Positions 1 through 64,000 of a stretch of 64,000 bases of DNA are shown here, piece after piece; positions within the stretch are counted from its first letter, which is position 1; each line of letters starts with the position of its first letter. Source of the stretch: Planctomycetaceae bacterium. GTDB taxonomy: Bacteria > Planctomycetota > Phycisphaerae > Phycisphaerales > SM1A02. Both the position numbers and the translations under genes were made by a program. The stretch covers positions 124,001-188,000 of the forward strand of contig CANLHK010000007.1 of assembly GCA_947490615.1 (NCBI GenBank), read 5' to 3'. The notes beneath the pieces are model-generated. The model worked only from the letters and a program-made list of their open reading frames with translations, did not search any database and was not told the DNA's origin.

Positions 1-905
1 CTGTTCTCGCGCAAGCACACGCGTGCTACGCGGCGGATTGGAATGAGCGGCAGTGGTCAGCGCTTCCGTACGATGTTGGGCAGTTCAACAATCCCTGCGC
101 GACCTACCCCGCGTGTGTGCCACAACAACTTCTCGGCTTCGACACCAACAACGCCATGTGGGGGTTCTACCTTGGCTCGGGTTCGTGCGCGCCGTTCGGC
201 TATCCAGGGAGTTGCGCCAATTGGCCGAACTATGTGCCGCTTGATTTCACGGCGGCCCGCGGCGCGTTTCGCGGGCCCAATGTCGTGGGCTTTCGCGAGT
301 ATGTGTCGCAGCGCTTCTACGCGCCCGAGTGGTACGCCGAAGACGATCCTGGATACGGCGTCGCCAGCACGCACTTTGACGCACCGTACGAGTTCACCTT
401 CTCGTTCCAACTGAACAACTATCGAGAGTCCAGCTTCTGCCTCTCACCCGCTGCGCTGTTCAACCCGGGTGTGTTTCGCGCGCGCGCCGACGGTGGCTAC
501 CAATCTCCGACACAGTTCGCCGACAGCATGCGAACGCCCAGCGTGACCCAGTGCACGCATCCCTCACTCAAGACACGCATGTGCGAGTACGGCTGGTTTC
601 GCAACGCGCCCGCGGAAGGACTCTCCTTCACGGCAGGACTCGCGTCGGCGCCGTACACACTCTTCTTTGACGGCAGCGTGGCGAGCGTCCGCATGTCCGA
701 CGCGCAGGCGCAGGATTTCTCGGTGTACGACCAATCGCCCACGGATGATGGGCTGTGGACCCGTGAGACGCCCTATCAGAAGGATGGCTGGAACCCGCTT
801 GGAGACCGCATCGATGGTCAAGCCTCGGGCTTCCACATCCTCACCCGCGACGGCATTCTTGGGCGCGATCTCTTGACTCGCGAGTCCAACGGAGGTGGCA
901 AGTGA
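1..905 (+). CDS. Prepilin-like protein with C-terminal FDGSV element (5'-truncated by window)
   Basis: The reading frame is open from base 3 to the TGA at 903-905, so the true start lies before the window. The first residues seen (VLAQAHACYAADWNERQW) align with residues about 55-70 of the next gene, so only the N-terminal methylation/transmembrane part is missing. Shared blocks with that neighbour are CVPQ.LLG near the start, THPSLKTR in the middle and PYTLFFDGSV near the end. The FDGSV element is the usual C-terminal signature of the planctomycete DUF1559-like prepilin family, thought to be exported through a type II secretion/type IV pilus-like route. The stop overlaps the GTG start of the next gene, so the two are probably translated together. 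Substrate or partner is unknown. Confidence 0.8.
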   Translation, partial: VLAQAHACYAADWNERQWSALPYDVGQFNNPCATYPACVPQQLLGFDTNNAMWGFYLGSGSCAPFGYPGSCANWPNYVPLDFTAARGAFRGPNVVGFREYVSQRFYAPEWYAEDDPGYGVASTHFDAPYEFTFSFQLNNYRESSFCLSPAALFNPGVFRARADGGYQSPTQFADSMRTPSVTQCTHPSLKTRMCEYGWFRNAPAEGLSFTAGLASAPYTLFFDGSVASVRMSDAQAQDFSVYDQSPTDDGLWTRETPYQKDGWNPLGDRIDGQASGFHILTRDGILGRDLLTRESNGGGK

Positions 906-1969
906 ACTTCACCAACACCAACCGTGCGCCGCGCGGAATCACGATCGTCGAGGTCCTCGCGATCCTCGTGTGCGTCGCCGTGCTCGTGGCGATGGGGCTG
1001 CCTGCCTTCTCGCGCGTTGGCTGTCACGCGATGCGTGATGTCTCGCGGGCCAATCTCGCCACACTTTCGCAGGCGCATGTGGCGTACGCCAACGATTGGG
1101 ATGGGCGGCAATACACCATCGTGCCTGACACGCTCGGTGTCAGTGGAGGTCAGTTCGGTGCGTGGGAAACCGCCAACGGCTGCGTGCCGCAGGCGCTGTT
1201 GGGGACGACCACTTTGGGTGTCCACTACACCGCAGGGACCGAGTGTGCGGGTGGATCGATCATCCTCAAGCAAGGGTGGTTGAAGCCGCTTGATTTCTCG
1301 CGGCCATCAGCCAACGGCGCGTTCCGCCTCGCCAACGCGCGACTGGTGAACCAGTATGTCGGCGGGCGTTTCTACGATCCCAAGTTCTACGCGCCCGATG
1401 ATCCGCTGCTCAATGCCGAGTTGCGCGCGGTCATGAAGGGTGGCGGTGACTTTGAGGAGCTGTCGGAGGGCCTGGTGCCCTCGACCTACACCTACTCACC
1501 AGCAGCGATGTTTGACCCACGAGTGCTCGGCTTCGGCGGATCTCTGACAAATCCGCCCTACCAATTCCCCGACAGCAATCTCGCGTTGGGTGGCCAAGGC
1601 TATCGCTCGCCGACAGTCTCGCAGTGCGTGCATCCAAGTCTCAAGACCCGTTTGATGGAGATGTGGGCGATCGAGAATCCGCCCTACCCCTGTTCTCCCG
1701 TGCAACAGGACTCCTGTCTGCCGTGCCAATGGAACGGGTCGTTCCGATCGCGACCACTCACGCTGTTCTTCGATGGCTCGGTGCGGATCATGACCCCACG
1801 GGAACCCATGTTTGCCGAGGATCGCGCGAACGCGAGTTTGTGGGTGCGCAGCACTCCGTTTGGCGGCATCGGCGTCAACGGTCAGTGGTCGGGCGATTTC
1901 ATCGTGGACACCTCGGTGCACTTCCTCACCGCGTCGGGCATCGCGGGTCGCGACACGATTTCGTACTGA
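902..1969 (+). CDS. Prepilin-type N-terminal cleavage/methylation protein
   Basis: Starts with GTG overlapping the previous stop (GTGA). Residues 11-18 (RGITIVEV) form a type IV prepilin cleavage site: Gly12, then a mature N-terminus with Glu at position +5, followed by a hydrophobic helix to about residue 35. The C-terminal PLTLFFDGSV element matches the family usually annotated as DUF1559/H-X9-DG-like, very expanded in Planctomycetota. It is 355 residues and clearly paralogous to the upstream partial gene, differing by insertions. Expected location is the inner membrane and then a pseudopilus or cell surface. The many cysteines in the mature domain suggest disulfides in the periplasm. Its exact role is unknown. 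Confidence 0.88.
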   Translation: MNFTNTNRAPRGITIVEVLAILVCVAVLVAMGLPAFSRVGCHAMRDVSRANLATLSQAHVAYANDWDGRQYTIVPDTLGVSGGQFGAWETANGCVPQALLGTTTLGVHYTAGTECAGGSIILKQGWLKPLDFSRPSANGAFRLANARLVNQYVGGRFYDPKFYAPDDPLLNAELRAVMKGGGDFEELSEGLVPSTYTYSPAAMFDPRVLGFGGSLTNPPYQFPDSNLALGGQGYRSPTVSQCVHPSLKTRLMEMWAIENPPYPCSPVQQDSCLPCQWNGSFRSRPLTLFFDGSVRIMTPREPMFAEDRANASLWVRSTPFGGIGVNGQWSGDFIVDTSVHFLTASGIAGRDTISY

Positions 1970-1975
1970 CGATGG

Positions 1976-3748
1976 TCAGTTCGGTGTCGTGCGAGAAGCG
2001 GGGCCTGGCGCGCTGTCACGGTTCCTGCCGCCGCCCGCACCACCACCTTCGCCCGCACCGTTGCCGCCTCGGCGTCGACCTTCGCCGCGCTCACCAGCGG
2101 GGCGTTCGCGGCCAGTTTCAGCGGGAGTCGCGTTCGCTTCCGCAGCGGGCGTCACATTCATCGGAGGTCGCATCGCGGCAGCGGGCGCACTGGCGTTGTT
2201 CATCTCAAAGACGCTCGGGTCGAGCTTCGTGGTGACCTCAAACGACTTCGGCTCGCGCAGCAGCACGCGGTCGCCTGCGCTGAGGCCTTTGACAATCTCG
2301 ATGTTCAACTCGCTGGCGCGGCCGAGTTCGACCTGACGCTGCGCGAATCCAGCGCCCTCCTGCACATAGACAAACGCCACGGGGCCTTGACGAAAGATCG
2401 CCTGCACGGGAATGTTCAGCGCGTCTTCCACGCGGCCAAGAAGGATCTCCGCCTTGCAGCGCATTGCTGGTTTCAGACCCAGCGAAGGATCGGCCTCGAG
2501 CGAGGTCTTGACCGTGTATTCGCGGCGATTGGGGTCACGCCAACCGCCACTGGCCGCGAGCACGCTCACGGTCGTGACCACACCACCCACGGCTTGATTG
2601 GGCATCGCATCGCTGTAGAGCGTGACGCGTTGGCCTGGCTTGATGCGACCCGAAAGCGCTTCGCTCACCTTGAGATTCGCCACCATGTTCGAAGTGTCTG
2701 GAAGCAACACCACGAGTTCGTTGGGCTTGAGTTCGGTGCCGACTTGCGGGGGCTGCGCGTCGCCGCCACCGCGTCCGCCGTTGGAGCTGTCGATGCTGGT
2801 CGCGTAGACGATGAGCCCATCGATGGGGGCCGCGATCGTCGTCGAGGTGAACTGGTGTTCGAGATTCTGCAGCCGGTCGCGGGCGCTGGTGAGTTGGAAA
2901 TTCGCGCTCTCGAGGTCCGCCTGCGCTTTGACGAGCTCAGCGTTGAACTTCTCTTCCACGCGAGCACGCTCCGCGCGCGCTTGCTCGAGATCGGATTGCT
3001 TCTTCGCCTCTTCCTGGAAGTAGGTGTACTTCTCGTAGACCTCAAGATCGAGCGCGCCTTGTTTGACCTTGGCGGCGGCCTCGATCATGGCGATGCGATC
3101 CTTCTCAAACTCATCCTTGGCGATGTAGCCCTGCTCGACGAGCTTTGAGCTCTCCTCGAAGCGTCCCTTGAGTCGGTCGAGGTTGATCGCGGCGGTTTCA
3201 TTGGCAAGGCTGAGCTGCTGTCGCTTGTTCACGACTTCGCCTTCGAGCCAACCTTGCAGCGCGAGTTGGGCGATGCGCACCGCGACATCAGCCTTGTCGA
3301 GCTCACTCTGCTTCTCGCCTTGCTTGATCGCGAGAGACTGCTGGGCGGCGACCGAGGAGCTGTTCGTGGTGTTGACCTTGTCCTTAGCGTCCTTGATCTT
3401 GTCGAGGATCTCTTCCTGCGCGAGGCGCACCACGATGTCGCCCTTCAAGACGCGGCTTCCTTCGGGCGCGATCTCGGTGATGACCGCGCGGGTCTCGAGC
3501 TTGTTGCGCATCTCGACCTGCTGCTTGGCCGCGAGTTCGCCGCTGACAGGAAGCAGCATGTCAAAGGAGCTCTTCTCGACGGCGTACACATCACTGGCTG
3601 CGAGTGCGCGCGCCGAAGCGTCGTCGCTTCCTCCATCGCAACCACTCACGAGGACCACGCTGGCAAGAGCACAACTCAGAAGCATTGCGCTACTGAACGC
3701 AGTCGGGAAGCGGGGGAGTGTTGGTGCAGTGCTCGTAGACATCGTCAT
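1976..3748 (-). CDS. HlyD/AcrA-type periplasmic adaptor lipoprotein of an efflux system
   Basis: 590 residues. An N-terminal signal ends in the lipobox LVSGC (Cys37), so the protein is probably lipid-anchored. Residues about 50-100 hold the first half of a barrel-sandwich domain; residues about 105-300 are a long coiled-coil hairpin rich in Lys, Glu and Ala; a barrel-sandwich second half (IAAPIDGLI) and beta-barrel domains follow. The C-terminus is a low-complexity Arg/Gly/Glu tail. Such adaptors bridge an inner-membrane pump (RND or ABC) and a TolC channel. It lies 13 bases downstream of the TolC-like gene on the same strand. The pump gene is not adjacent, so the pump class and substrate cannot be told. 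The next gene downstream is convergent. Confidence 0.9.
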   Translation of the reverse strand: MTMSTSTAPTLPRFPTAFSSAMLLSCALASVVLVSGCDGGSDDASARALAASDVYAVEKSSFDMLLPVSGELAAKQQVEMRNKLETRAVITEIAPEGSRVLKGDIVVRLAQEEILDKIKDAKDKVNTTNSSSVAAQQSLAIKQGEKQSELDKADVAVRIAQLALQGWLEGEVVNKRQQLSLANETAAINLDRLKGRFEESSKLVEQGYIAKDEFEKDRIAMIEAAAKVKQGALDLEVYEKYTYFQEEAKKQSDLEQARAERARVEEKFNAELVKAQADLESANFQLTSARDRLQNLEHQFTSTTIAAPIDGLIVYATSIDSSNGGRGGGDAQPPQVGTELKPNELVVLLPDTSNMVANLKVSEALSGRIKPGQRVTLYSDAMPNQAVGGVVTTVSVLAASGGWRDPNRREYTVKTSLEADPSLGLKPAMRCKAEILLGRVEDALNIPVQAIFRQGPVAFVYVQEGAGFAQRQVELGRASELNIEIVKGLSAGDRVLLREPKSFEVTTKLDPSVFEMNNASAPAAAMRPPMNVTPAAEANATPAETGRERPAGERGEGRRRGGNGAGEGGGAGGGRNRDSAPGPASRTTPN

Positions 3749-3761
3749 GCTCAGGTTCGTT

Positions 3762-5552
3762 TCAGGGGCTCATGTCAATCAGCTGCTCACCAGTCTCTTC
3801 GCGGTCAGTCATGCCTGGAAGAGGGATGAGTGATCCATTGGGAGCGATGCGCAGTTGGCCAGTCGTGTTCAAGTAGCGGAGGATCGCGAGTTGGAGATCC
3901 TTCTTGGCGTTGTCGAGGGAGTCCTGCGCGCGACGCAGCGCGTCCAACGCATCGGTGCGATCACGCGCCGTGGCGCGATCAGGAGCGGCATCAATCGCGG
4001 CCTGTCGATTCATCGACGCCGCGACATTCTTCTCTTGCACAGCCTTACTGAAGAGCGAGCGTTCGATGCCGCGCGCAGCTTGGCGCACCTGCACGGCCGC
4101 ATCATCGCGCGCCTGGAAGTACTGGCGCTTGGACTGTTCAAGCAGGATCTGCGACTGACGCAGACGCAGGTCTTCGTTCACGCGATCGAGCGGCATCGAG
4201 TAGACCAAGCGCGCGGAGAAATCGTCGTAGCCGCCGTCAAAGCCGAGTCCTGCGTCGGATTGCGTCGGGTCGGTCGGAAGATTGTTGGCCAAGAGCAGAT
4301 CGAGATCGCCCATCGTCTCGTTGCGCGCGACATCGACCCTGCGCGTGAAGTCGTCGACGAGGTCGCGCTGCGTCTGCAGGTCGAGTCGAAATCGAAACGC
4401 CAGCACGAGGGACTCTTTGGTGTCGACCTTGGGCACAGGAAGATCAAACTGCGTCGGGTCGATCTTGACGGGATCTTCGACAAGCATGCCTAAGCGCGCC
4501 TTGAAGCGATCGACGGTCAGCCGATAGAGCTCGCGCTGCGAACTCAGCCGGTCCAAGGCGAAGAGCGTGTTCTGCGTGGCGAGGTCCGCCTGAAACGGCT
4601 CAGTGCGACCGCTGTCGACCAACGCCTTCATGCGCGCTTCGACCGCGGCGCTGCGCTCGACTTGCCGAACGCCGTTGGCGATCCCTTGCAGTTGCAAGAC
4701 CAATTGCAGGTAGTCCGACGCAAGGTCGTAGTAGTAGTCGCGGCGAAACTGCTCGAAGTTTCGCGCAGCGTAGATGAGGTTGCGCCGCGCCTGAATGAGC
4801 GGCTCTTGCGCGACCTCGCCTGATCCGCGCAACAACGGAATGCTCGCCTGCAGGACAATGTCGGCAGACTCGGTGTCGCCACTCGTGAGGTAGTCATCGA
4901 GTTGCTGCGTCGCGCGCGCGACAAACGCAGCGCTGACCTCGCCGCCGTATGGGAGTCGCTGACTCACGCCAAGCTCGTTGACCACCGAGAGCGCATTGTT
5001 GAAGCGCGATCCGCCGCCCGACGAGGCGAAGGCAGCGCTGGCCACATTGGTCGGGAGCGGCTCCCAACGGTGTTCTTCGATGAGGAGTCGAATCGCAGCC
5101 AGCACATAGGTCTCTTCCGCAGTGAGATACTCCTCCGAGTGCTCAAGCGCGTAGGCGATCGATCCGTCGAAGGTCAGAAGCTTGGCGTCGGGATCCTCGG
5201 TGGACATCCGCTCAAAGCGCGCCGTGATCGTCGCGGCGTCCTCTTTCACCGTCGGGACGGCTTCGAATCGGAGCGCCGTGGCTTCGGGATTCGTGGTCGG
5301 CGGCGTACTGGCGTCTTCTGGGAAGTCGGGGAACTTCGAGCCACTTTCGTATCGGCTCGCGTCGAAAGCGGGGTAGATCGACCCACCCGCGAGCTGCTCG
5401 GCGCTGGTTTGCAGGCGGGCGTTGGTCTCGCGGTCAAGGCGTTGCAGGCCGGTTTCGCAGCCATTGAGGACGGTGACAGCGACCACGCCCGCGAGCACTG
5501 GGGTGGAGGCGCGGACCGCGCTGCTTGCAAATGAGACTGACCATCGTGCCAT
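3762..5552 (-). CDS. TolC/OprM-family outer-membrane efflux lipoprotein
   Basis: 596 residues from the ATG at 5552. This start was chosen because it opens directly into a signal peptide with lipobox LNGC (Cys32); the frame continues upstream but with no signal-like sequence. The body has the alternating helical repeats of outer-membrane factors, with long Gln/Ala/Arg-rich helices and two related halves, for example QASIPLLRGSGEVAQEPLIQ and RLVYSMPLDRVNEDLRLRQ. These proteins form the trimeric exit duct for efflux pumps. It is the first gene of a two-gene operon with the HlyD-type adaptor. It is divergent from the GH35-like gene, with 137 bases between starts. Confidence 0.88.
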   Translation of the reverse strand: MARWSVSFASSAVRASTPVLAGVVAVTVLNGCETGLQRLDRETNARLQTSAEQLAGGSIYPAFDASRYESGSKFPDFPEDASTPPTTNPEATALRFEAVPTVKEDAATITARFERMSTEDPDAKLLTFDGSIAYALEHSEEYLTAEETYVLAAIRLLIEEHRWEPLPTNVASAAFASSGGGSRFNNALSVVNELGVSQRLPYGGEVSAAFVARATQQLDDYLTSGDTESADIVLQASIPLLRGSGEVAQEPLIQARRNLIYAARNFEQFRRDYYYDLASDYLQLVLQLQGIANGVRQVERSAAVEARMKALVDSGRTEPFQADLATQNTLFALDRLSSQRELYRLTVDRFKARLGMLVEDPVKIDPTQFDLPVPKVDTKESLVLAFRFRLDLQTQRDLVDDFTRRVDVARNETMGDLDLLLANNLPTDPTQSDAGLGFDGGYDDFSARLVYSMPLDRVNEDLRLRQSQILLEQSKRQYFQARDDAAVQVRQAARGIERSLFSKAVQEKNVAASMNRQAAIDAAPDRATARDRTDALDALRRAQDSLDNAKKDLQLAILRYLNTTGQLRIAPNGSLIPLPGMTDREETGEQLIDMSP

Positions 5553-5689
5553 GAAGGGGCCGTTGTACCGCAACCATGAGGCCAAGGCTGCGCCGAAGAA
5601 GCGCAACCCTGTGGAACCACAGCGCTTTGCCGTGGCCGCGCGTTTCTGCGAGAGTCGCGGCGTCTCAGAACGCGTCATCAGGGAACTCC

Positions 5690-8320
5690 ATGCCCACCGT
5701 CTCCGTTGACTCCAAGAGTTTTCTGCTGCCGATGGGACGCGGCGCGCCGAGTCGATTCAGCATCGTGGGCGCTTCCTTCGACGCTGCGCTGATCAATCCT
5801 GAGGCGTGGTCCACGACGCTCGCGTTGCTTCGACACACGGGGTTCAACACCGTCGTGATCCGCGCGCCGTGGATCCTCCATGAGCCGACTCCAGATCATT
5901 TCGTCTTCACAGAAGAGTGCAATCTTCGTCGCGCGGTGTTGGCAGCAGGCGCCATCGGCCTGCGCGTGATCGTGCGCATCGGACCGTGTGTGGGCGGATC
6001 GTTCGCGCGCGGTGGATTGCCAAGTTGGGTCGGCGTCTCACCGACCGAGCGCGTGCGTGAGGCGGAGCCCGCGTTTCTTGCGCGCGTGACGAAGTACTGG
6101 CGTGAGCTTGCCGCGCAGTTCGTGGACCTCCAAGCCGCGCGCGTTGGAGCCGTCGCAGCGGATGTTTCCAAGAGTTCCAAACTCCAGCGCCCCATCATCG
6201 CGGTTGGTCTTGAAGACGATTGGCGTTGTCTTGATGCCGAAGTCGGCGGCGCGTACTTCAGCGCCTTGGTGCGCTTTGCGCGCGAGGTCGGCATCGAGGT
6301 TCCGCTGTTCACCGCCAACAACTGTTGGTATTCGCACGGAGGCACCATCGATGCGTGGCGAGGCGCAACGCATCTCGTTGAGACGGTCGCGGAACTCAAA
6401 CAAGTTCATCCTGACACGCCGACCTTATTGCTCCATCCTCCGAGTTCGCACGACCGCACACCAACGCACGGCACTGCCGCGGCAGAGTCCATTGCTGCGC
6501 GGACCGACTTTGTCTGCGAAGTAGTTGGGACACGGCATCGCAGCGCCACGAGCGCGCGCGGTCAGGCAGAACTCGACGGCGCCGACACCCACACGATGCG
6601 ACGCGCGTTGGTCTTTGCCAGCACGATGGGTGAGGTACTCGCGGGCATGACTCCAACGTGTGAGAGTGCGACCACGGACAAGTCGTCCGCGCCTACGACC
6701 TCGCGCACGATGCTCCGCGGACCTCGCGGGCAAGAGATCACCGTCGTCGTACATCAACCGAAGAACTCCCGCGCAACAGCATCAAGTTCAGTCGAGTTCT
6801 ACGCCAGCAATCTCTTGCTCGCGGGTGCGACGCTCGAGCGATGCACAGGTTCGATCGTGGCGTTGCTTGGAGACATCCTCTGCGTGACGGGTTCACCGCG
6901 CAGCAAGATCTCGCTGAAGGTCGACGGCAGCGATGGCGTGTTGACGGTGCCCGCAGAAGGCATCGCCTCGAAGCTTCTGAAGGTGCGCGGGCTGCGGTTT
7001 GCAGCCGTGGCACCCGCGTTTGCCGAGGGCGTGGGTGTTGGTGACGACGCGCTGGAGTTCGTCGATGACACGGGAGCGTTGCGCGCGCGCCTTCATCGCG
7101 ATGGATCGATCACGCGCGTGAAGGCAAGGACGAAGCAGGCCACACCCTCGAGCAGCATCACGCTGTCCGAGCCTCGCTGCGTGGTGGAGCATGGTTTGCT
7201 CGACGGGACCCATCCGCGCTTTGCTCCCGTGACCACGCCGCGCTCGCTTGGTGCGTACGGCGTGCAGTCGATGCATGGTTACTACAGCGCACGGTGCGCC
7301 ATTCCCAAGCGAAAGGACCGCGCGCTCTGGTTTGACGGACGCGGCATCGCCAACAGCGAGCGTGTGCAGGAGAAGTCGGGCAGCCTGGTTCTGACGATGG
7401 AAGCGCGTGCGGATTTCTCTCCGACAATCGGTGGTCACGGTGACGAGCAAGTCGGTGTTGTTGGCGCGCTCTACGAAGTCGCACCGCTTCGTGGCGTGAA
7501 GGCCGCGATCGTCGACCTTCCGCGGTTTGATGCGACGCGTCTCGGGCGTTTCGTGTGGGGATACGACGCGCGCGATGATGCTGGAACCATGCGCACTGTG
7601 CGTTGGACCATCGCATCACGCGCGACACCGATCGTCTTGCGTTTGCCAAGTTGGTGGTTTGAAGAGGGCCACGGTCTCGCGCACCAGATCCTGCGCCTCA
7701 ACGACTCCATCGTGCTGACCGCAGGCCTCGAGAAGCGCGATGGACTGTTGCTCGACGGCGCACTGTTGCATCCGATGCGACCAACGCAACCCAAGAAGGG
7801 CGAGAAACCAGCCAAGGGAAAGGCGATCACCTTCGAGCCTGTTGCCAACCAGTTGGTGCTCGATCTCGACCCGCGTCAGTCCATGGACGAGCGCGTGCTG
7901 CAGCGGCTTGCGAAAGAGACGGCGTTCCTTGAGGTGTGCAGCACCGTCGACGCACGATGGGCTTTTGCGCGCGTGCAACCTCCCGCGAGTTGGACGACGG
8001 CGACGGCGGCGGCCGTGGCGCGCAAACCAAGCGCGGCGCCCGCGTGGTTCCGCATGACCTTTGACCTCGACACGCCGCGCACGCTCACGCTGACTTGCAC
8101 GCATGCGCATGGCGCGGTGGGCACCATCCTCGTGAACGGCGTCAGCGTGCTGGTGCTCGATGGTGTGAGTGGAGTCATTGGCGGCACGGCGCGAAAGCGC
8201 GTCCTCACGCGGAGCGCTGCGATTGCAGCATCCAACTTTCGGAGCGGTGAGAACGAGCTCTGCCTCTTCACGCCTGACGGGGTGCTGCCTGCGTTGGTGC
8301 TTCAGGCTGCAGCAGCGTGA
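5690..8320 (+). CDS. GH35 (beta-galactosidase)-like glycoside hydrolase homologue
   Basis: 876 residues from the ATG at 5690, preceded by AGGGA. Residues 60-114 fit the GH35 TIM-barrel signature well: the family pattern WN.HEP..G.F.F followed by GPY..AEW..GGLP.W appears here as PWILHEPTPDHFVF and IGPCVGGSFARGGLPSW. The usual acid/base segment QIENEYG aligns with GLEDDWR (residues 173-179), so the catalytic Glu of NEY is replaced by Asp177, and the AEW binding segment is also altered. The rest looks like beta-sandwich domains seen in large GH35 proteins. No signal peptide is visible. It may act on galactosides with changed chemistry, or be a binding protein. Fold assignment is firm, activity uncertain. 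Confidence 0.72.
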   Translation: MPTVSVDSKSFLLPMGRGAPSRFSIVGASFDAALINPEAWSTTLALLRHTGFNTVVIRAPWILHEPTPDHFVFTEECNLRRAVLAAGAIGLRVIVRIGPCVGGSFARGGLPSWVGVSPTERVREAEPAFLARVTKYWRELAAQFVDLQAARVGAVAADVSKSSKLQRPIIAVGLEDDWRCLDAEVGGAYFSALVRFAREVGIEVPLFTANNCWYSHGGTIDAWRGATHLVETVAELKQVHPDTPTLLLHPPSSHDRTPTHGTAAAESIAARTDFVCEVVGTRHRSATSARGQAELDGADTHTMRRALVFASTMGEVLAGMTPTCESATTDKSSAPTTSRTMLRGPRGQEITVVVHQPKNSRATASSSVEFYASNLLLAGATLERCTGSIVALLGDILCVTGSPRSKISLKVDGSDGVLTVPAEGIASKLLKVRGLRFAAVAPAFAEGVGVGDDALEFVDDTGALRARLHRDGSITRVKARTKQATPSSSITLSEPRCVVEHGLLDGTHPRFAPVTTPRSLGAYGVQSMHGYYSARCAIPKRKDRALWFDGRGIANSERVQEKSGSLVLTMEARADFSPTIGGHGDEQVGVVGALYEVAPLRGVKAAIVDLPRFDATRLGRFVWGYDARDDAGTMRTVRWTIASRATPIVLRLPSWWFEEGHGLAHQILRLNDSIVLTAGLEKRDGLLLDGALLHPMRPTQPKKGEKPAKGKAITFEPVANQLVLDLDPRQSMDERVLQRLAKETAFLEVCSTVDARWAFARVQPPASWTTATAAAVARKPSAAPAWFRMTFDLDTPRTLTLTCTHAHGAVGTILVNGVSVLVLDGVSGVIGGTARKRVLTRSAAIAASNFRSGENELCLFTPDGVLPALVLQAAAA

Positions 8321-8329
8321 AGCCGCGCG

Positions 8330-9205
8330 TCACAGCGCGCTCGGATGCCACACCGTCTTGATTTCTACAAACGGCGCGATCACAAACGGCGAGTGCCAGA
8401 AGGCGTCGTCGTCGAACTTGGGCGCGTCATGGAAGAGACAGACGCGCTTGAGATTTTCCGCTGCGCCGAGTTCAAGTGCGGTGGCCTCGGCAGCGGGAAG
8501 TCGCGCGCCAGCGACCGCAGCGATGTCGCGATGCGATGCGATCCACGGGCAGAGTTCACTGCGAATGCCCGTGAGCATGTTCACCACGCCCGCTGGGACA
8601 TCACTCGTGGCCAGTGCCTCGCTGAGTGCGATTGCCAGCGGAGCGTTGCTCATGGGCGCGATGATCACGACGGCGTTTCCTGCAGCGAGCGCAGGAAGCG
8701 CGAGAGAGAGCATCGCGAGCATCGGGCGCTCGTCGGGGACCACCACAGCGACGGTGCCTGTTGGTTCGGGCATTGAGAAGACGAAGTACGGCCCCGCGAC
8801 AGGTTGTTTGCCGCCGAGCACCGCAGCGATCTTGTCGGTCCAACCCGCAAAGCAGACGCAGCGGTCAATCGCGTGATCGACTTCGCGCGTGGCGTCGGAC
8901 TTGGTGCGGCCTTCGATCGTGCGAACAAGCGTCACAAACTCTTCGCGGCGGGCTTCAAGCATTTCAGCGATGCGATAGAGCACTTGACCGCGGTTGTAGG
9001 CGGTGGCTGCGGCCCACTTCACCTGCGCCGCGTTGGCGGCTTCGATCGCGTCCCGCAGATCCTTGCGGCTTGCGTGCGAGGCATGGGCGATGACCTTCTT
9101 GTTGGCGTCCTTCACAGGAATGGTGCGGCCGCTCTCGCTGCGCGGAAAGCTGCCGTTGATGTAGAGCTTGAGTGTCTTGGCGACTTCGATTCGCGTGGTG
9201 CTCAT
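8330..9205 (-). CDS. Half-length aldehyde-dehydrogenase-like protein lacking the catalytic half
   Basis: 291 residues, against about 480 for a normal family member. Residues 14-200 resemble the NAD-binding domain of aldehyde dehydrogenases (LYINGSF near the start, then PEPTGTVAVVVPDERP, LPALAAGNAVVIIAP and GVVNMLTG). The region with the catalytic Cys and the LELGGK segment is absent or replaced. There is no obvious frameshift: the frame is clean and the start overlaps the stop of the full-length enzyme by ATGA, so it looks like a maintained, shortened partner. It may be a regulatory or structural subunit of the neighbouring enzyme. Comparable pairs of aldehyde dehydrogenases near deoC are, to my recollection, found in other bacteria. 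Confidence 0.72.
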   Translation of the reverse strand: MSTTRIEVAKTLKLYINGSFPRSESGRTIPVKDANKKVIAHASHASRKDLRDAIEAANAAQVKWAAATAYNRGQVLYRIAEMLEARREEFVTLVRTIEGRTKSDATREVDHAIDRCVCFAGWTDKIAAVLGGKQPVAGPYFVFSMPEPTGTVAVVVPDERPMLAMLSLALPALAAGNAVVIIAPMSNAPLAIALSEALATSDVPAGVVNMLTGIRSELCPWIASHRDIAAVAGARLPAAEATALELGAAENLKRVCLFHDAPKFDDDAFWHSPFVIAPFVEIKTVWHPSAL

Positions 9206-10656
9206 CGTGTACCTCCAAGCTTGGCGTAGGCGAGCAGTCCTTGTCGTCCACCCTCGCGGCCGAATCCAGATTCGCGATAGCCACCAAAGGGCGCACTCGC
9301 ATCAAAGCGATTGAAGGTGTTGAGCCACACGACACCAGCACTGAGACGATTCGACATCTCCAAGGCGCGTGCGGCTTTCTCCGTCCACACGCCCGCACTC
9401 AATCCGTAGGTCGTGTTGTTGGCGCGCTGCACCGCCTCTTCGGGCGTGCGGAAGGTCATCACGCTGAGCACGGGGCCAAAGATTTCTTCTCGCGCGATGG
9501 TGTGCGATGGTTGCACGCCCGTAAAGAGACAAGGTCGACACCAGAAGCCCTTCTTGGGCAGCGTGCAGGAGACTTCATGTTTGCGCGCGCCTTCGGTGGT
9601 CCCCGTTTGCAGGAAGCGTTCGATGGTGTCGAGTTGCGACCGCGAGTTGATCGCGCCGACATCGGTGTTCTTATCCAGTGGATCACCAACGCGCAGTTGT
9701 TCCATGCGACGCACTAGACGCGCGATGAAGTCGTCGTGGATGGATTCCTCGACAAAGAGCCGACTTCCAGCGCAGCAGACATGACCTTGGTTGAACCAGA
9801 TGCCGCTCACCACACCTTCGACTGCCTGATCGAGCGCAGCATCGGCGAAGACAATGTTGGGACTCTTGCCGCCGAGTTCGAGGGTGAGCTTGATGCCTGT
9901 TCCTGCGACCGACTTCGCGATGGCTTTACCGACTTCGGTCGAACCAGTGAAGGCGATCTTGTCGACGCCCTTGCCTGCGAGTGCGGTGATCGCGCGTCCA
10001 GCGGCTGGTCCACCCGTGACGATGTTCACGACGCCGTCAGGGATGCCGCACTCCTGCAGAATCTCACCGAGCATGAGGGCGGTGAGCGGCGTGGTTTCTG
10101 CTGGCTTGAGCACGCAGGTGTTGCCGCACGCTAACGCGGGCGCGAGTTTCCACGCGGCCATCATCAACGGGAAGTTCCACGGAATGATCTGACCGCACAC
10201 GCCCACGGGCCGCGCCGTCGCACCCGCAAACGCAAAGGGAAGCTTGTCGCACCAACCCGCGTGATGGAAGAAGTGTTGCGCGACCAGCGGCAGATCTTCG
10301 TCTCGACTCTCGCGAATCGGCTTGCCGCCGTTCATCGATTCGAGGACCGCGAGTTCGCGCGATCGCTCTTGCACGCGGCGCGCCACGCGAAAGAGAAGCT
10401 TGGCGCGTTCGGCGGGTTTGCACTTCATCCACTTGGGGAGCGCCTTGCGCGCTGCGGCGACGGCGCGCGCGACATCGGCTGCGTCAGCGTCGGCGACGGA
10501 GGCGATCGTCTCTTCCGTTGCTGGATTGATGGTGTCGAAGCGCTTACCTGACTTCGGTTCGACAAACTTGCCGCCGATCAGGAGGCCGTACTCAGGCCGC
10601 AGGGTCGGTCGGACGCTCTCAGGCGCGGGCGCGTAGGCGAAGGTCGAGTCAGGCAC
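9202..10656 (-). CDS. NAD(P)-dependent aldehyde dehydrogenase
   Basis: 484 residues from a GTG at 10656, chosen because it gives the normal family length and avoids overlap with the divergent kinase gene. Motifs are complete: PWNFPLM around Asn161, FTGSTEVG (237-244), the general-base Glu260 in LELGGKSP, and the nucleophile Cys294 in NQGHVCCAGSR, plus EEIFGPVLSV towards the C-terminus. It oxidises an aldehyde to the acid. With deoC 2 kb away, a role in disposing of acetaldehyde from deoxyribose breakdown is plausible, but substrate cannot be read from the sequence. It is translationally coupled to the truncated homologue that follows it. Confidence 0.9.
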   Translation of the reverse strand: MPDSTFAYAPAPESVRPTLRPEYGLLIGGKFVEPKSGKRFDTINPATEETIASVADADAADVARAVAAARKALPKWMKCKPAERAKLLFRVARRVQERSRELAVLESMNGGKPIRESRDEDLPLVAQHFFHHAGWCDKLPFAFAGATARPVGVCGQIIPWNFPLMMAAWKLAPALACGNTCVLKPAETTPLTALMLGEILQECGIPDGVVNIVTGGPAAGRAITALAGKGVDKIAFTGSTEVGKAIAKSVAGTGIKLTLELGGKSPNIVFADAALDQAVEGVVSGIWFNQGHVCCAGSRLFVEESIHDDFIARLVRRMEQLRVGDPLDKNTDVGAINSRSQLDTIERFLQTGTTEGARKHEVSCTLPKKGFWCRPCLFTGVQPSHTIAREEIFGPVLSVMTFRTPEEAVQRANNTTYGLSAGVWTEKAARALEMSNRLSAGVVWLNTFNRFDASAPFGGYRESGFGREGGRQGLLAYAKLGGTR

Positions 10657-10732
10657 AGAGGGTGATGTTATCGCGGCGATTCCACTCCCGCAGGTCAACC
10701 GCTGTGGCGGTTTGTCCGACACAATCAGGGCC

Positions 10733-11470
10733 ATGGCTTCCGCGAAACCCACCGACCCAACCTCTGCATCGTCCCCGCGCGTCATCTGCGCCTTCGACAT
10801 CGGCGGCACCAACGCCAAAGCGCGCTGTGCCCACTGGGAGGAGAAGCGCGCCACGCCGTCGGGCCCGCAGTACACGCCGCAACAACTCGTCGCTGATCTG
10901 CCCAAACTCCTCGCGGGCGAGAAGGTTGATGCGATCACGATCGGATTGCCCACGCCGCTCAAGGATGGTCGACCGATGTGCGATCCCGTGAACCTCGGTC
11001 CTGGCTGGAAGGATTTCGACTATCGCGCGGCGTTTGGCGTGCCCGTCAAGATTCTCAACGACGCCGCGATGCAGGCGATCGGAAGTCACCGCGCCGCCAA
11101 GCTCACCACAGAGAAGATGCTCTTCCTCGGACTCGGCACGGGACTCGGCAGCTGCATGATCGTCGGCCGCGATGTGTTGCCGATGGAGTTGGCCCATCTG
11201 CCGTTTCGCAAGGGCGCATCGTTCGAAGACTTGGTGGGCATCCGTGGTCGTGAGACCAATGGAACCCGCAAGTGGCGCGGCCATGTCGCGGAGTGTGTGC
11301 GTCTGCTGCGCGGCGCGCTGCTGCCCGATGTCATCGTGCTTGGCGGCGGCAATTCAAAGGCGCTGAAGGAGATCCCACCAGGCTGCGTGCTTGGTTCGAA
11401 CTCGAACGCGTTTCTCGGCGGCTATGCAGTGTGGGAGCCTGAGTGGGCCAACGCCGCGACGGCGCTGTAA
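10733..11470 (+). CDS. ROK-type sugar kinase, polyphosphate-glucokinase-like
   Basis: 245 residues from the ATG at 10733 (CAGGG six bases upstream; an in-frame TTG at 10712 is a weaker start). FDIGGTNAKA (residues 21-30) is the phosphate-binding loop of the ASKHA/ROK kinases, followed by ILNDAAMQAIG and FLGLGTGLGS. The ROK zinc motif is not visible, and the short length with GTGLGS resembles polyphosphate glucokinases rather than repressor-type ROK proteins. Likely function is phosphorylation of glucose or a similar sugar using ATP or polyphosphate. It is divergent from the aldehyde dehydrogenase gene and convergent with the protein kinase gene. Confidence 0.78.
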   Translation: MASAKPTDPTSASSPRVICAFDIGGTNAKARCAHWEEKRATPSGPQYTPQQLVADLPKLLAGEKVDAITIGLPTPLKDGRPMCDPVNLGPGWKDFDYRAAFGVPVKILNDAAMQAIGSHRAAKLTTEKMLFLGLGTGLGSCMIVGRDVLPMELAHLPFRKGASFEDLVGIRGRETNGTRKWRGHVAECVRLLRGALLPDVIVLGGGNSKALKEIPPGCVLGSNSNAFLGGYAVWEPEWANAATAL

Positions 11471-11485
11471 TCCGACGCCGTCTCG

Positions 11486-12427
11486 TCAGGCGCGCAGACT
11501 CTTGCGCTCTTTCGAGGGCACGGTGCGCGCAGCGGGAGCGTCCGCGGGCGTCATCGCCTCGAGCGCCTCAAGCTGCTTGAGCACATAGGTCATGTACTTG
11601 CGGCGCGAAGGTTCGAGCTCGAGGCAATTGAGCACGAGGTCGCTGAGTTGCTCAGGGATTTCGGCGTTCCATGCCGAGAGCGGCGTGACCTCGCCGATGG
11701 TGTTCTCCGCCAACACGAAGTCGCGCGGATAGTTGCGCTGCGTTGTTTGCGGCGCGAATTTGCCGCGCAGCAGGCGATACATGGTGGCGCCGAAGTTGAA
11801 GACATCGGTCTGCGCGGTGATCGGTTGGATGAGCGGCTGCTCGGGTGCGACATAGCCCGCGGTGCCTGACATGCGCGGCTTGGTGCCGCCAATCTTCCAG
11901 GCCTGTCCGAAGTCGATCACCTTGGTGTGGTCCTTGTCCCACAGGATGTTGTTCGGCTTCATGTCGGCGTGCGCGAATCCCTTGTCGTGGATGTGCACGA
12001 ACGCGCTCGCGACTTCGCGGAAGATGGAGATCCACTCGCGAACCGAGAAGTGGATGTGATCCTTGAGCACGATGTCCTCAAGCGAGGGCGCATCGATCAT
12101 CTCCATGATCAATCCAAGGTCTTTGCCTGGCTTCTTCATGAAGCCAAAGCCCTGGTCGCCGCGCAGGTCCACGATGTCGCGGACGTGCGGGTGCTTGAAC
12201 TTGCGTCCAGCCTCCCACTCCATCCTCAACTGATCGAGATAGCGGTCCTCTTTGTCGCCTTCCGAGATGACATGCTTGAGCGCGTACTGCGTGTGGGTCT
12301 TGGTGTCTTCGACGAGGTAGACGACGCTAAACGCGCCATCGCCGAGCCACTTGCGGACGCGGTAGCTGTGAAGGATTTCGCCAGGGTGGCGTCGATCACG
12401 CTTGGCAGCGGGAACCACCTCACTCAT
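11486..12427 (-). CDS. Soluble Ser/Thr protein kinase
   Basis: 313 residues, essentially one kinase domain. Visible elements are the glycine loop GDGAFSVVY (29-37), the ATP-binding Lys51 (YALKHV), a likely helix-C Glu near 69-72, the catalytic loop HADMKPNN (153-160, Asp155), DFG (172-174) and APE (194-196). The catalytic loop has Ala in place of the Arg of HRD, so this is a non-RD kinase and may not need activation-loop phosphorylation. No membrane segment or sensor domain follows, unlike many planctomycete PknB-type kinases. Substrates are unknown. It lies downstream of deoC on the same strand but 311 bases away, so it may have its own promoter. Confidence 0.9.
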   Translation of the reverse strand: MSEVVPAAKRDRRHPGEILHSYRVRKWLGDGAFSVVYLVEDTKTHTQYALKHVISEGDKEDRYLDQLRMEWEAGRKFKHPHVRDIVDLRGDQGFGFMKKPGKDLGLIMEMIDAPSLEDIVLKDHIHFSVREWISIFREVASAFVHIHDKGFAHADMKPNNILWDKDHTKVIDFGQAWKIGGTKPRMSGTAGYVAPEQPLIQPITAQTDVFNFGATMYRLLRGKFAPQTTQRNYPRDFVLAENTIGEVTPLSAWNAEIPEQLSDLVLNCLELEPSRRKYMTYVLKQLEALEAMTPADAPAARTVPSKERKSLRA

Positions 12428-12738
12428 GACGCGACCTCCGGCCCACCTTGATCCATGGTGTTCGCAACGCTTGGCGTGCGGGCAGGAGTGCGAGAAGAAA
12501 CAGATTGGCGCAAAACAGACATCATCAAGTCCGCCACTCGTGGCGTTGGAAAGGGAGCTTGGTTGAGCCGACGGTGCCGGGCGACGCCCGACGAAGAAAT
12601 GAGCCCCGAAGGTCGGAAGATACGCGAAACCTCGAATCGTATTTTGCCTGCTTCGCGTGTTTCAAAAAAACTCCCACGCTTGCAGGCTCGGCAGTTTTCC
12701 CGAAGGACTTGAGGCGTTTGGCTTTTTTTGGGCAGACG
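12428..12738. other. Intergenic stretch between deoC and the kinase gene
   Basis: About 310 bases without a convincing gene. It holds a small perfect hairpin (CGGGCGACGCCCG) and two runs of seven identical bases: seven A near 12665-12671, which read as T on the minus strand, and seven T near 12722-12728. The first could be the U-tract of a weak terminator for deoC on the minus strand, but I see no strong stem directly before it. An 85-codon plus-strand frame at 12455 has no family features and is probably chance. A promoter for the kinase gene may lie here; no convincing -35/-10 pair was found. Confidence 0.4.
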
Positions 12739-13734
12739 CTACGCATCCGCGAAATCATCGCGCGCCGCGTAGCCGCCGCGGCGCAGGCGGGCGAGCTGGC
12801 GAAGCAGATCGTTGAGGAGCGTGGAGGCGCCAAAGCGGAAGAGATGCGGATGAAGCCAGTCTGCGCCGAGGGTTTCGTTCACCATGACCAACTGCGTCAT
12901 CGCGGCTTTCGCGCTGCGAATCCCGCCCGCGGGCTTCATGCCGATCCGCACGCCTGTTTCTTGAAAGGCGTCTCGAATCGCTTCCAACATCACCAGAACG
13001 ACAGGCATCGTCGCCGCTGGGGTCACTTTCCCTGTGGAAGTCTTGATGAAGACTTCACCATCGGCGATCCGATTGGTCCCTGCAGACGAGCCGAGCGCGC
13101 TTCCAAAGAGCGCCGCGCGGATCGCGAGATCGCTGGCGTAACGCACGGCGTCGAGCGTCTCGAGTTCACCAGTCTCCAGAATGATCTTGAGATGCGCGGC
13201 TCCACACGCCGACTTCACCCGCGCGATTTCGTCGGCCACTCTGGGGTAGTCGCCCGCGAGAAACGCGCCGCGTTGGATGACCATGTCGATCTCGTCGGCT
13301 CCGTCCCCGACGGCGCGGCGCACATCATCGAGTCGAATGTCGAGTGGAAACTGTCCGCTGGGAAATCCTGTGGCGACCGATGCGACTTTGACGCCCGACG
13401 ATCCCAGCGCTTCACGAGCGACGGCCACGAGTGCGGGATAGACGCAGATCGCCGCAACCGACGGAATCGGCAGAAGCCCCGCGGACACCAGCGAGTTCGA
13501 CAATGCGGGCGCAGGCGAGATCGCCTTCTGACAAAGCGCGCGCACCTTCTCAGGTGAATCCTTCCCCTCAAGCGTGGTGAGGTCGATCATGCTGATCGCC
13601 AACCGCAACGCATGGTCCTTGGATGAAGTCTTGATCGATCGCTTTCCGAAGCCGTCGGCGCGCCGCGTGGCCATGATCGAATCGACGGCGCGTCGCGAGG
13701 GCAGAGGAATATCGAGGAGCTCGCCGCGATGCAT
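12739..13734 (-). CDS. deoC: Deoxyribose-phosphate aldolase
   Basis: 331 residues, longer than the roughly 220-260 of most DeoC proteins because of an extra N-terminal part of about 50 residues. It splits 2-deoxyribose-5-phosphate into glyceraldehyde-3-phosphate and acetaldehyde in nucleoside catabolism. Key residues are present: Asp150 region (DEIDMV), Lys183 (LKIILE), the Schiff-base Lys231 in FIKTSTGK and the second lysine Lys267 in GMKPAGGIR. It sits just downstream (6 bases) of a small exported-protein gene on the same strand. The aldehyde dehydrogenase pair 2 kb away could use the acetaldehyde formed. The N-terminal extension is typical of the eukaryote-like/actinobacterial DeoC subgroup, as far as I recall. 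Confidence 0.93.
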   Translation of the reverse strand: MHRGELLDIPLPSRRAVDSIMATRRADGFGKRSIKTSSKDHALRLAISMIDLTTLEGKDSPEKVRALCQKAISPAPALSNSLVSAGLLPIPSVAAICVYPALVAVAREALGSSGVKVASVATGFPSGQFPLDIRLDDVRRAVGDGADEIDMVIQRGAFLAGDYPRVADEIARVKSACGAAHLKIILETGELETLDAVRYASDLAIRAALFGSALGSSAGTNRIADGEVFIKTSTGKVTPAATMPVVLVMLEAIRDAFQETGVRIGMKPAGGIRSAKAAMTQLVMVNETLGADWLHPHLFRFGASTLLNDLLRQLARLRRGGYAARDDFADA

Positions 13735-13740
13735 GCGCGA

Positions 13741-14049
13741 CTATCCGCCGCGCGCGGCGCGGAAGAGAACAGGGAGACTCGCGCCACCAAGGAGGACCAT
13801 GCGACGGTCGACCTGCGACTCAACACCGTAGACCAACAGCGTCTCGCCGCGGTTGTCGAGCACATAGAGCACTTCGACAGGCGCAGCATCTGAGCCTTGA
13901 CCCGTCGACGCGGTGAGCACGGTGAAACCGCCGACACCCATCGAGGCGGTGCCCGCGTGGGCCGCGGGATGCAGGCGTCCTGCTTCGACGATGGTCAGCG
14001 CGGCAATGGCGATGGCACTGGTGGCGAGGATGGCGTGTGGGAGTCGCAT
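13741..14049 (-). CDS. Small exported protein, paralogue of the next gene upstream
   Basis: 102 residues with an N-terminal signal-like hydrophobic segment (residues 5-20) followed by Ala/Gly-rich sequence. The core EVLYVLDNRGETLLVYGVES matches VVYVVDETTQEVLAVQFDPQ in the neighbouring 100-residue protein, so the two are paralogues with a short beta-strand-like V.YV.D...E.L.V module. No family is recognised. It lies between its paralogue and deoC, all on the minus strand. Its function is unknown; export to the periplasm or surface is inferred from the signal. Confidence 0.65.
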   Translation of the reverse strand: MRLPHAILATSAIAIAALTIVEAGRLHPAAHAGTASMGVGGFTVLTASTGQGSDAAPVEVLYVLDNRGETLLVYGVESQVDRRMVLLGGASLPVLFRAARGG

Positions 14050-14079
14050 GGAGGTGAGGAAGGAGGTGTGGCGCGTGGC

Positions 14080-14382
14080 TCAGTTTGAGCGCGGGCGATT
14101 GATCTCGCCCGCATCGACGGCGAGGTTTCGGAAACCGAGACCCTTGAGCTGCTTACTTTGCGGATCGAACTGCACCGCGAGGACTTCTTGCGTCGTCTCG
14201 TCGACGACATAGACGACCTGTGCTTCCATGCCCGCGACGCGTCCTGCGGCGGCGGTGTAGGTGCTGCGCGCGCGCACGGCCTGGGCCTGCGCGGGAGCGG
14301 AGAGTTCCACTGCTGCAAGCGCCGTCAGCGCGAGAGCGTTGGCAGCGAGGAGAATCCGAAGGGCACTCGGGCGTCGTTTCAT
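14080..14382 (-). CDS. Small exported protein of unknown function
   Basis: 100 residues. It begins MKRRPSALRILLAANALALT and has a signal peptide likely cleaved after the APAQAQA region near residue 35. The mature part contains the V.YVVDETTQEVLAVQFD module shared with the downstream 102-residue protein, about 30 bases away. No metal-binding or catalytic motif is visible. The start is supported by an AGGAG-like sequence on the minus strand just upstream (GACAAGGAGTCTGCC). The two genes probably arose by duplication. Confidence 0.68.
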   Translation of the reverse strand: MKRRPSALRILLAANALALTALAAVELSAPAQAQAVRARSTYTAAAGRVAGMEAQVVYVVDETTQEVLAVQFDPQSKQLKGLGFRNLAVDAGEINRPRSN

Positions 14383-14443
14383 GGCAGACTCCTTGTCGCG
14401 CGCTCGATGACGCGCTCAAGCCACGCGGACAAATCGGTCCGCG

Positions 14444-14647
14444 TCACAGATCGGTGTGCGAGCGCTTCGACGGCATGAGCGAGATCGTGATGATCACACC
14501 GAAGAGCACAGCGGCGATGAGGTAGCCGATGACTGGATTCGTCTTGGGTGTGAAGGTCGGCTCGGGCACCTTCTCACCTTGCGCGAGCACAAAGCTCACG
14601 AGTGAGAGTGGCGCAAGCAGTGCAATCGTTCGGGTCATCAGGCGCAT
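14444..14647 (-). CDS. Small membrane protein with signal peptide and one transmembrane helix
   Basis: 67 residues. An N-terminal signal-like segment (residues 6-22, ending VLAQ) is followed by a short Pro/Lys linker and one clear transmembrane helix (about 39-57, PVIGYLIAAVLFGVIITISL), then a basic C-terminus SKRSH. This layout puts the linker in the periplasm and the tail in the cytoplasm. It is part of the minus-strand row of small exported proteins upstream of deoC. No family or function is recognised. Confidence 0.6.
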   Translation of the reverse strand: MRLMTRTIALLAPLSLVSFVLAQGEKVPEPTFTPKTNPVIGYLIAAVLFGVIITISLMPSKRSHTDL

Positions 14648-14747
14648 CGCGGCAGGATACGACGGGCGCGAGCTCCCTGCGCGATGCCACGATGGGGCGC
14701 GAAACGCCCGAGAATCTCGCGCACGCCTCCCGCAGACCTTTGGCGCG

Positions 14748-15263
14748 TTACTTCACATAGATCGTCGTGTGTCGCACTTCGGTTGGCGGAGTCGTCGCTT
14801 CCCAGGGGCGCTTGAGCTCAAAGGTGATGCGCGTCTTGCCAGGCTTCAACGCCTTGAAGTTCATCGTGTGCATCTGCTTGGAACCCACGGCATCGGTGCC
14901 GCGGACGGGCCGCGTGCGCTCCTCGTCGATGGTGATGACGGACTCGTCGTACCCACGCGCGGTCCAGGCGTAACCCGTTCCGCCGCTGAAGTAGAGCTCC
15001 GCGACAAACGCGAGACCGACGGTGAGTTCGGCTCCCGTCACACCATCGACGCCATCGAGTGAGGGTTCGCCGACGCAGCGGCCGCCGTAGAAATCGAGTT
15101 TGGTGATGCGCTCAGGGTCAAGGACTTTGGGTGGTGGCGCGGCGGACGCGCCGTTCTCCTTCGCGCCATCGGTGGCGCACGAGGCAAGCGCGATCACGGC
15201 GACGACAAGCGCGGCGCGCGTGAGCGAATGGGCGACAAGACCGATCGAGGAGTGATGGCGCAT
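14748..15263 (-). CDS. Chagasin-like (I42) cysteine-protease-inhibitor lipoprotein
   Basis: 171 residues. A signal peptide ends in lipobox ALASC (Cys29), predicting a lipoprotein. The mature domain shows the three loops of the chagasin/I42 inhibitor fold: GTGYAW (95-100, normally NPTTGY.W), a central segment leading to VGSKQ...FKALKPGKTRITF, and the RPWE loop (152-155). In chagasin these three loops enter the active-site cleft of papain-type cysteine proteases. The first loop has SGGTGY in place of the usual NPTTGY, so inhibition could be altered. Bacterial members are often periplasmic with unknown targets. It lies between a small membrane protein and the E2 gene. Confidence 0.82.
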   Translation of the reverse strand: MRHHSSIGLVAHSLTRAALVVAVIALASCATDGAKENGASAAPPPKVLDPERITKLDFYGGRCVGEPSLDGVDGVTGAELTVGLAFVAELYFSGGTGYAWTARGYDESVITIDEERTRPVRGTDAVGSKQMHTMNFKALKPGKTRITFELKRPWEATTPPTEVRHTTIYVK

Positions 15264-15334
15264 AGCAGCGGCTCTATCGACCTCGGTTGTGCGGCCGAAT
15301 CAATCTTCCTGCGACGAGAATCTGAAGACGAGGT

Positions 15335-16720
15335 CTAGGAGACCAGCGCGTCGGGGTCTTCGAGCAACTTCACGACCGTTGCGAGGAATCGCGCGCCTTC
15401 CGCGCCATCGACGACGCGATGGTCGCAGGAGAGTGAGAGCGGAAGCACGAGTCCTGCGTAGAACTTGCCGTCCTTCACGCAGACCCGCTCCTTCGAGCGT
15501 CCCGCGGCAAGAATCGCCACTTCGGGATAGTTGATGATCGGCGTGGCAAACATGCCGCCGTAGCTGCCGACATTCGAGATGGTGAAGGTGCCGCCGAGCG
15601 ATTCTTCGCGCGCGATGGTGCGGTCCTTGCAGCGCGCCGCGAGGGTCTTGACCGACTGCGCGAGTTGCACGGGCGCCATCGCTGAGGCGTTGCGAATGAC
15701 GGGCACCATGAGGCCCGCGTCGGTGTCGACGGCGCATCCAAGATGGACGGCGCTCTTGAGAATGATCTCGCCCTTGGCGTCGTCGACGATGGCGTTGAGC
15801 GTCGGATGCTTGCGCAACGCGCGACAGACGGCTGCCATGAGAAACGGCAGCATCGAAAGCTTCTCGCCGACGACCTTGGAGTACTCGCGGCGCTTATTGT
15901 CGAGCGCGGTGACATCGGCTTCATCGACGACCGTGAAATGCACCGCGGTTTGCACGCTGCGCGTGAGCGCCTCGGCGATCTTGCGGCGCACGCCGCGAAA
16001 CGCCACGCGCTGCGCGACATCACTCTGATCGATGAAGACGCTGCCCGCAGCGACCGTGGTGGCGCGCGGAGCAAAGCCCGTGGACGCCGTTGCAGTGGCC
16101 GCAGGTTCCGTTTCGGCAAACGCACCGACATCGCTCGCCGTGACTCGTCCACCGCGGCCTGTGCCCGCGATCTTCTGGATGTCCACGCCAAACTTGCGTG
16201 CGAGTCCGCGCACGGCAGGAGTCGCCATCGCCTTGCCATCGCGCGCGACTTCCACCGTTTCAGGTCCGCGGCGCGCAAAGCGCTCGCTCACCGTGAGCGT
16301 TCCCGCCATGGTTCCCACGACGGTGCCTTGATCGGCTGCTGCTGCGTTGGCGGCAATCTGGCTCGACATGCAGGCGTTGCTGCTTGAAGCCGAACTCGCG
16401 CTGCTGCTCGCAGTGGCGGTCGCGGTTGCGGCAGGTGTCGCAGTCGTTGTCGCGGTTTTGGCAGCGCTGTAGCGCACAAGAACCGCGCCCACAGGAATCA
16501 CATCGCCCGCTTTGCCGCAGAGTTCAGCGATGGTGCCCGCCCACGGCGTTGGCACTTCCACGAGCGCCTTGTCAGTCTGCATCTCAGCGATGGTCTGCGA
16601 CTCCTTGAGGACATCGCCGGGCTTCACTTTCCAGCTGATGAGCTCAGCTTCCGCGAGACCTTCACCAAGGTCAGGAAGCAGGAAGTGACTCTTGTCCGAG
16701 GGTTGCTTGACTCCAGCCAT
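15335..16720 (-). CDS. Dihydrolipoamide acyltransferase (E2) of a 2-oxo acid dehydrogenase complex
   Basis: 461 residues from the ATG at 16720, preceded by AAGGAA; an upstream in-frame ATG lacks such a site. Domains in order: one lipoyl domain (residues 11-85) with lipoyl-Lys51 in QTDKALVEV; a Thr/Ala/Ser linker; a peripheral-subunit-binding domain (about 165-198, TPAVRGLARKFGVDI); and the catalytic acyltransferase domain ending with DHRVVDG (His434, Asp438). It moves acyl groups from E1 to CoA. The matching E1 alpha and beta genes are in this window but 6 kb away on the other strand, and no E3 is seen. Whether the substrate is pyruvate or branched-chain 2-oxo acids cannot be decided from sequence alone. 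Confidence 0.93.
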   Translation of the reverse strand: MAGVKQPSDKSHFLLPDLGEGLAEAELISWKVKPGDVLKESQTIAEMQTDKALVEVPTPWAGTIAELCGKAGDVIPVGAVLVRYSAAKTATTTATPAATATATASSSASSASSSNACMSSQIAANAAAADQGTVVGTMAGTLTVSERFARRGPETVEVARDGKAMATPAVRGLARKFGVDIQKIAGTGRGGRVTASDVGAFAETEPAATATASTGFAPRATTVAAGSVFIDQSDVAQRVAFRGVRRKIAEALTRSVQTAVHFTVVDEADVTALDNKRREYSKVVGEKLSMLPFLMAAVCRALRKHPTLNAIVDDAKGEIILKSAVHLGCAVDTDAGLMVPVIRNASAMAPVQLAQSVKTLAARCKDRTIAREESLGGTFTISNVGSYGGMFATPIINYPEVAILAAGRSKERVCVKDGKFYAGLVLPLSLSCDHRVVDGAEGARFLATVVKLLEDPDALVS

Positions 16721-16846
16721 CGTGGTTCCTTCTGCGTGCCGTTCAGGCTCCGCCATCGAGAGCGCGTTGTACCACAGCACGCGGGTTGACCGTCGGCGGG
16801 CGAGTAGGCTGTGCAGTCGGCGCGCTTGGTCGCGCAGGAGATTTGC

Positions 16847-18508
16847 ATGCGCGAAACCGCCGAGAACCCCAGTTCGATCGCTCGATCAATCGCCGCGGCC
16901 ATCGATTGGTCGCTTCCGTACGAGGCGCGTCGTCCCGCGGTGTGCGGATCGATGGCAGTCGCGACCAGCCAGCCGCTTGCGGCGCAGGCTGGGCTTGAGA
17001 TGTTGCGTCGCGGCGGAACCGCAGCCGACGCAGCGGTCGCGACGGCGGCAGCGATGACCGTGCTCGAACCCACGACCAACGGCATTGGCGGCGATGGATT
17101 CGTGCTCGGGATCTTTGGCGGAGAAGTCGTTGGACTCAACGCCTCGGGTCGTTCACCCGCGCGGCAATTGCGCAGCGTCTTTGATGGTCAAGTCGGCATG
17201 CCACGACGCGGATGGGGACCGATCACGGTGCCTGGCGCGGTGTCGGGTTGGGTCGCACTCTGGAAGCGCTTCGGCAAGTTGCCCTTTGCGGACTTGCTCG
17301 AACCAGCACGCCGTCACGCGCACGATGGGTTCTTGGTTGCGCCGCGCACCGCAGAACTCTGGAAGCGCGCCTATCCAAGACTCGCTGAGTTTCCTGAGTG
17401 GAAGCGCGTGTTCGCTCCAGAAGGCCGCGCGCCCTTCGCCGCCGAGCGCGTGCAGTTTCCTGATCACGCCGCGACGCTCGCGTTGATCGCCGAGAGCGAA
17501 GGCAACGCGTTCTACAACGGCGCACTGGCTGCGCGTATCGCGCAAGCTGCACGTGACGGCGGTGGCTTTCTTGACGCAGAAGATCTCGCCAAGCACGAAG
17601 CGCGCTGGGTCGATCCCTTGGAGTTGCCCTTCGGGTCGTCGAGCATGCTGGCGATTCCACCCAATGGTCAGGGCATCGCGGCGTTGATCGCGCGAGGAAT
17701 CCTCGAGGCAGCCAAGGCCAATCCGCGCTTTGCCGATCTCTCGCCCGACTGCGCCGACTCGGTGCATCTTGGCGCCGAGGCGATGAAGTTGGCCTTCCGC
17801 ACCGTCCATCGTGAAGTCGGCGATCCCAAGGCGATGCGCGTGAAGTCGTCGGACTTGCTCGCGCCCGATTTTCTCGCGGGACTCGCGCAAGAGATCGATC
17901 TTGGTCACGCGCGCGACTTCAACCACGGACCACCCAAGACGGGCGGAACGATTCTCCTCTGCACCGCGGATCGCGAGGGCAACATGGTCTCGCTCATCCA
18001 ATCCAACTACGAAGGCTGGGGCTCGGGTGTCGTGATTCCAGGAACAGGCATCGCCATGCAGAATCGCGGCGCATGCTTCACCCTCGAAGCGGGTCATGTG
18101 AACGAGTACGCGCCAGGCAAGTTGCCGTACCACACCATCATTCCTGGCATGCTCGTCAAGCGCGATGCGAACGGCGCTGCGCATCCGCACTTGGCCTTCG
18201 GTGTCATGGGTGGATACATGCAACCACAGGGACAACTCCAAGTCGCCTCGCGCATCGAAGACCATCACGCCAATCCGCAGGCCGCGCTCGATGCGCCGCG
18301 TTGGCAGGTGAGCAGCGGGCTCACGCTCGATGTGGAGCCTGGATTCCCCCAGTCGACGCTTGATGAACTCACGCGTCGCGGTCACGCGGTCAAGGTCGCT
18401 TCTGAAAAATCGATCACCTTCGGTCGGGGACAGTGCATCGAGCGCGTGGAGCACGGCTATGTCGCGGCGAGCGACATGCGCGGCGATGCCCAAGCGGTCG
18501 TTGGGTGA
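16847..18508 (+). CDS. ggt: Gamma-glutamyltransferase family protein
   Basis: 553 residues from the ATG at 16847, with AGGAG seven bases upstream. It has the GGT N-terminal pattern AVATSQPLAAQAG...LRRGGTAADAAVA...EP..NGIGGDGF (36-84). The nucleophile at the autoprocessing site is Thr368 in KTGGTILLCTADREGN, aligned with the TTH.SVVD segment of the E. coli enzyme. The usual His two residues on is replaced by Leu, so maturation may differ. There is no obvious signal peptide, unlike periplasmic GGTs, so it may act in the cytoplasm. The family hydrolyses or transfers gamma-glutamyl groups from glutathione-like compounds, or acts as a cephalosporin acylase. Confidence 0.88.
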   Translation: MRETAENPSSIARSIAAAIDWSLPYEARRPAVCGSMAVATSQPLAAQAGLEMLRRGGTAADAAVATAAAMTVLEPTTNGIGGDGFVLGIFGGEVVGLNASGRSPARQLRSVFDGQVGMPRRGWGPITVPGAVSGWVALWKRFGKLPFADLLEPARRHAHDGFLVAPRTAELWKRAYPRLAEFPEWKRVFAPEGRAPFAAERVQFPDHAATLALIAESEGNAFYNGALAARIAQAARDGGGFLDAEDLAKHEARWVDPLELPFGSSSMLAIPPNGQGIAALIARGILEAAKANPRFADLSPDCADSVHLGAEAMKLAFRTVHREVGDPKAMRVKSSDLLAPDFLAGLAQEIDLGHARDFNHGPPKTGGTILLCTADREGNMVSLIQSNYEGWGSGVVIPGTGIAMQNRGACFTLEAGHVNEYAPGKLPYHTIIPGMLVKRDANGAAHPHLAFGVMGGYMQPQGQLQVASRIEDHHANPQAALDAPRWQVSSGLTLDVEPGFPQSTLDELTRRGHAVKVASEKSITFGRGQCIERVEHGYVAASDMRGDAQAVVG

Positions 18509-18638
18509 GCGCCGCACTGCCTCTAGAACCGCGTGGCGGGCGCGAATAACCAAGGGAAACCTCGGTCGGACAAGCCACTTCTGCAGCGTGGGGCGCTTGG
18601 CCGATGAACCACGGCCTTTGCACCGATAGAGGAATCCG

Positions 18639-20798
18639 ATGACTCGTCGCCGCTTGTACTTCAACACCCTGTTCGTCCCCACGCTCTCGATGGTCGCCAT
18701 GCTGACGGGCTCGCTCACAAGCGCGCTCGTCGTGCAGCGTGAGGCTGCAGCGGACCTGTCGTGGTTCGATGTGGCGGGCAACGACGATCGTCCCCATGTC
18801 AGCTTCGCGGAGGTCATCGCGTGGAGCGATGCCTGCTTGGCGGTCACTGATGCCGAGTGGCCCGCGGTGGAACGCGTCTACTCGGTCTACATCCAAAGTT
18901 GGGAAGGTCTCGGCAAGGACGAGGACAAACTCTGGCTCGGTTTGAATCAGGTCCTCGGTCTAGAGCGCGCGGGTTGCATCGACGCGTTTCGCGCGAGCAC
19001 CGACGCGATCTTGCGCACGCGTGACGCTTCGACGCGACACATCGCGCTGCGTCGCGAACTTCTTGGGTTGGCTTCGACACGCGGGCAACTCGCAGCAGAT
19101 GCGCATCGCGTCACGCGAGAGTTGGCGACGCGCATTGCGGGCGCCGTCTATGAGCGCGGCCCCAACGAGTTTGACGAGATCCCACCGACAACCGAAGTCG
19201 CGTCGGTGCGTGACGCCGTCCTGCGCGTGCGTGACAGCATCGCGGGCATCATCGGCGAAGAACGCGCCGACAACATGATCGCCAACATCGTGCAGGCCTA
19301 CGAGCTCAGCGGCACCACGGCGCTCTCGTGGGAGTTCCGCGCGATCATCGAGCATTCGTCGCGTCTCGAACCCGAGCAGCGCGAGCGTATCGCCGTTGCG
19401 TACGCCGCCGCCGATGCAAAACTCCGCGGGAAGAGCGCGTATCTCACTCCTCGTGAGGCACGCTTCGAGGCCGACGAGACGCTCTTCAAAGAAGTCGAAG
19501 CGATCATCGGTGTCGATCGTGCGGATCTCATTCGAGGACTCGCTGGCGGCTACGTCGATGTCAACGCGCACCCCGAAGGCAACATCCGTCGCGCCAACAT
19601 GCCCGTGACCGAGTCGATCAACACCGCGTCGGATGCTCTGCTCTCGCGCTTCGTGCTCGACGCGGACATTCCCGCGGTGGCAGGAGCGGTGGGGCGATCG
19701 TTCTGGCGTCCGCTGAGTCATCACGGCATCAAGCCGAAGCCTGTGCCTGAGCCCTGTCCGATCAGCACCGCGTTCTTGGTGGCGGTCGCTGGTACGACGA
19801 GTGACGACGAGATCGCCATCATCGAATCGATTCAGCGCGACTCGGCGCAGCGCTATGCGCAAGCGGAACAGGCGTTTGATCTGCTCATGTCGAAGGAAGC
19901 CCGCATCGGCGGCATCGCCGACATGTCGATTGCGGAAGATGAGCGCGCGCTCGCTGAGCTGCAATCAGCCTTTGGAGTCGAGCGCCTTCCTGCTTCGACG
20001 ATCGCACTCGCGCGATTGGCGCGTCTCGAGCGCACGCTTCCGTTCACCAAGCTTGCGGCGCGGTTCGACACATTGAGCCGTATTCCGTGGCCCAACGGTT
20101 CCGTCGTCAGTGCGGCACTTGGTGAGCGCGTGCCACCCGTGGCACCGTTGGCGGAGTCGAAGCGCGTCGCTTTGCGCGCAACCCTCGAGCTCGCCGCAGA
20201 AACGCTTCTGGCCTCGCGACTTTCAGCCTGGCGCGAAGTGCAGGCAGCGAATGTCGCCTTCGATCGCGTGCTCGAGCAGTTTGCTGGAGTGAGCCGCGTG
20301 GCGCGTGAGCGACTCGTGGCGATGCAGGCCGCGCGCCTCGCGGGACTCGCGGCGTGCGCCAGTGCCGCGCGACGGAGTTACTCCGAGACGATCGCGTTGG
20401 TGCAGCAACTCGCAGCGGCGGACAAGGTGTTCGAGGCGCAGTACATCGCGTTGGCGCTTCTCGAACAAGACCTCGGACGAACCGATGCGGGACGCCGACT
20501 CGAACTTGAACTCGGCGCGTCTGCCTCTGCAGAACTGCGTGATCGCGCACTCATTGCGCTCGTCCCCACCGATCCAACCGCAGAGTCACTCTTGCGCGTG
20601 AGCTCCGAAGCCGCGGTTGCTGCGGGCAACATGGACGATGGCGATCTCAAGCGAATCGAGGCGGGCAATGTCGTGCTGACGGCGCTGCGCTTGGAGCGAC
20701 AACGACTCGATCGCGCCATGCGTGCGCAAGTTGCTGTCTCGTGGCGGCAACTGCGCGCAGCAGGCGATCTCATGGCGGCGGACGCGTTCAAGCCCTAA
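18639..20798 (+). CDS. Large exported protein of unknown function
   Basis: 719 residues. The N-terminus MTRRRLYFNTLFVPTLSMVA continues into a signal peptide cleaved around residue 30. The rest is mostly alpha-helical by composition: long stretches of Ala, Leu, Glu and Arg without Gly/Pro breaks, for example residues 100-330 and 480-719. One short Pro-rich stretch (KPKPVPEPCP) sits near residue 370. I recognise no catalytic motif or named domain. A GAGGAATCCG site precedes the ATG. It stands alone between ggt and the DUF1080 gene with short gaps. It is probably a periplasmic or surface protein specific to this lineage. Confidence 0.75.
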   Translation: MTRRRLYFNTLFVPTLSMVAMLTGSLTSALVVQREAAADLSWFDVAGNDDRPHVSFAEVIAWSDACLAVTDAEWPAVERVYSVYIQSWEGLGKDEDKLWLGLNQVLGLERAGCIDAFRASTDAILRTRDASTRHIALRRELLGLASTRGQLAADAHRVTRELATRIAGAVYERGPNEFDEIPPTTEVASVRDAVLRVRDSIAGIIGEERADNMIANIVQAYELSGTTALSWEFRAIIEHSSRLEPEQRERIAVAYAAADAKLRGKSAYLTPREARFEADETLFKEVEAIIGVDRADLIRGLAGGYVDVNAHPEGNIRRANMPVTESINTASDALLSRFVLDADIPAVAGAVGRSFWRPLSHHGIKPKPVPEPCPISTAFLVAVAGTTSDDEIAIIESIQRDSAQRYAQAEQAFDLLMSKEARIGGIADMSIAEDERALAELQSAFGVERLPASTIALARLARLERTLPFTKLAARFDTLSRIPWPNGSVVSAALGERVPPVAPLAESKRVALRATLELAAETLLASRLSAWREVQAANVAFDRVLEQFAGVSRVARERLVAMQAARLAGLAACASAARRSYSETIALVQQLAAADKVFEAQYIALALLEQDLGRTDAGRRLELELGASASAELRDRALIALVPTDPTAESLLRVSSEAAVAAGNMDDGDLKRIEAGNVVLTALRLERQRLDRAMRAQVAVSWRQLRAAGDLMAADAFKP

Positions 20799-20847
20799 TC
20801 GACGCATCGTCTTCGCATGAGCCGTTACATTGCGCGTGGAGATTTCC

Positions 20848-21603
20848 ATGCGCTTTCGCACCGCTCTCATCTGCACCATCGTCGCCGCCGCCGCCGTCCC
20901 GTTTCTCGCAGCCATGCAGGCAACTCCTGCAGGCGAAGCGCCCAAGGTCACGCCACCAAGTGGAAAGCTCGCCGCTGTGCAAGGACAGTTCATGCGCGAC
21001 GGCGCACCGATCAAACTCGGCGAGCGCATCGCGCTCTTCAACGGCAAGGACACCACGGGTTGGAAGGGCTTTGTTCCTGACCTCATCAAGGGCGGCAAGG
21101 ACCCGCTCTCGGTCTGGTCGGTCAAGGACAGCGTGCTGCAATGTGCGGGCAAGCCGATCGGCTACATCGAGACCATCGAGCTCTACGACCACTTCGTGAT
21201 CGAGCTCGACTGGCGCTTTGATCCAGCAAAAGGCCCAGGAAACTCAGGCGTGCTGCTGCGCGTGATCGGTGACGACAAGGTCTGGCCGAAGTCGATGGAA
21301 GCGCAACTGGAGTCGAAGAGCGCAGGCGACTTCTGGAACATCGAGGAGTACAAGGCCACCGTCGATGCCAAGCGCACCGATGGCCGTCACACCGTGAAGT
21401 TGCGCGACACCAACGAGAAGCCTCTCGGCGAGTGGAACCACTACCGCATCGTGGTGAACGCGGGGACCATTGAGTTGTGGGTCAACGGACTCCTGCAGAA
21501 TGTGGCCACGGGTGTCGAAGTGCACAAGGGGCGCATCGCACTGCAGAGTGAAGGCGCGTACATCGAGTTCAAGGACATCGTGCTGACGCGCATCGTGCCC
21601 TGA
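20848..21603 (+). CDS. Secreted DUF1080 (3-keto-disaccharide hydrolase-like) protein
   Basis: 251 residues from the ATG at 20848, preceded by GGAG (an upstream TTG is less likely). A signal peptide ends near residue 25. The core follows the DUF1080 pattern: IALFNGKDTTGWKGF, then SVWSVKDSVLQCAGKPIGYI, HFVIELDWRFDP..GPGNSGVLLR, EAQLESKSAGDFWN, GEWNHYRIVVNAGTIELWVNG and EGAYIEFKDIVL at the end. This is a concanavalin-like beta-sandwich; members are numerous in Planctomycetota and some hydrolyse 3-keto glycosides. It probably acts in the periplasm on carbohydrate. It is a stand-alone gene with no sugar operon around it. Confidence 0.9.
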   Translation: MRFRTALICTIVAAAAVPFLAAMQATPAGEAPKVTPPSGKLAAVQGQFMRDGAPIKLGERIALFNGKDTTGWKGFVPDLIKGGKDPLSVWSVKDSVLQCAGKPIGYIETIELYDHFVIELDWRFDPAKGPGNSGVLLRVIGDDKVWPKSMEAQLESKSAGDFWNIEEYKATVDAKRTDGRHTVKLRDTNEKPLGEWNHYRIVVNAGTIELWVNGLLQNVATGVEVHKGRIALQSEGAYIEFKDIVLTRIVP

Positions 21604-21644
21604 GTCGGCCGCGCTGAGCCGCGGATTTGCTTGCTGGACTTTCG

Positions 21645-22856
21645 ATGGACCCACGGAATCTTCCTCCTGATGCTGGCGTTGGGACACGCCTCGCGCACAC
21701 TGCGCGCGATCCGCACGCGCATCACGGCTTCGTGAATACGCCGATTCACCGCGGCTCGACCGTGCTCTTTCCCACGCTCGACGCGCTCGAAGCAGCGTTG
21801 CGCGCGGACAGTCGCGTGGGTCCGTACATCTACGGACTCATCGGCACTCCGAACTCGCGCGAGCTCGAATCGCTGCTGGCAAGTCTCGATGGTGGAGTTG
21901 GCGCGGTCGTCGTCGAGAGTGGTCTTGCCGCCGTCAGTGTGCCACTGTTGGCCACGCTGTCGACGGGCGATCACTTGTTGATGACCGATTCCTGTTACGG
22001 CCCGACGCGACATCTATGTCAGGCCGTCTTGCCGCGCATGGGAATCGAGACGACCTTCTACGACCCGCGTCTTGGCGCGGCGATCGAGGCGTTGGTCCGT
22101 CCCAACACGCGCGCGATCTTCTTGGAGTCGCCAGGATCGCTGACCTTTGAAGTGCAGGATGTTCCTGCGATCGCTCGCGTGGCGGGTCGGCTTGGCGTGA
22201 CCACCATCATCGACAACACCTGGGCGACGCCGCTGCACTTTCGACCGATCGAGCACGGCATCGATCTCGTGATTCATGCGCTGACCAAGTACCAGTCGGG
22301 CAACAGCGACATCATGCTCGGCGCCATCGTCGCGCGCGACGAGGCCGATTGGAAGCGCGTGAAGGCGACGGCCGAACATCACGGTCACTACGCGCACCCT
22401 GATGATTGTGCGACCTGTTTGCGCGGCATGCGTTCACTTGAGGTCCGTCTTGCGCGACACGCTGCGAGCGCACTTGCAGTGGCACGGGCGCTTGAAGCAC
22501 GCGCTGAAGTCGCGCGCGTGCTGCATCCTGCACTTTCGTCGCATCCCGACCACGCGCTCTTTCGACGGGATTTCAGCGGCGCCAGCGGACTCTTCGCCTG
22601 CGTGCTCAAGCCGCATCCGAGGGGTCGCGACTATCTCAAGGCGTTCCTCGAGAGCCTTCGCCTCTTCGGCATGGGCTTCTCGTGGGGAGGATTCGAGAGC
22701 CTCGTGGTGTCGAGTGATGTGCGCGCCTCGCGGGTCGCTGCGCCATGGACCGACGAAGGCGCGCTCTTGCGCTTTCAGGTTGGTCTCGAGGATCCGCGCG
22801 ACCTGATCTCGGACCTCGACGCCGCATTCGCCGCCGCCGCGCGTGCCACGGCATAG
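21645..22856 (+). CDS. metC: Cystathionine beta-lyase-type PLP enzyme (Cys/Met metabolism family)
   Basis: 403 residues from the ATG at 21645 (an in-frame TTG at 21627 is weaker). The family pattern is clear: TPIHRGSTVLFPT (32-44), Y.YG..GTPN..ELE (61-75), ESG..A (91-96), DNTWATP (190-196) and the PLP lysine Lys215 in HALTKYQSGNSD. It is close to bacterial MetC-type cystathionine beta-lyases, which make homocysteine from cystathionine; gamma-synthase or gamma-lyase activity cannot be excluded. It is a cytosolic enzyme of methionine/cysteine metabolism. It precedes the E1 genes on the same strand with a 71-base gap. Confidence 0.88.
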   Translation: MDPRNLPPDAGVGTRLAHTARDPHAHHGFVNTPIHRGSTVLFPTLDALEAALRADSRVGPYIYGLIGTPNSRELESLLASLDGGVGAVVVESGLAAVSVPLLATLSTGDHLLMTDSCYGPTRHLCQAVLPRMGIETTFYDPRLGAAIEALVRPNTRAIFLESPGSLTFEVQDVPAIARVAGRLGVTTIIDNTWATPLHFRPIEHGIDLVIHALTKYQSGNSDIMLGAIVARDEADWKRVKATAEHHGHYAHPDDCATCLRGMRSLEVRLARHAASALAVARALEARAEVARVLHPALSSHPDHALFRRDFSGASGLFACVLKPHPRGRDYLKAFLESLRLFGMGFSWGGFESLVVSSDVRASRVAAPWTDEGALLRFQVGLEDPRDLISDLDAAFAAAARATA

Positions 22857-22927
22857 AGCAAGGTGATTTGTCGCTCGTGCTACACTCGCCGCCCTTGTAC
22901 GACCAGCGCGTTTTCAGCGAGTGAACC

Positions 22928-24094
22928 ATGCCGATCACCACCGCCTACGAAGCCAAAATCGAACACATCTCGATTCTCGACGCGAAGGGAAACTTCGACG
23001 AGAAGCTCGGCGGCGCCGCAGGCAAGCTGATCATCCCTGACGCAGATCTCGTGCAGCTCTACAGCGCGATGGTCTCGTGTCGCCAACTCGATGAAGTGGC
23101 GTTTCGTCTGCAGCGCTCAGGCCGCATGGGAACCTATCCGCAGAACATGGGGCAAGAGGCGACGAGCCTTGGTGCGGCCTATGTGCTGCGCAAGGACGAC
23201 TGGATGGTCACTTGCTATCGCGAGAACTGCGGACTGTTCTGGCGCGGTGTTCCTAAGGAAGCGATCCTGCTGCACTGGATGGGCGACGAGCGCGGCAACG
23301 CGATGCCCAAGCCGCACTGGGTTACGCCGATCTATGTGCCACTGGGAACGCAGATGCTCCACGCTGCGGGTCTCACGCTTGCTGCGAAGTACCGCGGCGA
23401 AGACCGCATCGCCTGCACCTTCTTTGGTGACGGCGCCTCAAGCGAAGGCGACTTTCACGAGGCGTGCAATTTCGCTGCGAGCCTGCACATTCCTGTGGTC
23501 TTCGTCTGCCAGAACAACTTCTGGGCGATCTCCACACCGAGCACGATCAACAGCGCCGCGTCAACCTTCGCGCAGCGCGGACTTTCCTACGGGATGCCGT
23601 GCCTCCAGTGTGATGGCAACGATCTCTTCGCCACCGTCTACACCATGCGCAAGGCTGTGGAGCATGCGCGCACCACAGGAACACCGTGCTTTGTGGAGAT
23701 GGTGACCTATCGACTTGGCGATCACACGACCGCCGACGACGCCAAGCGTTACCGCGATCAGTCCGAGGTCGACGCCTGGAAGGCGCGCGATCCGATCATT
23801 CGGGTGCGCCAGTTCATGACGAAGCGCAAGTTGTGGGACGACGGCAAGGAGGCCGCGCTGGCTGAACGCGTTGAGCGCGAGAACGCCGAAGCGGTCGCGC
23901 GTGCGGAAGGCATCGCGTTGCCAGGGCGCAGCGACTTCTTCGACTCGATGTACGCGGAGACTCCGCAGGACCTTCTCATCCAGCGCGACACCATGCAGAC
24001 GCATTCGCTCGGGCAGGACCCTTCGCAACTTCCCGTCGAGGCGCAGGAACGCGCCGCGCAACTTTCGGCCGCCGCTGCTGCAACCCATCACTAA
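22928..24094 (+). CDS. 2-oxo acid dehydrogenase E1 component, alpha subunit
   Basis: 388 residues. It contains the thiamine-diphosphate motif from GDG (167-169) to NN (196-197) within FFGDGASSEGDFHEACNFAA and the VCQNN end. Other E1-alpha blocks are R.GRMGTYPQNMGQEA (64-78), the phosphorylation-loop-like YRLGDHTTADDAKRYR and a C-terminal helix. The closest remembered pattern is the Gram-positive PdhA/BkdA group, so pyruvate or branched-chain 2-oxo acids are both possible substrates. With the E1 beta gene 62 bases downstream it decarboxylates the substrate and acylates the lipoyl group of E2 (the gene at 15.3-16.7 kb is a candidate partner). Confidence 0.93.
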   Translation: MPITTAYEAKIEHISILDAKGNFDEKLGGAAGKLIIPDADLVQLYSAMVSCRQLDEVAFRLQRSGRMGTYPQNMGQEATSLGAAYVLRKDDWMVTCYRENCGLFWRGVPKEAILLHWMGDERGNAMPKPHWVTPIYVPLGTQMLHAAGLTLAAKYRGEDRIACTFFGDGASSEGDFHEACNFAASLHIPVVFVCQNNFWAISTPSTINSAASTFAQRGLSYGMPCLQCDGNDLFATVYTMRKAVEHARTTGTPCFVEMVTYRLGDHTTADDAKRYRDQSEVDAWKARDPIIRVRQFMTKRKLWDDGKEAALAERVERENAEAVARAEGIALPGRSDFFDSMYAETPQDLLIQRDTMQTHSLGQDPSQLPVEAQERAAQLSAAAAATHH

Positions 24095-24156
24095 GCCGTC
24101 TTGACTAAGACTTTCCTTGCTGAGCACTCCCTGACTCTTCGGTCTGGATCACGCAC

Positions 24157-25125
24157 ATGGCCAATCTCAATCTCGTTCAAGCCATCAATCTCGCGCTCAT
24201 CCAGGAGATGGAGAAGAACCACGACATCGTGTTGCTTGGCGAAGACATCGGCATCAACGGCGGTGTTTTTCGCGTGACCGAAGGTTTGCAGAAGCGCTTC
24301 GGCGGCGCGCGCGTCTTCGACACGCCGCTCGCGGAGTCGGGCATCATCGGCCTCTCCATTGGCATGGCGATGGGCGGACTCCATCCTGTGCCCGAGATTC
24401 AGTTCGAAGGATTCCTCGGTCCTGCGTACGACCAGATTTGCTCGCATGCTGCGCGCATGCGCAGTCGAACCCGCGGCGCCTTCACTGTGCCGATGACGAT
24501 TCGCATTCCTGTGGGCGGCGGAATTCACGCGCCCGAACTTCACAGCGACTCACCTGAAGCGATCTACGCGCACACGCCTGGACTCAAGGTCGTCATGCCG
24601 AGTTCGCCGTATGACGCGAAGGGACTGCTGGTCACCGCGTTGCGCGAACCCGATCCTGTGTTGTTCTTCGAGCCCAAGCGGATCTATCGCGCGTTTCGCG
24701 AAGAGGTCCCCGAGGACGAGTACACGCTGCCGCTGGGCAAGGCGCGCACCGTGTGCGAAGGAACCGATCTCACCATCGTGAGTTGGGGCGCGAGCGTCGT
24801 GCAGTGCATGCAGGCGATCGAGAAGTCGGAGCAGTCGATTGAGCTGATCGACTTGCGCACCATCTATCCGTTTGACATGGACGCCGTGGCCGCGAGCGTT
24901 TCGAAGACCGGCCGCTGCGTCGTCGTCCACGAAGCGCCGCTGACCTGTGGATTTGGCAGCGAGATCGCGGCGCGCATCATGGAGCGCTGCTTCCTTCAAC
25001 TCGAAGCTCCGGTGCAGCGCGTCGCAGGGTTCGACACCACGATGCCCTACTACAAGCTCGAGCTCGACTACCTGCCCGATGCCGCTCGCGTCACCCGCGC
25101 GATTCACGACTGCATGGCGTACTGA
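24157..25125 (+). CDS. 2-oxo acid dehydrogenase E1 component, beta subunit
   Basis: 322 residues, normal length. Typical blocks are LNLVQAINLALIQEMEKN, LLGEDIGINGGVFRVTEGL, DTPLAESGIIGLSIGMAMGG, PVGGGIHAPELHSDSPEAI and a C-terminal SKTGRCVVVHEAPLTCGFGSE. Glu in LGEDIG is the conserved residue that contacts the thiamine pyrimidine ring. It forms the alpha2beta2 E1 with the upstream gene. No E2 or E3 gene follows; the next gene downstream, after about 230 bases, belongs to the HTH/helical-repeat pair. Confidence 0.95.
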   Translation: MANLNLVQAINLALIQEMEKNHDIVLLGEDIGINGGVFRVTEGLQKRFGGARVFDTPLAESGIIGLSIGMAMGGLHPVPEIQFEGFLGPAYDQICSHAARMRSRTRGAFTVPMTIRIPVGGGIHAPELHSDSPEAIYAHTPGLKVVMPSSPYDAKGLLVTALREPDPVLFFEPKRIYRAFREEVPEDEYTLPLGKARTVCEGTDLTIVSWGASVVQCMQAIEKSEQSIELIDLRTIYPFDMDAVAASVSKTGRCVVVHEAPLTCGFGSEIAARIMERCFLQLEAPVQRVAGFDTTMPYYKLELDYLPDAARVTRAIHDCMAY

Positions 25126-25358
25126 GCGCGGATCGCGGGCGCAGCACTTGGTGACAGCAGTGCTTACAGAGTGAAGGACGCGAGGTGCGTCAGTGTTCTC
25201 GCGCGGACGCTGCGCACTCCTTTGCGTGCGGACACCCACACAAAGGTCGCACCGCGTGCGGATTGCCTTCTCCGCGCGCCTTGCGCCATTGACTGCGTGT
25301 ATGTCATTCACCCAATTTGGCCGTTGCAAACGGAGGTTCTTCGCGGAGTCTTCGCCCC

Positions 25359-26531
25359 ATGCACATCGCGCATGAGGAATTCCGCTTCATCGATGATCCC
25401 GCCCAGCGGGTGCTCTGCGGCAGGATTCTTCAGCGCACCCAGTCGATGTTCGGTTTGCTCGTGGCGACCTGTGATTATTCCTATCGCGCCGCGTCGAGAC
25501 GGGCCGAGGTGGATCCGCGTTCACTTGATGAGTTGCGCAGTGTGCCGACGCTTGGCGTCGTGGCGCGCATTGCTGCTGCGATTGGTCTTGAGGCAGGATC
25601 AGCGGTCGCCGCACTCGCATCGAGCGCGGGTGAGCAGATCGATGGCGTTGCGTTGCGTCTCGAAGCGGCCGAAGCGGATCTCGACGATGACGCCCCCGCA
25701 CTCGAGCGCGTGAGCAGTGCGCTGCACGCCAACGCGCAGCACCCGACGGAGCTCGCTCTTGCGCATCTCATCACTGCTCGCGCGTTCGTGGCGCGTGGTG
25801 AGTTCGAAGCAGCCGACACGGCGGTGGAGCTCGCGTTCGAGTTTGGTCTCGCAGAGAGTGATCATGCGCTGGCAGGTCAACTCGCCGAGGCGATGCACTA
25901 CGAGTCATTCCTTGGGACGCCGTGGCAAGGCGGACGCGCGTCGCGCGCCGTCGAGTCGTCTTGTGCGGCGCGACTCCTCTCGCTGATGAAGCACGCGCCG
26001 AGGTCGGAGCGCTCGTCGGTGGCGAGTCAGAGACTTCGTTGTTGGCAACTCGCCGAGCGGCTGCTCGCAGAACACGGCCCTGGGAAAGGCAGCATCGAGG
26101 CGTTGCGCGTGGAGCTCGACAAAGTGATTGAACACGGGAGCGGCGGCCGCGCGCTGGCTTGGGCTGCGTCCATCGCTGCCATCACGGCCTTGCGATTGCG
26201 CGCCCGAAGGATGGCGGAGGGCGGCGACGATGGCGAGACGGCCATGTCGCCGTCCACACGCGTGCTGTCGCTCATCGTTGCCGCTGAACTGGCGCTCGAG
26301 GAAGGACTTCGACTCGGAGCGTCGGCGGAACGCTCCGCAGTTCTTGCGCGAGCGACCCGAGTGGCGCTGTGCGAGTGGTCGACGCGGTTCGCGTTGAATG
26401 AAATCGACCCAAACTCCATGGACGAAGCGGACTTAGAGGAGCTTGTTCGTGCGTGCTTGCGCTTTCCAGCGGCCAAACTTTCACCAATGATCGCCGCAAT
26501 CACGCGCGCCAAAGAGGTGAACTTTGTTTGA
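25359..26531 (+). CDS. HTH (XRE-like) plus helical-repeat protein, first of a pair
   Basis: 390 residues from the ATG at 25359 (GGAG 11 bases upstream). Residues about 30-85 look like a divergent XRE-type helix-turn-helix: a helix SMFGLLVATCDYSYRAASRR, a turn, then PTLGVVARIAAAIGLEAG, matching in order and spacing the HTH of the next gene. The remaining 300 residues are Ala/Leu/Glu-rich helices of about 34-residue periodicity resembling degenerate TPR-like repeats (for example HPTELALAHLITARAFVARG, then GEFEAADTAVELAFEFGLAE). No signal peptide or membrane segment is present. It is probably a cytosolic regulator. It is followed after 117 bases by its relative on the same strand. Family not recognised. 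Confidence 0.6.
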   Translation: MHIAHEEFRFIDDPAQRVLCGRILQRTQSMFGLLVATCDYSYRAASRRAEVDPRSLDELRSVPTLGVVARIAAAIGLEAGSAVAALASSAGEQIDGVALRLEAAEADLDDDAPALERVSSALHANAQHPTELALAHLITARAFVARGEFEAADTAVELAFEFGLAESDHALAGQLAEAMHYESFLGTPWQGGRASRAVESSCAARLLSLMKHAPRSERSSVASQRLRCWQLAERLLAEHGPGKGSIEALRVELDKVIEHGSGGRALAWAASIAAITALRLRARRMAEGGDDGETAMSPSTRVLSLIVAAELALEEGLRLGASAERSAVLARATRVALCEWSTRFALNEIDPNSMDEADLEELVRACLRFPAAKLSPMIAAITRAKEVNFV

Positions 26532-26648
26532 CGAACATCGGAAATTGATCTTGATTTACGCGGCGCTTCGCGTGAAGTCCCACAGTCACCCGTTTCCGCC
26601 AACAGGATGTACGACCCCATCCCCCAGCGGCAACAGATCGGAGGATCC

Positions 26649-27932
26649 ATGCTGACAACAGAGATTGGTGGATTTGAGGCGGCGCGTGAAGCGCTCGCCC
26701 GCGAGAGGCTTGAAGAACTGCAAGCGCTCGCACGAACGTATCGCAACTGGACCGTCAAGGAACTCGCGCACGCGCTCGGGCGACAGCCAGGGCGACTCGT
26801 CCCAGAGAGCGGCATGCCCAAGATCGACCTCGTTGTCGGTCTGGCCAAAGCCCTCGACTGGCCCGTCGAGGCCGTGGTGGATCACTTGATGAAGCCACCT
26901 GCGGGACCGAGGAAGGTCGTGCATCCGAAGGACACGGCTGCGGACTACGCGCGGCTCTACAACGAGAGTGCCGCAAAAAGACTCGAGCGTGATTACTTCG
27001 AGGCGATTCGACTTGCGGTGCGCGCGGGTGTCGTGGCGGATACGGGGAATCGTCGCGCGGGCGCCCTGGTGCTCGAGTCGGAGGCGCACGAGTCCACTGG
27101 ATCGTATGTTGAGGCAGTTCGCTGTCTGCGCGAGGCCATCCGTATGGAAGGCATTGCGATTGAGTGGCGGATCTACTGCGACTCAAAGCTCGGGAATCTT
27201 CTATTCATGCAGGGGCTGACCACGCAGTCGCTCGGTATCGCCTCGTCGGTGTTGGAGTATGCGCAGAACCTTCCGAGCTCATTGCTCGTTAGGACTTCGC
27301 AGATGCTCGGGCACTGGACGCGAGGACATGTGCTGCGATCCGCAGTCCCGTTGCGGCACACCGAGTCGTGGCGCTCACTTGCCGCTTCTGCTCGCGAGGA
27401 TTTCTGCAAGGTCAAGAGTTTGTGCATGGCACTCGTCGTGGAGACCGACGGTAACCCGCTCTACTTCGGTTCCTTCTCAGGAGTCATTGACCCGATGTTG
27501 CTCGAGCTTGACGCGATCTGCGATGAGGAGCAGGCGGAGTTCGCGGTTCAAGCGCTCCTGGCAATTCTGCGCGAAGGCGGATCAGCAGACTCCGGAATCG
27601 GCGAGCGCAAAGCATGGGCGGCGGTTGCCGTGGCGAACACCGTGCGGCGCGTTGTGCCTGACGAGATGCAGCGGCGAGGGATCCTTGATGTTGCGTCCGC
27701 GGCGCTGCGTGCGCACGCAGTTGCGACCTCGAACTGGTACTTCGCCCACAAGCACCTAGAGCTCGATGCGGAGCGTCGGCGTAATCTGGTTGGTCACGGG
27801 ACGGCCTCCCGAGCGCTCGATGCACTCGAAGCGAAGTTGGTGGCCGGCGTCCTCGGTCAGGTTCCAGCGGCGCGTGAGCACGCCGCGGAGTTCTTCGCCC
27901 TCTACGGGTCAGGGGAAGGGGTGCGCGCATGA
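26649..27932 (+). CDS. HTH (XRE-like) plus TPR-like regulator, second of a pair
   Basis: 427 residues from the ATG at 26649, which has GGAGG five bases upstream; the frame opens earlier at 26607 without one. Residues about 20-80 form an XRE-like DNA-binding domain: LARTYRNWTVKELAHALGRQ, then MPKIDLVVGLAKALDWPVEA. After a short Pro/Lys linker come helical repeats with TPR flavour (ARLYNESAAKRLERDYFEA, LVLESEAHESTGSYVEAVRC, LREAIRMEGIAIEWRIYCDS). The architecture, DNA-binding head plus TPR-like body, resembles peptide-sensing regulators of the RRNPP type, though similarity by family is not established. Its stop overlaps the start of a 100-residue exported-protein gene, so the two are translated together. 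Confidence 0.65.
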   Translation: MLTTEIGGFEAAREALARERLEELQALARTYRNWTVKELAHALGRQPGRLVPESGMPKIDLVVGLAKALDWPVEAVVDHLMKPPAGPRKVVHPKDTAADYARLYNESAAKRLERDYFEAIRLAVRAGVVADTGNRRAGALVLESEAHESTGSYVEAVRCLREAIRMEGIAIEWRIYCDSKLGNLLFMQGLTTQSLGIASSVLEYAQNLPSSLLVRTSQMLGHWTRGHVLRSAVPLRHTESWRSLAASAREDFCKVKSLCMALVVETDGNPLYFGSFSGVIDPMLLELDAICDEEQAEFAVQALLAILREGGSADSGIGERKAWAAVAVANTVRRVVPDEMQRRGILDVASAALRAHAVATSNWYFAHKHLELDAERRRNLVGHGTASRALDALEAKLVAGVLGQVPAAREHAAEFFALYGSGEGVRA

Positions 27933-28231
27933 GGTTCACCTACACCAGCGTGTTCTTGATCGCCGCATCGGCCTTCGTGCTCCCACTGCAATCGGGCGCC
28001 GAATCACCAACGGTTCCGCCTCCCTCTGACACCCCACCAGCCGAAGTCTCCGTCCAGAAGTGGATCCGTGAGATCTACGCCTACCAAGTGCAGCCTGGCT
28101 ACGAAGAGTGGCTTGGGAGTGGTGACGGACCAGCCGACAGCTTGGTTTCGTTCCAGCTCTATCTCACGCTGCATCCTCTTCGACCACGGCTCAACACCGA
28201 GTTCGTGATCCTCTACCTCCAAGGGCATTGA
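27929..28231 (+). CDS. Small exported protein overlapping the HTH/TPR gene
   Basis: 100 residues, starting in an ATGA overlap with the upstream regulator. The first 24 residues (MRFTYTSVFLIAASAFVLPL, then QSGA) are a good signal peptide. The mature part is about 76 residues: a Pro/Thr-rich head (SPTVPPPSDTPPAE), an aromatic middle (WIREIYAYQVQPGYEEWLG) and a hydrophobic end (FVILYLQGH). No cysteine is present in the mature region. No family is recognised. The strong terminator 26 bases downstream makes it the last gene of the unit. Coupling to a DNA-binding/TPR-like protein suggests a signal, ligand or immunity-type partner; that is inference. Confidence 0.62.
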   Translation: MRFTYTSVFLIAASAFVLPLQSGAESPTVPPPSDTPPAEVSVQKWIREIYAYQVQPGYEEWLGSGDGPADSLVSFQLYLTLHPLRPRLNTEFVILYLQGH

Positions 28232-28257
28232 GCCTTTGGAGTCCTGCGAAATCCACA

Positions 28258-28290
28258 CGGGCCGCCCTGCATCAGGGGCGGCCCGTTTTC
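28258..28290 (+). terminator. Rho-independent terminator after the exported-protein gene
   Basis: A perfect 10-bp stem, CGGGCCGCCC (28258-28267) with GGGCGGCCCG (28276-28285), an 8-base loop and a TTTTCGTGTT tail. It ends the regulator-exported protein unit and faces the convergent tag gene. Confidence 0.85.
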
Positions 28291-28320
28291 GTGTTCGGGT
28301 CGCGCATCGCACGCGGAGAG

Positions 28321-28911
28321 TTACTTTCGCGCGACTTTCGCGCAGGCGCGGTGTCGTGGACAACTGAGCAGGTGTTCGTTGTACATCCCTGCTGCCTGCA
28401 TAAATGCGTAGACAATCACTGGCCCACAGAAGGAGAAGCCGCGCTTCTTCAGGGTCTTGGCCAAGGCGACGCTTCCAGGGCTGAGCGTGCAGAGGTCTTC
28501 GCGTCGCGCGAGTTTCATGTCGACAGTGCGATGATCGACCGCTTCCCAAATCAGATCGCGGAAAGATCCTTCGCCGTCCTCCATGACCTCGAGCCACGCG
28601 CGCGCGCTCTTCACGGCGCCTTCGATCTTCGCGCGCGAGCGAACGATCCCTTCGTCCTGGAGTAGGCGCGCCACATCGCGTTCGGTGAAGCGCGCCACTT
28701 TCGCAGGGTCAAATCCCTTGAAGGCCTTTCGAAACGCCTCGCGCTTTTTCAGGATGAGCAGCCACGAGAGACCCGCCTGAAATCCATCAAGCACGAGCTT
28801 CTCGAACAGCGCACGGTCGTCGGTGACAGGCACGCCCCATTCAGTGTCGTGGTAGTCGACATAGATGGGATCGGTGCCGCACCACCAGCAGCGTTCAGAC
28901 TTCGCGAGCAT
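28321..28911 (-). CDS. tag: DNA-3-methyladenine glycosylase I
   Basis: 196 residues from the ATG at 28911, the usual size. It removes 3-methyladenine from alkylated DNA in base-excision repair. The zinc ligands of the Tag family are visible: Cys8/Cys11 region in RCWWCG, His21 in YHDTEWGVP, and His180 and Cys184 in YNEHLLSCPRH. The helix-hairpin core GFQAGLSWLLILKKREAFRK and NEHL end are typical. The same frame stays open for a further 250 codons upstream, antisense-like to the leucine dehydrogenase gene, but that part has no homology signal. A GC-rich hairpin lies between it and the upstream gene. Confidence 0.94.
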   Translation of the reverse strand: MLAKSERCWWCGTDPIYVDYHDTEWGVPVTDDRALFEKLVLDGFQAGLSWLLILKKREAFRKAFKGFDPAKVARFTERDVARLLQDEGIVRSRAKIEGAVKSARAWLEVMEDGEGSFRDLIWEAVDHRTVDMKLARREDLCTLSPGSVALAKTLKKRGFSFCGPVIVYAFMQAAGMYNEHLLSCPRHRACAKVARK

Positions 28912-28953
28912 CGGCGCAGGGTACCGAGCGGCGCGAGGAGCCAACGCGAATGA

Positions 28954-28982
28954 CATCGGCCCCGCACGGGGCGGGGCCGATG
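28954..28982 (-). terminator. GC-rich hairpin between leucine dehydrogenase and tag
   Basis: CATCGGCCCC (28954-28963) pairs with GGGGCCGATG (28973-28982). It lies 80 bases after the leucine dehydrogenase stop on the minus strand. There is no clear U-tract, so it may be a weak terminator or an mRNA-end stabiliser. Confidence 0.45.
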
Positions 28983-29060
28983 GAGAAGTCATTGCATGGT
29001 CTAGAAGTGTTGGCGGAGGATCGTCGCTTCCCATCGCAGGTGGCGCGATGGGATCCGAGC

Positions 29061-30158
29061 TCAGCCCTTGCAGCCACAACCCGTGCCGCATCCGACGCCC
29101 GCGAGTTGCTTTTTGGCAGCGCCTGCTGCAATCTTGGACTTGGCGAACGCAATCGCGGCCGCGCCCGTCGAGCCGCCATTGGCTTGCTTGAGCACCTCGG
29201 CGGTGGTCGTTTCGATCTCGATGATCTTGTGGTCGATCTCGCCTTCGGTCATGCCGAGGTAGAGACCAGCGAGTCGGATGAGTCCGCCCGCGTTGGCAAC
29301 GAAGTCGGGCGAATAGAGAATGCCACGCTTGGCCAGCGCCTCGCCGTCTTCGTTGGGAACGCGCAACTGGTTGTTCGCGGTGCCGCAGACGATCTGGCAC
29401 TTGAGCGCAGGAATCGTCTTGGCATCGAGGACACCACCAAGCGCGCACGGCGCAAGGATGTCGACCTTCTCTTCGAAGAGATTCTTGTCGTTGCCGAGCG
29501 CCACGCAGCCGAGTTCTTCGACGGCGCGCTTCATGGTCGGGACATGCACATCGGTCACGAGCACCGCCGCACCTGCTTGACGAAGCAACTTCGCGAGCCT
29601 GTAGCCCGTTGCGCCGCAGCCTTGGATCGCGACGGTGAGGTTGGAGAACTCCGCCTTGCGTCCCGTGTGCGCGAGACACGCCTTCATCGAGTTGAAGCAG
29701 CCGAGCGCGGTGTACGGCGAGGGGTCGCCGCCGTGGCTGACGGTGTTGCCACCCATGACATGCTTGGTCTCGAGCGCCATCCAGTCGCAGTACTGCGGGC
29801 TGACGCCGACATCTTCCGCGGCGATGTACTTGCCAGCGAAGGTGTCAACGAAACGACCCATCGCGCGTGCCTCGGCCTCGGTCGGCTGCTGTCCTGGATT
29901 GGGCATGATGATGATGCTCTTGGCACCACCCATCGCGAGACCCGACGCCGCGGCCTTGTAGGTCATGCCTTCCGAAAGTCGGAGGACATCGAAGAGTCCA
30001 TCGGCCTCGCTGGCGTAGGCCCAACGGCGCGTGCCGCCGAGTGCGTTGCCGAGCACGGTCGAGTGGATCGCGATGATGGCCTTGAGGCCCGTCTTCGCAT
30101 CGTGATGGAAGGCCACGCGCTCGTGGCCGTACGACTGCATTTCCTCAAGAACGCTCAT
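29061..30158 (-). CDS. Leucine dehydrogenase (Glu/Leu/Phe/Val dehydrogenase family)
   Basis: 365 residues from the ATG at 30158 (a GTG sits one codon earlier). It deaminates a branched-chain amino acid to its 2-oxo acid with NAD. Family features: Lys68 and the catalytic Lys80 (GLAMGGAKSII), Asp116 (AAEDVGVS), and the nucleotide fold VAIQGCGATGYRLAKLL, followed by ANNQL and the SPDFVANAGGLI block. Length and motif order match leucine dehydrogenases. The C-terminus is odd: a Cys-rich tail GCGTGCGCKG, not usual in the family, that could bind metal. The 2-oxo acid product would feed an E1/E2 complex such as the one encoded in this window, and acyl-CoA dehydrogenase is the next gene upstream. Confidence 0.9.
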   Translation of the reverse strand: MSVLEEMQSYGHERVAFHHDAKTGLKAIIAIHSTVLGNALGGTRRWAYASEADGLFDVLRLSEGMTYKAAASGLAMGGAKSIIIMPNPGQQPTEAEARAMGRFVDTFAGKYIAAEDVGVSPQYCDWMALETKHVMGGNTVSHGGDPSPYTALGCFNSMKACLAHTGRKAEFSNLTVAIQGCGATGYRLAKLLRQAGAAVLVTDVHVPTMKRAVEELGCVALGNDKNLFEEKVDILAPCALGGVLDAKTIPALKCQIVCGTANNQLRVPNEDGEALAKRGILYSPDFVANAGGLIRLAGLYLGMTEGEIDHKIIEIETTTAEVLKQANGGSTGAAAIAFAKSKIAAGAAKKQLAGVGCGTGCGCKG

Positions 30159-30234
30159 CACGACGGGGGACCTCGACTTAGGGGTGAACTGGAAGGGCAG
30201 AAAGATAGCGACTCGATGCTTGCTCGGGAGTGGA

Positions 30235-32190
30235 TCAGCTCGACTTCAACGCCGACATATCGCCTGTGTAGACCGAGCCCGATCCAAACTGAGGGATGGC
30301 CGACTGTTGCGCGGCGATGCAGCGGCCAGTACCGAAGTAGTTGGCGTCGGGAGTCTTCTCGGGGATCGAGTAGTCGGCGTTGGGGAGGAGATCACACGCC
30401 GCGAAGAACGCTGCGGACGCCTTCTTCATCGTCGCGTCGGTGTTGGTGAAGAGCGCGCGCAGTTCCATCGCCTGCTCGCTGCGCGCGATGGCGCAGAGAT
30501 GCTCGACGATCGCGAGTTCGCGTTCCATCGCCGCACCTTCGAGTCCGTTGCGCAGGTTGGCGTCACAACGAGAGAGCGTGCAACACATCGCGTGAATCCA
30601 CATCGCGCTCAAGGAGAGTCGCGCCTGGATCATTTGGTTGGTGATGAGTCGCTCCTCGTGCTCCTTGAACATGAGCTTCACATGGTGGCTGTGCTCTTGG
30701 ATGCGCACCATGAGGTCGTCGGTGAGATGACGCAGGCGCGGATGAATCGCCGAGGCCTTGGGCGCGTTGCGTCGCACGCCAAGGAAGAGTTCAGCGCCGA
30801 CTTGGAGCGCTGTTCCAAGGTGACGCGTCGGATGCGCCTTCACTTGCAGAAGGAACTCGCCGAGTTGCTTCGAGCCGTAGGCGAAGATGAACGAGTGCAT
30901 GACTTCGTTGGCGCCTTCAACGATGATGTTGATGCGCGAGTCGCGCCACATGCGCTCGACATGATTCTCCGTCATGTAGCTCTCGCCGCCCATGATCTGC
31001 ACCGCGTCATTCACAGCGCGATAGCCAAACTCGCTGCAGAAGACTTTGCACATCGCGGTCTCGAGCATGATGTCTTCGTCGTGGCGATCGAGGAAGCCCG
31101 TCGTCATGTAGAGCATCGCATCGGCGGCGTACACAAACGCCGCGCTGCGCGCGATCTTCTCCTGCATGAGGTCAAACTCGCCCAGCGCGCGGTCGAACTG
31201 GTGGCGCGATTTCGCCCATTTGCAGGCTTGTTCGACCGAGTAGCGCGCGGCGCCGAGCATGCCCGCGGAGAGCGTGCAACGGCCGTAGTTCAGGCAAGTC
31301 AAGGCAACATTGAGACCCTTGCCTTCCTTGAAGAGCAGGTTCGCGCGCGGGACTCTGACATTCGTGAGGCGGATGCGCGCCTGCCAAGTTCCACGGATGC
31401 CGCACTTCGAACGGTTGCGGCTAAAGATGTCGACGCCAGGCATGTCGGGCGTGCAGATGAGCGCGGTGACCGCTTCCTTGGTCTTGCCCGTCTTGGGATC
31501 GGTGACCTTCTGCTTGGCCATCACGGTGAAGAGGCCCGCCAGCGCGCCCGAGGTCGCCCACTTCTTCTCGCCGTTGAGGATGTAATGCGTGCCGTCGGCG
31601 CTGAGTTCGCAGTGTGTCTCTTGTCCGCCTGCGTCACAACCGACATTGGGCTCAGACAAGCAGAACGCGCTGAGCGTGCTCTTGGCCATGAGCGGCAGGA
31701 AGCGTCGCTTCTGCTCGTCGTTTCCAAAGAGCATGACCGCCTTGCAGCCGATCGATTGGTGCGCCGAGACGAGCACCGCGGTCGATCCGCAGTACCGACC
31801 GAGTCGCTCAAGCACGCGGTTGTAACTGGTGATGCCCAATCCAAGCCCGCCGTACTGCGCGGGGATGGTCATGCCCAGCACGCCGAGGTCGAAGAGTCGC
31901 TGAATGACCCACTGCGGGATCTCCTGCTTCTGATCGATCTCAATGGCGGGGTGCTCAGTGTGCAGGTAGTGGTCAAGCGAGGCGAGCAACTGGTCGCACT
32001 TCGCCGTCTCCTCAGGCGCCTCGGCGGGATAGGGGAAGAGCAGGTCTTCCCGAAAGTTGCCCCAGAAGACATTCTTGATCACCCCCATCGTCGAGGGGTC
32101 TGGTCCAAACATCTCCTGCGTCTGCTCGATCTGCTTGCGGTCGAGGGCGGAAACGTTCTTGAGGTCCTTGGCGAGATTGGGGTTTGACAT
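30235..32190 (-). CDS. Acyl-CoA dehydrogenase, long (VLCAD-like) form
   Basis: 651 residues from the ATG at 32190, with AGGA upstream; a longer frame exists but lacks family sequence. It introduces a double bond in acyl-CoA using FAD. Residues 170-190 (LSAFCLSEPNVGCDAGG) and 206-215 (NGEKKWATSG) are the FAD/substrate motifs; the C-terminal helical core has DAVQIMGGESYMTENHVERM and IIVEGANEVM, where Glu425 is the likely catalytic base. The extra C-terminal domain of about 180 residues matches the very-long-chain group rather than the 380-residue short forms. It lies just upstream of leucine dehydrogenase on the same strand. Confidence 0.9.
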   Translation of the reverse strand: MSNPNLAKDLKNVSALDRKQIEQTQEMFGPDPSTMGVIKNVFWGNFREDLLFPYPAEAPEETAKCDQLLASLDHYLHTEHPAIEIDQKQEIPQWVIQRLFDLGVLGMTIPAQYGGLGLGITSYNRVLERLGRYCGSTAVLVSAHQSIGCKAVMLFGNDEQKRRFLPLMAKSTLSAFCLSEPNVGCDAGGQETHCELSADGTHYILNGEKKWATSGALAGLFTVMAKQKVTDPKTGKTKEAVTALICTPDMPGVDIFSRNRSKCGIRGTWQARIRLTNVRVPRANLLFKEGKGLNVALTCLNYGRCTLSAGMLGAARYSVEQACKWAKSRHQFDRALGEFDLMQEKIARSAAFVYAADAMLYMTTGFLDRHDEDIMLETAMCKVFCSEFGYRAVNDAVQIMGGESYMTENHVERMWRDSRINIIVEGANEVMHSFIFAYGSKQLGEFLLQVKAHPTRHLGTALQVGAELFLGVRRNAPKASAIHPRLRHLTDDLMVRIQEHSHHVKLMFKEHEERLITNQMIQARLSLSAMWIHAMCCTLSRCDANLRNGLEGAAMERELAIVEHLCAIARSEQAMELRALFTNTDATMKKASAAFFAACDLLPNADYSIPEKTPDANYFGTGRCIAAQQSAIPQFGSGSVYTGDMSALKSS

Positions 32191-32281
32191 GGTTTGGATC
32201 CTGCGGGAAAGACGGGCATGATAGGTTTTCCACCATCGGCAGGAGGCGGTTGGGCGCCGTTGTGACTGGGAGAAATCACGG

Positions 32282-33013
32282 ATGGAACGCAGTGTCTTTC
32301 CGACCACGCAAGCAACCTGGCTGATCACCCACATGGGTGAGGCGGTTTCGGAGGCAGAGCGGCTGCAACACGCGGCTTCCGTGCGTCATGCGTTGATGGC
32401 GCGATACGCGGAACCCTTGGCGGTGTTTGTGCGCGGCTCGAGCCTTGCGCGCCTCGGCGAACCTGCCGAGATTGTCAACGGTTTCTTCGCGCTGAGGCTC
32501 TCGGACGATCAGACGGTCGAGCTCTTCATCACGCGCTATCTCGCGAGCGGCATGCCGCTTCGGCGCTGGTTGATGAATGGGATTCTGTTCTACGGGCAGG
32601 GTCTCTCGCGCGATCAAGATCGCGCTCGAGCGCGCGACACGACTCTTCCAAAGGGCGCGTGGTCGAGTGTTCAAGCGGAGGTCCCCACAGCCGAAGATGC
32701 GTTTGACCAGGCATGCGCCCTCGCACTGGTTCGGGAAGCAACCGCGCGCGCGCAAGCGCAACTTTCTGACGAGGGGCGCGCCCGCGACTTCGAGATTTTT
32801 CGACGACATGCCGTGGAGGGAAAGCCCTACGCACAGTTCGCGCGCGAACTTGATCGAACCGAAGCGCAGTGCGCCGGCTCCACACGATTGGTGGCACAGC
32901 GTGTGACGGAACATCTCGCGGAACTCCTGCGTGAAGAAGGCATTGCGGAGGAGGATCTCGAGGCGGAACTCAGGCGCCTGCGTGCGGCGCTTCAAGAGAC
33001 GCGTCGCGGATGA
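32282..33013 (+). CDS. ECF-like RNA polymerase sigma factor
   Basis: 243 residues. The N-terminal half looks like a sigma-2 region of the planctomycete/ECF type: PLAVFVRGSSLARLGEPAEI with VNGFFALRL, close to the D..DL.QGFF.R.L pattern of those factors. After a variable linker, the C-terminal 90 residues (FEIFRRHAVEGKPYAQFARE and the following TEAQ...STRLVAQRV) fit sigma region 4 with a helix-turn-helix. No anti-sigma gene of known type lies next to it. Its stop overlaps an ATG (ATGA) that opens a frame into the lectin/dockerin protein. It is divergent from the acyl-CoA dehydrogenase gene, with 91 bases between starts. Confidence 0.75.
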   Translation: MERSVFPTTQATWLITHMGEAVSEAERLQHAASVRHALMARYAEPLAVFVRGSSLARLGEPAEIVNGFFALRLSDDQTVELFITRYLASGMPLRRWLMNGILFYGQGLSRDQDRARARDTTLPKGAWSSVQAEVPTAEDAFDQACALALVREATARAQAQLSDEGRARDFEIFRRHAVEGKPYAQFARELDRTEAQCAGSTRLVAQRVTEHLAELLREEGIAEEDLEAELRRLRAALQETRRG

Positions 33014-33216
33014 GTGCGGCGCTCAACCACGAAGCAGCCGCGCGAATCCTCGACCTCGCCAAACCGAGCCGTTCCCGTGGCGCAGCGGCGCTGGCATTTC
33101 TCTTGATTGTCGCACTCGCCGCGCATGAAGCAGCCCACAGTGGATTCCCCGCGCAAGCGCCCAAGGTCGGGATGTACTCCGCCAACGCGCCAACCCAAGC
33201 AGAGGAGTTCACATCG

Positions 33217-33996
33217 ATGAAGCGGCTCATGGCAATGGCAACGGCGACGGCACTGACGGTGTCACTCACAGCGGGAGCGGGAGCGCGGGAATCGGTGCAG
33301 TGGCGCGTGGAGGATGGTGGGAACGGGCATTGGTATGAGTTTCAGCGCGCGACCCAGTTGATCTGTTGGTCCGACGCCCGATTGCTCTGCTCGGATCAAG
33401 GCGGGCACCTCGCGACCATCACGAGCGGCGGCGAGAATCAACTCTTGCGCCAACTCACCATGCAGAACAATCCTGGCGTTCTTGAAGGCGGTCCCTACCT
33501 TGGAGGAACATGCGAGGGGTTGCCGTGGGGACAGTTCTACTGGATCACCGGTGAGCCGTTCGGGTACACGAATTGGTTGGGCGGCGCGCCGACTGGATCG
33601 CAGGGGAAAACCGAGCAGTACATGCAGTTCTGGCGATGGGAGAACCTCGATTGGAACGACCAGGTGAACTGTGGAGGTCTGATGTTCTCCTATCTCATCG
33701 AGTGGTCCGCAGACTGCAACGCCGACGGTCTCGTCGATTACGGCCAGATCCGCGCAGGCGAACTCGCCGACGCGAACCTCAACAACATCCCCGACTGTTG
33801 TGAAGCGGGGATTTCGTGCGATTGTCCCGGCGACACCAACCTCGACTCAGCCGTCGACGGCATCGACCTCGCCATGATTCTCGCGCGCTGGGGACAGTCC
33901 GCCGCGAAGTTCCCTGAGGCCGATTGCAACAGTGATGGGTTGATCGATGGCAGCGATCTCGCGCTCGTGCTCGGCGGTTGGGGCGTTTGTCCGTAG
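33217..33996 (+). CDS. Secreted C-type lectin-like protein with dockerin-type repeats
   Basis: 259 residues from the ATG at 33217, which has AGAGGAG upstream and opens a classical signal peptide (MKRLMAMATATALTVSLTAG). A C-type lectin-like domain follows: WSDARLLCSDQGGHLATI, GEPFGYTNWLGGAP, WNDQ and YLIEW. The C-terminus has two calcium-loop repeats in the planctomycete dockerin style (GDTNLDSAVDGIDLAMILAR; DCNSDGLIDGSDLALVL). The frame also stays open upstream to 33010, where an ATG overlaps the sigma-factor stop; that would add 69 residues containing a hydrophobic segment (AALAFLLIVALAAHEAA). I prefer the later start but cannot exclude coupling. Likely role is surface carbohydrate or protein binding. 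Confidence 0.78.
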   Translation: MKRLMAMATATALTVSLTAGAGARESVQWRVEDGGNGHWYEFQRATQLICWSDARLLCSDQGGHLATITSGGENQLLRQLTMQNNPGVLEGGPYLGGTCEGLPWGQFYWITGEPFGYTNWLGGAPTGSQGKTEQYMQFWRWENLDWNDQVNCGGLMFSYLIEWSADCNADGLVDYGQIRAGELADANLNNIPDCCEAGISCDCPGDTNLDSAVDGIDLAMILARWGQSAAKFPEADCNSDGLIDGSDLALVLGGWGVCP

Positions 33997-34019
33997 GCGA
34001 CGAACGCCAATCGCTCGCC

Positions 34020-34907
34020 TCACTTCTTGAGAAACCCGTCGAGCTTTGCTCGCGCTTCCTCGGTGTGGCGGAGTTTCACAAGGTGTGCGCGCTCAGAGGC
34101 GATCGCTGCGTCCCAACCGTGCGTGAGTCCGACCCGCACAGCGTCGAGACAGGCCGCACCGTGCTTGGTCGTGCCGACGGTCTTGGTGAGTTCCTCACAC
34201 ACGGGCGCGATCGCCGTTGCGTGGCGTGGTGAGATCGCGCGTCGCGGCGCACTCTTGGATTGATACGCGCCTGTCGACGAGTCCTGGGTCTTGACCCAGC
34301 GGATCGCCGCCGCGATCGCGCCCTCGGCACCGCTTCCAACTTCGGCGCGCACATCAAAGAGGCATTGCGGCGCTTCGTGACACGACCAAGGCTGACCCGT
34401 CGCGGTGCGCTCGATCGCCAGCGCAGGAAGTATGCGTGCGGGCAACATCTGCGTGCCGCCCCACCCTGGGCAGATGCAGAGTCCAGCTTCAGGCAATCCG
34501 ATCGACCAGGGCTTGCCGCCTTCGGCAGGCAGCGCGCCGATGAGCGCGTCACAGTGCATGGCGATCTCCAGTCCACCACCGAGCGCTGCGCCATGAATCG
34601 CAGCCGCCGTCGGACAACCAAGCGCAGGAATCATCGCGAACGCCTCGGCGCCTCGCTTGAGATAGAGGTCGAGACTCGCGTCGTCGAGCGCGTCGATCTC
34701 AGCGAGATCAGCGCCCGCCACAAACACGCGCGTCGAGGCGCTGGCGAGCACGAACCCTGCGGGCTTCTCACCTTGGATCGCCGTGAGCGTTGTGGCAATC
34801 TCAGCAATGAGCCACGAGTCGAGCACGACCACGCCGCCGCGCGGCTTGACGGGATTCGGCTGCAGGAAGAGAACATGGACGCCGTCACGGACTTCGTAAG
34901 GGAGCAT
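34020..34907 (-). CDS. Enoyl-CoA hydratase/isomerase (crotonase), FadB-N-terminal-like
   Basis: 295 residues from the ATG at 34907; the frame continues upstream but overlaps the divergent crotonase. The crotonase fold is clear: FVAGADLAEI, the oxyanion-hole segment HGAALGGGLEIAMHCD, and GLPEAGLCICPGWGGTQMLP. Both acidic residues used for hydration are present (Glu in GGGLE and Glu in LPE), so it should be an active hydratase or isomerase. The pattern LPE...PGWGGTQ.LPR resembles the hydratase part of FadB/FadJ proteins, but no 3-hydroxyacyl-CoA dehydrogenase domain follows. It starts only about 30 bases from a second crotonase on the other strand. Confidence 0.88.
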   Translation of the reverse strand: MLPYEVRDGVHVLFLQPNPVKPRGGVVVLDSWLIAEIATTLTAIQGEKPAGFVLASASTRVFVAGADLAEIDALDDASLDLYLKRGAEAFAMIPALGCPTAAAIHGAALGGGLEIAMHCDALIGALPAEGGKPWSIGLPEAGLCICPGWGGTQMLPARILPALAIERTATGQPWSCHEAPQCLFDVRAEVGSGAEGAIAAAIRWVKTQDSSTGAYQSKSAPRRAISPRHATAIAPVCEELTKTVGTTKHGAACLDAVRVGLTHGWDAAIASERAHLVKLRHTEEARAKLDGFLKK

Positions 34908-34938
34908 GGTGGAAAGATACAGTGCTACGCTCCGCTTC

Positions 34939-35682
34939 ATGCTTGTCCAGACAGCCCTCAAGAACGGCATCGCTTCCATCGACCTCGCGCGAGCCGATGC
35001 GCGCAACGCGCTGTCGCGTGCACTCATCGCGGATCTTGCGTCGGCGGTGGCGGCGGTGGAGCGCGACGCATCCGTGCGCGTGTTGATCCTCGGCGGTTTA
35101 GGCAAGTCGTTTTGCGCAGGCATGGATCTCAAAGCTGTCGCCGACGATCCCGTGGCCATGGGTGAAATGCTGCGGGCACTCTCCCGCGTGAACTGTTCGC
35201 TGCGAAAGCTTCCGATTCCAGTCATCGCGCGCGTCCAAGGTGCTGCGATCGGTGGAGGCTGCGGCTTGATGGTGGTCGCGGATTTTGCGGTGACGCACCC
35301 AGAAGCCAAGCTCGGCTATCCCGAGGTGGATCTAGGTATCTGCCCAGCGGTCGTCGCTCCCTGGCTCATGAAGCGCCTTGGGGCGGGCGCTGCTCGCGCG
35401 ATGCTCCTTGAGGGCGGCACGATGTCCGGCGAAGAGGGATTCCGTCGCGGGCTGGCCACGCATCTGGTGCCTGAGGCAGAACTCGGCGCCTTCACGCAGT
35501 CGTTGGCCGAGCGTCTCGTCAAGGGCGGCCCCAACGCGATCGCAGCGACAAAGAAGTGGCTCAATGAGCTCGACGGCTCGTTGGATGACGCGATTGCCGA
35601 TGAGGCGGCCGAGATCAGCGCGCGCATCATCGCGGGTGACGAAGCGCAATCGCGACTGCGTGCCGCGTGGTCGCGCGGCTGA
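34939..35682 (+). CDS. Crotonase-family protein, methylglutaconyl-CoA hydratase-like
   Basis: 247 residues from the ATG at 34939. It has LARADARNALSRALIADL, FCAGMDL and QGAAIGGGCGLMVVADFAV, then LGYPEVDLGICPAVVAPWLM. The first catalytic Glu of ordinary enoyl-CoA hydratases is Gly here (GGGCG), while the second (YPEV) is kept. This pattern, with ..P..V.PWL after it, is what I remember of methylglutaconyl-CoA hydratases of leucine breakdown (LiuC-type), which would suit the nearby leucine dehydrogenase and acyl-CoA dehydrogenase. The assignment to that subfamily is tentative. Confidence 0.8.
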   Translation: MLVQTALKNGIASIDLARADARNALSRALIADLASAVAAVERDASVRVLILGGLGKSFCAGMDLKAVADDPVAMGEMLRALSRVNCSLRKLPIPVIARVQGAAIGGGCGLMVVADFAVTHPEAKLGYPEVDLGICPAVVAPWLMKRLGAGAARAMLLEGGTMSGEEGFRRGLATHLVPEAELGAFTQSLAERLVKGGPNAIAATKKWLNELDGSLDDAIADEAAEISARIIAGDEAQSRLRAAWSRG

Positions 35683-35700
35683 ACCGATCGCACAGACCAC

Positions 35701-36423
35701 TCAGTAGTCAGGTCGCTCGTACAACTCACTTCCACATTCAGGACAGCGTCCGCGCAGGATCGAGTGCTTCGCGTTGTAGCCGCAGTTGGGGCAGTGGCAG
35801 CGATCAATGCGGGACTGACGCACCAAAGTGCGAGTGCGACGAGTGAGCAGGTGCGCGAAACGCAGCGGCAGAAGCAGAAGCGCCAAGCCGACGGACAGCA
35901 TCACCCACCACGCGCCCCATGAGAAGATCCATGAGGAGAGATGCGTCTGCGTCGTCGCTTGGCTCTCCGCAAAGCCTTTGCGTTCGAGGACGGGGCGTGC
36001 GTGGCGGAGGACCTCCGCCTCGCGTGTCGCGGGACATGACGCGGTGCGCGTGACAAGGATCTCCGTCGGGAGATCGGTGTGCGAAGTGACGAGCGGCCAA
36101 CCGCACCAGAGTGTGTGCTGCACGAGTTCGACATCTGCGAGCGGCACCTGCTCGCGCCACGGCATGGCGCGGTCTTTCGCGGAGATCTCCGTCGCGCGCA
36201 CACCAAGACTCTCACCGCTGTTGCCCAGCGTGTCAAAGACGCGCACGAGGACGAGCATCGCGCTGCTCTCGCGGACACGCACCGACTCCATCTTGGAAAC
36301 AAGAAACGGCGCGACGAACGCGAAGAGCACAAAGCCCGCAGCTTGCACGCGGTCGAACTGATTGCGCTCTACCCGTCTGGAGTGGTGGCGGATCTCGCGG
36401 AGGACCTTGAACGGCGATCGCAT
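35701..36423 (-). CDS. Membrane protein with C-terminal zinc ribbon
   Basis: 240 residues from the ATG at 36423, one base after the upstream crotonase stop. There is one transmembrane helix near the N-terminus (AGFVLFAFVAPFLVSKM), a roughly 110-residue domain likely outside the membrane, a second helix (WWVMLSVGLALLLLPL), and a C-terminal cytoplasmic zinc ribbon CPNCGYN...GRCPECGSE. This double-helix plus ribbon layout is common among uncharacterised planctomycete proteins. It is co-transcribed with the crotonase by position, but no functional link is apparent. Confidence 0.72.
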   Translation of the reverse strand: MRSPFKVLREIRHHSRRVERNQFDRVQAAGFVLFAFVAPFLVSKMESVRVRESSAMLVLVRVFDTLGNSGESLGVRATEISAKDRAMPWREQVPLADVELVQHTLWCGWPLVTSHTDLPTEILVTRTASCPATREAEVLRHARPVLERKGFAESQATTQTHLSSWIFSWGAWWVMLSVGLALLLLPLRFAHLLTRRTRTLVRQSRIDRCHCPNCGYNAKHSILRGRCPECGSELYERPDY

Positions 36424-36424
36424 G

Positions 36425-37234
36425 TCAAGGCGTCCGTTGCCGTGTGGACCAGAAGGTCTGCAGCATGCGTTCGAACTCTTCGCCTGATGCCAGCGCGACG
36501 CTCGCATCGCGCACCGTCGACATCAGCGCCACATTACGAGGCGCGCTTGAGCCAAGGTCGCCCGCGCCGCGCTCTTCGATCGTGCGCATCCAACGCTTGG
36601 TTGCGCGCATCGCGAGCGGACCCTTGTCCAACAGCCGCGCGACAAGCGTGTCCACTTCGCGGTCGAGATCAGCGGCGTCGACGCAGTGCGTGGCGAGCCC
36701 TTGGGTGTGCGCAAGCTCGCCGTAAAGGATCTCGTTACTCAGGAGCAGCGCGCGCATCGCTGGTCCCATGCGTGAAAGCAAGGTCGGCGCGCTGATCGCA
36801 GGAGAGATGCCGATCCGATGCGTGGGGTAGCCGAGTTGCGCATCGCGCGCGACAACCACGAAGTCACACGGCGTCAGGAGCGCGCAGCCACCAGCCAGCG
36901 CCGCGCCTTGGACGCGCGCGACGACAGGAATGTCGAGGGCGCGCAAGCCAACAAGGCACGCCGCGAGCCCGCGCAACAACGCTTCGACGGCGCGCGGCTC
37001 GTCGACACACGCCGCGAGATCGAATCCCGAACAGAACGAGGGTCCTTCACCCGAGAGCACAAGCGCGTCGACTTCGCGGTCAGCTTCGACACCCGCGATG
37101 GCAGCACAGAGTGCCTGCAGCATGGTGACCGTGAGCGCGTTGCGACGCGCTGGATCGGCCAGCACGATGTGCGCGACGCGTCCTCGCACCTCAAGCCGAA
37201 CCGAAGTGGGCATGGGCGTGGTTGAGGTGTCCAT
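36425..37234 (-). CDS. Crotonase-family protein lacking the usual catalytic glutamates
   Basis: 269 residues from the ATG at 37234. Family blocks: LADPARRNALTVTMLQAL, FCSGFDLAA and QGAALAGGCALLTPCDFVV, then LGYPTHRIGISPAISAPTLL. The oxyanion hole is retained, but the first catalytic Glu is Ala (GGCALL) and the second Glu position is Thr/His (YPTHR). It resembles the second crotonase of this region more than the first. It may act as an isomerase, decarboxylase or thioesterase-type member, or be inactive. It is followed immediately by the zinc-ribbon membrane protein gene. Confidence 0.82.
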   Translation of the reverse strand: MDTSTTPMPTSVRLEVRGRVAHIVLADPARRNALTVTMLQALCAAIAGVEADREVDALVLSGEGPSFCSGFDLAACVDEPRAVEALLRGLAACLVGLRALDIPVVARVQGAALAGGCALLTPCDFVVVARDAQLGYPTHRIGISPAISAPTLLSRMGPAMRALLLSNEILYGELAHTQGLATHCVDAADLDREVDTLVARLLDKGPLAMRATKRWMRTIEERGAGDLGSSAPRNVALMSTVRDASVALASGEEFERMLQTFWSTRQRTP

Positions 37235-37247
37235 GAGAGCGCGCGGC

Positions 37248-38129
37248 CTACATCGATGATGAGGCGAACTTCGACCACGCGCTCTTATCGAAAGTGAAGA
37301 GCTGTCCTGCACGGTGGGGCACACCGCGCTCGAAGATCGGAAGCGCCTTGATCGGTCCAAGCGCGATGATCTCGTGGAACTGCCTGCGGAAATTGCCGCG
37401 ATCGAGCGGCGCGTCGAGCAAGCGCTCGTAGAGCTCACGCAGCGACGAGAGTGGGAACGGGTCAGGCAAGAGACCGACAAAGATCGGCACCTCGGCGTCC
37501 GCAGTCTTGTTTGGTTCCGTCGCATCGCCCCCACCACCAAGCACCGTCTCAAACGGGCTGCGAGCGGTGAAGCCGTCGGTCTTGCGGAACAGAATGTGGC
37601 GCGGCAGCAGGCGTCGCGTCAGGGCGTCGGCCAGCGTCGCATCGAGGAACGCGTCAAACGCGCAAGAGAGAATGCTGCGCGTCGCGTGATCGAGATCACC
37701 TAAAGCCGAGATCGCCATGAACGCCTCGTCGGCTTCGAGCGCCGAGGCTGCATCGGCACCAGCGACAATCGGGCGCGCGATGGCCCACGAGATGACGACA
37801 AGCCGCGCGCGGCTGCCGACACCCAAGGCGGGCATGGCGCGGACTCCAGCACTCGAGATCCGCACGAGGTCGCGCGCGGGGACCACGCGGGTCGCTGCGT
37901 TGCGCGCCGCGTTGGCCAATCCGCCGTCCGCTTCACGCGAATCTGGCGAGGCGTTGGGCACGGTGCGGAGCAACTCGCTGGAGTTTCCTGCACCAAACGG
38001 CAGTCCAACGCAGAGCTCTCCGCGCACCACGCGAAACACCACCGTCGCGGCGACGACATCGAATGCCTGCGAGGCATCAGGCGTGAAGGCGACCTTCGAG
38101 GGACGAACGAGAACCGACGAACTGTCCAT
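37248..38129 (-). CDS. NrtR-like regulator: degenerate Nudix domain plus winged helix
   Basis: 293 residues from the ATG at 38129. Residues about 24-150 follow a Nudix fold (FDVVAATVVFRVVRGELCVG, then DGGLANAARNAATRVV) but the Nudix box lacks its catalytic Glu residues. Residues about 230-292 match the NrtR winged helix: LRELYERLLDAPLDRGNFRR, then IKALPIFERGVPHRAGQLFTFD. NrtR proteins sense ADP-ribose-type ligands and control NAD, sugar or cofactor genes. No NAD gene is nearby, so the target may be elsewhere or be the divergent phosphatase-type gene (57 bases between starts). The fold is fairly sure, the ligand unknown. Confidence 0.75.
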   Translation of the reverse strand: MDSSSVLVRPSKVAFTPDASQAFDVVAATVVFRVVRGELCVGLPFGAGNSSELLRTVPNASPDSREADGGLANAARNAATRVVPARDLVRISSAGVRAMPALGVGSRARLVVISWAIARPIVAGADAASALEADEAFMAISALGDLDHATRSILSCAFDAFLDATLADALTRRLLPRHILFRKTDGFTARSPFETVLGGGGDATEPNKTADAEVPIFVGLLPDPFPLSSLRELYERLLDAPLDRGNFRRQFHEIIALGPIKALPIFERGVPHRAGQLFTFDKSAWSKFASSSM

Positions 38130-38185
38130 TCCCCGATGATACGGACTTGCGCGGCGCGTGCAGGTACGCTCACATTCGATCTCAC

Positions 38186-38779
38186 ATGAGCAGTTCTCCC
38201 GCATCCAAGCGTCTCTTCCTCGTGCGTCACGGTGAGACGGAGTGGAGCCTCTCTGGGCAACACACCTCACGCACCGATGTTCCGCTCACGGCCGAGGGCG
38301 AGCGTCGCGCGATGCTCCTCGCACCAGTGCTTGCGGGACATTCGTTCGCGTTGGTCTTGTCTAGTCCAATGCTGCGTGCACTGCGCACTTGCGAACTCTG
38401 CGGCATGTCGGCGAACGCCATTCGGTGCGATGACCTCATGGAATGGCACTACGGCGAGTATGAGGGTCGCACCACGACAGAGATCCGACGCACGCGTCCA
38501 TCGTGGACGGTGTTTCACGATGGCGTTCCTGACGGTGAGTCTGCTGAGGATGTCGCGCGCCGCGCGCAACGCATCATCGATCGCGTGCTCGCGTGCGATG
38601 GCGATGTCCTCGTGTTTAGTCACGGACATTTCCTCCGTGTCCTCGCCGCGACCTGGCTGGAACTCGCGCCTGAAGATGGCGAGCGCTTCGCTCTCGATAC
38701 AGGAACCGTGTCGATCCTCGGTCTTGAGCGGGAAACGCGTGTGGTTCGCTTGTGGAATACTCGTCCCGAGAAGGGATGA
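38186..38779 (+). CDS. Histidine phosphatase (phosphoglycerate mutase-like) family protein
   Basis: 197 residues from the ATG at 38186. It has the family RHGETEW motif with the phosphate-accepting His15, the surrounding Arg residues, LSSPMLRALRT, the acid/base Glu in EWHYGEYEG and the second His in FSHGHFLRVL. Length and sequence are typical of broad-specificity phosphatases rather than glycolytic mutase. The substrate is unknown; members remove phosphate from sugar phosphates, alpha-ribazole phosphate or others. It is divergent from the NrtR-like regulator, which might control it. Confidence 0.88.
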   Translation: MSSSPASKRLFLVRHGETEWSLSGQHTSRTDVPLTAEGERRAMLLAPVLAGHSFALVLSSPMLRALRTCELCGMSANAIRCDDLMEWHYGEYEGRTTTEIRRTRPSWTVFHDGVPDGESAEDVARRAQRIIDRVLACDGDVLVFSHGHFLRVLAATWLELAPEDGERFALDTGTVSILGLERETRVVRLWNTRPEKG

Positions 38780-39050
38780 GCCGAGCCGCTTCATCCGTTT
38801 TCGGACCCGTCTTCGCACGCGTCCGAGAGCCTCCACAGCTCCGATCCGCGTTCCTGCGCGGCCAGGCGGGGGGCACTTAGCCCACTGCGCGAGCACCCCA
38901 CGAATCGCTCTGAAACCTCGCGGGTTTTCCCGCGAATCGCCGCCCAAAATCGCGGCACAGACAACAATGGGATGAGCCCTGCGGAACGCCGATTTGGGCT
39001 CGCAGCCAGTCCTTATGCGATCGCAACCCTCGATCGAAGGGAAGACCGTC

Positions 39051-39680
39051 ATGCTTCTTCGTGACTACACGCTTGCCCATGCGCGCACCAAAGTGCGTGG
39101 CATCTTCTGCCTCGAGACCGACTGGTCCGAGGTGCGGACATCGCCCAGCGTCGAGCCCATGCTCGCGCTCCTCAAGAGTTCCCCTCTGGCGATTCCGTTC
39201 GTCCATCGCAATGTGGTCACCATCGACACGCTCGACTACTACCTCAAGAAGTGGGCGCAGCGTCGTCACGACGATTATCCGATTCTCTACCTCGGCTTCC
39301 ACGGGATCGAGGGCGAGGTGCAGTTTGGCGATCTGCGTCGGCGTGGCGCGCGCGTCACCCTCGACGCGCTTGAGGAAACTCTCCGCGGTCGTTGCGCTGG
39401 TCGCGTGATTCACTTCGGCTGCTGCCAGACGCTTGGTGTGAGCCAGCGTCGGTTGCGTCGCTTCATCGAAGAGACGGGTGCGCTGGCCGTGAGCGGCTAT
39501 GAGAAGGACATCGACTGGGTGCGCTCAGCGATGCTCGACTTCACGCTCTTTGCGAGCATCCAGCAGAACACCATGACAGTCGCGGGCATGCGCGCGGTGC
39601 GGCGTCGCATGCAGTTGCGACAAGGCCGCGAGATTCGTTCGCTCGCGTTCCGCATGGCGCTGCGTGAACCACGCTCGTAA
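39051..39680 (+). CDS. Caspase-fold (CHAT/C14-like) protein candidate
   Basis: 209 residues from the ATG at 39051, preceded by AAGGGAAG; earlier in-frame starts at 39015 and 38994 are less well supported. A His-Gly after a hydrophobic strand (YLGFHGIEGEVQFGD, His84) and a Cys after a second strand (RVIHFGCCQTLGVSQRR, Cys124/125), then SGYEKDIDW, are spaced as in clan CD cysteine proteases (caspase, CHAT, gingipain). A small family of stand-alone bacterial proteins with HFG.C looks like this. No adaptor or target gene is adjacent. It may be a processing protease or toxin-like effector. Catalysis is inferred from the dyad only. Confidence 0.62.
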   Translation: MLLRDYTLAHARTKVRGIFCLETDWSEVRTSPSVEPMLALLKSSPLAIPFVHRNVVTIDTLDYYLKKWAQRRHDDYPILYLGFHGIEGEVQFGDLRRRGARVTLDALEETLRGRCAGRVIHFGCCQTLGVSQRRLRRFIEETGALAVSGYEKDIDWVRSAMLDFTLFASIQQNTMTVAGMRAVRRRMQLRQGREIRSLAFRMALREPRS

Positions 39681-39692
39681 CGCGCGGTGGGT

Positions 39693-41120
39693 TTATCCGA
39701 GTTTCTTGACGCCCGTGCCGCGCTTGGTGCCCTTTTCAACGGGCGTGTTCGCCTTCGTCCCGCGCATCTGCGGCGTGGCGTAACGAATCGATTTCATCTT
39801 GCGCTTGCGCGCGGCTTCCTTGAGACGCTTGGCTTTGTCTTTCTCAGCGTGCTCCTTGGCTTCGTAGGCCTTGAGGACTTCCGCCTCCTCGGCCTTGGAG
39901 CGTTCATGACGGATGCGGTCGCGGTCGCGCATGAAGGTGCTCGCGTCCTCGGGAAGTTGGATCGCATCCCATTCGGGGCGAGCGAGGTCCACGACCGACT
40001 CCCATCGCGCGCGCTCTTCAGGAGAGACAAAGGTGATGCTCGAACCTTCGCCACCACCGTGGCCTGCGCGGCCGACGCGGTGGATCCACTCTTCGGGTGA
40101 GACAGGCACATCGTAATTGATGACCAAACGAATCCCCGGCACATGCAAACCGCGCGCGGCGACATCGGTGGCGACGAGGACGCGACAGCGCCCGTGCGTG
40201 AAGGCCTCGAGCGCTTTCTCGCGCTGCAACTGCGAACGATCGCCATGCACGACCGCTGCCGACACTTCATGCTTGCGCAGCGCGCCCGCGACCCAACCGG
40301 TGCGACGACGACTCGCGCAGTAGACGACGATGCCGCGACGCAGATCCTGCTTGGCAAGAATCGAGAGGAGGGCTGGCGTCTTGAGCTCTTCATCGACCAG
40401 CAAGCGCTGGTGCACGAGGTGATCGGCCGCGGTGTTGCGCGTGCCGACCGTGATCTTCTGCGGCTTGCTGAGTTTCTTGTGAACGAGGTTTTCGACTTCC
40501 TTGGGAAGCGTGGCCGAGAGCAACCACTTCGCGCGACCTTCGGGTGTGCGTTCGAGCACCCAATCGACCTGCGGAAGAAAGCCCATGTCGAGCATGCGGT
40601 CCGCTTCATCGCAGACGATGTAGCGGATGTGCGCAAGCGTCATGGAATCATTTTCGATCAACTCGCGGGCGCGGCCTGGGGTGGCCACCACGATGTCGAC
40701 GCCTTGCTTGAGCTGTTCGACTTGCGGCGCGAGCGCGACCTTGCCATAGACAGCGGCCACCTTGAGCAACGAGCCGCGCGAGAGATGGCGCAACTCTTCA
40801 GCCACTTGTTGCGAGAGCTCACGCGTCGGCACCAACACCAACGCGCGGAGTCGTGTTCGTGGGTCGCGGCGTCGGCCTCCCGTCTCCACAGGCTTCTGTC
40901 GAAGCAGGAGGTCAGCAAGCGGAATGCCGTAGGCGAGCGTCTTGCCTGTTCCTGTTGGCGCGAGTCCCACGAGATCGCGGCTTTGAAACGGATCACCATC
41001 GTCGCTGGGTGCCAACGCAGCGGGGATGAACTCCGTCTGGATCGGTGTGGGCGTGGTGAAGCCCATGTCGGCGATGCCGCGAAGGACGAGTCGATGAAGC
41101 GTGGCGGGGAAAGCAGTCAC
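39693..41120 (-). CDS. DEAD-box ATP-dependent RNA helicase
   Basis: 475 residues from a GTG at 41120, chosen because it begins right at the helicase core; an ATG at 41147 would overlap the divergent gene. Motifs: PTPIQ (Q motif), APTGTGKT (54-61), PTREL, TPGR, DEAD (171-174), SAT (202-204), and in the second domain VATDVAARGLHVP and HRVGRAGHGG. The C-terminal 100 residues are a Lys/Arg/Glu-rich tail, typical of RhlE-type helicases acting in ribosome assembly or RNA decay. It is convergent with the caspase-fold gene. Confidence 0.93.
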   Translation of the reverse strand: MTAFPATLHRLVLRGIADMGFTTPTPIQTEFIPAALAPSDDGDPFQSRDLVGLAPTGTGKTLAYGIPLADLLLRQKPVETGGRRRDPRTRLRALVLVPTRELSQQVAEELRHLSRGSLLKVAAVYGKVALAPQVEQLKQGVDIVVATPGRARELIENDSMTLAHIRYIVCDEADRMLDMGFLPQVDWVLERTPEGRAKWLLSATLPKEVENLVHKKLSKPQKITVGTRNTAADHLVHQRLLVDEELKTPALLSILAKQDLRRGIVVYCASRRRTGWVAGALRKHEVSAAVVHGDRSQLQREKALEAFTHGRCRVLVATDVAARGLHVPGIRLVINYDVPVSPEEWIHRVGRAGHGGGEGSSITFVSPEERARWESVVDLARPEWDAIQLPEDASTFMRDRDRIRHERSKAEEAEVLKAYEAKEHAEKDKAKRLKEAARKRKMKSIRYATPQMRGTKANTPVEKGTKRGTGVKKLG

Positions 41121-41145
41121 CGTCGAAGTATCGCACAATGGAGCC

Positions 41146-41775
41146 ATGTCGAAGTCACGCCTGCGAGGAAGCCTGGTTCGTCTCACCATCGCGCTGTGTG
41201 TCGGTGTGGCAGCGACGGCGTTCTCTGCGTTTCTGTCGCTCTACATGGTCGAACGAGGCCAGGGCGCACGCATCAGCACCGTGCATCGCGGACTCTACGG
41301 TTGGTGGAACGCGCGCGACTCCGTGACAGGCGCGCACTGGTCGAACCTCCAACTCATGGACACGCCACTCGGGACGCCGCTCTATGAAGGTGAACTCGCG
41401 CCATGGGAAGAGCCGCCGCCGCCTCCGTATCCACAAGCGCAATACCTGCGAATCGGCACGCTCTCGGTCGGTTGGCCGCGTCCCGTCTTGGCGATGCGTT
41501 GGACGGTCACCTCGCTGACGCGAAGTTTTCCCGTACCCGCGGAACTCGATGATGGCGACACCAGCATCGCCTACGCCGCAGAGAGCGCGCTCACGGGTAA
41601 CCGCGGCGGTGGGCCAGACGAGACAACGCTGATCTGGTCAGGCATCGCCATCGATGTCGTGTTGTTTGCGGCCGTCGTCGTCGGTCCGATCGCACTGGCG
41701 CGTCGATGCGCAAAGGGCCAGCGACCTTCGTGGCGCACTCCTACTCCGCAGGCAGCATCGGCAGCAGCACGATGA
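41146..41775 (+). CDS. Membrane protein of unknown function
   Basis: 209 residues from the ATG at 41146. One transmembrane helix near the N-terminus (LTIALCVGVAATAFSAFLSL), a roughly 125-residue exposed domain with a Pro run, and a second helix (TLIWSGIAIDVVLFAAVVVG) before a basic tail. The topology is similar to other uncharacterised planctomycete two-helix proteins. No domain is recognised. Its 3' end overlaps the convergent small membrane-protein gene by 35 bases, and its start lies within bases of the helicase start on the other strand. Confidence 0.6.
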   Translation: MSKSRLRGSLVRLTIALCVGVAATAFSAFLSLYMVERGQGARISTVHRGLYGWWNARDSVTGAHWSNLQLMDTPLGTPLYEGELAPWEEPPPPPYPQAQYLRIGTLSVGWPRPVLAMRWTVTSLTRSFPVPAELDDGDTSIAYAAESALTGNRGGGPDETTLIWSGIAIDVVLFAAVVVGPIALARRCAKGQRPSWRTPTPQAASAAAR

Positions 41776-42022
41776 CTAGGAGATAGAGCCCCACAGCGAT
41801 TCCCACAACGGCGCCAATGACTTGGAGCGCCATCTTGGTGGCGGCTCTCGGCCAGTCGGACAACTGTTCGACACGGATCGCCTTGTAGGCCATCGCGACA
41901 CCGAACGACATCGGAATCAGAAGCAGCCACCACCACACTTCGGCGTTGGGTGCGGGCTGGAGAAACGGCGTCCACGCGAGGAACAGCGGGGCGATCATGC
42001 CGTGGCTCAAGATTGCGCTCAT
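41741..42022 (-). CDS. Small integral membrane protein
   Basis: 93 residues, with an N-terminal hydrophobic segment (MIAPLFLAWTPFL), then two clear helices (EVWWWLLLIPMSFGVAMAYK and ALQVIGAVVGIAVGLYLLVI). The start overlaps the stop of the upstream gene by ATGA, so it is translated with that DUF6677-like protein. No family is recognised; pairing suggests a membrane complex. Confidence 0.65.
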   Translation of the reverse strand: MSAILSHGMIAPLFLAWTPFLQPAPNAEVWWWLLLIPMSFGVAMAYKAIRVEQLSDWPRAATKMALQVIGAVVGIAVGLYLLVIVLLPMLPAE

Positions 42023-42510
42023 GCTCGGGCTCCCTCACCGCTGCGTCGGCCACCGCTCGGCGCATCGCTGCGGGGCGCGTGAACCGCAGCATCGAGCAGC
42101 ACACAGATGTTCAGCAAGCCCGCGAGGAACACGAAGAGCGTCCCGAACTCATTGGAGTGCGCGATACCCTTGAACGAGCTCACATAGACCTTGGGTCCAT
42201 CCGCAGGCGAGGGCATTTCCACCATGGGTGCTGCCCAGCCCGACTTCAGGAGCGCGTCGTTGGCGGCGCTGGTCGCAAACGCGATCGGACCGCAGCCCGC
42301 TTGTCCAATGAACCAAAGTCCAGCTTCTTTGCGATCGACGCAGTCGATCCCGCCGACCAAGAGACCACCAAGGAAGAGCGTCAGAACGCCCGCCATGGCA
42401 TAGAAACCGCGTCTGGTGTTCCCTGCCACGATGTGCCCAAGGCCCGGAAAGACCCATCCAAGGATGGCGCCAAGCGGTCGGAAGGTGGAGTCAGAATCGT
42501 TGGCGGGCAC
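42019..42510 (-). CDS. DUF6677-like membrane protein
   Basis: 163 residues, with three to four membrane helices. The start (LGAILGWVFPGLGHIVAGNT followed by RRGFYAMAGVLTLFLGG) matches the pattern of planctomycete proteins annotated as DUF6677: a Gly-rich first helix W..PG.GH...G...RG. The stop overlaps the start of the next small membrane protein. The function is unknown. The family name is from memory. Confidence 0.7.
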   Translation of the reverse strand: MPANDSDSTFRPLGAILGWVFPGLGHIVAGNTRRGFYAMAGVLTLFLGGLLVGGIDCVDRKEAGLWFIGQAGCGPIAFATSAANDALLKSGWAAPMVEMPSPADGPKVYVSSFKGIAHSNEFGTLFVFLAGLLNICVLLDAAVHAPRSDAPSGGRRSGEGARA

Positions 42511-42689
42511 GGGAGATCTGCAGAGGTCGTTGAAGGAAGAACTGCGGGAAGGATCTGGTTGAAACAGGCCCGAAAGATCGTGCGGAGCACCCCGTGGAAT
42601 GCCTTAAGTCACCCTCGGGGACCGCCGATAGGCCGACAGTGTAGCGGTGGCGCATTTTCGCGCCCGCGCCGCGAGCATCGGAGGTTGTC

Positions 42690-43130
42690 ATGGCAAACGA
42701 GTCCACCAATTCAAACCCATCCAAGCGCGCCGCCGCGGCTGATCCGCGTGAAGGCTGTGTGGTTGATCGTCGCCTCGGCCTCGATCGCCGCGACCTTGAA
42801 GCCGCTTCACCGACCAATCTCGAGCGTCGTCGTGGTCCTGGCCGTCGGCTCAGCGACTTCGTGCGCGACGCCGAAGAAGGCGAGATGAACAAGGAGCAGT
42901 TCATGTTCCTGATGGCCATCGACGCCTTCAAGCGCTCCAACGGCAAGTCGTTCCCCACCTGGACCGATGTGCTGGAGGTCGTTCGAAAGCTCGGCTACCG
43001 CAAGACCATGCCAAGCGAACTCAATCTTGGCGGTCGCGCCGAAGACTGGCGCGAGCGCGCTGACGCGCCGTCGAACACCACGCACAGCACTCCTGATGAG
43101 AAGGCTGAGCCGCGCAAGAACGCTGCGTAA
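42690..43130 (+). CDS. Conserved basic protein of unknown function
   Basis: 146 residues. The first 60 residues are rich in Arg/Asp (VVDRRLGLDRRDLEAA, ERRRGPGRRLSDFVRDAEE), and the core KEQFMFLMAIDAFKRSNGKS followed by FPTWTDVLEVVRKLGYRK looks like a compact helical domain. The DRR/ERRRGPGRR pattern resembles the RRxxxRR sequence that opens PilZ (c-di-GMP-binding) segments, but no beta-barrel follows. No cysteines. It is preceded by GGAGG and followed by a very strong terminator, so it is probably a single, well-expressed gene. I believe similar proteins occur across Phycisphaerae. Confidence 0.68.
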   Translation: MANESTNSNPSKRAAAADPREGCVVDRRLGLDRRDLEAASPTNLERRRGPGRRLSDFVRDAEEGEMNKEQFMFLMAIDAFKRSNGKSFPTWTDVLEVVRKLGYRKTMPSELNLGGRAEDWRERADAPSNTTHSTPDEKAEPRKNAA

Positions 43131-43163
43131 TCAGGGCTTTCTAATCAACTCTGATCCAACATC

Positions 43164-43197
43164 GACCGCGGCCGTTCTGGCCGCGGTCGTTTGATTT
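43164..43197 (+). terminator. Rho-independent terminator
   Basis: A perfect 10-bp stem, GACCGCGGCC (43164-43173) with GGCCGCGGTC (43179-43188), a 5-base loop and a GTTTGATTT tail. It ends the gene at 42690-43130 and, read on the other strand, may also serve dapB. Confidence 0.85.
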
Positions 43198-43225
43198 CAG
43201 AGGTCTTGCACCGCGCGGGGATCGC

Positions 43226-43918
43226 TCAGGCCAGCACATCGTCCATGCCGTACGAGCCCGCAGGCTTGCCTGCGAGCCACGCGGCCGCTCGGAGCGCTCC
43301 TGCGGCAAAGAGATCGCGCGAGACCGCCTGGTGCATGAGATGAATCCGCTCCGAGGGTCCCGCGAAGCGAATTTCATGCTCACCGATCGTGTCGCCCGCT
43401 CGAATCGCGTGGATGCGGTCGGCGGGGACCAACATGCCACCAAGTTCAACGGACCGAGCGATGGCGATCGCAGTCCCTGAAGGCGCATCCTTCTTGCGAT
43501 CGTGATGGCTCTCGACGATGTCGACGCTCCACCCTGACGGGCCGAGGAGCTCCGCAGCCATGGTCGCGAGCTTGCGAGTCACCGCGACGCCGAGCGAGGT
43601 GTTGGGCGCAACGAGCACAGCGTTGGTCTGAGCCAGCGCGGTCAATTCTTGCTGAATTCCTGCGGAAAGACCAGTGGTTCCCACCAACAGCGCTGCGCGG
43701 GTTTCACGCGCGAGCACCATGGCAGCGCGCGTTCCTGACTCGCTCGAGAAGTCGATGATCGTGTGCAACGGACCGTTCGATGCGGGACCAATCAGGCCAT
43801 CTTGGTCTTGACGATGCACGATGAGGAGCGATGGATGGTCGTTGGCAAGCGCATCGATGCGCGCACCCATTCGACCACCAGCACCGATGAGAGCGATCCT
43901 CGTCTGCACGCCTTGCAT
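43226..43918 (-). CDS. dapB: 4-hydroxy-tetrahydrodipicolinate reductase
   Basis: 230 residues if the ATG at 43918 is used. A GTG three codons later (43909) has a better-placed GAGAGGA site and is the likelier start. It reduces hydroxytetrahydrodipicolinate in lysine/diaminopimelate synthesis. Motifs: nucleotide loop GAGGRMG, GTTGLS (NADH-linked), the catalytic ESHHDRKKDAPSGTA and the C-terminal GSYGMDDVL. It is slightly shorter than E. coli DapB. It stands alone here, with no other dap gene in the window. It is divergent from the Lys/Ala peptide gene across an AT-richer 180-base region. Confidence 0.93.
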   Translation of the reverse strand: MQGVQTRIALIGAGGRMGARIDALANDHPSLLIVHRQDQDGLIGPASNGPLHTIIDFSSESGTRAAMVLARETRAALLVGTTGLSAGIQQELTALAQTNAVLVAPNTSLGVAVTRKLATMAAELLGPSGWSVDIVESHHDRKKDAPSGTAIAIARSVELGGMLVPADRIHAIRAGDTIGEHEIRFAGPSERIHLMHQAVSRDLFAAGALRAAAWLAGKPAGSYGMDDVLA

Positions 43919-44015
43919 TCCTCTCTGCGTCTTGCATGAGGCTTCGTTGGATCGCCCAATGCGTCGCTTGTTGCATATTTCTGTCAAGTCACTTTTCCTA
44001 TGTGGCCGATCTGTG

Positions 44016-44021
44016 TATAAC
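44016..44021 (+). promoter_or_regulatory. Candidate -10 element upstream of the Lys/Ala peptide gene
   Basis: TATAAC lies 80 bases before the ATG in the least GC-rich intergenic region of the window. The matching -35 (TTTTCC about 17-18 bases upstream) is poor, so the promoter is only a suggestion. Confidence 0.3.
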
Positions 44022-44100
44022 ACCAAGAGGTTGAGGCTCTGTTACGCCGGCTCCAACCTCACTCCGACTCCAAGAGCGTAACCCATCAAGGGAGCCAACA

Positions 44101-44196
44101 ATGGCTGCAAAGAAGAAGGCCGCTAAGAAGGCCGCAAAGAAGCCCGCGAAGAAGGCCGCAAAGAAGTCTGCCAAGAAGGCCGGCAAGAAGAAGTAA
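44101..44196 (+). CDS. 31-residue Lys/Ala histone H1-like peptide
   Basis: A tiny gene: ATG at 44101, TAA at 44194-44196, with AAGGGAG upstream. The product is a repeat of KKAAKK/KKPAKK-type units: about half Lys, a third Ala, with one Pro and one Ser, and no other domain. Such tails occur at the ends of bacterial histone H1-like proteins and are expected to bind DNA or RNA by charge. Here the tail is the whole protein. The AAG-rich codon use, the own ribosome-binding site and a perfect terminator 24 bases after the stop argue that it is real and highly expressed. It would be missed by many gene finders. Confidence 0.75.
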   Translation: MAAKKKAAKKAAKKPAKKAAKKSAKKAGKKK

Positions 44197-44219
44197 GTTC
44201 TTCGCTTTGAACGATGCTT

Positions 44220-44252
44220 GGAGGCCGCCGGAAGGCGGCCTCCGGCATTTTT
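44220..44252 (+). terminator. Rho-independent terminator after the Lys/Ala peptide gene
   Basis: A perfect 10-bp stem, GGAGGCCGCC (44220-44229) with GGCGGCCTCC (44234-44243), a GGAA tetraloop and a GGCATTTTT tail. Confidence 0.88.
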
Positions 44253-44470
44253 AGGCCTAGTTTTCTGCATGTTTTCAGCGCATCGCTGCGACGCAACAAC
44301 GACAGCGCATGCACGACAGAGTGAGACACGAGCGCGTGTGTGATCGCGCGCTATGATCGCGCCCCGCACGCGATGAGCGCTGCGGAGTTGTTGAGTCGCG
44401 TTGAGTGGCGTGTGCAGCACGCGCACTCAACACACCACGAGATCGCCACGAACACGGAGTCGCTCGCGCC

Positions 44471-44731
44471 ATGGCGCACGTCATCACGGAACCCTGCATC
44501 GGTACGAAGGACACGGCCTGCGTCGAAGTCTGCCCGGTCGACTGCATCCATCCGACAAAAAAAGAGAGCAGCTACGGAACGCACCAGCAGCTCTACATCG
44601 ACCCCGACACCTGCATCGACTGCGGCCTCTGCGTTGATGAGTGCCCTGTCCAGGCGATCTTCCCGCAGGACGATGTGCCCGTTGAGTGGCGCAAGTACAT
44701 CCAGATCAATGTCGACCACTTCAAGAAGTGA
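44471..44731 (+). CDS. fdxA: 7Fe/8Fe ferredoxin (FdxA-type)
   Basis: 86 residues from the ATG at 44471. Two cluster motifs are complete: Cys9, Cys17, Cys21 and Cys25 (EPCIGTKDTACVEVCPVDC), in which the 7-residue first spacing is typical of a [3Fe-4S] site, and Cys48, Cys51, Cys54 and Cys58 (CIDCGLCVDEC), a [4Fe-4S] site. It is a soluble electron carrier. The FdxA-like block QLYIDPDTCIDCGLC and the short C-terminus agree with Bacillus/Thermus-type ferredoxins. The in-frame extension upstream has no homology. A terminator follows about 90 bases downstream. Confidence 0.95.
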   Translation: MAHVITEPCIGTKDTACVEVCPVDCIHPTKKESSYGTHQQLYIDPDTCIDCGLCVDECPVQAIFPQDDVPVEWRKYIQINVDHFKK

Positions 44732-44823
44732 GCGCGCGCCTCGGGGCAACCCACTGAGCGCGACGCGGTCGACCTGAGCGCAGGATCGCGGGCTGGTTCG
44801 AGCGCAGAAATACGCACCAAAGA

Positions 44824-44862
44824 CAAACGCCGACCCACAGACGGGCCGGCGTTTGGGTTTTT
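44824..44862 (+). terminator. Rho-independent terminator after the ferredoxin gene
   Basis: CAAACGCCG (44824-44832) pairs with CGGCGTTTG (44847-44855), followed by GGTTTTT. It also faces the convergent gene at 44908-45375. Confidence 0.75.
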
Positions 44863-44907
44863 GAATTGAGCGCGGATTCGCGGCTGTCAGGCCAGAAATC
44901 GCCCTTC

Positions 44908-45375
44908 TCAGGGCTTCCAATCCTCGCCGTTGACCGACTCGTAGAGCGAGAGGGTCGACTCGTCGGTGGTCTGATCTGGCACGCGGGCGCGGACGATGCC
45001 GCGAATCGGGTTGTACCAGAACATGGCGCCCGATCCGCCGCGGAAGGTCGGGTCGCGCGGGTGGTTGCGGTCAAACTCACCTGGCTGGGCGAGCTCGATC
45101 CACGGCGCGTTGGCGTTGGCGAGCATGTTGCGCGAGGGCGACTGGTCAAACCACGCCGACTCGATGGTGTTGGGGTGGCCAAACTCATTGAGTTCGACAT
45201 CACCCACCGCCGAGTGGATGCCGACTTCGGCGCGGATACTCGAGAGCGCTGCCCGAGTCGCGTCGACGACGGACTCCTCGGCAAGGTTGGACTCATAGAG
45301 ATGGAGCGCCGTCACAAGCGCCGTGGCCGCGCACCCAACCACAAGAACATCAATACAGGCACGAAGTGGTCGCAT
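44908..45375 (-). CDS. Membrane-anchored exported protein of unknown function
   Basis: 155 residues from the ATG at 45375. The N-terminal helix (ACIDVLVVGCAATALVTALH) followed by ESNLAEESVVDATRAALSSI looks like the shape of a pseudopilin, but there is no Gly-Phe-Thr-Leu-Ile-Glu cleavage signature, so it is more likely a signal-anchored periplasmic protein. The C-terminal part contains a Gly/Phe/Trp-rich block (FRGGSGAMFWYNPIRGIVRA). No family is recognised. It is convergent with the ferredoxin and divergent from the M16-like gene. Confidence 0.6.
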   Translation of the reverse strand: MRPLRACIDVLVVGCAATALVTALHLYESNLAEESVVDATRAALSSIRAEVGIHSAVGDVELNEFGHPNTIESAWFDQSPSRNMLANANAPWIELAQPGEFDRNHPRDPTFRGGSGAMFWYNPIRGIVRARVPDQTTDESTLSLYESVNGEDWKP

Positions 45376-45556
45376 GGTTGTATTCCGCTGTTCACATCCT
45401 CGGACATCGAGGGACGCGTGATTCATCGACGCGTGGCGGGCGGAAATTCGGCACATCCCCACTCAGCGCAGGCTTGCGGGTCGGGTTGCGCAGGCTGTGT
45501 TGGCTGCAACGGTTCGGCCGAAAGGCTCGGCGCGCACGCCTGATAGCATCCGCGCG

Positions 45557-46828
45557 ATGCCTGCAACCACGATGCCTAGCACGAATCCGATCCGCGTTCG
45601 CGTGCTTGACTGTGGCATGCCCCTACTCGTCGAAGAGATGGCGGGTGTTCGGACGGCGGCGGTGAGTTGGCTGCTCCCCGCGGGCAACGCCACCGATCCT
45701 GAGGGCGAGGCGGGCGACGGGTGGTCGACCCTCCACGCGGAACTCTGCCAGCGCGGCGCGGGCGATCGGGACAGCCGCGCCTACAGCGACGCGCTCGATC
45801 GTGCGGGTGTGCAGCGGGCGGTCACTCCTGCTGCGGTCCACATCGTGGTGGGCGGTACGACGATGGGTTCGCGCGTCGATGAGGCCCTCGCGCTCTTCGC
45901 GGATCTTGTGGTTCGGCCTCATCTTCCCGCCGAGGCGCTTCCTGCAGTGTGCAGTCTCGCGCTGCAGTCGCTCGAAAGCTTGCAAGACGATCCGCAACAC
46001 CGCGTGACGCTGCGGTTGCGCGAGCGTCATTTGCCACCGCCGTTCAATCGCTCGGGCTACGGAAACAAGGCGACCTTTGAGCGCGCCGACATCACCACGC
46101 TGCGCGGTGATTGGATGAACCGCGCGCGACCCGTTGGTTCGATCCTCTCGGTTGCGGGTGCCGTTGATGCCGATGAGCTTGCGCGTGTGCTCGATCGACT
46201 TCTCAAGGGTTGGCACGGCACGGCACTTGATGTGCGCGCGAGTGGCGAGGCCATCGGTGGAGTTCTCCACGAAGAGGACTCTTCCAATCAGACGCACCTG
46301 GCTCTGGGATTGCACGCGCCGAGCGAGCAGGAGCCCGAGAGCTTGCTCTGTCGTTTGGCGACGAACATTCTGGGCGGCGAGACCTCGAGTCGGCTCTTTA
46401 TGGAAGTGCGCGAGAAGCGCGGCCTGTGCTACTCCGTCAGTGCGGGCTACGCGGGAGGCCGCGATCGCGGCATGGTCGCGCTCTACGCGGGCAGCACGCC
46501 CGAACGCGCACAGGAGACGCTCGACACCATGCTCGGAGAGCTCACGCGGTTTGAGGGCGGCGTGGATGAAGGCGAGTTCCGCCGCGCGGTCGTAGGCATG
46601 AAGAGTCGTCTGGTCATGCAAGGCGAGAGCACCGCCGCGCGTGCTGCAGCGTTGGGCAGCGATTGGTATCGCCTCGGGCGCTGTCGTTCGCTCGACGAGT
46701 TGTCAGCCGAGGTCGATGCGGTCACGCTGCGGCAACTCAACGCGTGGATCGCCTCAGCGATGGGCGCAGCGTGGCGCAAGGGCATGACGGTGTGCAGCGT
46801 GGGGCAGCAGGCGCCGCGTCTTCCGTGA
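45557..46828 (+). CDS. M16-family peptidase-like protein without the zinc motif
   Basis: 423 residues from the ATG at 45557. The M16 fold is supported by the ordered blocks MPLLVEEMAGVRTAAVSWLL, the helix GEAGDGWSTLHAELCQRGA, and in the second half LATNILGGETSSRLFMEVRE with KRGLCYSVSAGY. Active M16 proteases have HXXEH after the first helix; the aligned segment here is WSTLHAE, so the zinc ligands are missing. It therefore resembles the non-catalytic partner subunit of two-gene M16 proteases, but no catalytic partner lies next to it. Its location is probably cytosolic; there is no signal peptide. Confidence 0.82.
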   Translation: MPATTMPSTNPIRVRVLDCGMPLLVEEMAGVRTAAVSWLLPAGNATDPEGEAGDGWSTLHAELCQRGAGDRDSRAYSDALDRAGVQRAVTPAAVHIVVGGTTMGSRVDEALALFADLVVRPHLPAEALPAVCSLALQSLESLQDDPQHRVTLRLRERHLPPPFNRSGYGNKATFERADITTLRGDWMNRARPVGSILSVAGAVDADELARVLDRLLKGWHGTALDVRASGEAIGGVLHEEDSSNQTHLALGLHAPSEQEPESLLCRLATNILGGETSSRLFMEVREKRGLCYSVSAGYAGGRDRGMVALYAGSTPERAQETLDTMLGELTRFEGGVDEGEFRRAVVGMKSRLVMQGESTAARAAALGSDWYRLGRCRSLDELSAEVDAVTLRQLNAWIASAMGAAWRKGMTVCSVGQQAPRLP

Positions 46829-46851
46829 CGCGTGGTGCGCAGGCGGTCCTC

Positions 46852-47115
46852 TTAGAGGCGCTCAATCACGCTGTAACGATCGAGGATGAGCGAGACGCGT
46901 TCGCCATCGTCCTTCTGAATCTCCAACCGATCGAGCCAGAGCTTGTCGTCTTTGGCGTGGGCGAACCACGAACCAGTCGCAGCCTGTCGGTAGCGAAGCA
47001 CGGTGCCAACGACGGCGGTGGTCCAGACCGTGTGGGTCTGCGGCAGCTGCTGCGTGACGCGCACGCGGCTACCGGGTTGAAGACCTGCGATCTCGAGAGC
47101 GGCGGACTCAAGCAT
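46852..47115 (-). CDS. Conserved small protein of unknown function
   Basis: 87 residues from the ATG at 47115. The sequence is compact and beta-rich (SRVRVTQQLPQTHTVWTTAV, then VVGTVLRYRQAATGSWFAHA and DKLWLDRLEIQKDDGERVSL), with no signal peptide or cysteines. The W.T.V.G.V..Y.Q...GSW.AH pattern suggests an SH3-like or Hfq-sized barrel. I remember similar short proteins in Planctomycetota but no function. It is divergent from the lipoprotein gene with 54 bases between starts. Confidence 0.68.
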   Translation of the reverse strand: MLESAALEIAGLQPGSRVRVTQQLPQTHTVWTTAVVGTVLRYRQAATGSWFAHAKDDKLWLDRLEIQKDDGERVSLILDRYSVIERL

Positions 47116-47169
47116 GGGGCGCGGAGTATACATCCCGCGCGCGACGGCCTCAGTTCGTAGGCTACCTGT

Positions 47170-47748
47170 ATGGCTGCTCTTGACCGACTCCGCGTTGCGT
47201 GCATCATGGCGTCCATGACGGCGCTGTCCGTTGGCGCACTCGTCGCGTCCTGCGTGTCGGTGCCGATCGATCCGACGGCGAATATCCCGATCCGTGCCAG
47301 CGAGAGTGCCGACGAAGGAGATCCGCTGCCTGCGGCCCTTTCTCCGGTCGCCAGCAAAGTCGCCGCCGACGAGCGCGCGCCGCACCGCGCCGTGGCCATG
47401 GTGATCTCCAAGTTGTCGCGCATCGAGCGCGTTGCGGGCGCACCGATCCTGATTGATGTGCGCCTCGACGCCGTGGACGCCTCGGGCGAGCCCGCGCCAC
47501 TGGCTGGCGACCTGCGCATCGTGTCGACCTCGTCACGCTGCGAGCCGCGGCATCTGGCCTTCGATGTCGCGCTCGCGACCAAGCGACAGGCAGAGAAGCG
47601 CTACGACGCGACGCTGCAACAGTATGTGTTGCGATTGCAACCCGAATGGGATGTCGAACCGTTGGTGGGCGACGAACTCAACCTCACCGCGACGCTCACA
47701 GCTCTCGATGGCAGCGTGCTCGAGGCCACGACGCGACTCACCTGGTGA
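47170..47748 (+). CDS. Putative lipoprotein of unknown function
   Basis: 192 residues. The signal peptide ends in LVASC (Cys28), a good lipobox. The mature part contains an Ig-like or DUF-type beta region (RVAGAPILIDVRLDAVDASG, LAGDLRIVSTSSR, QPEWDVEPLVGDELNLTATL). No enzyme motif. The ATG follows a GTAG/CTACCTGT context with no strong ribosome-binding site. Function unknown. Confidence 0.65.
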   Translation: MAALDRLRVACIMASMTALSVGALVASCVSVPIDPTANIPIRASESADEGDPLPAALSPVASKVAADERAPHRAVAMVISKLSRIERVAGAPILIDVRLDAVDASGEPAPLAGDLRIVSTSSRCEPRHLAFDVALATKRQAEKRYDATLQQYVLRLQPEWDVEPLVGDELNLTATLTALDGSVLEATTRLTW

Positions 47749-47778
47749 GCCGCGTCGCGAGAGCACCTCGGCACCGAC

Positions 47779-49110
47779 TTACTTCCCAGCGCGCTTGAGC
47801 TTCTCGTCGTACTTCGCCTTCATTTCGCTCTGGTGTGAGGCGAGATCGATCGACTTGCCATCGATCCACGCCGCCGACACAGCGCTGGTGAGTTCGAGCG
47901 GATGTCCAGTCGTGAGAATGATCGTCGCGCTCTTGAGCGGCTCGATGGTTCCGTAGCGCGTGTGGATGCCGGCAATCTTGCAGGGCGTCGAGGTCACGGC
48001 ACGCAGCGCCGCTTCCTTGTCGAGGCCAAACGCAGCGGCGGTTCCAGCGTGGTGCGGAAGATTGCGCGAGTGCGCGGGCTCATCGCCTGTGGCAATCGAG
48101 AATTCGATGCCCGCTTCGGCAAGAAGGCGCGGCAACTCATACGACGCACTCGTGGCCACATGTCGGTTGCTCGGCACCTTGTGCACGCCTTGGATGACGA
48201 CAGGAATTGAGTGTGCCTTGAGGATCGGGATCGCCGTCTCGATGCCTTCGGTTCCGATGATGACGCAGCGCAAGCCGCGCGAAGTACACCACGCGACCGC
48301 ACTCTCAATCTGCGCAGCGCTTCCGACTTGGACAAACACGGGATCCTTCCCCGAGAGCACATCACGCATCGCTTCGGCGCGCGTGTCGTGGGCGACGGTG
48401 GGATCGGCAACGCGCGCGGCGAGGATCGTCTTCATGTCGTCGAAGAACCGCGCGATCTTGGCGAGGTCTTCGGTGGCGCGACGCTTCTGGTCTTCGGGTG
48501 AACGACGCGACGCGAAACTGCGCGCGGGTTCCACCATCGGCCAAGTCATGACCAAACCAATCGACGGGTCAATCGTGAGTTCTTCAGGAGTCCATCCGTC
48601 GAGTCGCAATGCCGACGCGCTGCCTGAGATGAGTCCGCCCTCAGGAACGCTGATCGAAATCAGCACACCAGCCGCGCGCGCGACCGTGAGGAGATCGCTG
48701 TCAGGATTGATCGCGATGGCGGGCGTGACCTCGGGGCGCAGCTCACCGATCTCGGTGCGGTCGTCGGTGGCTTCGACTTGCAGGGTTTCGACCAATCCAA
48801 GCGTGGTGGGAAAGAGACAGAAGCCTGGAGAGAGATGCTTGCCTGCTGCGTCGATGACTTCGCATCCAGCAGGAAGCGTGGGCACGCCTGGTCCGATCGA
48901 AGTGATGCGGCCTCCATCAAAGAGGACATGGCCATCGTTGATGACGCCGCCATCGGCCATCGCGGTGTGCACGACGGCGTGCGTGATCACGATGGCGTGC
49001 GACTGCGCGGGCGCGGGAACGATGTCACTCTGCGCCCAAGTTGGCGCGACACAGAGAACCAGTGACGCGAGAGAAGCAGCGGAAGTGCTGGTGATGCTGT
49101 GGGTGTTCAT
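47779..49110 (-). CDS. Exported amidohydrolase-like protein without metal ligands
   Basis: 443 residues from the ATG at 49110, opening a signal peptide (ending TWAQ). The frame shows the amidohydrolase outer beta-sandwich (HAVVHTAMADGGVINDGHVL, IDAAGKHLSPGFCLFPTTLG) and the C-terminal return (GTAAAFGLDKEAALRAVTST, YGTIEPLKSATIILTTGHPL). The HXH pair normally after the sandwich (PGFIDxHxH) is replaced by PGFCLFPTTLG, and the later His and Asp ligands are not obvious. It is probably a catalytically altered or non-enzymatic member. It follows the 1207-residue homologue with 23 bases between them. Confidence 0.82.
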   Translation of the reverse strand: MNTHSITSTSAASLASLVLCVAPTWAQSDIVPAPAQSHAIVITHAVVHTAMADGGVINDGHVLFDGGRITSIGPGVPTLPAGCEVIDAAGKHLSPGFCLFPTTLGLVETLQVEATDDRTEIGELRPEVTPAIAINPDSDLLTVARAAGVLISISVPEGGLISGSASALRLDGWTPEELTIDPSIGLVMTWPMVEPARSFASRRSPEDQKRRATEDLAKIARFFDDMKTILAARVADPTVAHDTRAEAMRDVLSGKDPVFVQVGSAAQIESAVAWCTSRGLRCVIIGTEGIETAIPILKAHSIPVVIQGVHKVPSNRHVATSASYELPRLLAEAGIEFSIATGDEPAHSRNLPHHAGTAAAFGLDKEAALRAVTSTPCKIAGIHTRYGTIEPLKSATIILTTGHPLELTSAVSAAWIDGKSIDLASHQSEMKAKYDEKLKRAGK

Positions 49111-49133
49111 GGTGAGGTCCTTCGCTGCGAGCG

Positions 49134-52100
49134 TCAGTTGAGAAGTGTGTCTGCGGTGGGCACGGCGTCGTTCAGGGCGCTGCAACCGCAATCACCTTGC
49201 ACGGAGGGAATCGGATCAAGTCCGCGCGCGATGCGAAGCCAGATCGCGTCTTCGCGTTCATCGAGCAGTCGTTCGAGAAGCGATGGCGGACGACCGCGTC
49301 CGCCGCGTCCGCGACCTCCGCCACCTGCGCCGCCAAACCCTCCGCCACCCGCTGCACCACCACCTGCGCGGTCTTCGGCAGCCGTGGCTTTCGCGAGGAG
49401 CGCGCCGCGCGACTTGATCACGCTCGCGCGCATCTCAGCTTCTTCGGCGCGCGAATAGCGACGCACGCCGTCAATCCAAGTCTCTTCGCAGCGCGTGAAC
49501 GCACTGAGTGGTTCGCCGTTCCACACCACGAAGTCCGCGTCCTTGCCCACCTCGAGTGAGCCCGTGCGCGCGTCGACGCGCAATTGCTTGGCGGGATTGA
49601 GCGTGACCAACTTGAGCGCGTCTTCGGGCGAGAGCCCGCCGTACCGCATCGACTTGGCGGCTTCCATATTCATGCGTCGCGCGAGTTCGTCGGAGTCGCT
49701 GTTGAAGCTCACGAGGACACCCGCGCGCTGCAACATCGCGCCGTTCCAAGGAAGCGCGTCCATCACTTCGATCTTGTAGGCCCACCAGTCGCTGAAGCTC
49801 GACGCTCCTGCGCCGTGGGCGGCGATCTCAGGCGCGACCTTGTAGCCCTCGAGCACATGCTGCAGCGTGGCGATGCGGAAACCGAATCGCTCGGCGGTGC
49901 GCAAGAGCATGAGGATCTCGTCTTGGCGATAGCTGTGGCAATGGACTAGGCGTGTGCCTTCGAGAATCTCCGCGAGCGTTTCGAGTTCAAGATCGATGCG
50001 TGGCGGAGTCACCCGCGACTTCGCTGCAGGATCAAGTGCCGCGTAGGCCTTCTGTGCGGCGCGGTACTCGCGCGCGGTCGTGAAAGCGTCGTCGTAGAAA
50101 CTCGCGACACCCATGCGCGACGACGGATAGCGCGAAGTCGAGCGCGTGACATTCTCACCGAGCGCGAACTTGATGCCGCTTGGCGCGCCTTCAAAGCGGA
50201 ACGCTTCTGCGCCAGCGCCCCAACGAATCTTGACCACCGAGTTGCGGCCGCCGATGGGATTCGCGGAGCCGTGCAACTGGTTCACCGCGACGAGTCCGCC
50301 CGCGAGTTGCCGATACCAATCGATGTCGGTCGGGTCGATGCAGTCGCCGATCCACACTTCAGCGGTGTTGGCTTGCGAGCCTTCGTTCACGCCGCCTGAG
50401 ATACCCGTGTGACTGTGGCAATCGATGAGACCTGGTGTGATGTGCTTGCCCGTCCCGTCGATGACCGTGGCACCTTCTGGAACAGCGATGTCGGCCGCGA
50501 CCTCGATGATCTTTCCGTCGCGCACCAGCAGGTCGCCCTGTTGCAGCGTGCCTTGTGTGCCGAGTGTCCAGATCGTGGCGTTCTGCACGACGACGACGCC
50601 ACTCAGTGGTGGCTGCGAAGGAAGACGACCGTATTCGCCAAACGGCATCGGGAGCTCGTCCTTCCACAGCGTCTCGCGTTCGTCGGGCTTCTTCTCTCCG
50701 CCAGCACCGCCGCCGCCACCACGACGACCACGACGGGGGCGCTCGCCCTCAGCAGGCGCAGCGTCGTCCGCGGGCTTCGCGTCAGTCGCAGGCTTCGCTT
50801 GGTCTGCGTTGTCGTCGGTCTTCGGCGCGTCGGCTGCAGCGGGTTCAGGCTTCGCATCGCCTTCAGCAGGCGTTGCGGGCTTGGCTTCAGGCGCCACGCG
50901 GGTGAGCGTGAAGACCACCCGCGCGCCGTCGGCGCATTCGGCCGTCATCGTCGCGGAGTCGCGCGCTCCTGCGATCGCCACGCGAATCTCGCCTTCGAGA
51001 CCAAACGGCTTGCCGTCGAAGATTCCTGAGGCGCGGCCATCGGTCGAGACACTGGCGCGACGCGCACTGGCCGCACCAGCCTTCGGTGGTTCGATCTTCG
51101 GTGTTGCGGCCTTGGCTGCGTCGTCAGGCTTCGCAGCTTCGTCCTTCGGAGTTTCTTCCTTTTTGGGCTCGTCGAGTGCAGCTTCGGGAGCCTTCTCGCC
51201 TTCGGCTGGAGTCCAGGTTGCCTTCAGCGTTCCATCTTTTGGATCGAGCGCGACGCGGAGATCGGCAGCGAGTGGCTTGGCTGTCGTTGAGGACGCCGTC
51301 ACGGTGAATGCGCCTGCGGCAAGGACTGGCGCATCCGGCGGAAGCAACACAGGAGCGCCCGCGACGAACATCGCGTCGAACTTGGTTTCCGCGTCAAACG
51401 GATCGCCCGCAGCGACGATGAGGTTGGCGATCTTGCCGACTTCGAGTGTGCCGACGCGCGCATCGATACCGAGCAGTTGCGCGGGAACCGTCGTGAGCGC
51501 TGCGAGCGCTTCGTCCTTGGTTACGCCGTGCGTGATCGCGTCGGCGAGTCGCTTGCGAAACGAACTCTTGTCCTGCATGCGATGGGTCGTCAGAGCGACC
51601 TTGGAGCCTGCAGCGATGAAGCGCTTGGGATTCGTCGGGGCATAGCGCCAGGTCATGAGTTCGCGCAGTGACACCGAGTCTGCAGCGGTGGGCGAGACCA
51701 GATCGGGCGGTTGCGGAAACTCCAAGGGCAAGATGAGTGCAGCGTGCGCGTCAGCGAGCAGCGCGGTGAGTTCGGCCTGCGCGCGAAACTCGTTGCCGTT
51801 GCCCAGGACCGTGAGTCCGACGGCGGGCAAGTGCGTTCGTGCAAGGCGCACGAGTCGGGCGACCTCGAGTTCATCGCTGGCATCCACGATGAGTCCGTGA
51901 CGACCATCAACCAACGGCTGCAGCGCGTCGAGCGCGTTCATCTCATCGAGCGGCATCGCGGGATGTGCGACGGCGCGGGAGTCGTGCCGCCACGCTGCGT
52001 CGAGGAAGGTCTGACGCATGAGCGCGTACGAGCCCATGAGGCTCGAGGGGTAACTCGAACCGCGTTCGCCGCGCTGCCCCTGTTGTCCGACGCCTGGAGT

Positions 52101-52757
52101 GGACGGTGTGGACGGCGTCGAAGGAGTCTGCTGGCCAAACGGCGATGGCGTTCCTGGACTCGGAGTCTGCTGGCCGAACATCTGGCTGAAGTCAAAGCTG
52201 CGCGGGCCAACCAGCTGCGTTGTCGTTCCCGTGAGGTCGCGGCCAAGCGCGCGCTCCGAACTCTTGGACAGCAGGCGCAAGTCCGACGAGCCGCGGAAGA
52301 TTCCGTTGGCAGGCATGAGTCGCGCCACGGCGAAACCCTGCGCGCGCAGCGATTCCAAAGTGGCATCAGGAAGCGCCAAGTCGGTCGCGGACACCTCGGG
52401 CGTGATGTTGGGATTCCAGTGCGCGCCAGGCGTGGCCGAAGCAGCCGACGCGAGGCTGGCGCTGTCGAGAAGCAGGGCGGGCTCGATGAACGCAGGAAAG
52501 ATCGTCTTGCCCGTGAAGTCGAACACGCGATAGCCCGCTGGAACAACGATGTCAGGTCCGATCGACTCGATCGCGCCGTCGCGCAAGAGAATCGTCGCCT
52601 TCTCCACCGTGTTTCCTGGCGCGATGATGACCTTCGCGCCGACGAGCGCGTGTCGCGCGGGTTCGCTCGGTCGCATGCCGTTGGTTGGTGCGAGCTGTGC
52701 GTGTGACGCAGCAGCAAGAGCGAGGGTCACAAGTGCGCACGCGTGTTGGTGGAGCAT
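49134..52757 (-). CDS. Exported double-domain amidohydrolase
   Basis: 1207 residues with a signal peptide (cleavage near ASHAQ). The N-terminal amidohydrolase-like half has the strand pattern (TILLRDGAIESIGPDIVVPA) but PAFIEPALLLD where HXH should be. A long Ala/Lys/Pro/Glu linker and a Gly/Arg-rich stretch then lead to the second half, which has LIDCHSHTGI (HXH present), the later VDARTGSLEVGKDADFVVWN ending and a Gly/Arg-rich C-terminus. So one catalytic and one degenerate domain appear to be fused. These proteins are known in planctomycetes as exported amidohydrolases of unknown substrate. It probably forms one operon with the next homologue. Confidence 0.85.
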   Translation of the reverse strand: MLHQHACALVTLALAAASHAQLAPTNGMRPSEPARHALVGAKVIIAPGNTVEKATILLRDGAIESIGPDIVVPAGYRVFDFTGKTIFPAFIEPALLLDSASLASAASATPGAHWNPNITPEVSATDLALPDATLESLRAQGFAVARLMPANGIFRGSSDLRLLSKSSERALGRDLTGTTTQLVGPRSFDFSQMFGQQTPSPGTPSPFGQQTPSTPSTPSTPGVGQQGQRGERGSSYPSSLMGSYALMRQTFLDAAWRHDSRAVAHPAMPLDEMNALDALQPLVDGRHGLIVDASDELEVARLVRLARTHLPAVGLTVLGNGNEFRAQAELTALLADAHAALILPLEFPQPPDLVSPTAADSVSLRELMTWRYAPTNPKRFIAAGSKVALTTHRMQDKSSFRKRLADAITHGVTKDEALAALTTVPAQLLGIDARVGTLEVGKIANLIVAAGDPFDAETKFDAMFVAGAPVLLPPDAPVLAAGAFTVTASSTTAKPLAADLRVALDPKDGTLKATWTPAEGEKAPEAALDEPKKEETPKDEAAKPDDAAKAATPKIEPPKAGAASARRASVSTDGRASGIFDGKPFGLEGEIRVAIAGARDSATMTAECADGARVVFTLTRVAPEAKPATPAEGDAKPEPAAADAPKTDDNADQAKPATDAKPADDAAPAEGERPRRGRRGGGGGAGGEKKPDERETLWKDELPMPFGEYGRLPSQPPLSGVVVVQNATIWTLGTQGTLQQGDLLVRDGKIIEVAADIAVPEGATVIDGTGKHITPGLIDCHSHTGISGGVNEGSQANTAEVWIGDCIDPTDIDWYRQLAGGLVAVNQLHGSANPIGGRNSVVKIRWGAGAEAFRFEGAPSGIKFALGENVTRSTSRYPSSRMGVASFYDDAFTTAREYRAAQKAYAALDPAAKSRVTPPRIDLELETLAEILEGTRLVHCHSYRQDEILMLLRTAERFGFRIATLQHVLEGYKVAPEIAAHGAGASSFSDWWAYKIEVMDALPWNGAMLQRAGVLVSFNSDSDELARRMNMEAAKSMRYGGLSPEDALKLVTLNPAKQLRVDARTGSLEVGKDADFVVWNGEPLSAFTRCEETWIDGVRRYSRAEEAEMRASVIKSRGALLAKATAAEDRAGGGAAGGGGFGGAGGGGRGRGGRGRPPSLLERLLDEREDAIWLRIARGLDPIPSVQGDCGCSALNDAVPTADTLLN

Positions 52758-52800
52758 CGTCGGATCGTAAGGGATCGTTGCGCTTCACCGCAGGCACGCG

Positions 52801-52842
52801 AAAACGAAAAGCCCCGCGAAGGCTTGCGCCTGCGCGGGGCTT
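52801..52842 (-). terminator. Rho-independent terminator downstream of the FlgM-like gene
   Basis: Read on the minus strand: AAGCCCCGCG, a 14-base loop, CGCGGGGCTT, then TTCGTTTT. The arms are 52809-52818 and 52833-52842. It also separates this gene from the amidohydrolase gene that starts at 52757. Confidence 0.8.
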
Positions 52843-52907
52843 GAGTGCGAACTGCAGAAGAGCGTCCGAGTGCGGTGTGGATCCGAGTGGCGTGAGCCGA
52901 AGTCAGA

Positions 52908-53213
52908 TCAACCGATTTCGTCGATCATCCGTCCAAGTGCGATGTTGAGTTTCTCGTCGGTGTCGAGCGTGCCAGCGGCGATCGCAGCCTTCGCTGCGGC
53001 GACCTTGCTCTCACGAATCGCTGGAAGGCGATCCATCTCGGAAAGCCATCGAGCGACTTCCGAGACTTCAACACGGTCCGAGGACGCGCTGCGAGAAGTG
53101 GTAGAGGTTGCGGAGTCTGCCGAGCGACGCGCGAACGCATCGATCGGAGAACGAACGCCCGCGGTATTGAGACCGGAGCCAACGGAGGGTCCAATGTTGC
53201 CAATGTCTGCCAT
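52908..53213 (-). CDS. FlgM-like anti-sigma factor candidate
   Basis: 101 residues from the ATG at 53213, chosen because AAGGAG lies seven bases upstream; an ATG two codons earlier is too close to it. The N-terminal 40 residues are Gly/Ser-rich and probably disordered, as in FlgM. The C-terminal half SSDRVEVSEVARWLSEMDRL, PAIRESKVAAAKAAIAAGTL fits the FlgM pattern D.V..S..A..L.......IR..KV...K.AI..G. FlgM inhibits the flagellar sigma factor until the hook is built, then is exported. No flagellar gene is in the window, so its role here is open. A terminator follows. Confidence 0.72.
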   Translation of the reverse strand: MADIGNIGPSVGSGLNTAGVRSPIDAFARRSADSATSTTSRSASSDRVEVSEVARWLSEMDRLPAIRESKVAAAKAAIAAGTLDTDEKLNIALGRMIDEIG

Positions 53214-53553
53214 TGCCATACTCCTTGGGACGAGCGTAGCGAATCCTCACTACAGCTCGATCCCGCACGAAGCCAAACCATCCTGGTTCTGTCCTTGGGT
53301 TCAGGTCTCGAACCACGCGATGTCGAGACCTGCATCCTGCCCACCTCTTCATCGGCGGACTCGCCCTCACGACTTGAGTAGGTGTGCTAGGTGGAACATT
53401 GGCCTAAGTTCCTATCTGACAGAGACTTCGACTGATCTCGCGCAAAGGAAGAGCAGGCATATGCCCGCCACTTCCATGCGGTCAGTAAATGAGCCGCTGC
53501 GACTCGGCAGTGCGGTCCATTATGAGACGCGTATACAACGCACGAGGCAATCC
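53214..53553. other. Intergenic region between the FlgM-like gene and the SPOR-like lipoprotein
   Basis: About 340 bases between divergent genes. I see no gene or strong hairpin. Less GC-rich patches occur near 53391-53420 (TAGGTGGAACATTGGCCTAA) and 53485-53530, which could contain promoters for one or both neighbours, but no convincing -35/-10 or sigma-54 pair was found. Confidence 0.4.
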
Positions 53554-54576
53554 ATGCATCACATCGCGCGAAAACTTCTCACTCGAAGCAAAGTCGGCCT
53601 CTCGGCCTCCGTGTCGCTGCGCAGCGTTGCGTTGGTGATGGTCGCGAGTGTGATGTGGTCGTGCGGCGACGGCGGTCCAACCCAGACGCGGAAGTCTGCG
53701 GCAACAGGAACGCGCGCAGCCGACGCGAGTGGACTTGATCTCGTCGATGCGAACGACGCGGTCATCGATGGTGCGACTGCAGCTCCGCCATCGGCTCCAT
53801 CTCCAACAGCGACATCAGTCACGCGCACCAATGCACCTGCTGTACCACCGAAGGCCGTGACCACCGCGCCAGTGAAGAAGAACGCTGGCCGTTGGGCTGT
53901 GATGGTCGCGACCTTCTCCGACGCGGATCATGTTGGAACGGCCAACGCGTTTCGGAGGCAACTGATCAACGACTACCCAGAACTTCGCGATGCATCGGTG
54001 CGACGCGTCGGCAAGGGTTCAGCCATCGTGATGGGGAGGTTTGGAGCGCCTGACGATTCGGCGGCGCAAGCCGAGCTCAAGCGCGTGAAGTCGATTGACC
54101 GCAATGGTCGCAGGCCGTTCGCCAGCGCGATGCTCTTGCGCACCTCGACCGACGAAGCAAGCGCCGCCCCTAAGCCGCATGACCTTCGAACGCTTCGCGC
54201 GAAGTTCCCCAATGTACGGCCGCTCTTTTCGCTGCAGGTTGCTGCGTGGTCGACCTTCGGCGAGAAAGGTGTCGAGTACGAGCCGATGCGCGCCGCGGCG
54301 GAGAAGTACTGCGCCGAGTTGCGCACCAAGGGACACGAGGCGTGGTTCCTTCACGACGATGATTGCGACACCAGCATCGTCGCCGTCGGCCACTTTGATC
54401 GGCGCGCCTACGACACGAAGTCGACGCTGTTCAGTCCCGAGATCGAGGATCTCATGCGCGTCTTCCCTGCCAACCAAGTGAACGGCGAGCCGTTAGCGAT
54501 TCCCATCGATCCGCGTGATCCCAAGGGGAAGACCAGGCCGCAGCCCTGTCGGTTGGTCGAAGTCCCAGGACTCTGA
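53554..54576 (+). CDS. SPOR-like repeat lipoprotein or exported protein
   Basis: 340 residues from the ATG at 53554 (GAGG upstream). A hydrophobic segment (SVALVMVASVMWSC) ends in an imperfect lipobox (Met at -3), so membrane anchoring is likely. A Pro/Thr/Ala-rich stretch of about 65 residues follows, then two related modules: RWAVMVATFSDADHVGTANA with GKGSAIVMGRFGAPDDSAAQ, and FSLQVAAWSTFGEKG with SIVAVGHFDRRAYD. This layout resembles SPOR domains, which bind denuded peptidoglycan at division sites. Assignment is by pattern only. It precedes holB by 54 bases. Confidence 0.7.
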   Translation: MHHIARKLLTRSKVGLSASVSLRSVALVMVASVMWSCGDGGPTQTRKSAATGTRAADASGLDLVDANDAVIDGATAAPPSAPSPTATSVTRTNAPAVPPKAVTTAPVKKNAGRWAVMVATFSDADHVGTANAFRRQLINDYPELRDASVRRVGKGSAIVMGRFGAPDDSAAQAELKRVKSIDRNGRRPFASAMLLRTSTDEASAAPKPHDLRTLRAKFPNVRPLFSLQVAAWSTFGEKGVEYEPMRAAAEKYCAELRTKGHEAWFLHDDDCDTSIVAVGHFDRRAYDTKSTLFSPEIEDLMRVFPANQVNGEPLAIPIDPRDPKGKTRPQPCRLVEVPGL

Positions 54577-54630
54577 ACGCATCGCAAGTTGCTTCGTGGC
54601 CCGCGGGCGGTTTTCGTAGCATCTCCCTGC

Positions 54631-55812
54631 ATGGCTAAGCGCGCCACACCTTCGACCGCCGCCAAAGCACCTGCGCGTGCTCCGCGCGCTGCAGCCAGTG
54701 ACCGCGCGCCCGAAGCGCGTGCGCGCACCATCCATCACGAGGGCGCGGTGCTCTTTGGTCAGGCGCACGCCACCGCGCAACTCGCGCAGGCGATTGCCAG
54801 TGGGCACATGCATCACGCGTGGATCTTGCATGGACCAGCGGGTGTCGGCAAGTGCGCCGCAGCACTCGAGTGTGCGCGACTGCTCCTTGATGGCGAGAGC
54901 TCACCCGCGCACATCGCAGCGTTCAAGGCGCCGCGCGAAACCCGTGTCGCGGAGTTGATCGACATCGACTCGCATCCCGACCTGCATCTCATTCGCAAGG
55001 AGCGTGCTGATGACTCCTCGATCAAGGAACTGCGCGATCGCAAGCAGACCAACATTCCGCTTGATCTCCTGCGAGAGCTGATGATCGGCGGCACGGTCGG
55101 TGATGGCAAGAGTTTCGACTCACCCGTGTGGCGCAGCTCGTACCTTGGACACAACAAGGTGTTCATCCTCGATGAAGCGGAGCTGCTCGATCCGTACGGA
55201 CAGAACGCGCTGCTCAAGACGCTTGAGGAACCACCTGCGGGCACCTACATCTTTCTGGTGACGACGCAGGAAGAGCGCTTGCTGCCGACGATTCGGAGCC
55301 GCTGCCAGCGCGTCGCCTTTCGCGCGCTTGACGCGAGCTCGATGCACGCGTGGTTCGAGCGCTTTGCAGTGGAGCCTGACGCGCGCGCGTGGCTCGCAGA
55401 GTTCAGTGACGGTGCGCCAGGCACCGCCGCGCTCGCCTTGACCCACGGACTGCGCGCGTGGAGCGATGAGCTGCTTCCGCGCTTTGCTTCCCTTGAGAGC
55501 GGTCGCTTCGATGGCGGCTTGGCCGATCGACTCGCTGAACTCGTCGGCGAGTTCGCCGAGCGCGTTGTGAAGGAGAACCCCAAGGCTTCGAAGGAAGCCG
55601 CGAATCGATTGGGGACGCGCTGCGCACTCCTGACGCTTGCCTCGCGGTCGCGCGCGCAACTGGCCAGCGCTGCGCGCGGCGGAGATGTGGAAGCCGTCGC
55701 GAAAGCAGCCTTTCGCGTCGAACTCATTGCGCGGCTTGAGTCGGAGATCCGCTCGAATGTGAATCTCAAGCATGCGCTGGCCAACCTCGTCGCGCAGTGG
55801 GGCGCGATGTGA
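54631..55812 (+). CDS. holB: DNA polymerase III delta-prime subunit
   Basis: 393 residues from the ATG at 54631. The first 35 residues are an Ala/Arg-rich extension. The AAA+ clamp-loader domain follows: Walker A GPAGVGKC (68-75, Cys instead of Thr/Ser after Lys), the Walker B-like FILDEAELLDPYGQNALLKT and LEEPPAGTYIFLVT, and the SRC motif in TIRSRCQRV. The delta-prime zinc knuckle cysteines are missing, and DnaX-like features are absent. It loads the sliding clamp during replication. The stop overlaps the start of the CYTH protein gene. Confidence 0.9.
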   Translation: MAKRATPSTAAKAPARAPRAAASDRAPEARARTIHHEGAVLFGQAHATAQLAQAIASGHMHHAWILHGPAGVGKCAAALECARLLLDGESSPAHIAAFKAPRETRVAELIDIDSHPDLHLIRKERADDSSIKELRDRKQTNIPLDLLRELMIGGTVGDGKSFDSPVWRSSYLGHNKVFILDEAELLDPYGQNALLKTLEEPPAGTYIFLVTTQEERLLPTIRSRCQRVAFRALDASSMHAWFERFAVEPDARAWLAEFSDGAPGTAALALTHGLRAWSDELLPRFASLESGRFDGGLADRLAELVGEFAERVVKENPKASKEAANRLGTRCALLTLASRSRAQLASAARGGDVEAVAKAAFRVELIARLESEIRSNVNLKHALANLVAQWGAM

Positions 55813-56339
55813 CCGCTGCGTCGGGTCATGAGATCGAACGCGTCTGGGTGCTCAAGTCTGCGCCAGTGATTCCGCCCGAACTCCCCATCGAAGTCTGGGA
55901 GATCGAGCAGGGCTATCTCGCACCGAGCGCGGCGAACGAGTCGGAAGCCGCAAAGCGCGGATTTCCCGAAGGCCGCTTGCGCCGCATCGTGGAACCTGAT
56001 GGCACGCAGCGTTTCTTTCACACCATCAAGTCGGGCAGCGGTGTGGTGCGCGTTGAAACCGAACGGGCACTGACTCTTGCTGAGTTTGAGGCGCAATGGC
56101 CGCGCACCCAGGGGCGACGGCTGTGTAAGACGCGCCGCCGTGTGCGCGTCGATGGACTCGTCTGGGAGATCGATCTCTTTCACGGTCTGCCCCTGGTGAT
56201 GGTGGAAGTCGAACTCGAACTGGCGACGCAGCGCATCGACATGCCCGCGTTTCTTTCCGCGCTCGTCGAGAAAGAAGTGAGCCTCGACGCGCGCTATCGA
56301 AACGCCGCGTTGGCGATGCACGGCCTGCCGAAGTTGTGA
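55809..56339 (+). CDS. CYTH-domain protein (triphosphate tunnel metalloenzyme family)
   Basis: 176 residues from a GTG in a GTGA overlap with holB; an in-frame GTG at 55797 is an alternative. The CYTH signature is visible as EIERVWVL near the start (normally ExExK), then IEQGYL, LRRIVEPDGTQRFFHTIKSG, VRVETERAL and CKTRRRV, and WEIDLFHGLPLVMVEVELE. These charged strands line a tunnel that binds triphosphate with metal; members are adenylate cyclases, thiamine triphosphatases or polyphosphatases. The final K of ExExK is replaced by W/V here, so substrate binding may differ. The link to holB is only positional. Confidence 0.82.
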   Translation: MTAASGHEIERVWVLKSAPVIPPELPIEVWEIEQGYLAPSAANESEAAKRGFPEGRLRRIVEPDGTQRFFHTIKSGSGVVRVETERALTLAEFEAQWPRTQGRRLCKTRRRVRVDGLVWEIDLFHGLPLVMVEVELELATQRIDMPAFLSALVEKEVSLDARYRNAALAMHGLPKL

Positions 56340-56343
56340 GCGC

Positions 56344-57210
56344 TTAGCGCAGGTCTTTCGCTTGCGGCAGATCTGCCAGCGTCGCGATGCCAAAGACGCG
56401 CAGGAACTCAGGTGTGGTTCCGTAGAGCATTGGACGACCGACCTCTTCCGCGCGACCAACGATCTTCACCAACCGTCGCTCCATCAAACTGCGAAGAATC
56501 TCGCCGCAAGCAACGCCGCGGATTGCTTCGAGCTGCGCGCGCAGCATCGGCTGTCGATAGGCGATGATCGCGAGCGTCTCGAGCGCGGCCTGCGAGAGCC
56601 GAGTTTGCGCGCGTTGGCCCTTCATCCGCGCGAGGATTGGTCCGTACGCCGCGATGGTGAGCATCTGCCGTCCGCCCGCGACACTCTCCACGCGAAACGC
56701 GCGATTCGTCGCTGCGTACTGCTGGTTCAGCGTGTCGATCGCTTCGCGCACGAGGCGCAATGCCTCCTTGCGTCGGCCAGCCAGCGCAGCGGAATCACGC
56801 TGCGTTGTGTCGGAGTCGGCTTCCGCGTTCTCGTTCTCTTTCCCAACGCGAATCGTCGAAGGAACGAGCCCGAGGACCTCGGTCAGGCGGGCATCCGAGA
56901 TCGGTCGATCCGCGAGCAGAATCGCTGCCTCGACGCGCAGCGTGAAGGGCATCGCGGCCGACGGCAGCTCAGGGTCATCGATGTTGATGGCGAACAGCGA
57001 AGGATGGTCCGATCCGAGCGCGTCCGTGGCGTTCGCGCGCTTCCCGCGCCGCTTCGAGGCAGGCTGCGATGTGGCATCCGTCGAGGAGTCCACAGACTCG
57101 CCTGCCACCGTGTCGAGGGACGCAGGGTCGTTGGACGCAGTGGTCTCGGCTTCCATGCCGACTTGTGTGGACGCCTGTTCGGCGACCGCGCTCGCTTCAT
57201 GCTCGGTCAT
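56344..57210 (-). CDS. scpB: Segregation and condensation protein B
   Basis: 288 residues from the ATG at 57210. The first 80 residues are an acidic, Ser/Thr-rich extension. The winged-helix core follows: LRVEAAILLADRPISDARLT, and the hallmark RLSQAALETLAIIAYRQPML with LEAIRGVACGEILRSLMERR and GRPMLYGTTPEFLRVFGI. ScpB works with ScpA and SMC in chromosome segregation. No scpA or smc gene is in the window. It is convergent with the CYTH gene with only 4 bases between stops. Confidence 0.92.
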   Translation of the reverse strand: MTEHEASAVAEQASTQVGMEAETTASNDPASLDTVAGESVDSSTDATSQPASKRRGKRANATDALGSDHPSLFAINIDDPELPSAAMPFTLRVEAAILLADRPISDARLTEVLGLVPSTIRVGKENENAEADSDTTQRDSAALAGRRKEALRLVREAIDTLNQQYAATNRAFRVESVAGGRQMLTIAAYGPILARMKGQRAQTRLSQAALETLAIIAYRQPMLRAQLEAIRGVACGEILRSLMERRLVKIVGRAEEVGRPMLYGTTPEFLRVFGIATLADLPQAKDLR

Positions 57211-57288
57211 GACCAAAGAGTACCACAGCGCACTTGAAACGCACCTCGTTCATAAGACAGCAACCGCTGAGGAGTCCGCGCGTGGCGA

Positions 57289-57699
57289 TCAGCGGCGTGA
57301 GCTGCGGGCCAGCGCGACGCGGGCGTAGGCGAGTCGTTGACGCTGCTCGGCCGTAGCGCGCGCTTCGAGCGATCCAGCTTTGAGGCCTTCGCTGTTGGCG
57401 GCCGAGAGTTCCTTCTCTGCCTCACTCGCGTTGAGCGCCGCCACGGGAGTCGCCGCGTCAGCAAGGATCGTCAGCGTGCCGCCGTTCATTTGGGCGAAGC
57501 CTCCGTTGAGGAGGTAGTTCTCCGTCCCGCCGCCCGCCTTCTCGACGCGCAGCCGACCTTGGCCAAGACGCACAAGGAATGGCGCAGCTCCAGCAGCCAC
57601 GCCCTTCTGACCGTCCCACGCGGGGATGTCGATGTACGAAGCCTCGCTCTCGAGGACGCTCTCAGTGGGGGTGACGATGTTGCAGCGAAGACCAGCCAT
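57289..57699 (-). CDS. atpC: F1 ATP synthase epsilon subunit
   Basis: 136 residues. The N-terminal beta-sandwich is typical (RCNIVTPTESVLESEASYID, IPAWDGQKGVAAGAAPFLVR, YLLNGGFAQMNGGTLTILAD); the C-terminal two-helix part is Ala/Glu/Arg-rich (ALNASEAEKELSAANSEGLK). It couples rotation in the F1 complex and can inhibit hydrolysis. It lies alone here: the gene upstream is the PEP-CTERM protein and the one downstream is scpB, so it is separated from atpD and the rest of the operon. Confidence 0.9.
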   Translation of the reverse strand: MAGLRCNIVTPTESVLESEASYIDIPAWDGQKGVAAGAAPFLVRLGQGRLRVEKAGGGTENYLLNGGFAQMNGGTLTILADAATPVAALNASEAEKELSAANSEGLKAGSLEARATAEQRQRLAYARVALARSSRR

Positions 57700-57759
57700 G
57701 GGGCGGAGATGGTACGGCCTGTTGGCGCAGCGTGCGCGCCGCTGCCTGCTGCGCGCGGC

Positions 57760-57808
57760 AAAAAAGACGCCGCCCGTGCGGAAGACCGAGGTCTAGGCAC
57801 GGGCGGCG
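57760..57808 (-). terminator. Rho-independent terminator of the PEP-CTERM gene
   Basis: On the minus strand a 12-bp stem (57797-57808 with 57768-57779) surrounds a 17-base loop, and six T follow a 2-base gap (57760-57765). It separates the PEP-CTERM gene from atpC. Confidence 0.85.
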
Positions 57809-57950
57809 GGCGGAAAGGGACACAGTTAGTTCAGGTGTTCCACGTTCAGTTTTGAGTCGATCCGGTGCGCGGTGCGCCACTCTCGGATGTCCTCAAACCT
57901 GCTGCGTTCTTTCCGTTTCAGATGTGCTGCTCACAACGAAAGTCTGATGG

Positions 57951-58694
57951 TTAGCGACGGCGTCGGCGTGCGCCGATGCCTGCGACGGCGAGTACTGCGA
58001 GAGCGCTTGGAGCGGGGACTGGGATTCCCACACCAGCAAGAGCGGTGGAGAAAGAGGCCGTCGCGCCGGCGGAGAGGACGAAGTTGAAGGTGATCGCGAT
58101 CGACTCACCGAACGAGGCGGTCGGCAGCGAAGGCTGCGCGCCACCGAAGGATTGCGAACCGATGAAGCTGACGCCTGGGCTCGAGCGGGTCACCGTGCTC
58201 CAGCTGTTGAAGAGCGAACTCACAGCGCTGCTACCAGTTGTGGCAACCCACATTGGCGCCAAGCCGTTTGGTCCCATCGAACCGATGCCACCAGTAGCAC
58301 CCGAGGTCACCAGCGCGGCGGACACACTGCCGTTGAAGAGGCCAGTCATCTGCTGCAGCGCAGCGGTCGGAATCGAGAGCGTCATCGCAAACGCGAGGTC
58401 CGACTCCGAGTTGTTCGTCATGCTCACCGAGCCACTCTGCGACGCGTAGTCCGCGCCGCTCGCGGCGGTGAAGTTGTAGTTGCAGTTCCACGCCAAGCTC
58501 GAAGCAGCGAAGGAACCGATGTAGGTTCCGACGCCACCAGCGCTGGTGGAAGTCGCGGGCACGGTGTTGCTCTTAGCGAGCGAACCGGCGGTGACGATGA
58601 TGGTCATTGCCGGAGCATCTGCGTAGATCGGTGCCACGAGGCCACAGATCGCCACAGACGCGGCAAGCCGCAGTCTGTTTCCAAACGCAAGCAT
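57951..58694 (-). CDS. PEP-CTERM-type exported protein
   Basis: 247 residues from the ATG at 58694, with GGGAGGGAG upstream. There is an N-terminal signal peptide (ending IYADA). The mature part is Ser/Thr/Gly/Ala-rich and lacks catalytic motifs. The C-terminus VPAPSALAVLAVAGIGARRRRR is a PEP-CTERM-type sorting signal: Pro motif, hydrophobic helix, Arg cluster. The exosortase system processes such proteins for surface or matrix display. No exosortase gene is in the window. Confidence 0.88.
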   Translation of the reverse strand: MLAFGNRLRLAASVAICGLVAPIYADAPAMTIIVTAGSLAKSNTVPATSTSAGGVGTYIGSFAASSLAWNCNYNFTAASGADYASQSGSVSMTNNSESDLAFAMTLSIPTAALQQMTGLFNGSVSAALVTSGATGGIGSMGPNGLAPMWVATTGSSAVSSLFNSWSTVTRSSPGVSFIGSQSFGGAQPSLPTASFGESIAITFNFVLSAGATASFSTALAGVGIPVPAPSALAVLAVAGIGARRRRR

Positions 58695-58834
58695 GTGAAC
58701 TCCCTCCCTGTCAGGACATCGATGTGACTCGGTGCCCACCTTCTCCTCGAGCGTCGTCCAGTTCCCGCTGGTCGACACCATCCCTTGATTCCCTTGAAAC
58801 CCGCGCCTTGCGGCGGGATCCCAGTGCTCGGAAT

Positions 58835-59935
58835 CTACTCCGAGGATCCTTCGCGGCAAGTCCGATTCGTAATTTCGGATGGAACCGACTCGAGAGGCGT
58901 CTCGGAAGTGGTCCGCATAAGCGGGAGTGCAGAAATGTCAGCGTCGATGAACTTCGCGTGCGCGGAAATCAACGCCGCCTTCGCGTCTGCGAAGTCGCGT
59001 GCGAGGCGCACCGACTCCTTGAGTGGCTTGATGTGCCCCATGGTTTTTCCGTACCACGAGATGTGCTGGCGCATGCGCGTCAGCGCGCGGACCTCGCCGT
59101 CATAGACACGACAGAGCTCAAGGTGCCTCAGAATGACCGCGAGTTTTTCGCCGAGGCGCGGCTCAGGTCCAACGCATCCCGTCGTGAGTAGGGCGTGTGC
59201 CTGACGAAACATCCACGGTTGCCGAAGCGCGCCTCGACCGATCATCACGCCTGCACAACCTGTCAACTGGATCATCTGCGCGGCGTGTTCAGGTTGTGTG
59301 ATGTCGCCGTTTCCGATGATGGGAATGTTGGGCACCGCCTCGACCACTTCACCGATCGCGTTCCAGTCGGCTGTTCCAGAAAAGAACTGCACCGTGTAGC
59401 GCCCGTGCACGGTGACCGCCGCGATACCGATGTCAGCGAGTTGCCGCGCGAGGATCGGCGCGACCTTGTGTTCGGGGTCCCAACCGAGTCGCATCTTGGC
59501 GGTGACGGGCACGCGACCGTTGGTGTGTCGCAGGACAGCATCCACGATGCGCTTGGCGAGCAGCGTGGTGTTGCCGCAATCGCGCAGCAGCAAACTCCCG
59601 CCACTCTTCTTGGCGACCTTGTCGACGGGGCAACCCATGTTGATGTCGATGATCTGCGCGCCGTGATCGACCGCCCACACCGCCGCTTCAGGCAGCGGGT
59701 CCTCCGAGTTTCCGTAGAGCTGCATGCCGCACGGCTGATCGTCGGCGTTGGTGCGCGCGAGCTCAAGAGTGTTGGCGGTCTCGCGCAGGATCGCGTGCGA
59801 GTTCAGGAGATCGGTGTACGCAGCACCGACGCCGCCTTGCTCACGACAGAGCAGCCGAAAGGCAATGTCGGTGTGCCCCGCGATCGGCGCGAGCAGGAGA
59901 CGCGAAGTGAGTTGGACGGGACCGATGCGCAGCAC
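58835..59935 (-). CDS. tRNA-dihydrouridine synthase family protein
   Basis: 366 residues from a GTG at 59935. It reduces specific uridines in tRNA using FMN and NADPH. Motifs: [13 protein letters not shown], the active-site Cys102 in [30 protein letters not shown] and GNGDI, then [12 protein letters not shown]. The DusB-like order is clear; the target position is unknown. It is the last gene of the minus-strand row, 27 bases after the anchored unknown protein, apparently part of the ebo operon. Confidence 0.93.
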
Positions 59936-59962
59936 GCCTGCAGGGTACGGCCTTGTGCCGAA

Positions 59963-60652
59963 TCACCGCGCCGACTCAAAGGTCGCGTCCTCGAGTCGGT
60001 AGAGACCGAGCAGGAAGCCGCCCGTCTCGAAGGGTTCGACGACGAGTCGTCCGCGGAAGGTCCCGAACCGGAAGAGGTGGAGTCCTGGCATCGGGATCGG
60101 TTCGCGCATCGTCATGTCGATGGCGTCAAAGGGCGTCGGTGGAAGTCCGATGCAGCATCCGTCCCAGCGGTTGAGCGTGAGCAGCAAGTTGCGCGCGGAA
60201 CTCACGCGCAGCGCCGTCGAGTAGTAGCCGCTGATCTCAATCGAAGTGCCGTCGAGCAATCGCACCCACGGCGGCGGGGTGAGCGCGTGCGTGGTTGGGT
60301 CGATGGTCGACGAGGCCGAAGTCAGCAGTTCCCAACTGATGCGGTAGGGATCGTCGACGCGGCCATTCCCTGTGATGCGAAATCGGCCATCGAGTTCGAG
60401 CGTGCGATCGTCGAGGCGTTTCACGATGTCGTTGGGGCTTCGCGTGTCGGCAACGACGATTGGCTTCGCAGGGATGACCACGCCGCTTTCGCCCAGGAGA
60501 TCGAGGTCGGGCGCTGGCGGAGTCGTGGTGGGCTCCGCGATGGAAGTCGTGCTGGGTTCTGGCAGCGGCGTCGGCGTACTGGGCGCAGGACTCAACACGA
60601 TCCACAGGCCAATCGCAGCAAGCAGCGCAACGACCAACCAGAACCAACGCAT
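59963..60652 (-). CDS. Membrane-anchored protein of unknown function
   Basis: 229 residues. An N-terminal helix (MRWFWLVVALLAAIGLWIVL) anchors it; a Pro/Thr-rich linker follows. The globular part has PYRISWELLTS, WVRLLDGTSIEISGYY, LLLTLNRWDGCCIGLPPTPF and GRLVVEPFETGGFLLGLYRL. The W.LLDG..I.I.GY.....  ...NRWDGCC pattern is similar to DUF3299-type planctomycete proteins, recalled with low certainty. Its ATG overlaps the eboF stop (TGATG), so it is translated with the ebo genes. Confidence 0.7.
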   Translation of the reverse strand: MRWFWLVVALLAAIGLWIVLSPAPSTPTPLPEPSTTSIAEPTTTPPAPDLDLLGESGVVIPAKPIVVADTRSPNDIVKRLDDRTLELDGRFRITGNGRVDDPYRISWELLTSASSTIDPTTHALTPPPWVRLLDGTSIEISGYYSTALRVSSARNLLLTLNRWDGCCIGLPPTPFDAIDMTMREPIPMPGLHLFRFGTFRGRLVVEPFETGGFLLGLYRLEDATFESAR

Positions 60653-62103
60653 CAGCGGCGAGTTCCTGTGTGCAGCGCGCGCGTCGCGGCGCAGAGCTCT
60701 GCCTCCACGGCTGAACCATGACGCGCACCGAGCGCGCTCACCAAGATCGCGTCACGCACGCACTCCATCGGGAGCGTGGCCTCAAGGAACGGATCAGGAA
60801 GTTCACCGATGAGAATCGGATCGTGTCCGATGGGTTGGGTCACGCGACCGTGGGATCCACGCACCAGTGACGCGTCGAGTGGAATGACATCAAGGAGCGC
60901 GCGGAACCCGAGTTTGCGCAGCAGGAGCTTGCGCATCGCGCGACCACGCGGCCAGAAGCGCGCAGGATCGAAGAACAACTCACAAGGGTCGTAGCCAGGC
61001 TTGCGATGGATGTCGACGGTGCGCGCGTAGTCGGGGGCCTTGCGATCGTCCATCCACCAGCCGTAGGCAAACCAGCGATCGCTTGCACTCACGCAGACGA
61101 TGTCGCCCGCCCGCGCATGATCGAGTCCAGCGGCAGCGCGCGCCGCGCCCGAAAGCGTGCGCTCGACACCATCGACGCGCGCGAGGATCGCCTCGACGGC
61201 CGCGATGTCCGCGCTATCGCGCACCGAGACATGCGCGACCTGATGATCCGCAACCGCAAACGCGCGACTGTGCTCGAGGTCGAGGTGTTCGAGACCATCT
61301 TCGACGCGCACAGCGAGGAACCCAGCATCGCGCAGCACACGGTTGAGCCAGACCGCATCGCGCACAGGGACGATGCCGTACTCACTGACGATCAGCGGCT
61401 TCACCTCGAGTTCCGCGCACACATCAAGAAGCCCACCAACGACGCGATCGATCTCGCGAAGCTCGCCAACGATCGACGGATGACCAGGACCGACCTTCTG
61501 GAGCGCGTAATCAAGATGCGGGAGGTACGAGAGCGTGAGCGTGGCGCGATGGACCTCAAGCAGATGTCGTGTCGCCACCGAGATCCAATCCGTCGAGTCG
61601 ATGCTCGCGGTCGGTCCCCAGAATTTGAAGAGCGGAAAGGGACCAAAGCGCGTCTGCAGTTCATCGCGCAGCGCGCTTGGTGTTGTGGCGCAGTCGGGGA
61701 TCTTGCGCCCATCAGCCCTGTATTGCGGGCGCGGCGTGATCATCGCATCGGTCGAGGAGTGCAGCGCATACCACCAACAGGCATTGGCGACGGTGAACGA
61801 CGGATCAATCCGCCGCGCGGTTTCCCAGACCTTCTCGCCAGCGACCAAGCGATTCGATTGCTTCCAGAAGTGCACTTCGCCCAGCGCGCGATCGTGCCAA
61901 CCATTGCCCACGATGCCGTGTCGATCGGGCGCGAGTCCCGTGAGCATCGTTGACTGGGACGAGCATGTCACCGCAGGAAGCGGCGGCCGCAGCGTGCGTA
62001 CGCCGCCCGAGGCACGCGCAAACGCCTTGATGCGCGGCGTCGCGTCACCGATGAGGTTTGGTGAGAGGGCGACGACATTGAGGACGCAGACGCGTTGGGC
62101 CAC
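60652..62103 (-). CDS. eboF: EboF: alkaline-phosphatase/nucleotide-pyrophosphatase family protein
   Basis: 483 residues from a GTG at 62103. The sequence fits the phosphodiesterase branch of the alkaline phosphatase superfamily: PAVTCSSQSTMLTGLAPDRH with the likely nucleophile Thr46, HGIVGNGWHDR (62-72), YLPHLDYALQKVGPGHP, VSEYGI and the later VADHQVAHVS. These are metal-dependent hydrolases. The gene sits between eboC and an anchored unknown protein in one operon. EboF proteins accompany EboC and EboE in ebo clusters. Confidence 0.85.
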   Translation of the reverse strand: MAQRVCVLNVVALSPNLIGDATPRIKAFARASGGVRTLRPPLPAVTCSSQSTMLTGLAPDRHGIVGNGWHDRALGEVHFWKQSNRLVAGEKVWETARRIDPSFTVANACWWYALHSSTDAMITPRPQYRADGRKIPDCATTPSALRDELQTRFGPFPLFKFWGPTASIDSTDWISVATRHLLEVHRATLTLSYLPHLDYALQKVGPGHPSIVGELREIDRVVGGLLDVCAELEVKPLIVSEYGIVPVRDAVWLNRVLRDAGFLAVRVEDGLEHLDLEHSRAFAVADHQVAHVSVRDSADIAAVEAILARVDGVERTLSGAARAAAGLDHARAGDIVCVSASDRWFAYGWWMDDRKAPDYARTVDIHRKPGYDPCELFFDPARFWPRGRAMRKLLLRKLGFRALLDVIPLDASLVRGSHGRVTQPIGHDPILIGELPDPFLEATLPMECVRDAILVSALGARHGSAVEAELCAATRALHTGTRR

Positions 62104-62154
62104 GCGCCAATGGTACGAATTCGCGCCTCACCTGGAGTCATCGCAGCGACGAGC

Positions 62155-63294
62155 TCAACTGCCCGCAATCGCGCGTTGCCAGCGCACCGTGACGGCGAAG
62201 AGCAGGATGCAGACCGCGCTGAGCGCCCACGCGCCAAGAATGGCGAGCGCCATGGCATCGACGAGCGCGAGACACGCGATCCAAGTTCCAACCGCGACGG
62301 GCGTGCCGCGCGCGTCGCGTCGCATCGTCCATTGCGCGCGCACCGCCACACCGATGCAGCACCACATGATGAACCCGGCGATGAGCGGCAGTTTCTCAAG
62401 CGGGTCGTTGTAGGCATGGTGCGCCTGCATGAGCGTGGTGAACGCGTGAACGAGGGCCACATAGATCACGATGGTGCCAACGACAGGGATCGCGGTAAGC
62501 GCGATGACTTTCCATACCCGCCGACCGCTCACATGCGCCAGGCGATCTGCATGGACGCTTGCCCGCGCACACTCAGAGCAACTCGTTGCGTTGGCGAGGA
62601 GCAGGTGGCCACAGGTCGGACATGCTGCGGGCAACCCCGTTGCCCCGTTCGATACGCGAGTGCTGCGTTCGCCGCGCGCCACCAGCGAGAGTCCCAGCGT
62701 CCACGCCGCCAGCGCCAACGGCAGCACGATGGCGCCGCGACGGACAAGGAGTTCGAGATCGCCATCCGAGCAGGCGAGCATGGGCACCAAGGAAGCGAGC
62801 GCGCGGCAGAGTGCCAGTAGCGCCGTGCTCCAGATCGACTTGGTGTGCCAACAGTCGTAGACGATCACCGCACAGCAGAGCATCGCCGTCGTGAGGAAGA
62901 CCGCGAAGCTCATCATCAATGCGAGGATCAGCGCGACGACGAGCAATCCACAACCAACGCGCAGCGCGTCGTTGCGCGCGACGCGGCCGCTCGGGATGGG
63001 TCGATTGGGTTGCTCGCGTGCGTCGACATCGGCGTCGGAGACATCGTTCAGGATCATGCCCGCGCCGTAGCACAGGGACGGCACGAGCAGCGCAGCGAGC
63101 AGTTGCCATGCCGCTGGCGCGCGATCATCGGTGCGCACGACGGTCTCACCGAGCGTGACCCTGAAGCCACCGTCGTCTTCCACGATGCGCACGACCGTGC
63201 CGATGGCGGCACCAGCGATGGCGTTCGAGAGAACTGTGGGAAGATTGGAAATGCGCAGGAGCTCGAGCCACGCGCGGATGGAGGGCGTGGTCAC
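62155..63294 (-). CDS. eboC: EboC: UbiA-like prenyltransferase with zinc-ribbon insertion
   Basis: 379 residues from a GTG at 63294 in GTGA overlap with the eboE stop. A polytopic membrane protein of the UbiA superfamily: LRISNLPTVLSN (13-24), the first Asp-rich motif NDVSDADVD (83-91) with NRPIPSGR, and the second region YDCWHTKSIW (146-155). UbiA enzymes transfer prenyl groups to aromatic or sugar acceptors. Two insertions stand out: a charged segment of about 20 residues after the first helix (38-60), and a zinc ribbon in a loop (CPTCGHLLLANATSCSEC, Cys225, 228, 239 and 242). Ordinary EboC proteins, as far as I recall, lack this ribbon. Confidence 0.87.
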   Translation of the reverse strand: MTTPSIRAWLELLRISNLPTVLSNAIAGAAIGTVVRIVEDDGGFRVTLGETVVRTDDRAPAAWQLLAALLVPSLCYGAGMILNDVSDADVDAREQPNRPIPSGRVARNDALRVGCGLLVVALILALMMSFAVFLTTAMLCCAVIVYDCWHTKSIWSTALLALCRALASLVPMLACSDGDLELLVRRGAIVLPLALAAWTLGLSLVARGERSTRVSNGATGLPAACPTCGHLLLANATSCSECARASVHADRLAHVSGRRVWKVIALTAIPVVGTIVIYVALVHAFTTLMQAHHAYNDPLEKLPLIAGFIMWCCIGVAVRAQWTMRRDARGTPVAVGTWIACLALVDAMALAILGAWALSAVCILLFAVTVRWQRAIAGS

Positions 63295-64000
63295 GCGCGC
63301 ACTCCAAAGCCAGCGTGTTCGAGGGCGCGGCGCGTCCACGCGAGTTCTTTAGCGATTCCTGCGGCGAGATCCGACTCGCGCAGATGCACAGGCAGCACAC
63401 CCCACGCGTAGGTTTCCACTTCAAAGCACGGCGGATCACTGCGGGATGCCGCGGCCAGCGCCAGCGGAATCTCCCGCGCCGTGGTCGAGAGTCGCCCAAA
63501 CTCCTCAAGATGCACAGGCACATGGAAGTGCGTGCGCCAAGGACCATCAGGCATCTCATCGAGCGCCTTGTCGAGATCGTCGAAGAACTGCACTTCACCA
63601 GAACCCGCAAGCACGCAGGTCTGGTGGAGGTAGCGCGGCTCTGCGAACTGCGCGAGCTCCGCGAGTTCGCGTGGCGCACCCGCGCAGGCGAGCGCTGCGC
63701 TCACTTGGATCTTTCCGACGCGAATGGCTTGGCGCGCGTAGAGCGCCAGCGCCTCGTCCTGCTCTTCAAACATCACCGCGCTGTGGCAGATGTCGTGACA
63801 GACTCCAAGATGAGTTCGCGCGCGATCGCTCGTCAGGTGTTCATCGAAGAGCGCGACGACATGGTGCGCGCGATCAAGGAGGCAGCCTGGTTCGGGCTCA
63901 AGATCGACGGTGATGCGCACGCCCGTGGATTCTTCGAGCTCGGCCAGTCTCTCCGCGGTCCATTCGAGTTGCGAAGCGGCGAGTTCGATGTTCGCGCCAT
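63291..64000 (-). CDS. eboE: EboE-like TIM-barrel protein (5'-truncated by window)
   Basis: The frame is open through the window end, so the start and part of the N-terminus lie outside. The visible 235 residues show the EboE/xylose-isomerase-like TIM-barrel block: TGVRITVDLEPEPGCLL, the metal-site-like LGVCHDICHSAVMFEEQDEA, KIQVSAALACAG, TCVLAGSG, THFHVPVHL and FEVETYAWGVLP. The His, Asp and Glu residues in these strands suggest a divalent-metal site. EboE is described as a metabolite-traffic protein of the ebo cluster; the real reaction is unknown. Its stop overlaps the eboC start by GTGA. Confidence 0.82.
   Translation of the reverse strand, partial: GANIELAASQLEWTAERLAELEESTGVRITVDLEPEPGCLLDRAHHVVALFDEHLTSDRARTHLGVCHDICHSAVMFEEQDEALALYARQAIRVGKIQVSAALACAGAPRELAELAQFAEPRYLHQTCVLAGSGEVQFFDDLDKALDEMPDGPWRTHFHVPVHLEEFGRLSTTAREIPLALAAASRSDPPCFEVETYAWGVLPVHLRESDLAAGIAKELAWTRRALEHAGFGVRA

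Follow-up and report, generated by a model that had tools for sequence, protein, structure and literature searches.

The window, the 64,000-nucleotide stretch of planctomycete DNA analysed here, carries on its forward strand three consecutive genes, which we call R1 (25359-26531, 390 aa), R2 (26649-27932, 427 aa) and S (27929-28231, 100 aa). They are preceded on the same strand by pdhA and pdhB (22928-25125), and the gene beyond S is convergent; genes outside the ORF list of the window were called by a small custom script, so that their start sites are approximate. The longest ORF covering R2 begins at 26607, and the true start, judged from the GGAGG in front of it, is probably 26649. The initial annotation had described a second regulator that overlaps, by ATGA, a 100-residue gene with a signal peptide, and R2 and S are arranged in this way, the signal-like start of S being assigned by inspection. 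The strong terminator that it placed behind S is likewise found, as a terminator-like hairpin of 12 pairs at 28257-28286 on the forward strand. Since 2.8 terminator-like sites would be expected in the region and the hairpin scan gave two, the evidence for this terminator is the strength of the hairpin and not the number of sites. Elsewhere in the window, on the minus strand at 13741-14382, two adjoining genes encode proteins of about 100 aa with signal-like starts.

R1 and R2 align over nearly their full length in a profile comparison (hhalign 97.4%, E 1.4e-11), and the HTH/helical-repeat design that the initial annotation had seen in both neighbours is, as read from their sequences, homology between paralogues. 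R1 is the fast-evolving, genus-specific member of the pair, and its HTH-like head has diverged. The AlphaFold2 model of R2, built on a 42-row alignment (mean pLDDT 86.9, pTM 0.76), consists of four N-terminal helices with HTH-like spacing followed by about seven helical hairpins. We assign the XRE-like HTH region to about residues 20-82 (26706-26894) from the modelled helices and conserved columns, and the TPR-like hairpins to residues 97-420 (26937-27908) from the model, profile and structure comparison. Both the HTH and the TPR bundle, on which the initial reading depended, could therefore be found in the R2 model, and the same build of R1 would follow from its profile homology to R2. The R-family profile matches consensus TPR proteins with an E-value of 4.5e-17, and the TPR models of Pfam match R weakly.

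The search for structural neighbours of the R2 model placed PlcR at rank 3 and Rap at rank 4 in Foldseek (best E 1.4e-3), and a second aligner returned RapH (Z 18.9 over 228 residues, 3.5 A), Rap Phi3T (Z 17.3), NprR (Z 16.4) and AimR (Z 14.6). TPR proteins unrelated to these receptors scored equally or better, namely TSK/BRU1 (Z 19.5), APC/C (Z 19.0) and MalT domain III (Z 18.2), so that the fold of R2 fits the RRNPP receptors while kinship with them is unproven. At the sequence level, the R-family profile met PlcR at E 0.38, and no RRNPP model was matched by R in Pfam or NCBIfam among the families listed (25 of 35 in one search). The comparison with RRNPP profiles proposed along with the initial annotation thus came out in two ways, with PlcR, Rap, NprR and AimR as structural neighbours and with no RRNPP family among the matches listed. 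None of R1, R2 and S could be assigned to a useful family by searches of Pfam, NCBIfam, PHROGs and PADLOC.

S begins with a signal-peptide-like stretch (residues 1-24, 27929-28000) that by inspection ends at SGA, with E as the following residue, and the protein is probably exported. Directly past this presumed cleavage site lies a conserved Pro-rich stretch (28001-28027), in which P30-P32 are invariant in 12 rows. In the structure model the first 40 residues are unstructured and are followed by three helices at residues 44-99 (28058-28225, pLDDT mostly above 90), which suggests a folded three-helix domain and not a typical short propeptide. A PDB fold search with this model gave nothing better than E 2.4, and S had no NCBIfam match and hence no PEP-CTERM domain over the cut-off. 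A kinship of S of this genus with the Trp-rich group of S proteins was considered and dropped, as profile comparison gave no relation (hhalign 6.0%, 12 columns).

Among 61 related genomes, R2 has matches in 33, of which 12 other genomes of the genus have strong ones (56-74% identity) and one more has a partial match at a contig end. R1 was matched in 15 of the 61, every one within the genus, and S in 14 at E<=0.1. One of these S matches, in G018 (E 0.086), we regard as chance, and the remaining 13 come from those genomes of the genus whose R2 is complete. The synteny of the small gene, which the initial annotation had made a point to check, was complete, with S next downstream of R2 in 13/13 genus genomes that have a complete R2, the window included. 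One genome (G003) has two S copies in tandem. Of the 11 loci with an S called by the script, 8 show the ATGA overlap between R2 and S. For one close pair, dN/dS was 0.04 for R2, 0.28 for R1 and 0.25 for S, meaning that in this pair R2 is strongly constrained and R1 and S are much less so. A tandem duplication of S at L037:5247-5926 has a dN/dS of about 0.30 (dN 0.18, dS 0.59).

Genomes of the genus also hold a second R copy, R2' (L046-L057 and L183, the latter being G000:C12), which stands directly before a cation-efflux gene (PF01545). The match to R2' of the window genome spans model positions 82-416 only, and its HTH may be lost or mis-called. In a locus of another genus (L214), R is followed by an S with SSMQEE and then by the same efflux gene, so that S was probably lost beside R2' in the genus of the window.

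The region in front of R was also inspected for shared elements. A common operator upstream of R was considered and rejected, as no pentamer dyad was present in more than 4 of 92 upstream regions, where shuffling gave up to 3. The best dyad, TTTCCGCGGAAA, is a perfect palindrome in four close relatives only (L107, L111, L113 and L115), 83 nt before R. In the genus loci L033-L045, a TTGAC-N5-GTCAA dyad lies about 90 nt before R2 (window about 26528-26648); it is perfect in 3 of 14 loci, has at most one mismatch in 6 of 14 (about 0.04 expected) and is degenerate in the window. On its sequence it may be an operator or a part of the C-terminal coding region of R1. In genus relatives, a hairpin with a variable stem and a GGGTGG-like loop was seen by eye 60-20 nt before the R2 start, in front of CAGATCGGAG; a consensus fold did not recover this hairpin. 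A conserved RNA fold in the R1-R2 gap is not claimed, given that RNAalifold returned four pairs, one of them with a double change.

Beyond the genus, a 27-row profile found the R family in 166 of 400 genomes of the order, and 294 genomes drawn from the phylum gave three matches, all belonging to the order. One scan yielded 127 loci, and the best 80 of them, ranked by likeness to a query from a motif-bearing clade, are the named loci. In these 80 loci the gene after R mostly encodes a small protein with a signal-like start (by hydropathy score), and in 73 of the 80 it contains the motif H[TSN]xQ[DEG], whereas shuffling the residues of these 80 ORFs gives 0.30 motif-bearing ORFs expected. Among 590 other genes of these loci, 4 bear it. 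The seven loci in which it is missing are L095, L127, L143, L148, L149, L152 and L155, of which L149 ends 133 bases after R. The R-S pair lies near lpdA in 25 and near gmk in 30 of the named loci (L102-L155; best 80 of 127), and in the genus of the window pdhB adjoins the triad in 8 of 13 relatives' loci and an R1 fragment in a ninth genome. A functional link of R-S to pyruvate dehydrogenase was entertained and set aside, the proximity to pdhB, lpdA and gmk being treated as a position shared by descent.

The motif expression was chosen after these data had been inspected. Of the 46 loci collected earliest, 11 carry the motif; 21 of the 46 are loci of the genus, none of them with the motif, and several of the others are the first members of tandem R pairs. 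Because the expression had been fixed post hoc, 40 further loci were fetched from genomes not yet examined for the motif, and it was present in 26 of these, or in 21 of 35 after removal of five loci already seen, with five of the 21 being close relatives of one another (L208-L212). Among the misses of this second set, H[IVT]D[IV]P was noticed by eye at the same place in five loci and DNEGP in three, and ten of 80 loci were judged by eye to be better explained by other words. Some other clades seem, by eye, to have replaced the motif by a short word of their own.

In many S proteins the motif sits just behind the signal peptide whatever their length, and its carriers differ in build, some being disordered with a C-terminal anchor, some short and Trp-rich and some longer than 300 aa. 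Ten loci have two copies (eight distinct). Since HTNQD is written in 12 DNA spellings across 15 named loci and HTVQE in 13 spellings across 19, it is the amino acids and not the DNA that are kept. The DNA pattern for HTNQD had 66 matches, spread over 40 of 121 family genomes, while a reversed control had 8. No fewer than 24 of the 66 lie within 300 bp downstream of R, and in 20 regions fetched the matches away from R looked for the most part out of frame or fell in unrelated genes. In this order, a presumably DNA-binding R usually stands just upstream of a small, probably exported protein with a short, group-specific motif, and this pairing may be an unrecognised peptide-sensing system.

Motif spelling (77 rows) requires 19 changes on a tree of 117 R proteins, whereas 200 shuffles needed 50.4 on average and never fewer than 45. 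Spelling therefore agrees with the descent of R, and common inheritance alone could give the same agreement. Within R, the first (A) helices of the hairpins are more conserved than the B-helices (2.08 vs 1.67, p 4.5e-4, where neighbouring columns are non-independent), and we take the A-helix face as the inner one. Conserved polar positions include N141, N180, N183, R230, E286, E319 and N330. R2 of the window genus has lost N141, W324, N351, K352, E367 and mostly N180, and it keeps N183, R230, E286, E319 and mostly N330; this loss of groove residues coincides with the loss of the motif from its S. Nevertheless, R2' keeps the residues with no motif-bearing neighbour, so that groove conservation is not tied to the adjacent S.

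The S of the window lacks H[TSN]xQ[DEG], and the invariant PPP past its presumed cleavage site is the sole candidate word that its sequence suggests for this genus. The window holds an unusual, fast-changing version of the R-S pairing, and peptide sensing is weakest here, because S has no motif and is predicted to form three helices, and R2 has lost groove residues. Accordingly, the peptide-sensing idea of the initial annotation keeps its layout and fold and gains support from the motif in the wider R family, while the predicted folded domain of the window S and the equal or better scores of unrelated TPR proteins tell against it; it is the relatives beyond the window that make the stronger case for sensing of a short peptide.

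As a tentative reading, held at somewhat under even chances, we suggest that R and S are one regulatory cassette in which the TPR groove of R would respond, by RRNPP-like logic, to a short motif in the exported protein S. The support is of several kinds, namely homology, predicted folds, linkage, motif enrichment and the agreement of motif and R tree; export, binding, re-import, DNA binding and regulation are the steps that we infer. R would be a cytoplasmic DNA-binding protein with an XRE-like HTH, its groove would sense a short linear motif of the S encoded directly behind it, and in most sampled loci this would be H[TSN]xQ[DEG], just past the signal peptide. By the likeliest route, S would be exported, a fragment would be cut out and re-imported, and the DNA binding of R would change. 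Re-import in RRNPP style is possible, as oligopeptide-binding proteins (PF00496) occur in 59 of 61 relatives, the window genome included, which is a statement of presence alone; one genome with R and two HSNQD copies (G023, 88% complete) has no PF00496 match. In the window genus the cassette would have been duplicated beside pdhAB as R1-R2-S, S would have swapped the motif for a Pro-rich stretch and a three-helix domain, and R2 would have lost part of its groove. Why a receptor-like HTH/TPR protein should be linked to an exported neighbour whose short word is specific to the clade would be explained most simply if R reads this word. In its boldest form, which we consider unlikely, peptide signalling would have arisen across this planctomycete order apart from RRNPP, with receptor clades that read their own five-residue words (HTNQD, HTVQE, HSMQE, HTGQG and others) excised from the exported neighbour, and with the window genus having switched to a new word and doubled its receptor.

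Some S proteins look anchored at the cell surface (PEP-CTERM) or exceed 300 aa, which would be odd for a propeptide, and it is conceivable, if on the unlikely side, that R controls its own operon with S as an exported surface product, the motif acting outside the cell in binding, anchoring or processing and never being met by R. The PEP-CTERM-like C-termini of several S proteins, with TIGR02595 over the cut-off in two of the ten scanned (L062 and L096), fit such autogenous control, as do the predicted folded domain of the window S and the R2' copies that keep their groove with no motif-bearing neighbour. It is at odds with a motif shared by S proteins of very different build and with a spelling that follows the R tree, even though plain common descent could explain the latter. 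The tight translational linkage of R and S through ATGA, and the placing of the motif shortly after the signal peptide in many S proteins, short or long, would also suit an R that captures the S precursor in the cytoplasm before its export and is freed when export is efficient. No peptide would return and neither protease nor importer would be necessary; the doubled motifs of some S proteins, however, fit a released ligand at least equally well, and we regard this sensing of export status as distinctly improbable.

The fast evolution of R1 and S in step in the one pair compared raised the question whether the window triad has nothing to do with sensing and forms a toxin-immunity, defence or mobile module. 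This seems very improbable, as there is no PADLOC or PHROGs match at E<=0.1 and the chromosomal place beside pdhB is stable. If R does read the motif of S, planctomycetes would have an intracellular peptide-sensing system of their own, and natural variants of both receptor and word would be at hand for testing how specificity evolves. Even otherwise, the close association of this uncharacterised regulator family with an exported protein whose word differs between clades makes the family a clear target for study.

The closest known systems are those of the RRNPP type (Rap-Phr, PlcR-PapR, NprR-NprX, AimR-AimP), described for Firmicutes and their mobile elements. No RRNPP system in planctomycetes, or anything comparable to R-S, was found in the open-access literature searched. 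The five computational criteria of RRNPP_detector are a propeptide of 10-100 aa, Sec secretion, a receptor of 250-500 aa, TPRs and gene adjacency (PMC10075063). The window locus fits this description, its Sec signal being a putative one assigned by inspection, with R2 and R1 inside the receptor range and S at the exact upper limit for propeptides, while S proteins of the family are often longer than 100 aa. In single-peptide RRNPP propeptides, the mature pheromone is at the C-terminus (PMC9765709). The conserved stretch of S is instead behind the signal peptide, and the C-terminal half of the window S is predicted to be helical; this position lowers the case for RRNPP kinship and does not exclude it, because some RRNPPA propeptides have internal copies.

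Two other groups share parts of the picture. Several S proteins of the family end, as PEP-CTERM/exosortase proteins do, in a PxPG-hydrophobic-Arg tail, but the window S and many others are without it, and such a tail would leave the motif and the linkage to R unexplained. MalT-like TPR regulators have a TPR solenoid with a structural score comparable to those of RRNPP receptors. MalT, however, is not known to have the layout of an N-terminal XRE-like HTH with an adjacent exported partner. RRNPP and R-S differ in that the former belongs to Firmicutes and their phages and the latter to a planctomycete lineage, that R has no sequence match beyond generic TPR, that the motif is not C-terminal, and that the partners are often 100-200 aa and in some cases anchored or folded, as predicted. 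We do not file R-S as RRNPP, because its conserved motif lies away from the C-terminus and the searches gave no kinship in sequence. Both nonetheless have a receptor of 250-500 aa with a TPR body and, in most RRNPP subfamilies, an N-terminal HTH, both have a small secreted partner encoded adjacent (export being predicted for R-S), and in both some partners repeat a short motif and some receptors have no partner, so that R-S may, by analogy, work like RRNPP.
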